A stretch of 25,733 nucleotides of DNA, taken from a virus. Every line of letters starts with the position of its first letter. Positions within the stretch are counted from its first letter, which is position 1. This document shows positions 1-25,733 of the stretch, piece by piece. The position numbers were made by a program, and so were the translations under genes. Location: the IMG/VR virus record IMGVR_UViG_3300003324_000061, positions 24,669 through 50,401 of that record; one strand, given 5' to 3'. The notes under the pieces were generated by a model. It saw only the letters and a program-made list of their open reading frames with translations. It had not been told where the DNA came from and searched no databases.

Positions 1-3000
1 AAACCAGAGAGGTAACGGAAGATTGCATTGTTTGTACTCACATTTTCCGTCAGAAGATTCTCATTCCTAGAGTATATCTTACCAGTATTCAATGCATGGT
101 AGAGTTTCCACGCTGCGTTGACTGAAGATATCTCTCTGAAGATATCTAAGAAGTTATCCATAGTAGGTTGGTACTTTCGATCTTCATCACCGAACATACC
201 TTGGACCATCTTCCAACCCGGATCTAAAGTACGGGAAAGCATGTTCTTGAGTGTGCTGAAAGAAGCACCACCGATCAGGTCAATCGTAGTCTTATCTCCA
301 CGAAGTAATTCTCTGATGGGTTCAAGCCCTTGTACTCCATATTTCTCTTGAACATTGTACCAATTCCCTCCAGAGCCTAGCGCTAAGAAAGCAGCTATGC
401 CACCCTCCCAGAAAGCTGAGCCTACGAAGTTCTGTCCTGGCGTGTAACTGGTATTCTCTGCAACCCACTTGTTAATGTGGTCTGCGAAAGGATAGCCAGT
501 AAGACCGAAGGCCCCTGGAATACCGTACAGTGCAGCATAGGTAGTAAACAACCTACCCTTCTCATATGCGGATAGACGCTTGCCTAAGAACAGTTCTGCA
601 GTGCGCAACTGGTATGTTAAGAATTGAGATGGAAGAGAGAAGACACCTTCTTGAAGCTTTGAATTAGAAGCTCTAGACATATTAACGCTTAGCGTATCTG
701 CGCGTTGGAGGATTGTCCTCTTATCTGCTTCCGTAAGCGCACGAGCAGGAACCTTATCTCTGAATTCTCTGAATGCAGTATAGAAGGCACCGTAACGAAC
801 TAAACGTTCTGACTCTGTGAAGAATATGGCTGCAGGGTTTAGGATATTATCTCTTACACCTCTAGTCAGGATGTTATAACCAGCAGGGTTATCTCTTAGA
901 GCGTATTCACCTGCAATGTTACCGAAGCCAGTCTGCTGTAACAAGTTGAAGGCTTCACGCCATTCCCCGGGCCTCCATTCGGAGGTTCCGGGTATTATTT
1001 TTTTAGACATAAGCTTGTCCAGCTGAGTTAAGACTTCCTCACTCTGGTTCATCCTAGTCATCCAGTGCGTGAAGGCAGCTCTGGTCCCTGGAGCAGCATA
1101 CTTGAACCCTGCAACACCTAAGATGGTAGCGTAGGTATTTAAGTTAGTTAAGAATGTACCTGGGTTAAACAAACCTAGCTTAGCATCAAAGGTAAAGCTT
1201 CGAATGAATGCGAAAGGATCACGTAGCGTAGGTAGAAGATAGGCAGGGGCCAAGGCTAACTTCTTATAGCCTCTGTCATATAGACTATCTGCTAGAACCT
1301 GTGCTGTGTGATGTAAGAAGGTTGTAGTTTGATCTTTTACCCCGAGGAATTGTTTGATCTGGAACCTAGCTGTCTCAAGATTATTAGCTACAACAGGATC
1401 AACACCCTTACGGAACTTACCGTTGAAAAAGTAATAGTAAGGTGCGTCTGCAAGACGTGCAGGATCGACATCGAAAGCTCCAGCCGCTTTAGCTTCCTGT
1501 ATCCAATGTTCAACAGAGAAGATCTTATAGTCATCCATGAACGTCTCGTTCAGGACTTTGTTAAGACCTCTGTTCAAAGATGTAATAGGATCAATGGCTT
1601 CTGCAGGCGTAGCATTGTACAAAGGATTGGCTTTGGTACCATAGTTCTCTGCGGTAAAGAGTTGATGAACATCTCGCTTACCTTCGATGTACCTGCCGTA
1701 ACCTTCGGTAGTACCGTCTCTGAAACTATCTCTACCGCCATTACGAACGATTAGAGCCTCACCTTCTACGTCCCCGACCATCTGATTACGAGGGACAGAA
1801 ACGATAGGTTCATCTAAACTTAGAAGAGGCCGCTGACCGTTTGGGCCTACTTCAAACCAACTACGGACTTCAGAGAAGTTAGTAGATAACGGGTTGGCTG
1901 CCTCAGCCTCATCGTAGTTACCTGACTTGATGAACTTTCGAACATCATCCAACTTCTTGGCAATGTCTCTTGAGACAGAACCAATGTTGTGTGCGCCAAT
2001 GATGTTATCTTTCTCATACCAATTACGTTTAGAGACCTGATCTCTTAGAATATGCGCTTGAGAGATATAGTGCTCATAATCATAATCAGCCGGACGCGGA
2101 TGATTGAACACCTGGTTCCATTGCAGAGGTTTTGTATCTGTCTTATCTACCAGAACATAACGGGGACGAACATTAGAGCCTACGTTAGGCAAATCTTTGA
2201 AAGGAAGTTCATCTGGGTTAGTGATCCTCAAAAGAACCATAGATCCTTCGCTAACCTTCTTCTCATAGAGTTTACGTTGGTTGTTCTTGATATTATCTGT
2301 TAAACGAACTGCAACGTTGTTAATATCTTTACCAATTCTAATCAGAGTATCACTGCCTAAGTTCTCGAAGGAGTGTAAACGAACACCGTCAACTGTAATT
2401 TGTGTGCGTCCTAAATATCCTTGATACTTAGAAGTATATGGATTAGGGATACTGATAGTATGGGTTTCTGCACCTAACCTGGATTTATTACGTAACGCCC
2501 CTAGGTTACGAAAGACATCTAACAAGTCTGAGTTACGTTTGTAAGCAAAGGCCGCAGCAATTTCTTGTTCATCAGGCATTCTGTTTAGCACGCGCTGGTA
2601 CAAGTCACTGAGTTGAGATGGGTGCTGAAATAACTCACCAGTCGCTGCCCTGTCTTTCTCAGCAGCGCTTATAACACGTTGCCATTCCTGCCAACGCTGA
2701 CGCTTATCCGGCATGGAAAACCATCCGGCTTTGATATCATTAATCTCTTTAGCAGATTGTCTTAGGACTTTAAGGAAGTTAGACGGGGCATACGTAGCAA
2801 CCTTACGGTTCATAAGCTGTTCCATGGCCAGGGTTTCTTCTGGCGTACGGAAGGATCCTAGCCATCCACCCCAAGCATTTAGCCAACTAGCAGGTGTCTT
2901 AGTGTTGGAGGTAGCTAACAGAGCATCTCGGATTACAGAATCTGTTTCCTTGAGGGGCTTGTAGACTACAACCTTCCAACCTACTCCCTGTTGAACAGGA

Positions 3001-4685
3001 GTGGCTTTTAAGGTAGCTAGTTGAGCATCAATAGCCTCTCTCTTGGCTTTAAGTTCTAAATAATAGAGACTTTTATCGTAAGTATTCGGAGCTTTCTTAA
3101 CGATCTCCGACATCTTAAATAAAAGCTCACCACTTTGCTTCTCAAGCAGTTGTATGTTGCCAGGAGTTTTTACACGGCCTTCAGACTTTACAACTTCTCC
3201 CTTTAAACCTGTATCAGAAATGAATTTCTGAGCAGCTCGTTCACTCCCGAACAAGGTGCCGTCAGTCTGTCCTAGATGTACGCCTACGAAATAAGAGTTA
3301 GTAGCAGCATCCCTAGTAGGAGTGGAGATATCAAGAATAGTGTTATCCAGCCCAGGGAATCTAGTTCGAATTTCATCTTTAATAGCCCTTATATTCTTCT
3401 CCACTGCAAACACTGCAGGGAGACGATCAACGCGCATTGTATTCTGGACGGACTCTAGGAATGCGTCTCTAACTTCGTTGTAACGCTGTTCTATTCTATT
3501 GATTAGTTCCCTGGAGGCAGGTCCATTGTTGGATTTAACAGCATCCACAGTACGATTGAAGTAGGAGGCAATGCCTTCTAATCCTCTACGTGTAGGATCT
3601 CCAGTGCCCTTCATTTCTGCGATTATATTGTCCGCAGTCTTGGTTACAGCAGCTTCAGGAATATCTCCCACAGCCTCGTGCATACCTGCACGGTCTAGCG
3701 CAGGATCCTTAGTGGCTTTGATTTGATCGGTAACAGCATTAGATACCGCTTTACTCATGTCCCGTTCAGACAAACCTTTGACTAAGGTTTTTCCTAAACC
3801 AACAATGCTCAGTGGCTTAATAAAGGTTGCATCTATAGCTGTAGTAAGACTGTTTAGATTTTCTTCGGTATAAGACTGTCCCAACATTGCCTGAACAAAC
3901 CGAAGAGCTAGTTCAGGATTATCCTTCTTAAGACGATTAGAAGTACTTAACAACCATTCCTTGTATTGAGGGAAAGGTAGACGATAAGCAGTTTTCATCT
4001 GGGCGGTAAGATTACCACCTAGTAAATCGAAGTTGAACGAATCTACGTTAGGAACATTGCCACGAAGTTTAATATCAGTATAACCAGGGATAAGCATTTT
4101 ACCCTGATCAACCACCCAGCCAACCATAGATTGTTGGCCAACCTCAGCTTCTAAGTTCTGTGCAATAGTTCTTGTAAACTCGTTCTTAGCTAAGAAGGTT
4201 GTCCCCAACATCTGAGATGCTTTGGTTATTTCAGGCTGTACCTGCATAGCCTTGGATATTTCAGAGTCAGGATTGCTCTTAGCTGCTCTATCTAAGAGAT
4301 TGGCATATTCTTGACTATAATACTCTTCGAATACAGATTTAGGATCTGTAGGTTGATTGAGACCTCTTAGCTGCGTGAATACGTATCCAGTCTCAGCCGG
4401 AGATAAGGGAGCACCCTTTCTCTTAGCCAGTTCTGAAATTATATCATAGGCACGGTTTTGCTTGACAGCTTCTAGATTAACTACAGCTTGTTGCCTGACA
4501 GCATCTTCTTGCCCTTCTTTGATACTCTGAGAAATTTGGTCAATAGTCATGCCTAGACTGTTGATCCCAAACTTAGCTTTGAACGCGCGTTGATCCGCAA
4601 CACTAGCAGGAAGCTGCGGAGTTGTGCTTATATCTGCGCTGAGCGGTTCTTGGTTTACAGGATCAGTTGTATCTATAGTAGGCAT
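1..4685 (-). CDS. Giant internal virion / DNA-ejection protein, 3' end cut by window edge
   Basis: The frame is open from the ATG at 4685 to the left edge: 1,561 codons with no stop, so the real protein is longer. The ATG overlaps the TAA of the gp14-like gene by one base (TAATG). Its place as the last late gene after adaptor, nozzle, lysis genes and a gp14-like protein matches the large ejection proteins of podoviruses (T7 gp15/gp16). The N-terminal half is charged and mostly helical. Around residues 1,160-1,200 a segment with AKLGLFNPGTFLTNL resembles the hydrophobic C-terminal part of gp16-type proteins as I remember them. Further hydrophobic, glycine-rich stretches follow near 1,420-1,490 and could insert in the host envelope. 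I see no lysozyme or transglycosylase motif and no RNA-polymerase motif. The role in genome delivery is inferred from size, position and this partial resemblance. Confidence 0.8.
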   Translation of the reverse strand, partial: MPTIDTTDPVNQEPLSADISTTPQLPASVADQRAFKAKFGINSLGMTIDQISQSIKEGQEDAVRQQAVVNLEAVKQNRAYDIISELAKRKGAPLSPAETGYVFTQLRGLNQPTDPKSVFEEYYSQEYANLLDRAAKSNPDSEISKAMQVQPEITKASQMLGTTFLAKNEFTRTIAQNLEAEVGQQSMVGWVVDQGKMLIPGYTDIKLRGNVPNVDSFNFDLLGGNLTAQMKTAYRLPFPQYKEWLLSTSNRLKKDNPELALRFVQAMLGQSYTEENLNSLTTAIDATFIKPLSIVGLGKTLVKGLSERDMSKAVSNAVTDQIKATKDPALDRAGMHEAVGDIPEAAVTKTADNIIAEMKGTGDPTRRGLEGIASYFNRTVDAVKSNNGPASRELINRIEQRYNEVRDAFLESVQNTMRVDRLPAVFAVEKNIRAIKDEIRTRFPGLDNTILDISTPTRDAATNSYFVGVHLGQTDGTLFGSERAAQKFISDTGLKGEVVKSEGRVKTPGNIQLLEKQSGELLFKMSEIVKKAPNTYDKSLYYLELKAKREAIDAQLATLKATPVQQGVGWKVVVYKPLKETDSVIRDALLATSNTKTPASWLNAWGGWLGSFRTPEETLAMEQLMNRKVATYAPSNFLKVLRQSAKEINDIKAGWFSMPDKRQRWQEWQRVISAAEKDRAATGELFQHPSQLSDLYQRVLNRMPDEQEIAAAFAYKRNSDLLDVFRNLGALRNKSRLGAETHTISIPNPYTSKYQGYLGRTQITVDGVRLHSFENLGSDTLIRIGKDINNVAVRLTDNIKNNQRKLYEKKVSEGSMVLLRITNPDELPFKDLPNVGSNVRPRYVLVDKTDTKPLQWNQVFNHPRPADYDYEHYISQAHILRDQVSKRNWYEKDNIIGAHNIGSVSRDIAKKLDDVRKFIKSGNYDEAEAANPLSTNFSEVRSWFEVGPNGQRPLLSLDEPIVSVPRNQMVGDVEGEALIVRNGGRDSFRDGTTEGYGRYIEGKRDVHQLFTAENYGTKANPLYNATPAEAIDPITSLNRGLNKVLNETFMDDYKIFSVEHWIQEAKAAGAFDVDPARLADAPYYYFFNGKFRKGVDPVVANNLETARFQIKQFLGVKDQTTTFLHHTAQVLADSLYDRGYKKLALAPAYLLPTLRDPFAFIRSFTFDAKLGLFNPGTFLTNLNTYATILGVAGFKYAAPGTRAAFTHWMTRMNQSEEVLTQLDKLMSKKIIPGTSEWRPGEWREAFNLLQQTGFGNIAGEYALRDNPAGYNILTRGVRDNILNPAAIFFTESERLVRYGAFYTAFREFRDKVPARALTEADKRTILQRADTLSVNMSRASNSKLQEGVFSLPSQFLTYQLRTAELFLGKRLSAYEKGRLFTTYAALYGIPGAFGLTGYPFADHINKWVAENTSYTPGQNFVGSAFWEGGIAAFLALGSGGNWYNVQEKYGVQGLEPIRELLRGDKTTIDLIGGASFSTLKNMLSRTLDPGWKMVQGMFGDEDRKYQPTMDNFLDIFREISSVNAAWKLYHALNTGKIYSRNENLLTENVSTNNAIFRYLSG

Positions 4686-5542
4686 TAGTAGAGCCCTCGG
4701 AATGATCCAGGTCCTATTGGAAGGGGTATTTGATAGGGCGTGGGCGGTGCAGATGAATAGGGACCGCCGTAACTAATATCCAACGGTGTGGTTGGGCTTT
4801 GTAAGCCTTTGTACAATAGATTACCACCTTGGAATAGCATCTGGCCTCCTGAGAGCAAGGCGCTACCAATTGCAGCTTGTCCTTGTGCAGAAGCAATCTG
4901 ACCACCGTAGCTAGAATACAAGGTCTGTAGATCAGCACCTCTCTTAGCGTACTCTTGGATCAGCTTAGACTTCTGAGTTTGTAGGTCTGCTTGAGAGAAG
5001 GCTAAGGATTGCTGCAGATCTTGCATCTCGACATTCTTACCAGTGATAAGACTATTGATATCGAATATGTTTTGCCCGATCTGACGATTCTGTTCCACAC
5101 CTAAGAAGTTGACTCCGGTCTGTCCAGATATTTGACCATACCCTCCCTGGAGACCACTCCCCCTTGAAGAACCTTGTGCAGTAGCTGTGGCGAGAGCTAG
5201 AGAACGAGCACGCTGCTGTTGGCGTACAATCTCCAACTCTCTGCGGTTGGCATCTAAGTGCATAGCAATGTTCTGCTGCTTACCAACGTCCTGTTGGTAG
5301 CCCAGAATAGCTTTGCTAATATCCGTAGACTTCCTAGCCCCTTCGTAAGTCAGGGCGGATACCTGCTGATTGATATCCTCTTCTTTGTTAGAGAACTCAG
5401 CCGACAGTTGTGCCTGTTGTGCAGCTATAGCCGCTTGCTGTTTAGCAGCAGCTGCAGCTTTTTTCTGGGCAGACACATTTAAACCTATGCCGACTCCACC
5501 AAGAGCCAGAGAACCTACAGCTAAAGCAGTAGCAAAAGGCAT
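4685..5542 (-). CDS. Internal virion protein, T7 gp14-like
   Basis: 285 aa. Residues about 5-25 form a glycine/alanine-rich hydrophobic segment (VGSLALGGVGIGLNV). A long alanine- and glutamine-rich helix follows (AAAAAKQQAAIAAQQAQ), then coiled-coil-like helices to about residue 220, and a glycine/proline-rich tail. This is the usual layout of small podovirus core proteins such as T7 gp14, which leave the virion and form part of the channel across the outer membrane. It is longer than T7 gp14 (196 aa). The ATG overlaps the stop of the acetyltransferase gene by one base, and its own stop overlaps the start of the giant ejection protein the same way, so the two ejection proteins are probably made in a coupled ratio. 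Family assignment rests on composition and position. Confidence 0.72.
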   Translation of the reverse strand: MPFATALAVGSLALGGVGIGLNVSAQKKAAAAAKQQAAIAAQQAQLSAEFSNKEEDINQQVSALTYEGARKSTDISKAILGYQQDVGKQQNIAMHLDANRRELEIVRQQQRARSLALATATAQGSSRGSGLQGGYGQISGQTGVNFLGVEQNRQIGQNIFDINSLITGKNVEMQDLQQSLAFSQADLQTQKSKLIQEYAKRGADLQTLYSSYGGQIASAQGQAAIGSALLSGGQMLFQGGNLLYKGLQSPTTPLDISYGGPYSSAPPTPYQIPLPIGPGSFRGLY

Positions 5543-5964
5543 TATTTAACTTCTTTCAAATAAGTATACTCTTGAAGTTTATAACCAAACTTCTTGTATA
5601 TTTTACCAATATCTTTGTCCATACAAGACACACTGACCATTCGACAGTTTGTCCTTGAAGCCCAGTATTCAAAAGCTTCTAACAGCTGTCGCCCGACTCC
5701 GTTCTTTCGTTTATCAGGAGCAACCCACCAAGCCAGTTCCAATGCAATATCAAATAAACCATATGGAGATGGAACCTTCCGACCAGCAAAGAAAGCGCCA
5801 TCGCCAATTAAGACGATAGCGTCTGGACTTAGTATTAAGCTTTGCAGAAGTTCAGAGATCTTGTCTTCGTCAAAATAATCTTTGAAGCGAGTTTCTTTAA
5901 TAAACTTCATGGCTAGATCTTTAACTTGATCTAAATCTTCATAGGTAGCGACTCGAATAGTCAT
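5542..5964 (-). CDS. GNAT-family N-acetyltransferase
   Basis: 140 aa, a complete small GNAT domain. It starts with the typical IRVATYEDLDQVKDLA beta1-alpha1 region. Motif A is at about residues 80-100 (WWVAPDKRKNGVGRQLLEAF), where the R-K-N-G-V-G turn binds the acetyl-CoA pyrophosphate. The C-terminal KIYKKFGYKLQEY is the usual motif B strand-helix. The substrate cannot be told. It lies between the lysis genes and the ejection proteins, overlapping its upstream neighbour by 26 nt, so it is made late with virion proteins. It might modify a virion protein, the host envelope or a host target. Such enzymes recur in late operons of podoviruses, with no settled role that I know of. Confidence 0.88.
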   Translation of the reverse strand: MTIRVATYEDLDQVKDLAMKFIKETRFKDYFDEDKISELLQSLILSPDAIVLIGDGAFFAGRKVPSPYGLFDIALELAWWVAPDKRKNGVGRQLLEAFEYWASRTNCRMVSVSCMDKDIGKIYKKFGYKLQEYTYLKEVK

Positions 5965-6277
5965 CCTGTACTTCTACTATTTCTATGTTACGTTTAGCAA
6001 AATAACCTTTGGCAAAATCTAACAGACTGCTGAAGCTAGTCCATGATTGCTGGAAAGGTCTTGGTAGTACACCGTGGATATAACGAAGTCTCCAGAGATT
6101 ATCGAAGGGACCGCGTATGGCGTGGAGATTAGGTTCTCCTGAGAAGATACGTTTATCTGCCATCCCTCCGGTAGTAATAGGAGATTTACCCTCCATTACC
6201 TTTAGTACGAGTACCCGGTCTTCCGACCTGTTCTTTTGCTTGTATGCTTCTGTTTTCGCTTCGAACTCATTAAACAT
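5939..6277 (-). CDS. Conserved-looking small phage protein of unknown function
   Basis: 112 aa, soluble and basic/aromatic. The middle part (LHAIRGPFDNLWRLRYIHG, then LPRPFQQSWTSFSSLLDFAK) and the C-terminal strand (KRNIEIVEVQDD) look like a small alpha/beta fold that I have seen in other phage late regions, without known function. The ATG at 6277 overlaps the last base of the upstream membrane-protein gene, and the 3' end overlaps the acetyltransferase start by 26 nt, so it belongs to the same coupled block between lysis and ejection genes. There is no signal peptide or membrane segment. A role in lysis or virion assembly is possible but not shown. Confidence 0.65.
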   Translation of the reverse strand: MFNEFEAKTEAYKQKNRSEDRVLVLKVMEGKSPITTGGMADKRIFSGEPNLHAIRGPFDNLWRLRYIHGVLPRPFQQSWTSFSSLLDFAKGYFAKRNIEIVEVQDDYSSRYL

Positions 6278-6516
6278 TAGTCTCCTCGACTCTTTTGTCC
6301 TTTATGAAATCCATACCAAGCTCCTGCCACTCCCATCAGTACAGCTCCACAAAATCCCCGTAGAACAGGGAAGAAGTAAGCAACTGCGAAAGCACCTGCA
6401 GCAGCGATTCCGGTATATCCAATCAAAGACCAGAATTCAGTATTAAATGTATTCCCCAGAATGTTGGAGAAGAAATCCCAACCTTTCTGGAAGAATTCGT
6501 CAATTAGACCCATCAA
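6277..6516 (-). CDS. Small two-helix membrane protein, candidate holin
   Basis: 79 aa. It has an amphipathic N terminus and two hydrophobic segments at about residues 32-50 (IGYTGIAAAGAFAVAYFFPV) and 54-70 (GFCGAVLMGVAGAWYGF), then a charged tail (HKGQKSRGD). Size, two closely spaced transmembrane helices and a position right after the endolysin and another small membrane protein fit a class II-type holin. It overlaps the preceding gene by 17 nt. Which of the two small membrane proteins forms the hole and which, if either, is an antiholin or accessory protein cannot be decided from sequence. Confidence 0.6.
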   Translation of the reverse strand: MMGLIDEFFQKGWDFFSNILGNTFNTEFWSLIGYTGIAAAGAFAVAYFFPVLRGFCGAVLMGVAGAWYGFHKGQKSRGD

Positions 6517-6748
6517 TGTCTCCTAATCCACGGAACCAGAAGGCTAGTGTGAATAGTACTGAGGTGACGATCAGGACCTGAGAAGCGGTCATGAATTTGT
6601 CCAGAGGGAGGCCGCTGACATACTGTTGAGCCAGACCTGCGAATGAACCTAAGGCTCCTAGACCAGCAACTATCTTAGTTTTGAGGCCAGGCATCCATGA
6701 TGCCACCCATGCTTCAAAACTATTCCACTTGTTCTTTAACCACGACAT
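6500..6748 (-). CDS. Small membrane protein of the lysis cassette, candidate holin or antiholin
   Basis: 82 aa. The N terminus is rich in tryptophan and lysine (MSWLKNKWNSFEAWVASW), a membrane-surface helix. Two hydrophobic segments follow at about residues 26-44 (IVAGLGALGSFAGLAQQYV) and 57-73 (QVLIVTSVLFTLAFWF), and an acidic tail. It begins 29 nt before the endolysin gene ends and runs 17 nt into the next membrane-protein gene, so the three are translated as a unit. Holin or antiholin is the natural reading; no sequence family was recognised. Confidence 0.6.
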   Translation of the reverse strand: MSWLKNKWNSFEAWVASWMPGLKTKIVAGLGALGSFAGLAQQYVSGLPLDKFMTASQVLIVTSVLFTLAFWFRGLGDIDGSN

Positions 6749-7421
6749 TGTTCTTATCCTTTTTGAAATGATATATTAAAATACTTGCTGTAATTAAGAT
6801 TGCTGATCCAATCGCGATCCACATAGCATATTCTGGCCAGTGGCCTGCAGCGAGTACGGCAGCACCTGCTCCGGCTCCAGCACCTGCACCAGCACCTAGG
6901 TCAGCTGCTTTAGAAGCTAAGTCGAGAGCGAATTTACGGCCGGTCTCAACCCTTGCAGTCCAACCTCGTCCGAAGTGGCTGAATGTACTAAGACCTCTTA
7001 GGAAGGTCATCCGTTCATCACAGATTTGATTGATTAGTTCTTTCTTGTCTAATTTCTGAACGGCTGCAATTGTCTCAGGGCCAATGACACCATCGACGGT
7101 TACGCCCGCAATCCCTTGCAATACTTTTGCAGAACGGCTGATGCCGCTGTTAACCCCGTAATCAAAGACAACGAAATCAACACCGGAAGGGAGTTCATCA
7201 CACTTCAATGCATCCCAGTATCTTGCCTTGTAGATAGCCTTAGCTTCAGTCAAGGTCATGTGTTTTACATCTTCAGCAGTACCTAGCGCATTGATGTAAC
7301 GCTGGTAATCGGCTAGAGTGATACCGAAGTTAGTAGGACCACCGGGATCTTGGGGATCGTTGGTGTAACCACCTTCGTACTTAAGTACTTGTTCTAGAGA
7401 GCTATTATAATTTGCTTTCAT
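6720..7421 (-). CDS. Endolysin: GH108-type N-acetylmuramidase with C-terminal membrane anchor
   Basis: 233 aa. The glycoside hydrolase 108 signature is clear at residues 15-35: YEGGYTNDPQDPGGPTNFGI, with E16 as the expected catalytic glutamate. Residues about 85-130 (FDYGVNSG, then VDGVIGPETIAAV) match the PG_binding_3-type helical region usually attached to GH108. The enzyme should cleave the glycan chains of peptidoglycan. A Gly-Ala repeat linker (185-197) leads to one hydrophobic helix at about 200-218 and a lysine-rich tail. A C-terminal anchor on a GH108 endolysin is less usual than an N-terminal SAR helix. The ATG has a clear AGAGG ribosome binding site. The gene is 10 nt downstream of the nozzle gene and overlaps the holin-like gene that follows. 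Confidence 0.9.
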   Translation of the reverse strand: MKANYNSSLEQVLKYEGGYTNDPQDPGGPTNFGITLADYQRYINALGTAEDVKHMTLTEAKAIYKARYWDALKCDELPSGVDFVVFDYGVNSGISRSAKVLQGIAGVTVDGVIGPETIAAVQKLDKKELINQICDERMTFLRGLSTFSHFGRGWTARVETGRKFALDLASKAADLGAGAGAGAGAGAAVLAAGHWPEYAMWIAIGSAILITASILIYHFKKDKNNVVVKEQVE

Positions 7422-7431
7422 ATTTCCTCTA

Positions 7432-9795
7432 TCAAGGAGCTTGATTAATTAATAGGTCGTTGCCCCAGCCGATGATATCGAAAGGTTCTCCATCTACGGA
7501 GGTTACCTTAAATTGTAGAGCGACACCGTGTCCTCTGACTTTAAGTCGGCGTTGGGCAGATGAATAGTTCAAATCCTCATGTCTAACCAATTGAGCAGCG
7601 GACCATCTGTTGGTTCCTGTAGATACCTTAGCAAAATCCCAGATGCCTTGGAAGTTAAAGGAACGAGCTTGGTCCACTATCCTAGAGAATACCCTGACCC
7701 AGTTGCTGCTGAACTTACGTAGAGCACTACCAGGTAATTTAAATCCAGTTATGAAGTAACTTGTATAGTTGACACCTACGTTATCGTATTTAACCCAGTC
7801 TAAGAAATCTGCATTCAACCTATCTGCGAAGGTAAACTTATGAGAGCCAGAATCTGAATAAGAGACTAGATATTTATCGAAGGCGGATACTCTTAAACCG
7901 CTACTCTCGAACGAGATAACTTGATTACCACTTCCATCTATTACTAGATCAACACCACCGTTAGCAGTAACGTTGTCGGTGAAGATAGCTCCAGAGCTTA
8001 GGTTTGAGATCATAAATCCATTTACCTTGACGTTGCTACTTGCAATGGTCCAAGGATAGAAAGCTCCAGTCACGATGTTGAAGTTTAAGACCCTATCGAA
8101 TTCATAGATGTTTGTAACCTGTAGAGTCCCTGCACTACGATACAACCATCTGACGTGGTTTGTATTGGGGTGATATATTCCTCTTGCAAACTTCTTGGCA
8201 TCTACATCAATGGCATCATAGAACTTCTTGATCTTATTGTTCGTTATATTCTGAACCACAGGTAGATTACTGGAGCTGGAAGCTTCCATCACATAGATAC
8301 CATCGGAAGTCCACCAGGCAGGAAAACCTCTGATACTTACGAATGAAGTAGCGGAGATTGTGGTAACTTCAGATATCTTCTGAACTGTATAATCATTTGC
8401 AGTGAAGCCAATTCCTGTTGATCCTGCTAGGAACCAAACACCATTGGCAGCGAAGACAGCTAAGCCACCTGGAACAGTCATTAGTTTGTAGATAGTCCCT
8501 GCTTCTGGAATTGAAATGACACCACCATCTGTAGGTAGAATGTCAAACAAGTCTTCTGAAGTAGGATCGTTCTCTTGGTAGCAGAAGGCATACTGTTCAT
8601 TGCGTTCCACTACTTGTGAGAAGTAAATATTAGAGTTAAACCCTGAAGAGTTTACAGCAGCATAGAAAAGTCTACCTGCAAAGAAAGCTGAGGTACTGGG
8701 CCTCTGCCCGGATGAAGTTACTACACTTAATCCGGAGATTCCTGATGCCAAGCTTCTATCCGCATTGAAAGCGTCTAGGACATAATGTCCTTTAGGAGCA
8801 GGCGCATTGGGCAGGGAGATTTGACTGACTGTAGTCGCAGGTGCAAATACTCCCGAGGAGTTCTTAAAACGCCACCAAACATCTGCATTGCTTGGGTAGT
8901 TACTTATGTCTGTGTTCCAAGCTAGGATTTGTTCAGGAGCAGCAAAGATTAGCCAATTGCTGATTGTTCCTGCTCCACCGACCGCAGTAACATTAACAGT
9001 GAAAGACGTTCCTGAATATGCTGTACAGATACCATTCATGAAGTTGGTATTGGGTGCAGCTGCATCAGATACACCGACACGATCACCAACCTTAAGAGCT
9101 GCATTGTTTGCAGAGTTTATATTAACGGTAAATGTCTTAGAACCAGTTCCGATGGTAATGCTGGTAGTAGATGTTAGAACATATGAAGAAGTCCAGCCTT
9201 GGTTGGCTAGATTGTACCTATGAGAACCTGTTAGCGTTACAGGTCTCTGGTCGAATGTAAGAGTATCATCAACACCTTGGAAATCCCTGATCTTTAGTGT
9301 GATATTTGTAGCTGTTGCGACATCAGTGGACGTATTGTAGGAAATACGCATAGGCTCACAGTACGGATGGGTTACGAATAAGAACCCATTGCCATCTGAG
9401 AACTGTGCCTCTGTAGTGCTAGTTCCGGCAGGAGCACCTGAAACAGGTGTTAAGCTTACAGTTGTTGCTACAGCTCCTGTGGAGAATATGTCCCCTGTGG
9501 TTCTGTAGAAATATAAGGTAGAACCTATTTGAACGACTAGCAAGGTAACGTCACCATCACCTGCTACGTTCCTCCATAGGTATGAGTTAACTACGTTATC
9601 TGTTCTGCTTATTGTTTTGGTAGTATAGCCATTTTCAAAGTCGAAGCCTAAGCGACGCTTGACGGAACCATCTTCATTGAATTCACAGTCATAAGTTTCA
9701 GTGACTGCATTCTGAGGGAAGTTCAATCCAGTGGCTTCTGTAATAAGACCATTAGAGAAATTATTATCTACTTGTACAGCATTCTGACGAGGCAT
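7432..9795 (-). CDS. Tail nozzle protein (T7 gp12-like, tail tubular protein B)
   Basis: 787 aa, close to the 794 aa of T7 gp12. The start (NNFSNGLITEATGLNFPQNA, then RRLGFDFENGY) is the typical opening of podovirus nozzle proteins. The rest is beta-rich with many aromatic and asparagine residues, including WWRFKNSSG and a region (GGVISIPEAGTIYKL, then GVWFLAG) that suggests the propeller-like body of this family. It should form the hexameric end of the short tail through which DNA leaves. The ATG overlaps the stop of the adaptor gene by one base (TAATG), keeping the two tail proteins coupled. Confidence 0.85.
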   Translation of the reverse strand: MPRQNAVQVDNNFSNGLITEATGLNFPQNAVTETYDCEFNEDGSVKRRLGFDFENGYTTKTISRTDNVVNSYLWRNVAGDGDVTLLVVQIGSTLYFYRTTGDIFSTGAVATTVSLTPVSGAPAGTSTTEAQFSDGNGFLFVTHPYCEPMRISYNTSTDVATATNITLKIRDFQGVDDTLTFDQRPVTLTGSHRYNLANQGWTSSYVLTSTTSITIGTGSKTFTVNINSANNAALKVGDRVGVSDAAAPNTNFMNGICTAYSGTSFTVNVTAVGGAGTISNWLIFAAPEQILAWNTDISNYPSNADVWWRFKNSSGVFAPATTVSQISLPNAPAPKGHYVLDAFNADRSLASGISGLSVVTSSGQRPSTSAFFAGRLFYAAVNSSGFNSNIYFSQVVERNEQYAFCYQENDPTSEDLFDILPTDGGVISIPEAGTIYKLMTVPGGLAVFAANGVWFLAGSTGIGFTANDYTVQKISEVTTISATSFVSIRGFPAWWTSDGIYVMEASSSSNLPVVQNITNNKIKKFYDAIDVDAKKFARGIYHPNTNHVRWLYRSAGTLQVTNIYEFDRVLNFNIVTGAFYPWTIASSNVKVNGFMISNLSSGAIFTDNVTANGGVDLVIDGSGNQVISFESSGLRVSAFDKYLVSYSDSGSHKFTFADRLNADFLDWVKYDNVGVNYTSYFITGFKLPGSALRKFSSNWVRVFSRIVDQARSFNFQGIWDFAKVSTGTNRWSAAQLVRHEDLNYSSAQRRLKVRGHGVALQFKVTSVDGEPFDIIGWGNDLLINQAP

Positions 9796-10571
9796 TATTT
9801 TCTACCAAAATTTGGTAAGAAATCTAACGGACGAGAGCTAGGTGCATCTGTAGTATTCCGTCGATTCTTTCCTAAGAATATCCAGTTACGCCTTGCAGCT
9901 TGCTCTGCCTTTTGATTAGGAGTTTGTCTCAGTTGAACCCAAGCTCTTGATTGAGCTTCATTCAATAGAAGGTTGAATTGATGTGGTTGTAGGTTTGGTG
10001 TGAAGCTATCAGACTCTGTGAACGTAGGAACAAAGGTTCCGTACCCCAGTGACTTATTAGAAGCTAGGGTTGTCTCTACTGCTGAATCATAGGCATCAAA
10101 GATGAGAGTATTATCATCGAAAGATGTATAATACATGGGACCACGATCATTGTAGTAGTTGAAAGTTAAGGTAAACCCTTGGGGTGTAACATAATTCATA
10201 GATGCTATCTCAGTAGCAGACGGATTAAGCTGCTGAGTATTCTGCATGAATAAGTCTACGGGTTGGTAGGTAATGTAATCCCATGCAGGATCAGTAGCAC
10301 CGACCAAACGTTTATCATACTTGATCCATTCGATACGATCTATGGTAGTAGGTTTAGTCATCAGAACAGGTTGGGTCACATCAGTAGAAGCTGTTAAGTT
10401 AAACAACGTCTTAGTAATAGCCAACTCCCCACGACTTAGGAGATCATCATAGACAGTTCGGATGATATCAACTACCTGCAGAGATTCTGGAGTATCTGAG
10501 ATACTTGCAACATCATCGCCATCAATATTAGACAGCACCTGTTGCGTCAGTTCCAATAGAGTATATTTCAT
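9795..10571 (-). CDS. Head-tail adaptor (T7 gp11-like, tail tubular protein A)
   Basis: 258 aa. The N-terminal helix MKYTLLELTQQVLSNIDGDD, the early helix ending DDLLSRGEL, and the C-terminal helical part (NLLLNEAQSRAWVQLRQTPN followed by AEQAARRNW) are the pattern of T7 gp11-type adaptors, although T7 gp11 is shorter (196 aa). It should form the ring between portal and nozzle. The start ATG overlaps the stop of the collar-domain gene by four bases (ATGA), and the stop is coupled to the nozzle ATG. Confidence 0.85.
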   Translation of the reverse strand: MKYTLLELTQQVLSNIDGDDVASISDTPESLQVVDIIRTVYDDLLSRGELAITKTLFNLTASTDVTQPVLMTKPTTIDRIEWIKYDKRLVGATDPAWDYITYQPVDLFMQNTQQLNPSATEIASMNYVTPQGFTLTFNYYNDRGPMYYTSFDDNTLIFDAYDSAVETTLASNKSLGYGTFVPTFTESDSFTPNLQPHQFNLLLNEAQSRAWVQLRQTPNQKAEQAARRNWIFLGKNRRNTTDAPSSRPLDFLPNFGRK

Positions 10572-11509
10572 GTTTTGATACAGGTCATGATAATCAAGGT
10601 AACCGGTCTAGACTCGGTACCGCCGTCTGAGTTGTTGCCTGACGTAGCACTGAACGCGTGGGTGTGCGTTGCACTTTGGTTACCTGAAGTTGCAGAGAAA
10701 GAGTGCGTGTGTGTTTGACTCTCGTCTGAACTTACACCAGGACCACTCCCACTTGTGTTGAACCAGATGTTTCCACTTGCGCTTCCTGCTGAAAGAGCAT
10801 TGACTTTACCGTCAATCGCTCCAACACCAACGTTGTGAGTATGTCCCACGCTGTTGCTGCCTGTGGTACCGCTGACACTATGGGTGTGAGCTTGTCCGGT
10901 ATCGTCTGCAGTGGTTCCACTTACAGAGTGAGTGTGCGTCTTGTTAGTATCTGCTTGAGAGACACCGAGATGTAGAGAGCTTGTTCTAGAACGTCGGTAG
11001 CGTCCTGCAGTAGATGTGTTAGGTAGAGTAAAGGTAGTTGAACCGTCGCCTTGTGCGAAGGGAGATACAATAACCGTACTAGTTCCCGAGGAAGCTGCAT
11101 TAGCAGACATTGTAATCTGCGTAGCAGAATCGACGGTTAAGATGGTGGTACCGTTAGTTATTCCAGTACCACCAACAAAGTAACCTGGTCTCATATTCGC
11201 AGTGGAAGATAAGCCAGTGATAACCGCAGAACCAACGCCTCTGCTGCCAGATTGCTGAATCGTTAATGCCGTGAAGAGAGCGCCATAAGTAGTTCGGGCA
11301 ACAGCAGAACCATCGCATTCTAGCCAACCTGCTGGGGCCACCGGAGTTGCAAAGTCTGCAACCATCCCGGGAACGATGACACTAGTTGAAGTCCAGCTTC
11401 CACTTCCGACGCCATCTGCAACATAAACTTGCCCGGATGTGGCAGTTGAAATGCCCTTAGGTTCGTGCAAGTTAGAGCCAGTTAAACTGGCGTGAGATAC
11501 GTTAGCCAA
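10568..11509 (-). CDS. Tail-collar-domain fibre protein with HxH metal-binding repeats
   Basis: 313 aa. Residues about 48-83 (VADFATPVAPAGWLECDGSA, then TTYGALFTAL) match the phage tail collar domain. After an insert of about 70 residues the domain seems to continue with GDGSTTFTLPNTS. From about 190 to 290 come five His-Thr-His motifs spaced along Ser/Thr/Gly-rich strands (HTHSVSGTT, HTHNVG, HTHSFSATS, HTHAFSATS). In the T4 gp37 fibre tip, HxH motifs of a trimer coordinate iron ions, so a metal-stabilised trimeric tip is likely. It ends with RPVTLIIMTCIKT, the usual end of such fibres. The start is a TTG at 11509 with AAGGA nine bases upstream; no ATG is in a better place. It probably binds the host surface. 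Confidence 0.8.
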   Translation of the reverse strand: MANVSHASLTGSNLHEPKGISTATSGQVYVADGVGSGSWTSTSVIVPGMVADFATPVAPAGWLECDGSAVARTTYGALFTALTIQQSGSRGVGSAVITGLSSTANMRPGYFVGGTGITNGTTILTVDSATQITMSANAASSGTSTVIVSPFAQGDGSTTFTLPNTSTAGRYRRSRTSSLHLGVSQADTNKTHTHSVSGTTADDTGQAHTHSVSGTTGSNSVGHTHNVGVGAIDGKVNALSAGSASGNIWFNTSGSGPGVSSDESQTHTHSFSATSGNQSATHTHAFSATSGNNSDGGTESRPVTLIIMTCIKT

Positions 11510-11521
11510 GCGTTTATTTCC

Positions 11522-12031
11522 TTACGTAGTCGAGAACGGAGTAGCTTCCGTGCCAGAGGCGCGGACGAAGCCAGAGGCCGTCCATTTGTTTGCAGCAGTA
11601 CAGGTGAAGGTAACGTTAGTACCCACCAGACCACCAGTAGTTGTGCCATTCATAGAGAAGTTATCGTGGGTCGAACCGTCACCCGTGAACACTGCGGAAG
11701 CAACCGCAGCATCTTGGAGACTGTTGATAGTCCCATCAAAAAACTCTGTACCTTGCGTAGCCGTAGACACCTTGTAAGCGTTAGAAGTGACGGAGGTCAC
11801 AACAACGAAATTGAAGGTAAGTCCAATAGCCGAAGCGGGTAGAGTAACTACAACACCGTCAGCCTTATCCAAATAAATCGTGCTACCAGACTGAGCAGCC
11901 GTAAGCGTACGGGTTGCGCCAGTGGTATGACGAATTGTTTGGGAAGCAACACCTGCACCACCAAGAGCTGTGGAACCAACTTTAATCGTATTAACGACTA
12001 AATCATTTCCACTCATATCAATAGTAGGCAT
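11522..12031 (-). CDS. Beta-rich phage structural protein, unknown function
   Basis: 169 aa, rich in Thr, Ser, Gly, Val and Ala with alternating hydrophobic residues, no signal peptide and no membrane helix. The middle (STIYLDKADGVVVTLPAS, then FNFVVVTSVTSNAYKV) resembles small beta domains found in phage head-fibre and tail-fibre proteins. The ATG has AAGGAG ten bases upstream. It lies between the capsid block and the collar protein, 12 nt before the latter. A fibre, decoration or fibre-accessory role is likely from composition and place; no family was recognised with certainty. Confidence 0.65.
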   Translation of the reverse strand: MPTIDMSGNDLVVNTIKVGSTALGGAGVASQTIRHTTGATRTLTAAQSGSTIYLDKADGVVVTLPASAIGLTFNFVVVTSVTSNAYKVSTATQGTEFFDGTINSLQDAAVASAVFTGDGSTHDNFSMNGTTTGGLVGTNVTFTCTAANKWTASGFVRASGTEATPFSTT

Positions 12032-12054
12032 TTATTTCTCCTTAGTTAAACTAA

Positions 12055-12075
12055 AGGAGGGGACAAGCCCCTCCT
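12055..12075 (-). terminator. Hairpin after the capsid genes, possible transcript attenuator or RNA-stability stem
   Basis: In the gap between the capsid-accessory gene and the next gene, AGGAGGGG and CCCCTCCT form a perfect 8-bp stem with a 5-base loop. On the minus strand it is followed by a broken T run (TTTAGTTT), so it would be a weak terminator at most. Placed right after the capsid genes it could lower expression of downstream genes, like the terminator behind T7 gene 10, or protect the 3' end of a capsid mRNA. The downstream arm contains no ribosome binding site for the next gene; that lies beyond the stem. Confidence 0.5.
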
Positions 12076-12082
12076 AAAGCTG

Positions 12083-12592
12083 TTAGGGCATGTAGTACCG
12101 AATGGTCACGATGATGACACCCGCGGTGAACGCAGTAGCGTCCGTGCGCGAGCACGTGATGTAACCAGGACTGGTCGTTCCAGTAGTGGTGCCCACGAGG
12201 GCGCCAGTGCCGGTCAAACCGGTCGGAACAGTAACCGCAACACGGTAGAACGAACGTTCACCGGAGCTGTTCATGTTCGCGGTAGGAGCAGCCGCCAGAA
12301 GACCGTCGAAGTCGATCTCAGTGGTCCTGTCCGCTTGGACAAGGCCGAGATCGATTGCAGTTCCTGTAGCCGCGCCCGTCTGAGCGAAAGTCTCGACTTC
12401 AACGATGCGTGCACCCTTGGGGACCCAGATCTGGTCGGACTGAATAGCTTCAGTCTGATCCAGAGTGGTGAGATCAATCTTAAGGATGATCTCCCGGATA
12501 TCGCCGGGGTTACGCAACTCGCCTGCCTTATTTGCAACAGTCTTTTCAGTACCGTACTTACGGTACAAGCCTGCGTTATCGTAATAAGCCAT
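12083..12592 (-). CDS. Putative capsid accessory/decoration protein
   Basis: 169 aa, beta-rich, with segments such as REIILKIDLTTLDQTEAIQS and ARIVEVETFAQTG and a closing beta strand (VIIVTIRYYMP). The gene follows the major capsid gene after 14 nt and has the strongest ribosome binding site in the operon (AAAGGAGGT, seven bases before ATG). Like the capsid gene it has more GC and C-ending codons than its neighbours, which points to heavy expression. These facts suggest a major virion component such as a decoration protein or head stabiliser. No family was recognised with certainty, so the role is inference from context. Confidence 0.7.
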   Translation of the reverse strand: MAYYDNAGLYRKYGTEKTVANKAGELRNPGDIREIILKIDLTTLDQTEAIQSDQIWVPKGARIVEVETFAQTGAATGTAIDLGLVQADRTTEIDFDGLLAAAPTANMNSSGERSFYRVAVTVPTGLTGTGALVGTTTGTTSPGYITCSRTDATAFTAGVIIVTIRYYMP

Positions 12593-12606
12593 GTGTTATA
12601 CCTCCT

Positions 12607-13578
12607 TTACACAACGTCGGTGTCAGTGATGACAACGATCATGTTCTCAGGACGGTAGAGCTTGAAGCCCCACTCAGCAATGGTCAGATACTCTTCCTGC
12701 TGGAGGTCTTTGTTGAACTCCGAGTAGACCGTCGGCTGTTGACGGAAGCCACCGATAATCGGAAGCGTGTCGCCAGGAGCGGACGAGAAGAAGAGGTTAG
12801 CGACACCCACGGTGGACGTACGCGAACCATTGGTTGCTGAGATAGTCTCTGCCAGGTTCTTGGTCAGATAGTTAGAAACATAGCAGTCAAAGCCAGCGAA
12901 GTTATAACGGAACTTGAAGCCGGTCATGATGTTATTTTTCATGATATCTTCATACATGGGCATAGGCGTAAGCAGGTTCACAGCGTTAGTCTGTGTCTGC
13001 AACGTGTAGGCCGCAGTAGGATCAAGAATAGCAACCTTGCTCTGCAGAGGGACCAGCGCCTTAGTTAAGGCGAAGTCTGCCCTGAAGAAGTCAAGGACGG
13101 AAAGGGATTCATTAGTACCAGACCCAATCCAGCGGTGATCCGCACCGTTGATTTGGTTAGCATTGGATGCTGTCTGTCCCGCGGGTCCTTTTCCAAGGAT
13201 GTCCGCTTCGACTGCTTCCATGAGGGCACGATGCTGCCTGGGAACGAATGCCGCCATGACATCCGAGGACCAGTAAGAATCACGCTTAAACTTCTCAGTG
13301 ATTGAGTTAGCCGAATACTTGTAAGTATCGAACGAGAACGTGAAGTTGCCCGTGTCCATCTTATTGTACTTGACTGCCTGACCTTCAACATAGTTTGCGG
13401 TCTCGGCTTCACCCAAGCTGGGAATATTAAACGTAGTGCCATCCGGGAACTCAGTCAGGACTTTCACCATCTTGCTCATGGCGAACAGGTCATCAGTGAG
13501 CAACTCACGCAGCTGACGCTGGTAGAGGTTAGCTCGAATCAGATGGCCCTGATCTGTAGCGGTCATAAAACCTGCCAT
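12607..13578 (-). CDS. Major capsid protein
   Basis: 323 aa, the usual size for an HK97-fold major capsid protein. An N-terminal arm (ANLYQRQLRELLTDDLFAM) is followed by DGTTFNIPSLGEAETANYVEGQ, typical of the start of the E-loop/spine part. Further on, RHRALMEAVEADI-like helical text and the closing beta-rich part (EEYLTIAEWGFKLYRPENMI) fit the P and A domains. The ATG is preceded by AGGAGA. It stands 16 nt after the scaffold gene and 14 nt before the accessory gene, in the canonical portal-scaffold-capsid order. GC content is higher than in the surrounding genes, with C-ending codons, as expected of the most abundant virion protein. Assignment rests on order, size and these features. Confidence 0.85.
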   Translation of the reverse strand: MAGFMTATDQGHLIRANLYQRQLRELLTDDLFAMSKMVKVLTEFPDGTTFNIPSLGEAETANYVEGQAVKYNKMDTGNFTFSFDTYKYSANSITEKFKRDSYWSSDVMAAFVPRQHRALMEAVEADILGKGPAGQTASNANQINGADHRWIGSGTNESLSVLDFFRADFALTKALVPLQSKVAILDPTAAYTLQTQTNAVNLLTPMPMYEDIMKNNIMTGFKFRYNFAGFDCYVSNYLTKNLAETISATNGSRTSTVGVANLFFSSAPGDTLPIIGGFRQQPTVYSEFNKDLQQEEYLTIAEWGFKLYRPENMIVVITDTDVV

Positions 13579-13594
13579 CAGAGTCTCCTATAAA

Positions 13595-14383
13595 TTAATG
13601 CTTATGGAAATCTCCATCCTCGAAATCGCGTCCGAGGTTGGCGTAGTCCATAGCCATTTGTGTTTGAGTTTTGGGATCAGCGTAAAGTCTTGGGTTTGTC
13701 TTCTTAAGCTCTTGGTAATAGTTCCAAGTACGCTTCGAGCCCCCACGTGGTGCAAAACTGTCTGTTCTCACCGAGGACTGAGGCGGAGCTTGAAACACAT
13801 CCTGTTGCGGTTGCTGATCTAGACCTAATGTCTTGATCAGAAGCTTAGGATTGTTCTTAGCTAGAGAGTTGAATAGGTCTTCTGTGACCCCCAAATCTTC
13901 AATCTGTTGTTTAACGATATTAGGGTAATTAGCCCCATATCTTTCGGTTAACTTTGCCCTAACCGAGTCTTGATTAGCCCTCTGTAACTTAGCAAGCTCA
14001 TGTGCCTGCAAAGTATTAGAAATCATGGTCTCGACTTGTTTAGGGTCAAAGGCGGGCGGAGGATTTGTAACATCGTTCCCTGGGTTCTGGTTGGTACTTG
14101 CAAGTTTCTGAGTCATTTGGTCGAAAAGCTCTTGAATCTTTGGCCCTTTTTCTACCTCTTCTTTGAGGCGAATGTAATCGGCACTGAGGTCATCAAATGC
14201 CTTGTTCTTAGTTACAATAAAGTTGTCTGCCTCCCACTTACCTCTGGCTAATGCTTCGAGCATTTCACCATCAGACTTATATTTAGTCTTGTCGAACTTC
14301 CCACCGGGACCGGTTAAAGTTTCTAGGTAATTCTTGGGAGGAGTTGGTTCGCCATGGTCGGCGAGAAGGTTGTCGTCAGTCAC
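13595..14383 (-). CDS. Capsid scaffolding protein
   Basis: 262 aa, very polar and helical, rich in Lys, Asp, Glu, Gln and Asn, placed directly upstream of the major capsid gene. It has coiled-coil-like helices (IRLKEEVEKGPKIQELFDQM), a long central proline/asparagine linker (NPPPAFDP), and a basic then acidic C-terminal part (KRTWNYYQELKKTNPRLY) as in scaffolds that bind the capsid shell inside. It should guide procapsid assembly and leave or be cleaved later. The start is a GTG at 14383 that overlaps the upstream TGA by four bases (GTGA) with GGAG at a good distance. Confidence 0.82.
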   Translation of the reverse strand: MTDDNLLADHGEPTPPKNYLETLTGPGGKFDKTKYKSDGEMLEALARGKWEADNFIVTKNKAFDDLSADYIRLKEEVEKGPKIQELFDQMTQKLASTNQNPGNDVTNPPPAFDPKQVETMISNTLQAHELAKLQRANQDSVRAKLTERYGANYPNIVKQQIEDLGVTEDLFNSLAKNNPKLLIKTLGLDQQPQQDVFQAPPQSSVRTDSFAPRGGSKRTWNYYQELKKTNPRLYADPKTQTQMAMDYANLGRDFEDGDFHKH

Positions 14384-14643
14384 GAGGTCTCCTGCTGATC
14401 TAAATCAATTAGTTTGGTCATGAAATTGAGTTCGGCTCTACAGCCATTCTTAAAAGCTTGGCGGTAGTCCCAATTAGGTTGGTCAAATGTTCTGATATCT
14501 AATTCAGAACGATCTAACCCATCTAATTCAGTCTTCAGGAGAGTGGCTAAACGTTCTAAAACTGGCTTAGCGCTTAGAATTTGGTTCCTGAACCTCTCCT
14601 GGGCTTCAGGATCTTTAATATGAGAGTACCACTTAGTATACAT
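14380..14643 (-). CDS. Small helical phage protein between portal and scaffold, unknown function
   Basis: 87 aa, soluble and helical, with opposite charges spread along it (DPEAQERFRNQILSAKPVL and ELNFMTKLIDLDQQE). The ATG overlaps the portal stop by one base (TAATG) and has AAGGA five bases upstream; the stop is coupled to the scaffold GTG. Small genes at this point occur in many podovirus-like genomes and usually have no known role. A head-assembly accessory function is likely from place alone. Confidence 0.65.
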   Translation of the reverse strand: MYTKWYSHIKDPEAQERFRNQILSAKPVLERLATLLKTELDGLDRSELDIRTFDQPNWDYRQAFKNGCRAELNFMTKLIDLDQQETS

Positions 14644-16460
14644 TAGGGTCCTTGCATCTGTGGTTGAGCTGAGTTAAGTGCTCCTAAATGTTCTAGGTCG
14701 AAATCGTTACCTATGCCAGAGGCGGTCGTGGTCTGTTGTGCGGCCTGCTCTTGCAGAGACTGAGCAAATTTCTGAGCCTCAGTCTGCTCGACTAGTTGGA
14801 TATCTTTAATTACTATTTCATAATCCTTCAGATCGAATGCTTCCTCGATAACCTTAGCCAGTTCAATACTAGAGAAGTGCCTCTGTACTGTAGGCCATAG
14901 GTTAGAGTTGGTGAGGTTAGTTAGGTTCTGAATAAGCTGTGCCTGTTCAGCGAAATGCCGGGCAGCAATCGGTTTAATACGTCCTATGCCTGTGATGTCT
15001 TCGACAGTCAGGTCTTGAAATACCGCAACATTGAAATCTGAACCAAGTACCTTGATGGTAGTTACGCCAGTCATATTGCGGCGGGCTAGTTCTAACATAG
15101 CGTTGAGAAGAGGTTCTATGATCTGCATCTCAAACTGTCTGATCTTATTTTGGAAGATGCGAGACGCTGCGTTCTCTAGAGATTGAACCTCATACTTGGT
15201 CTTTTCTCCAGGAGTACGAAAACCCATAGCTTCCCTAGGCGCACCGGGCATTTCTTCCATCAACCGTTCATAGTTGATCAGTTCATTGTTAGCTTGTAAA
15301 ACACTAACGTTAGGTTGATGTATCTCTACTTTGCCTTCCTCAGAGACATTGATCTGTTCTCCGGGCTGCCAGGTATAAGCTTCTACGAAACCACTCAGAA
15401 TTTGAACAGGGTATGTAGTGAAGTCGATAATATCCGCCTTCATGTTCTCCACATGATCTAGGCGGTATTGCATTCCCACTAGATTATTTAGAGGACCCAT
15501 TCCCCAGAGATTGTCTTGGGCTTTTCTCCATGGTGAATGATAGATTGGCGGATAGCCAAAGAAGCTTGGGTTGGGTTTCTTACCAATGAGCTTGTGCCGG
15601 TCAACCACTGTGATAACGTGGTTCTTGAGGAAGGTATCCTGAGAGGAATCATAGATATCTCCATAGAAAGTCAGAACTTCTGCATAGTCTGAACCTAGAT
15701 AGTTTCTAAAATCAGTGAAGCCTTCGATTGAGAATAGGTTATCTTTCTGAGCTAACTCTCCTGCGAAAGAAGCTACGTTAGTTCTAATGTCTTTGAGGTA
15801 GTTCCAGAGTTCTTGGTACTCTTCCCTATTCTGATCGTTAGATAGTTTTGCCAACATATCTTTTAGCTCGCCCAAGCTTATTATTGAGCGAATGATCTTG
15901 GGCGCTTGTAAGAAATTCTCTGCGGTCGGGTTCATCACAATATCCAACGGACTGATTCTGCGGATTTGTGGTCCGATGTAGCCTGTCTGGATACCAGTTC
16001 CAGTATCTACTCTGTTGTCTACCCATTCTACTGTTGCGAAGCAATTCCCGTAATCAATGTAATCTAGGATGATCTTATCCATCTCATGGGCAAAGGATGG
16101 TTGGTCAATGACCCAACCCATGTAGTTTAAGATAGCATCCCTTTTAACCTTGGAATTGGAATCTCTGTTATCTGCTTCCCAAGTCAACCATTTCCTAGAA
16201 CCAAACTCTGTGGCTGTGTAGTTAGCGTAGAGATTGTCTCTGATCTGGCAGAGCTTAGGGATAGTAGTCTTGTTCTTCCAAGGAAGCTTGGAGTTAGTGG
16301 TTTTGGAAGTATCTGTGGCAAAGACATACTTACGTATCTCTTCCATGTCGTTCTTCCAGAGTTGACGTTTGCTGTCCCATTCAATCCACTGTTCGGTGAT
16401 TGCAACAGCCAGATCATCCTTCTGGATCATATCTTCTATTACGAGAACTTTACTGGTCAC
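14643..16460 (-). CDS. Portal protein
   Basis: About 605 aa, the size of podovirus portals. Recognisable stretches are the N-terminal helices with WKNDMEEIRKYVFATDTS, a beta-rich wing part (GNCFATVEWVDNRVDTGTG), the SPWRKAQDNLWGMGPLNNL segment and the long helical stem/crown (ENAASRIFQNKIRQFEMQII), with a Gln/Ala-rich C terminus. The dodecameric ring is the DNA entry and exit gate and packs DNA together with the terminase. I place the start at GTG 16460, which overlaps the terminase TGA as GTGA and has GGTGGAG just upstream. A TTG at 16475 would add five residues but lacks a clear ribosome binding site. Confidence 0.88.
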   Translation of the reverse strand: MTSKVLVIEDMIQKDDLAVAITEQWIEWDSKRQLWKNDMEEIRKYVFATDTSKTTNSKLPWKNKTTIPKLCQIRDNLYANYTATEFGSRKWLTWEADNRDSNSKVKRDAILNYMGWVIDQPSFAHEMDKIILDYIDYGNCFATVEWVDNRVDTGTGIQTGYIGPQIRRISPLDIVMNPTAENFLQAPKIIRSIISLGELKDMLAKLSNDQNREEYQELWNYLKDIRTNVASFAGELAQKDNLFSIEGFTDFRNYLGSDYAEVLTFYGDIYDSSQDTFLKNHVITVVDRHKLIGKKPNPSFFGYPPIYHSPWRKAQDNLWGMGPLNNLVGMQYRLDHVENMKADIIDFTTYPVQILSGFVEAYTWQPGEQINVSEEGKVEIHQPNVSVLQANNELINYERLMEEMPGAPREAMGFRTPGEKTKYEVQSLENAASRIFQNKIRQFEMQIIEPLLNAMLELARRNMTGVTTIKVLGSDFNVAVFQDLTVEDITGIGRIKPIAARHFAEQAQLIQNLTNLTNSNLWPTVQRHFSSIELAKVIEEAFDLKDYEIVIKDIQLVEQTEAQKFAQSLQEQAAQQTTTASGIGNDFDLEHLGALNSAQPQMQGP

Positions 16461-18025
16461 GCCACTCCACCCCAACGATTATGATATTCAAAAGATGCCT
16501 CTGGTTTATTTATTCTATATGGACTGAAGGGCGCTACTGCGAATGAGACGGCAGATGCGAGAGCATCTTTCACGTCATCATGCGAAGGGTTGGCAAACAT
16601 CAGTTCTTCTTCTAAGACTTGACAGTTCCCACCAGGATAGTGGTACATTTGTCTGTTGTTATATTTGGGCTCCAGTGCTGCTAATATTCTTTCTTCTTTA
16701 GCTCCCTGGAACCTAGTTGGTTTAAACTCTACTATAGACAGCCCCAAGCCCAATGGCCTAATGTACGATTCTTTAAGGTCAGTAACGATCGCTTGTTGGG
16801 CTCCTGTGACTTCAGCTCTAAGCTGTCTGAAACCCCACTTCTCGTACAGTTTAAGAATACGTTTGAAATACTCTGAAGGTGCACCGGTCTTAAACCTATC
16901 TATCTCTAAGATGTAAATGTTGTTCTGATGATCCACGCCTATGACTACTATTGCGGTGAAGTCTGACTTCTTTCCGGTAGTAAATGCAAAGTCAACGCTT
17001 GCGAACACATTAAGCCGTTCACCCTTGAAGAACCATCGGCCATCTCTTCGGTATAGATGTCCAGGTTCATAATACTGGAAGGCTTCTCTCTTGAAGATTG
17101 CGTTGTCAACGTCATGTGGATCGTTGTAATATTGGGCTCGGAAATGTAATCGGTTGAGATACTGAGATCGCTTAATCGCCAAGATTTCCTGGTTAAATCC
17201 AAACCATTTTCCATCAGAACCTTGCTGACGTGGCCATAGATACTCTCCAGATCCATCCCCAACAGATTCAACTTGCCGTTCAAAGAGTTCGAAGAGTGTG
17301 TCAGATTCTTGAACGTTTCCGAGTTCATCGTATTTGTTAATCTCCATGGTCAGGAGCTGACCGTATAAGTCGTTAGGATGGTATCTAGTACCAACCACCC
17401 ATTCCTGGGCATTAACTGTTTCGATAGAAGATAAGAGACCGTATTGATCTTTTACCTTTTCTCTTCCGTCTTCTGTGTATGCGTTTCCTTGGACCACCAC
17501 GTCGTCAAGCACGGCAATATCACAGTGCATACCAACAACGTTAGTAGTAAGACCCGCAGTAAAGATCGAGGGGTCACGGATTGACCATTCCTTACGTAGG
17601 GGGTGATCTACAGAGATTTCTCTCTCAGTCCACTTCTCTCTCCTAGCTTCGTCCTTATTGACCATATCTGGCCAATACATTCGATAGCGATCTGAGGTGA
17701 GAATATCCTTAATAAACTTAAGCTGCTTTGTCGCCAGATTCGAGGTGCTTGATATAAAAAGGACACGTAACGTTGGGTCCTTTGTTAGTTCCCAAGCAAC
17801 GCGATATGCAATAAGAGCACTCTTTCCATGATCCCGCGGTAGCAGCAGAAGCTGGTGCGATTTCCGTTCTTTTCTTGCCCACCAATTAATAACCTCTCTG
17901 TGTACTGATCCTAATAATCTTTTTGGGTGTACTAACTTAATAAACTCTTCAAGAGAGGACTCTGCTAGCTTTCTACGTTCTTCTCTTTCAGGTGCTTCCT
18001 TAGGGGGTCGCCCTCTACGCGCCAT
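16457..18025 (-). CDS. terL: Terminase large subunit (DNA-packaging ATPase and nuclease)
   Basis: 522 aa. The Walker A loop is LLPRDHGKSA at residues 61-70 with K68. Walker B is IAVLDDVV with D174/D175. RNase H-like nuclease residues are visible at D345 (ASVDFAF), E405 (RAEVTG) and D483/D484 (SHDDVKDAL), the expected acidic triad. The N terminus is basic (MARRGRPPKE). It should pump DNA into the procapsid through the portal and cut the concatemer. The start overlaps the preceding small membrane-protein gene by 11 nt; the stop overlaps the portal GTG. No terminase small subunit is recognisable next to it. Confidence 0.95.
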   Translation of the reverse strand: MARRGRPPKEAPEREERRKLAESSLEEFIKLVHPKRLLGSVHREVINWWARKERKSHQLLLLPRDHGKSALIAYRVAWELTKDPTLRVLFISSTSNLATKQLKFIKDILTSDRYRMYWPDMVNKDEARREKWTEREISVDHPLRKEWSIRDPSIFTAGLTTNVVGMHCDIAVLDDVVVQGNAYTEDGREKVKDQYGLLSSIETVNAQEWVVGTRYHPNDLYGQLLTMEINKYDELGNVQESDTLFELFERQVESVGDGSGEYLWPRQQGSDGKWFGFNQEILAIKRSQYLNRLHFRAQYYNDPHDVDNAIFKREAFQYYEPGHLYRRDGRWFFKGERLNVFASVDFAFTTGKKSDFTAIVVIGVDHQNNIYILEIDRFKTGAPSEYFKRILKLYEKWGFRQLRAEVTGAQQAIVTDLKESYIRPLGLGLSIVEFKPTRFQGAKEERILAALEPKYNNRQMYHYPGGNCQVLEEELMFANPSHDDVKDALASAVSFAVAPFSPYRINKPEASFEYHNRWGGVA

Positions 18026-18287
18026 TTATAAAACCTTGTCCATGTCTTAGTTCATCAATACGCTTTTCAATCATAGAAATCCTTGTATCTTGAACTGCTA
18101 CTTGAGTTAGGATAGCGCCTAACTGTTTGAAAGCTTCATTTAAAGAACTCTGTGCTTGTTTAAGAAATTCAACATCATGTCTAACTATTCTAACATCACT
18201 TCTAAGTGAGAAATATAACCATACGCCGCCTCCGACGAAGGTTATCATCTGTAATAAATTTCCTATATTTATTGTCCAATCAAACAT
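18015..18287 (-). CDS. Small membrane-anchored coiled-coil protein, possible i-spanin or holin-like
   Basis: 90 aa. One hydrophobic helix at about residues 12-28 (LLQMITFVGGGVWLYFSL) is followed by a heptad-like helix (DVRIVRHDVEFLKQAQSSL) that continues to VQDTRISMIEKRIDELRHGQ. An N-terminal anchor with a coiled coil is the architecture of inner-membrane spanins. T7 carries its Rz gene (18.5) at the same place, just upstream of the terminase gene. I did not find a lipoprotein partner, so spanin is only one option; a membrane factor for packaging or holin is another. The start is separated from the previous stop by one base. Confidence 0.62.
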   Translation of the reverse strand: MFDWTINIGNLLQMITFVGGGVWLYFSLRSDVRIVRHDVEFLKQAQSSLNEAFKQLGAILTQVAVQDTRISMIEKRIDELRHGQGFINGA

Positions 18288-18288
18288 T

Positions 18289-19035
18289 TCACATTCTACG
18301 TCTCCGCCGAACTATGATCTCCGAAAGGACTGGAGTGTCCAGCGTACTTGTTAAAGAAGCATCTCTACCTGTTAAACCAAACGTACCTTTGAGAGCGCTA
18401 AGAAAGATATCGAATAGAGCATTCTTACCTGTTTCTGTAAAGGCCCCCGCCCCGGATGCTTGAGACGGATTTAAACCGGCAGTCTGTCCAGCTAGGGTGA
18501 AGGTACCCTTGTTGCTGGCTTGAGATATCTTGAACAAAATATCTTTGCCGGATAGACTGAAAGTTCCTGTTCCTGCGGTTACGAAACTACCTGTAGACAG
18601 ATTTGCATCTTGTCCATTCAGCAGGAAAGTTCCTTTGGAATCTAGGAAATTTATTCTAAATAGAGCTGCCTGACCTGTTTCTGAATAAGTTGCTTTGACA
18701 GCAGTAACAGAAGGATTCAGACCAGCACTTTGACCTGTTTCTATGAAGGTGCCCTTAGAGGCGACTTCATTGATCTTAAATAAAGCAGATTGACCAGTTT
18801 CAGTGAATGTACCTTTCGAAGATAGTTCACTGATCTTGAATAGAGCGGTTTGTCCTGACTCTGTGAAGGTGCCTTTAGTAGCTACTTCACTAATTCGGAA
18901 CAGCGCTGTTTGTCCACTTTCCGTAAATGTTCCTGCACTTGCTGTAAGCGTGAAGGTTGTCCCTCCAGCTACTTTGCTTAAGAAGAACGATCTACGCTTA
19001 CGCTTCCAGAGTCTAGGGCGGTATATAAACCGCAT
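18289..19035 (-). CDS. Ten-fold 20-residue repeat protein with basic ends, likely virion fibre
   Basis: 248 aa. Residues 35-236 are ten tandem units of 20 residues (one has 22) with the pattern G-T-F-T-x-x-G-Q-x-A-L-F-x-I; the first three are nearly identical. Each unit offers two short beta strands with a Gly turn, so a beta-solenoid or repeated beta-sandwich is likely. Both ends are strongly basic: WKRKRRSFF near the N terminus and VRRRRRM at the very end. There is no signal peptide or membrane helix. Gly-Thr-Phe/Tyr repeats of this kind turn up in phage virion proteins of unknown role. It lies among other small beta-rich genes before the terminase. Function unknown. Confidence 0.72.
   Translation of the reverse strand: MRFIYRPRLWKRKRRSFFLSKVAGGTTFTLTASAGTFTESGQTALFRISEVATKGTFTESGQTALFKISELSSKGTFTETGQSALFKINEVASKGTFIETGQSAGLNPSVTAVKATYSETGQAALFRINFLDSKGTFLLNGQDANLSTGSFVTAGTGTFSLSGKDILFKISQASNKGTFTLAGQTAGLNPSQASGAGAFTETGKNALFDIFLSALKGTFGLTGRDASLTSTLDTPVLSEIIVRRRRRM
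18328..18933 (-). repeat. Coding tandem repeats, ten units of about 60 bp
   Basis: The DNA encodes ten consecutive copies of a 20-residue unit beginning G-T-F. The units differ at many third positions and at several codons, so they are old or diversified; the promoter-proximal three are the most alike (GTFTESGQTALF, GTFTESGQTALF, GTFTETGQSALF). Unit six is longer by two residues. All changes keep the frame, which shows selection on the protein. The copy number could vary between relatives by recombination. Confidence 0.8.
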
Positions 19036-19041
19036 TAGTTA

Positions 19042-19527
19042 TTACTCTTCTTCGATCCAGAACGTGAAGCAGCCTGAATAATCATCCGCGGCTGTAGTCT
19101 GTTGGCGTACAACTAAACCTTCACCTTGCTTTACCTTGGGACAGAAGTTTGCGTCCGGGAACCACATCTCATACGGAGAATTGCGTTCATTCCACGCGAG
19201 TTCCGAAAGGGTCACGGCTGTTCCAGAAGTAGTAGCTACCGTGGTGTTATTACACTCACAAGCAGCACCAGCAGCACTATCTGCAGAATCCATTGGAGCT
19301 GGAGTTACTGAAGAACCACCAGAACCTGAGGTAACTGTGGCGGGGAGACGCATGATTGAAATGCGTAATCCCTCTTCAGCTGCATCTCCAACTTCTGAAG
19401 ATTGAGAGAGGAGTAGTCCGCGTAACTTTACTGGTTTGTCATCTGCGGGAAGAATTTCCAACAGATCAGTATCACCACCTGCAGCAGTAACTGTACCCTG
19501 GAAAGAAACGGTATAAATTCGAGACAT
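19042..19527 (-). CDS. Small beta-rich putative virion protein with four cysteines
   Basis: 161 aa. It begins MSRIYTVSFQGTVTAAGGDT and DLLEILPADDKPVKLRGLLL, and continues SQSSEVGDAAEEGLRISIMR; this start is one I recall from hypothetical proteins of environmental phages. The middle is Ser/Gly-rich and carries the cysteines CEC; others are at FCPKV and SGCF. The C-terminal part is beta-rich (GLVVRQQTTAADDYSGCFTF). A capsid-surface or fibre role is guessed from neighbours. It overlaps its upstream gene by one base. Confidence 0.65.
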   Translation of the reverse strand: MSRIYTVSFQGTVTAAGGDTDLLEILPADDKPVKLRGLLLSQSSEVGDAAEEGLRISIMRLPATVTSGSGGSSVTPAPMDSADSAAGAACECNNTTVATTSGTAVTLSELAWNERNSPYEMWFPDANFCPKVKQGEGLVVRQQTTAADDYSGCFTFWIEEE

Positions 19528-20273
19528 TAAAAATTCCTTGGTATGAATATTCTTTTTCTTTGAAAGACTGGAAAGCTTGTAGCTGCAGCACCTGCTGCTG
19601 GTTTTATAACTACCGCTGCAATTCCACCGTCATCTAAGCCAGTATCTGTGGATGCAGCAACTGTAGTGTTTCCTGTAGGAGAGCCTGTTGCCCACGCACC
19701 ATCTGCACTAAGTTGATGGGTTAGATTGGATAGAAGAGTTAGATTAGACCAACTATTAATTGATCCTTCTCCACTTCCTACGAATGCACCAACCCAAGCT
19801 ACAATTAAGTCACCGCTTTGGGCTGTCAATGTACTTGTCGTGTAAGGAGTGCTTGCACCGGATTGTCCGCCTTTTGCACTACGCACAGGAGAAGCTGTAT
19901 CTAAACCCGTCCAGAAAGTAACTGAAACTAAATAACCTGCATCATAACTGCCACCAGCAGACCAGGACCACTTGAGGGTTTTATTAGCTCCTGTATCTGG
20001 AGAGACCAGATAAAACAGAGGAGCCGCCCAACCAACGGATGGATTACAGGAAGCATTAGTATCTACTAATGTCATTGCTGTATCCACACCACCCTTAGTA
20101 AAGGTGGCAGAGCCTGCTGAATAATGAGTAGCGTTACCGCTATTATTCCAACTCGAGAAACCTGCCAAAACTAGCTGAGCATCAGCAGGAACTGTTATGG
20201 TAGAAGAAACAGTACCGCTTTGCCCGACAGCGGGAGTAAAGTTTTGAATCGAGCCTGTTTGAGTAACGGCCAT
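19527..20273 (-). CDS. Beta-rich protein, likely virion surface component
   Basis: 248 aa, rich in Ser, Thr, Gly, Ala and Trp, with strands such as TVSSTITVPADAQLVLAGFS and QSGDLIVAWVGAFVG and many aromatic residues between them (WSWSAG, SVTFWTGL). This looks like a jelly-roll or Ig-like sandwich. The C terminus is basic (FQRKRIFIPRNF), echoing the basic termini of the repeat protein two genes downstream. The ATG overlaps the previous stop by one base. No family was recognised; a role as decoration or receptor-binding protein is inference. Confidence 0.62.
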   Translation of the reverse strand: MAVTQTGSIQNFTPAVGQSGTVSSTITVPADAQLVLAGFSSWNNSGNATHYSAGSATFTKGGVDTAMTLVDTNASCNPSVGWAAPLFYLVSPDTGANKTLKWSWSAGGSYDAGYLVSVTFWTGLDTASPVRSAKGGQSGASTPYTTSTLTAQSGDLIVAWVGAFVGSGEGSINSWSNLTLLSNLTHQLSADGAWATGSPTGNTTVAASTDTGLDDGGIAAVVIKPAAGAAATSFPVFQRKRIFIPRNF

Positions 20274-20554
20274 TAGCCAACGCGGGCAGTAATGTCCTTA
20301 GCGTCAGAAACCTGGAAGGTGCCTTCCATGGAGCCGACAGCGCCATTGACTAAGTTAAACACAGTCTGACCTGTTCCTGCGGGAAGACCAAATTGGGTTT
20401 CAATATCGGTGAAATTAACACCATCGTTGTTGTGTCGCATGATCTCACGAACCTTTAGGCCCTGAGAGTAAGCTGCATAAACCTTTTCCTTGAAATCAAT
20501 AAGGTCTGCAGCTGCGACAGCGGTACGGGTAACTTTGATAAAATCTCTAGCCAT
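20273..20554 (-). CDS. Small phage structural-type protein, unknown function
   Basis: 93 aa. A helical N-terminal half (DFIKVTRTAVAAADLIDFKE, then KVYAAYSQGLKVREIMRHN) is followed by a short beta-rich half (GQTVFNLVNGAVGSMEGTFQ). The gene has more C-ending codons and higher GC by eye than its direct neighbours, similar to the capsid genes, which may indicate high expression. It is followed by a one-base overlap with the next gene. I recall similar short proteins in phage late regions but no function. Confidence 0.62.
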   Translation of the reverse strand: MARDFIKVTRTAVAAADLIDFKEKVYAAYSQGLKVREIMRHNNDGVNFTDIETQFGLPAGTGQTVFNLVNGAVGSMEGTFQVSDAKDITARVG

Positions 20555-20565
20555 TTGTGTTTACC

Positions 20566-20985
20566 TTATGCAATCGTCAGTACGCCGTTGGTGGCATCGA
20601 AATCGACAGTGAACGTATTAGCATCCGTTAGAGTTAAGTTAGTACCATAATCCCAAAAGCCAATAAGTTCATCGTTCACTGCAGTATCGTTGTACAAGAC
20701 AGCATAACGGAAAGGACCTATGCTTCCACCAGAAGCAGTCCAAGAAACATCAGCTAAGACTAGTTTGTACGTACCTGAAGTCTGTGCAGACGAAGAGGTA
20801 GTTGCTGTAGCTCCACCTGTGGTGTATCCATTAGCACCAGTGATTTGAGTTATGTCGGATAATTGTGTATTAGTTGCAACAGGTGCCGTATTGGTTAGAA
20901 CAACCTTTAAGGTATCAGAACCTAGGTTGTGTACCTTCTCTGCAACAGCCTCTACGAAGGAATTGAATTTTTGAAATGATGCCAT
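20566..20985 (-). CDS. Conserved beta-rich phage protein (FNSFVEAVAEKVHNLGSDTLKV type)
   Basis: 139 aa. The start (FQKFNSFVEAVAEKVHNLGS, then DTLKVVLTNTAPVATNTQL) and the core (GSIGPFRYAVLYNDTA, then ELIGFWDYGTNLTL) match a family I recognise from many tailed phages, always listed as hypothetical or putative structural. The fold is probably a small beta sandwich. It sits in the block of virion-type genes before the terminase, overlaps the upstream coiled-coil gene by one base, and is 11 nt from the next. A head-decoration or tail-accessory role is inference. Confidence 0.7.
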   Translation of the reverse strand: MASFQKFNSFVEAVAEKVHNLGSDTLKVVLTNTAPVATNTQLSDITQITGANGYTTGGATATTSSSAQTSGTYKLVLADVSWTASGGSIGPFRYAVLYNDTAVNDELIGFWDYGTNLTLTDANTFTVDFDATNGVLTIA

Positions 20986-21464
20986 TAGAATTTAGCCTTT
21001 AAACTTGCAATAGAAGCATTGAGTTCTTCTAACTGTTGTTTCTTTGCATTGACCTCTTTGGTTAAAGAAAGGGAAAGGTCCTCTAGATCTTTGTTCTTCT
21101 TCTGATAAGCTTGACGTTCAGCTTCTACTGTAGCTCTTAACTGAGCAGCTTCAGCTTTAGCCTTCTCAAAGATGCTTTGAGCATCTGAGTTAGCCTTAGC
21201 TAACATAGAATCTAATGAGGTTCTCTGAGTCCTCTTGAGATCCTCGTGCTTACCAACAGTGTATTCTAACTGCTGTTGAATAGCCTGTACCTTTTCGTCT
21301 ACGGACTGATACTCAGACTTCTTAGAATCGATTACCTTCTGTAACTCAGAAGCCTGCTTCTTCAGATTATCATAGGACTCGATGTCCTCTGAAAGGGCTA
21401 TTAAACCCTTCAGACGTTGGGCTAACCAACGAACATCTAATAGGGCTTGAGAAATATCAGTCAT
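20985..21464 (-). CDS. Long coiled-coil protein
   Basis: 159 aa, almost wholly helical, with continuous heptads rich in Lys, Glu, Gln, Ala and Leu from about residue 25 to the end (for example ASELQKVIDSKKSEYQSVDE and VEAERQAYQKKNKDLEDL). There is no membrane segment, no helix-turn-helix and no ATPase motif, so it is not an obvious terminase small subunit. Such a rod could be a spacer, a scaffold or a fibre stalk. The start is coupled by a one-base overlap to the previous stop. Function unknown. Confidence 0.62.
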   Translation of the reverse strand: MTDISQALLDVRWLAQRLKGLIALSEDIESYDNLKKQASELQKVIDSKKSEYQSVDEKVQAIQQQLEYTVGKHEDLKRTQRTSLDSMLAKANSDAQSIFEKAKAEAAQLRATVEAERQAYQKKNKDLEDLSLSLTKEVNAKKQQLEELNASIASLKAKF

Positions 21465-21820
21465 TACTTCTGCCCCCTGAAGACCATATTAACATTTACG
21501 TTAGTACCTGTACCGCCAGAACTAATAACACGAACATATCTAGTTAATTCTTCAATCTGTTCTAGTTTAGCAGCGGTAGTCGAAATGGCATTGCCCTGTG
21601 GGTCAGTCAAAGTCTGCCAGTTGGTTCCATCATTAGAACCTTGGACGGTAATGGTTGCTCCACCGAAGGTGCCTTCAATCTGGACGGAGCGATCAGCAGC
21701 AGAAGACATTGCGACGGAAGTACCTGTATCTGCATTACCTATTGCAGTCCAGGTTGCTAGATACACATCGTATACCCCTCCGTCTCCGACTTTGGTAACT
21801 GATGCTGTGATTGTGGCCAT
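21464..21820 (-). CDS. Small conserved beta-sandwich phage protein
   Basis: 118 aa. The central block (ADRSVQIEGTFGGATITVQG, then SNDGTNWQTLTDPQGNAIS) and the end (TRYVRVISSGGTGTNVNVN) are the hallmark of a small beta-sandwich family that is common in phage genomes and has no established role; the SNDGTNW loop is very typical. It is the first sizeable gene of the late operon, with AAGGA about ten bases before the ATG. A decoration or neck/fibre accessory role is inferred from its company. Confidence 0.72.
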   Translation of the reverse strand: MATITASVTKVGDGGVYDVYLATWTAIGNADTGTSVAMSSAADRSVQIEGTFGGATITVQGSNDGTNWQTLTDPQGNAISTTAAKLEQIEELTRYVRVISSGGTGTNVNVNMVFRGQK

Positions 21821-21833
21821 TAATTATTTTTCC

Positions 21834-21890
21834 TTAACAATAACAATTGGGACAAGAACTTGGATTCAAGACTTTCTTTTTAAGATTCAT
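21834..21890 (-). CDS. 18-residue cysteine micro-ORF
   Basis: ATG at 21890 overlaps the TGA of the 40-residue gene by four bases (ATGA). The peptide starts MNLKKKVLNP and ends SSCPNCYC, giving a CPNC knuckle at the C terminus with a third cysteine. A ribosome binding site of its own is poor, so it would depend on coupling. Ending with a CxxC knuckle it could bind a metal only together with another chain. It may be a real micro-protein or a chance ORF in the leader; the cysteine pattern, shared with nearby micro-ORFs, is the main argument in favour. Confidence 0.35.
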   Translation of the reverse strand: MNLKKKVLNPSSCPNCYC

Positions 21891-22009
21891 TTCTTTTTAA
21901 CCTTTGACTTAAAGCCATTTGTAGCGTAATATGCTATAACTTGTTTCTTAGTAAACTTCCTACCAGAAGGAGAAGTATATGTATTCTTACCAGTTTTAGT
22001 AAAAGGCAT
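21887..22009 (-). CDS. Small basic phage protein (SPSGRKFTKKQV type)
   Basis: 40 aa and very basic (12 Lys/Arg). The core YTSPSGRKFTKKQVIAYYAT followed by a lysine-rich tail (KSKVKKK) is a pattern I recall from small proteins near phage structural genes. The ATG overlaps the stop of the 19-residue ORF by one base (TAATG) and the stop overlaps the next micro-ORF. It might bind nucleic acid or act as a small virion component. Conservation of the Ser-Pro-Ser-Gly-Arg core is my reason for calling it real; function unknown. Confidence 0.55.
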   Translation of the reverse strand: MPFTKTGKNTYTSPSGRKFTKKQVIAYYATNGFKSKVKKK

Positions 22010-22068
22010 TAGTTGTTACAACTACATTTCCAGTATGGGTTCTTACAGATAGGACACTTAGTTCTCAT
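22009..22068 (-). CDS. 19-residue zinc-knuckle-like micro-ORF, first ORF of the late transcript
   Basis: The peptide is MRTKCPICKNPYWKCSCNN: CPIC, a short loop, then CSC, enough for a minimal metal-binding knuckle. It begins only about 14 nt after the expected transcription start of the late promoter, with a weak GAG as ribosome binding site, and its stop overlaps the ATG of the basic 40-residue gene. It may be a true micro-protein or a leader ORF whose translation opens the operon mRNA. The pairing of cysteines is unlikely by chance but the ORF is very short. Confidence 0.4.
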   Translation of the reverse strand: MRTKCPICKNPYWKCSCNN

Positions 22069-22088
22069 AGTATGCTCTAAAACTATAT

Positions 22089-22117
22089 ATTATATATTAT
22101 TATATATACCTTGTCAA
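22089..22117 (-). promoter_or_regulatory. Consensus sigma70 promoter of the late operon
   Basis: On the minus strand TTGACA (22117-22112) and TATAAT (22094-22089) are separated by exactly 17 bases, a perfect match to the bacterial housekeeping consensus. The spacer is AT-rich (TATATA repeats). Transcription should begin near 22,082 and run left through the whole structural operon. The -35 box lies inside an 11-bp palindrome (CCTTGACAAGG on this strand, 22109-22119), which could be an operator. Because the promoter is consensus, host RNA polymerase should be enough, and late timing would need a repressor or some other control. Confidence 0.85.
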
Positions 22118-22128
22118 GGATTATTTTA

Positions 22129-22221
22129 ATGAGTGAATGGTATTGTATTAGATGTTGGAAGTGGAATTACAAGAAACCTGTACCTAAAGGGGAGTTTTAC
22201 TGTAAAGATTGTGGAGGGTAG
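22129..22221 (+). CDS. 30-residue zinc-ribbon micro-protein
   Basis: The frame encodes 30 residues beginning MSEWYCIRCWKW and ending EFYCKDCGG, so it has two CxxC knuckles (CIRC and CKDC) about 15 residues apart, the complete ligand set of a minimal zinc ribbon. AAGGA lies eight bases before the ATG; this ribosome binding site overlaps the palindrome at the late -35 box. It reads away from the late operon. Similar in layout to the 38-residue gene downstream (both have W-Y then C-x-R-C), so they may be paralogues. A small nucleic-acid- or polymerase-binding role is possible, not shown. Confidence 0.6.
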   Translation: MSEWYCIRCWKWNYKKPVPKGEFYCKDCGG

Positions 22222-22277
22222 ATCTGATATAGAATGCCCCGTAATCGCCCATAAATGGCCGCTGGTGCGTTTTTATA

Positions 22278-22299
22278 TATACCCCTGTAGGGTGGTATA
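22278..22299. other. Imperfect hairpin between the two micro zinc-ribbon genes
   Basis: TATACC and GGTATA pair as an outer 6-bp stem, with an inner CC/GG pair around a TGTA loop and a two-base bulge. It follows a short T run (GTTTTTATATAT) and precedes a run of six A. It has no U tract on the plus strand, so it is not a standard terminator; on the minus strand a short T run (TTTTTTCTG) lies upstream of it, not downstream. It could be an operator or an mRNA structure in the leader of the 38-residue gene. Confidence 0.35.
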
Positions 22300-22337
22300 G
22301 GTCAGAAAAAAGAAATTCAAGAAATAGGTGAAAATAG

Positions 22338-22454
22338 ATGTTTGAAGCATGGTATTGGTGTTGGAGATGTAATGATGGATTTTGGGCACCTATAGGTCTA
22401 ACTAGCCCAGATTGTCCTATTTGTTTAGATAATGATGAAGTTCAAGAAGAATGA
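22338..22454 (+). CDS. 38-residue zinc-ribbon micro-protein
   Basis: 38 residues beginning MFEAWYWCWRCNDGFW and ending CPICLDNDEVQEE. The CWRC and CPIC knuckles are 14 residues apart, again a complete minimal zinc ribbon, with an unusual number of tryptophans (four) and an acidic tail. AGGTG lies seven bases before the ATG. Same strand and same layout as the 30-residue gene 116 bp upstream. Two independent short frames with matched CxxC pairs, each with a ribosome binding site, argue that both are real genes. Function unknown. Confidence 0.6.
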   Translation: MFEAWYWCWRCNDGFWAPIGLTSPDCPICLDNDEVQEE

Positions 22455-22481
22455 ACAAGTAGAGGAGGAATAATAAAACAT

Positions 22482-22511
22482 ATGAGATATTTTGTAGGAG
22501 CAGGTACTTGA
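22482..22511 (+). other. Nine-codon ORF behind a near-ideal ribosome binding site
   Basis: AGGAGG at 22463-22468 precedes ATG 22482 by 13 bases, a little far, and the frame reads MRYFVGAGT then TGA. A related stretch 35 bp downstream (AGATATTT, then AGGAGCA) would encode VRYFSGA in another frame and continues open for about 30 codons without a good start. It could be a leader peptide, a gene remnant after a small duplication and deletion, or chance. Confidence 0.25.
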
Positions 22512-22677
22512 TTATAGTTAGATATTTCTCAGGAGCACTCGCCTGCGGCTCGCCAGAAGTCAACCCCCCAACCCCCGGTTGTACCCGGTTGTGCCCTAGG
22601 AATCTTTTGCTAGGAAAGCATGCTTATGAATAATATCCTTCTCCAGGAACCGATGACTCGTAGGATTCTATCCCTCT

Positions 22678-22900
22678 CTTAAGTATACTTAGGTATCTTA
22701 TCCTTACTTAAGTATGTTTACATAGTTGACTTAAGGAAATGCATATACTCCTAAGGTAGTAAGTAATACTTAGGATAGGCATATGAATACTATGTGATAT
22801 CCCTTAGGATCATAAGCATACCTTAGGTATATCTTAAGATAAGAATAAATCATAATACATTCAATTACTTAGTATCTTAAGATAATCTTAGGTCCTTAAG
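22678..22900. repeat. Array of thirteen CTTARG-type sites, candidate origin iterons or regulator binding sites
   Basis: Six CTTAAG, five CTTAGG, one CCTAAGG (the reverse form) and one CTTAGT occur in 223 bp, starting at 22678, 22688, 22707, 22730, 22750, 22769, 22803, 22822, 22833, 22868, 22876, 22887 and 22895. Most spacings are 8-11, 19-23 or 34-35 bases, that is, near one, two or three turns of the DNA helix. Two sites together form the palindrome TAAGTATACTTA, and ATCTTAAGAT occurs twice. The stretch is AT-rich and codes for nothing. Dense helically phased repeats are typical of initiator-binding iterons and of arrays for a cooperative regulator. Confidence 0.75.
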
Positions 22901-22971
22901 CCCTTGATATATCTAATCTTTATTCTGATCTTATTTCGTTCTATTCCAAGGCTTAGAGCCGGTAAACCACC

Positions 22972-22998
22972 TGTGAGAGTGTATCACAGACTTGTGAT
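22972..22998. promoter_or_regulatory. Operator-like TGTGA/TCACA half-sites
   Basis: Three alternating half-sites stand in a row: TGTGA (22972-22976), TCACA within ATCACA (22983-22988) and TGTGA within TGTGAT (22993-22998). The last two make a perfect inverted repeat, ATCACA-GACT-TGTGAT. The first two look like a CRP site but with seven instead of six bases between the arms. The inverted repeat covers the -35 box of the candidate rightward promoter, as a repressor operator would. Confidence 0.5.
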
Positions 22999-23020
22999 TA
23001 GACTTCGGATGGTCTATGGT
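22992..23020 (+). promoter_or_regulatory. Candidate rightward promoter for the small-gene operon
   Basis: TTGTGA (22992-22997) and TATGGT (23015-23020) are separated by 17 bases; each box matches four of six consensus bases. Transcription would begin near 23,027, about 37 nt before the first small gene. The -35 box is inside an inverted repeat. No better plus-strand pair was seen between 22,900 and 23,060, but the match is modest. Confidence 0.35.
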
Positions 23021-23063
23021 GTTGTTAGGACGTTGGGCATGAAGCCCGATGGGAGCGAGCACA

Positions 23064-23231
23064 ATGATTGTGGGTAAGACTATCAAGGACGTGCAGTTAG
23101 GGGCAGAACACATCTCGCTCCTATTCACTGATAATACAATCTTGATTGTCTCTAAGGACAAGGCTGGAGAGTTCTTAGCCGTTGTCTACGGGCAAGGTAT
23201 CGTGCAACTCAAGCGCAACGTAGTGGAGTGA
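23064..23231 (+). CDS. Small protein of unknown function, first of the rightward group
   Basis: 55 aa, mainly beta strands with alternating hydrophobics (KTIKDVQLGAEHISLLFTDN, then TILIVSKDKAGEFLAVVYG). I use the ATG at 23064, not the in-frame ATG at 23049, because GGGAG lies nine bases upstream of it and the surrounding text (GGGAGCGAGCACAATG) is the same cassette used by two genes downstream. The stop is five bases before the next ATG. No family recognised. Confidence 0.6.
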   Translation: MIVGKTIKDVQLGAEHISLLFTDNTILIVSKDKAGEFLAVVYGQGIVQLKRNVVE

Positions 23232-23236
23232 ACACA

Positions 23237-23413
23237 ATGCCTACCACTAACCTAGTCCTACGTATCGCTTTGTGGATGCTGCAACGAGGCGACACTGATC
23301 GTGCATACAATGCGTTAGGCCATGCGTTGCGTATGGCTAACCGCAATGGTGAGCATAGGTGCAAAGGGAATATCCTCCGAGCTATGGCTTGTGTTCGTCG
23401 AATACCAAGATAG
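23237..23413 (+). CDS. Small helical basic protein of unknown function
   Basis: 58 aa, probably two or three helices (LVLRIALWMLQRGDTDRAY, then ALGHALRMANRNGEHRCKGN) with many arginines, and no membrane segment of full length. The paired helices with a D-x-x-R-A-Y-x-A-L-G spacing resemble one TPR-like hairpin, though too short to claim. Start chosen at ATG 23237 because GGAG lies eight bases upstream in the shared GGAGTGAACACAATG cassette; a GTG at 23228 is too close to that site. Function unknown. Confidence 0.58.
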   Translation: MPTTNLVLRIALWMLQRGDTDRAYNALGHALRMANRNGEHRCKGNILRAMACVRRIPR

Positions 23414-23424
23414 GAGTGGGCACA

Positions 23425-23631
23425 ATGAAAATCGTTATCAAAGACGTGGTTTGCCCTAACTGCGGTGCAAAGGAAATGCACCCTAACGGCAAACTGCTAT
23501 TGATACGGGCATTCAAAGTTCACATGAATGGCCGCTGGCAATCCCAGTGTCTCGTATGCGCCGGTTACTATGACAAAGACCTAAACCCTATTCCCAATGC
23601 TAAGGGTACGGGTGGATGGTTTGCATCATGA
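23425..23631 (+). CDS. Zinc-ribbon protein, 68 aa
   Basis: 68 aa. The first knuckle is CPNCGAKE near residue 10 and the second is CLVCAGYYD near residue 42, giving a standard four-cysteine zinc ribbon with a beta-rich loop between them (GKLLLIRAFKVHMNGRWQSQ). Such domains bind nucleic acid or a partner protein; the partner is unknown. The start at 23425 has GGAG nine bases upstream in the same cassette as its neighbours; an upstream in-frame ATG at 23359 lies inside the previous gene. Its TGA overlaps the ATG of the next small gene (ATGA). Confidence 0.68.
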   Translation: MKIVIKDVVCPNCGAKEMHPNGKLLLIRAFKVHMNGRWQSQCLVCAGYYDKDLNPIPNAKGTGGWFAS

Positions 23632-23714
23632 CTACAACCCTAGTCATCCTAGCCGTTGTCTCGGCTATAGCGTTGCTATGGTTCGGGTCTGACCTCTGGA
23701 GAGAATGCCAATGA
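23628..23714 (+). CDS. 28-residue single-span membrane peptide
   Basis: The ATG overlaps the previous TGA by four bases (ATGA), and the stop TGA overlaps the next ATG the same way. The peptide is MTTTLVILAVVSAIALLWFG followed by SDLWRECQ: one hydrophobic helix of about 17 residues with a short polar tail. Coupling on both sides and the clean membrane-helix composition suggest a real gene, perhaps an inner-membrane micro-protein acting on the host; function unknown. Confidence 0.5.
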   Translation: MTTTLVILAVVSAIALLWFGSDLWRECQ

Positions 23715-24001
23715 AGGAATATCGTAAGCTACTGGACAAGCTAGGCGCACCTAGGCGCTATGCTGTGGCACTAGGCGACAATCCAAGACGTTTAGTCATC
23801 ATGCCTAAGCCGGGTGGCGCTTCCGCCGCACGCTATGCTTTAGGTTTGTCTCCGCCACACTACCCTGTGCCTGCACTACGCATGGAACCGGCGATAATCA
23901 GGGATGAGACGAGAGTGTTGTTCGTGGTTATTGCTGACATAACCGCAGACTACACTTGCGTTATCGGGTGTCCTGACTTGGTAATAGACTGGCGGAATTG
24001 A
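23711..24001 (+). CDS. Protein of unknown function, 96 aa
   Basis: 96 aa, alpha then beta. The N terminus is basic and helical (MKEYRKLLDKLGAPRRYAVA), followed by a proline-rich middle (LGLSPPHYPVPALRMEPAII) and hydrophobic strands (RVLFVVIADITADYTCVIG). I take the ATG at 23711, which overlaps the stop of the membrane peptide (ATGA) and has GGAGAG at a good distance, over the ATG at 23705, which is only three bases from GGAG. No family recognised. It is followed by 100 bp with no clear gene. Confidence 0.6.
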   Translation: MKEYRKLLDKLGAPRRYAVALGDNPRRLVIMPKPGGASAARYALGLSPPHYPVPALRMEPAIIRDETRVLFVVIADITADYTCVIGCPDLVIDWRN

Positions 24002-24101
24002 TTGCACTACATGCGTCACGACTTGCCAGCGATGACAGGACGCGGCGCATATGGGGCAATCAACCGGCCTAATGCCCAAGGCCATATAGGAGTAGTGAGC
24101 T

Positions 24102-25631
24102 ATGGCTACCAAGTTGAAAGAGACTGGCAACCGGGGTGGCAAGGCAATGCGCGACGGCAAAGCCTTTACATGGGTTGTGTCTGAGGCACTCGCCGGGTTC
24201 AACAAGGGCGACACGTTGTCCCTTGATCGGCAACTCGTCGATTACGGTAAGGCCATGATGGACGAGTTCAGTGAGCTGGATTTTTCCCTTACCGACGCTG
24301 AAATCTTGCAGACGTTCAAGAGCGTCAACACTGAGGGGCTTGAGCCGCAGCAGGCCGACGAAGTTGTTTTGAAGGCGCTTGAAGATATGCAAGAGGCCAA
24401 GGAGACGCCCCTTGCAGACGAACGGACCATCGAGCAAATCATTGCCAATGATCCTTCGGGCATGTTGGCCACGGCACAGAAACTTGGCGAAAAAGTTGAC
24501 GCTGCCTTCGATAACGTGGTCAACGTCGCCATTGATGGCAAGAAAGACTGGGACGGCGCGCCCTTGGCTTTGCTGCCCCACCTGGAACGGCTCTATACGC
24601 CGGATCAACTTTCCGCGTTGCCTATCGTGGGGACACGGAAACAAGGCAAGAAAAACAAAAAGGGCCAGAGTACGGACAATGTGCCTGAGGGGTACAATCA
24701 ACCGACCGACCATTTCGCAATGGAGGTAGAAGGCGAGACTAAGTATTTCAGTTTCGTCAAGACGTGGATTGATAACATGCCGCACGTCAAACAAATGATG
24801 GCACGAAAGAAGACCATCAAGATGGTCATCGACAATGACGAAGGGCTTAGCAAGTTGGCTATTCCCGACGACATTGCAAAATACATGGCGGAAAATCGCG
24901 AGGACGGCGTGAAGCAAACCCATATCCTTGACGGGTTGCTTCGCGATGCTACCGCCGATGTCACCAATTATCACACACGTTGTAGTCGTGCTCTCGCGTG
25001 CTGGCAGATGCGCCACAGGATCGAGACTGAGTTTAAGGACAATATCGAAGTCTCATTCATGGACGGTAGTCCGCAGGCTTCCGCCCGGCGCAACCGACCA
25101 ATCATTCTTGAAGGTCGGTCAGTCACGGAAGAAAACGGAAAGACCAAGGAACGTTGGATACCTCAAAAGCCGATCTCCCTTACCAAGTTTCTTGGCCTCA
25201 AACTGGACAAGGCCAAGCAACTTGCGGGCAACGCCAAGGGCGGCGTTACGCTGGCGCACATCAACAAGGCTAGTGAACGTGGTACCAAGAAAACCACGCC
25301 AACGCCGAACCAGCAAGGCGCCAGCGTTGCCCTGAACATCACCAATGTTCCCTTGTTCGGGGATGTGCTGGCCAGTGTTCAGACGTTCATTGATGCCAAT
25401 GACGCGAGCATCAAGCACGCATTGGCCGGACCAGAAGGCGGGTTGATTGCCTCTCGTATCCGGTTTGCCTACGATCTCTTGAGCCGGTATGCCGAGGACA
25501 AGGCGGTCATCATGCGAGCGGAAGCGTATGACACTGAGCAAATGGCGTCGCGTGCCGCTGCCGACGCTGCCAAGGCTGCCGCTACTAAGGCGGAACAGAA
25601 GGCCAAGGAACAATTGGCCAAGGCGAGCTAA
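24102..25631 (+). CDS. 509-aa protein of unknown function with elevated GC
   Basis: AGGAG stands nine bases before the ATG. The protein is acidic in its first half with helical stretches (LEPQQADEVVLKALEDMQEA), has a lysine-rich bridge near residues 185-195 (RKQGKKNKKGQ), a middle part with MPHVKQMMARKKTIKMVIDN, and a long Ala/Lys/Glu helix at the C terminus (AAADAAKAAATKAEQKAKEQ). There is no signal peptide, membrane helix or catalytic motif that I recognise. Its GC and C-ending codons are clearly higher than in the late genes except those of the capsid, which suggests either strong expression or a different origin. A strong terminator follows directly. I do not know its function; a nucleic-acid-binding or abundant early protein is conceivable. 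Confidence 0.75.
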   Translation: MATKLKETGNRGGKAMRDGKAFTWVVSEALAGFNKGDTLSLDRQLVDYGKAMMDEFSELDFSLTDAEILQTFKSVNTEGLEPQQADEVVLKALEDMQEAKETPLADERTIEQIIANDPSGMLATAQKLGEKVDAAFDNVVNVAIDGKKDWDGAPLALLPHLERLYTPDQLSALPIVGTRKQGKKNKKGQSTDNVPEGYNQPTDHFAMEVEGETKYFSFVKTWIDNMPHVKQMMARKKTIKMVIDNDEGLSKLAIPDDIAKYMAENREDGVKQTHILDGLLRDATADVTNYHTRCSRALACWQMRHRIETEFKDNIEVSFMDGSPQASARRNRPIILEGRSVTEENGKTKERWIPQKPISLTKFLGLKLDKAKQLAGNAKGGVTLAHINKASERGTKKTTPTPNQQGASVALNITNVPLFGDVLASVQTFIDANDASIKHALAGPEGGLIASRIRFAYDLLSRYAEDKAVIMRAEAYDTEQMASRAAADAAKAAATKAEQKAKEQLAKAS

Positions 25632-25660
25632 CACCTACCATCTTTCCCACTACCCTTTGC

Positions 25661-25693
25661 CCCTGGACCGAAAGGTCCGGGGGTATTTTTTTT
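25661..25693 (+). terminator. Strong intrinsic terminator
   Basis: CCCTGGACC and GGTCCGGGG form a 9-bp stem with one T-G pair, closed by the very stable GAAA tetraloop and followed by TA and eight T. It ends the transcript of the 509-aa gene, 30 bp after its stop. A possible next start, ATG at 25714 (GCG AAC AGA follows), lies about 20 bp beyond, but only six codons are in the window. Confidence 0.93.
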
Positions 25694-25733
25694 GTCTATA
25701 TCACAGCGGACATATGGCGAACAGATTAAGGCA

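Follow-up and report, generated by a model that had tools for sequence, protein, structure and literature searches.

Short repeat arrays flanking the terminal repeat of bacteriophage T7 were described decades ago. Their names, SRL and SRR, and their history reportedly go back to Dunn and Studier in 1983. To our knowledge, the role of these arrays is still unsettled, and a literature search found no open text on SRL/SRR function. Positions 1-400 of T7 contain 11 CCTAAA/CTAAAG words, a count as high as this being found in none of 500 shuffles. The words fall inside the terminal repeat and from ~176 to ~350, and the right end of the genome carries CCTAAGGTATACC and related copies. T3 has a terminal array similar to that of T7, and the arrays of T3 and of phage VpV262 are located just inside or within the left terminal repeat.

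Direct terminal repeats (DTRs) are also documented in the Zobellviridae and Cobavirinae. Cobavirus DTRs of 159-173 bp have been established by long reads; they have a conserved G+C-rich 5′ end and T7-like packaging has been proposed (PMC6775973). The strings 'palindrom' and 'intergenic' are absent from the text of that paper. Packaging has also been judged T7-like in the Zobellviridae phage Klyazma (PMC9960094). According to their records, the DTRs of ICBM1 (172 bp), VpV262 (138 bp) and RIO-1 (121 bp) lie between the late and early arms.

A cobavirus-like phage and its predicted genome end

The DNA analysed here, referred to as the window, comprises 25,733 nucleotides and corresponds to positions 24,669-50,401 of a 50,767-bp viral contig (G000). 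By its genes, the window phage, of 50.8 kb, belongs with the Zobellviridae/cobavirus-like podoviruses and has a terminase of the T7 type. The terminase large subunit scores above the family cut-off of PF17289 and matches PF22530, the T7 RNase H-like domain, with an E-value of 8e-6 that is 0.5 bit under the curated cut-off. The leftward arm comprises the genes for terminase, portal, scaffold, capsid, tail tubular and internal virion proteins, those without a family match being named by gene order against the records of relatives. Terminase, portal, scaffold, capsid, tail and GNAT genes follow one another as in other members of the family, and the early arm encodes a Toprim/DnaB primase-helicase and a family-A DNA polymerase (PolA). 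A protein resembling uracil-DNA glycosylase is encoded between helicase and DNA polymerase (L002:9272-9997), and the relative G005 seemingly also has such a protein. Early genes (+) occupy 1-19.2 kb of the contig and late genes (-) 19.4-46.7 kb, with the divergent region and further early genes after them; this arrangement, in which the early and late arms converge and the termini diverge, is of the Zobellviridae type. By this early-late-divergent-early layout the contig is a near-complete genome whose break falls within the early arm and which contains the divergent junction a single time.

A blastn search of 22000-25733 against phage records gave no match, and a 509-aa rightward protein has no relatives among the viral contigs searched. 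The 118-aa first late protein has a single syntenic relative (on the L025 contig), its other matches coming from unrelated phages. In the interval from the late promoter to the terminus element there are two tiny ORFs (22129-22221 and 22339-22455, both +; 30 and 38 aa), both of which contain CxxC...CxxC pairs, like small zinc ribbons. The first three early genes (23050-23427) have a common leader, GAGYGRRCACAATG, containing their start codons.

A conserved element of the form AGATATTT...AGGWGYA...CCCCCCNACCCCC is found ~140 bp to the left of the repeat array considered below. In a 22-row alignment, the element of the relatives and window positions 22520-22576 correspond to the sequence at the known DTR starts of VpV262, RIO-1 and ICBM1, and because these starts align near 22539 a genome end of the window phage is predicted there (Table 1). 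The array would thus extend from about +140 to +360 of this end. The metagenomic contig contains one copy of the junction, and the DTR is a predicted one. The contig ends of near-complete relatives, read for DTR edges, gave no boundary because three of them are circular assemblies. In Klyazma the DTR edge is ~50 bp from its G-run. Second copies of the terminus element are also found in the relatives L070, L080 and L093.

Table 1. Features of the junction region and terminase gene (window coordinates)
Feature	Position	Strand	Remarks
Terminase large subunit, T7-type RNase H domain	16457..18025	-	61.9% identical to cobavirus terminases (Celeribacter P12053L and Lentibacter ICBM1)
Predicted perfect sigma-70-type promoter TTGACA-17-TATAAT into the late (leftward) operon	22089..22117	-	12/12 matches
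Second, partial terminus-element copy AGATATTTTGTAGGAGCA	22485..22502	+	35 bp left of main copy, 83% identical
Main terminus element AGATATTTCTCAGGAGCAC	22520..22538	+	Homologous to sequence just outside the DTR in VpV262, RIO-1 and ICBM1
Predicted DTR left end	22539..22540	.	About ±3 bp; from aligned DTR starts of VpV262, RIO-1 and ICBM1
Paired C-tracts CCCCCCAACCCCC (GGGGGTTGGGGGG in terminase orientation)	22564..22576	+	Conserved 5′ part of DTR
Palindromic array, 13 sites, core C(C/T)TA(A/G)G	22678..22900	.	Extended consensus ~ATACCTTAGGTAT
Exact site starts	22678, 22688, 22707, 22730, 22750, 22769		22750 as CCTAAG
Further exact site starts	22803, 22822, 22833, 22876, 22887, 22895		
One-mismatch site CTTAGT	22868		13th array member
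Two adjacent near-perfect sites, ATACCTTAGGTAT and TATCTTAAGATA	22822..22838	.	11 bp core-to-core
Exact 13-bp repeat TATCTTAAGATAA	22873..22885, also 22830-22842	.	Copies 43 bp apart
First rightward (early-side) gene past array, short ORF	23064..23231	+	

Density, palindromy and phasing of the sites

A preliminary description of this DNA reported thirteen copies of CTTAAG/CTTAGG or close variants within 223 bp of non-coding, AT-rich sequence. Recounting on either strand gives 12 exact C(C/T)TA(A/G)G sites and one near-match in this segment, which has ~37% G+C and no convincing ORF, in agreement with that description. The expectation of one site in about 4 kb given there is right for a single 6-mer and too low for the degenerate set, which occurs about once per 0.8 kb in the genome overall. 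The count along the genome that it proposed sets the array clearly apart: 12 sites in 223 bp amount to 54 per kb, ~45 times the density of the other 50.5 kb of the contig (61 sites, 1.2 per kb), with a Poisson P(>=12) of 2e-16. Compositional or chance clustering might be suspected in a region that is AT-rich and non-coding, and its probability is negligible, being refuted by dinucleotide shuffles of the segment (mean 0.64 sites and never more than 5 in 2000 shuffles, versus 12 observed) and by the self-similarity of the array, which none of the 164 other 300-bp tiles of the window attains.

The sites are palindromes, the fullest being ATACCTTAGGTAT and TATCTTAAGATA, a feature not stressed in the preliminary description. 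Successive spacings are 10, 19, 23, 20, 19, 34, 19, 11, 35, 8, 11 and 8 bp. The helical phasing noticed earlier is real but modest: a period of 10.5 bp gives a Rayleigh R of 0.71 (p=0.003), and the best period, 10.45, gives 0.73, with p=0.03 when the period is left free. Folded as a single strand, the array is more stable than its shuffles (z -3.7), and a search of Rfam returned no match. A cluster of CTTAGC/CTAAGA words at 4182-4432 was set aside as it lies inside a coding gene.

Arrays beside the terminus element in relatives

Relatives were found by a terminase-profile search of viral contigs; in ~20 of them GGGGGTCGGGGGG, read in terminase orientation, precedes ...TGAATTACACCTMAAAAATATCTCGSNNGAAATTTTT. 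Exact 6-mer counts alone do not reach significance in many relatives. As the words drift, the exact word of the window undercounts conservation, and self-similarity together with word discovery, the latter with the window phage left out, was used instead. Self-similarity was assessed at the element-bearing loci of 20 relatives and of the window phage, 21 in all, by comparing the early-side 300 bp with the rest of the locus, using an equal number of offsets per comparison. The 300 bp beside the element are the most self-similar stretch in about 10 of the 21 loci and the second in 5, giving a Fisher combined P of 3.5e-10 (window phage included, matched offsets) in a comparison whose tiles are largely coding and whose loci are mutually related.

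For word enrichment the window phage was left out and L080 added, again giving 21 loci. AGGTAT occurs 35 times in these arrays versus 6.3 expected (18 of 21 loci), CCTAAG 26 versus 4.2 (15 loci), CTTAAG 16 versus 2.6, CGTTAG 17 versus 2.2 and ACCTTA 24 versus 5.2, the first three being within the top four enriched 6-mers. The pattern C[CT]TA[AG]G is found 49 times versus 8.5 expected, or 7.2 per kb versus 0.98 per kb elsewhere in the same loci. Because this pattern and related words are enriched in the relatives' arrays, a word close to ATACCTWAGGTAT is family-wide. Some phages have rewritten it, with CCTAGG in L061, TACGTA in L080, GGAACC in L057 and CAATCA in L078. The conservation in relatives that the preliminary description proposed to check is found as arrays kept by position beside the terminus element, with a word that is partly kept. 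An EM motif trained on the relatives became degenerate, centred on TA, and serves as a hint only; at score 7 this degenerate motif is ~8-fold denser at T7/T3 ends than in their interiors.

The strength of the arrays varies. They are weak in L058, L064, L017 and RIO-1, the terminal region of ICBM1 is not significant, and ICBM1 and RIO-1 use other words. Klyazma, with its Sanger-verified 711-bp DTR, has no array by the same self-similarity measure. In VpV262 an array of ACTGGT words follows just inside the left DTR, its count being reached by none of 198 other tiles. L101 and CRP-5 have related sites on the late side of the element.

Several other features were seen in the relatives. Palindrome arrays of the ACTTAAGT type occur within or at the start of the late region in L010 (815-910), L091 (505-620) and L101 (1960-2110), where they adjoin the first late genes. 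In L074 (630-870) a further set of repeats (ATTCGG, TCAGCA) separates the palindrome array from the G-run. At the start of G001 (L132:60-120) a near-consensus rightward promoter, TTGACA-17-TACAAT, lies just past the array on the early side; no such early-side match is found in the window phage. L029 (6240-6520) contains ~17 near-identical 15-bp units (GGCACCACTCAGGTT) of the type encoding a pentapeptide-repeat protein.

A proposed genome-terminus array and competing readings

The array is best explained, with a probability of roughly 0.55, as a cis-acting element of the genome end of a DTR podovirus and the counterpart of the CCTAAAG (SRL) array of T7. This reading draws on the density and palindromy of the sites, their place by a DTR-type element, and the recurrence of arrays with a partly conserved word in relatives. 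Since the relatives and T7 have arrays at the same place, it is probably a docking strip for cutting and packaging the viral DNA and not an origin. Position and likeness point to a role in concatemer processing or packaging. During infection the genome would be present as a head-to-tail concatemer, and a phage DNA-binding protein, either the terminase small subunit or another partner, would load cooperatively on the palindromes, mostly on one helical face. By marking the concatemer junction, the loaded array would direct the T7-type terminase to cut at the neighbouring element and to start packaging or duplicate the terminal repeat.

A search for a small terminase in the genome of the window phage with the first late protein of L101 gave no match. 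PF11123 (T7 gp18 family) also has no match there, a search that is uninformative because none of the control genomes has one either. HTH_39 gave a sub-threshold match only, in a membrane-like 90-aa protein. The gene of the L101 protein itself (L101:2170-2664; 164 aa, phrog_8035) adjoins a palindrome array, and the tail of the protein reads RGRPSKEEV; it was suspected to be a small terminase, an assignment that no family supports. That these searches identified neither a binding protein nor a small terminase in the window phage counts against the proposed reading, as do the weak or missing arrays of some relatives and the late-side sites of L101 and CRP-5.

The protein-binding type of array that the preliminary description saw in the late/early divergent region is supported, but neither of the two functions that it proposed, a binding array for a master regulator or an iteron origin, is favoured. 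In the former, a phage regulator coating the palindromes would repress the divergent promoters, early and late, or switch them. Palindromic sites are of the type bound by dimeric regulators, many dyad-site copies in or near a control region are also typical of phage repressor multi-operator arrays, the divergent region has a predicted late promoter with a perfect match, and L101, CRP-5 and ICBM2 have similar sites downstream of consensus promoters on the late side. However, the late promoter of the window phage is ~560 bp from the array and has no sites on it, all above-chance copies being in one 223-bp block. No regulon is visible, as sites scoring at least the array median number 6 elsewhere in the genome versus 5.9 expected, and no repressor or lysogeny genes were recognised among the genes inspected. 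The arrays moreover track the terminus element across relatives, and regulation of this kind is considered rather unlikely. Iterons bound by a phage initiator are an improbable explanation, even though the sites are short, repeated, spaced near the helical turn and set in AT-rich DNA as in iteron origins. Here they are 6-13-bp palindromes, not long direct repeats, and their location is tied to the predicted genome end. The phage has PolA and a primase-helicase of the T7 type, and a scan of 10 early proteins revealed no initiator. In T3 the annotated primary origin (5682-5758) is far from the terminal array. The GC-skew check suggested earlier does show a nearby minimum, near 46.5 kb of G000 (window ~21.8 kb), but gene orientation changes at the same point, and the minimum therefore does not discriminate.

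The array might also act with no dedicated protein, through phased flexible TA steps that wrap or bend the DNA or through hairpins formed on a single strand during duplication of the repeat. The motif model fitted on relatives comes down to a pattern symmetric about a TA step (SNTANS, 244 versus 110 expected), their pooled 10.5-bp periodicity reaches ~4 sd by a naive estimate, and the single-stranded fold noted above fits hairpins. Against this stand the conservation of AGGTAT and CCTAAG beyond the TA step, the T7 word, which is not palindromic, and the arrays of VpV262 (ACTGGT) and L078 (CAATCA), which have no TA step. This structural alternative accounts less well for the conserved flanking letters and is judged quite improbable.

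Known systems and the proposed terminus array

Arrays with a T7-related word and an adjacent cleavage-type element, present across a large group of uncultured podoviruses, make it possible to study by comparison how terminases of the T7 type locate genome ends. They also provide a practical marker to orient and end metagenomic genomes of Zobellviridae. One may speculate, tentatively, that phages with T7-type terminases generally use terminal arrays as an 'address label', in which an ancient CCTWAGG-like word and a co-diverging reader protein would let each phage cut and package its own concatemers only. The word would have been kept in T7, T3 and many uncultured Zobellviridae and rewritten in some lineages.

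In terminase, gene order and late/early divergent region, the latter with a conserved G+C-rich DTR start and the AAATATT element, the window phage agrees with the Zobellviridae/Cobavirinae termini of ICBM1-3, VpV262 and RIO-1. It differs from them in its array; the arrays of ICBM1 and RIO-1 are weak and of other words, and that of VpV262 is built on ACTGGT. In contrast to T7 and T3, its sites are palindromic and mostly CTTAAG/CTTAGG, its array is on one side only (none is found to the left of the terminus element in 22100-22520), its DTR is predicted rather than measured, and it has convergent early and late arms and no recognised T7-type RNA polymerase gene. Like the SRL/SRR arrays of T7 and T3, it consists of dense short repeats at a similar distance from the end, and its CCTAAGG/CTTAAGG resembles the CCTAAAG of T7 and the CCTAAGGTAT of the T7 right array. 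A C-tract near the DTR start is also common to both. The window phage thus combines a dense one-word array beside a predicted genome end with a CCTAAAG-related word and a T7-type terminase, as in SRL/SRR-like systems.
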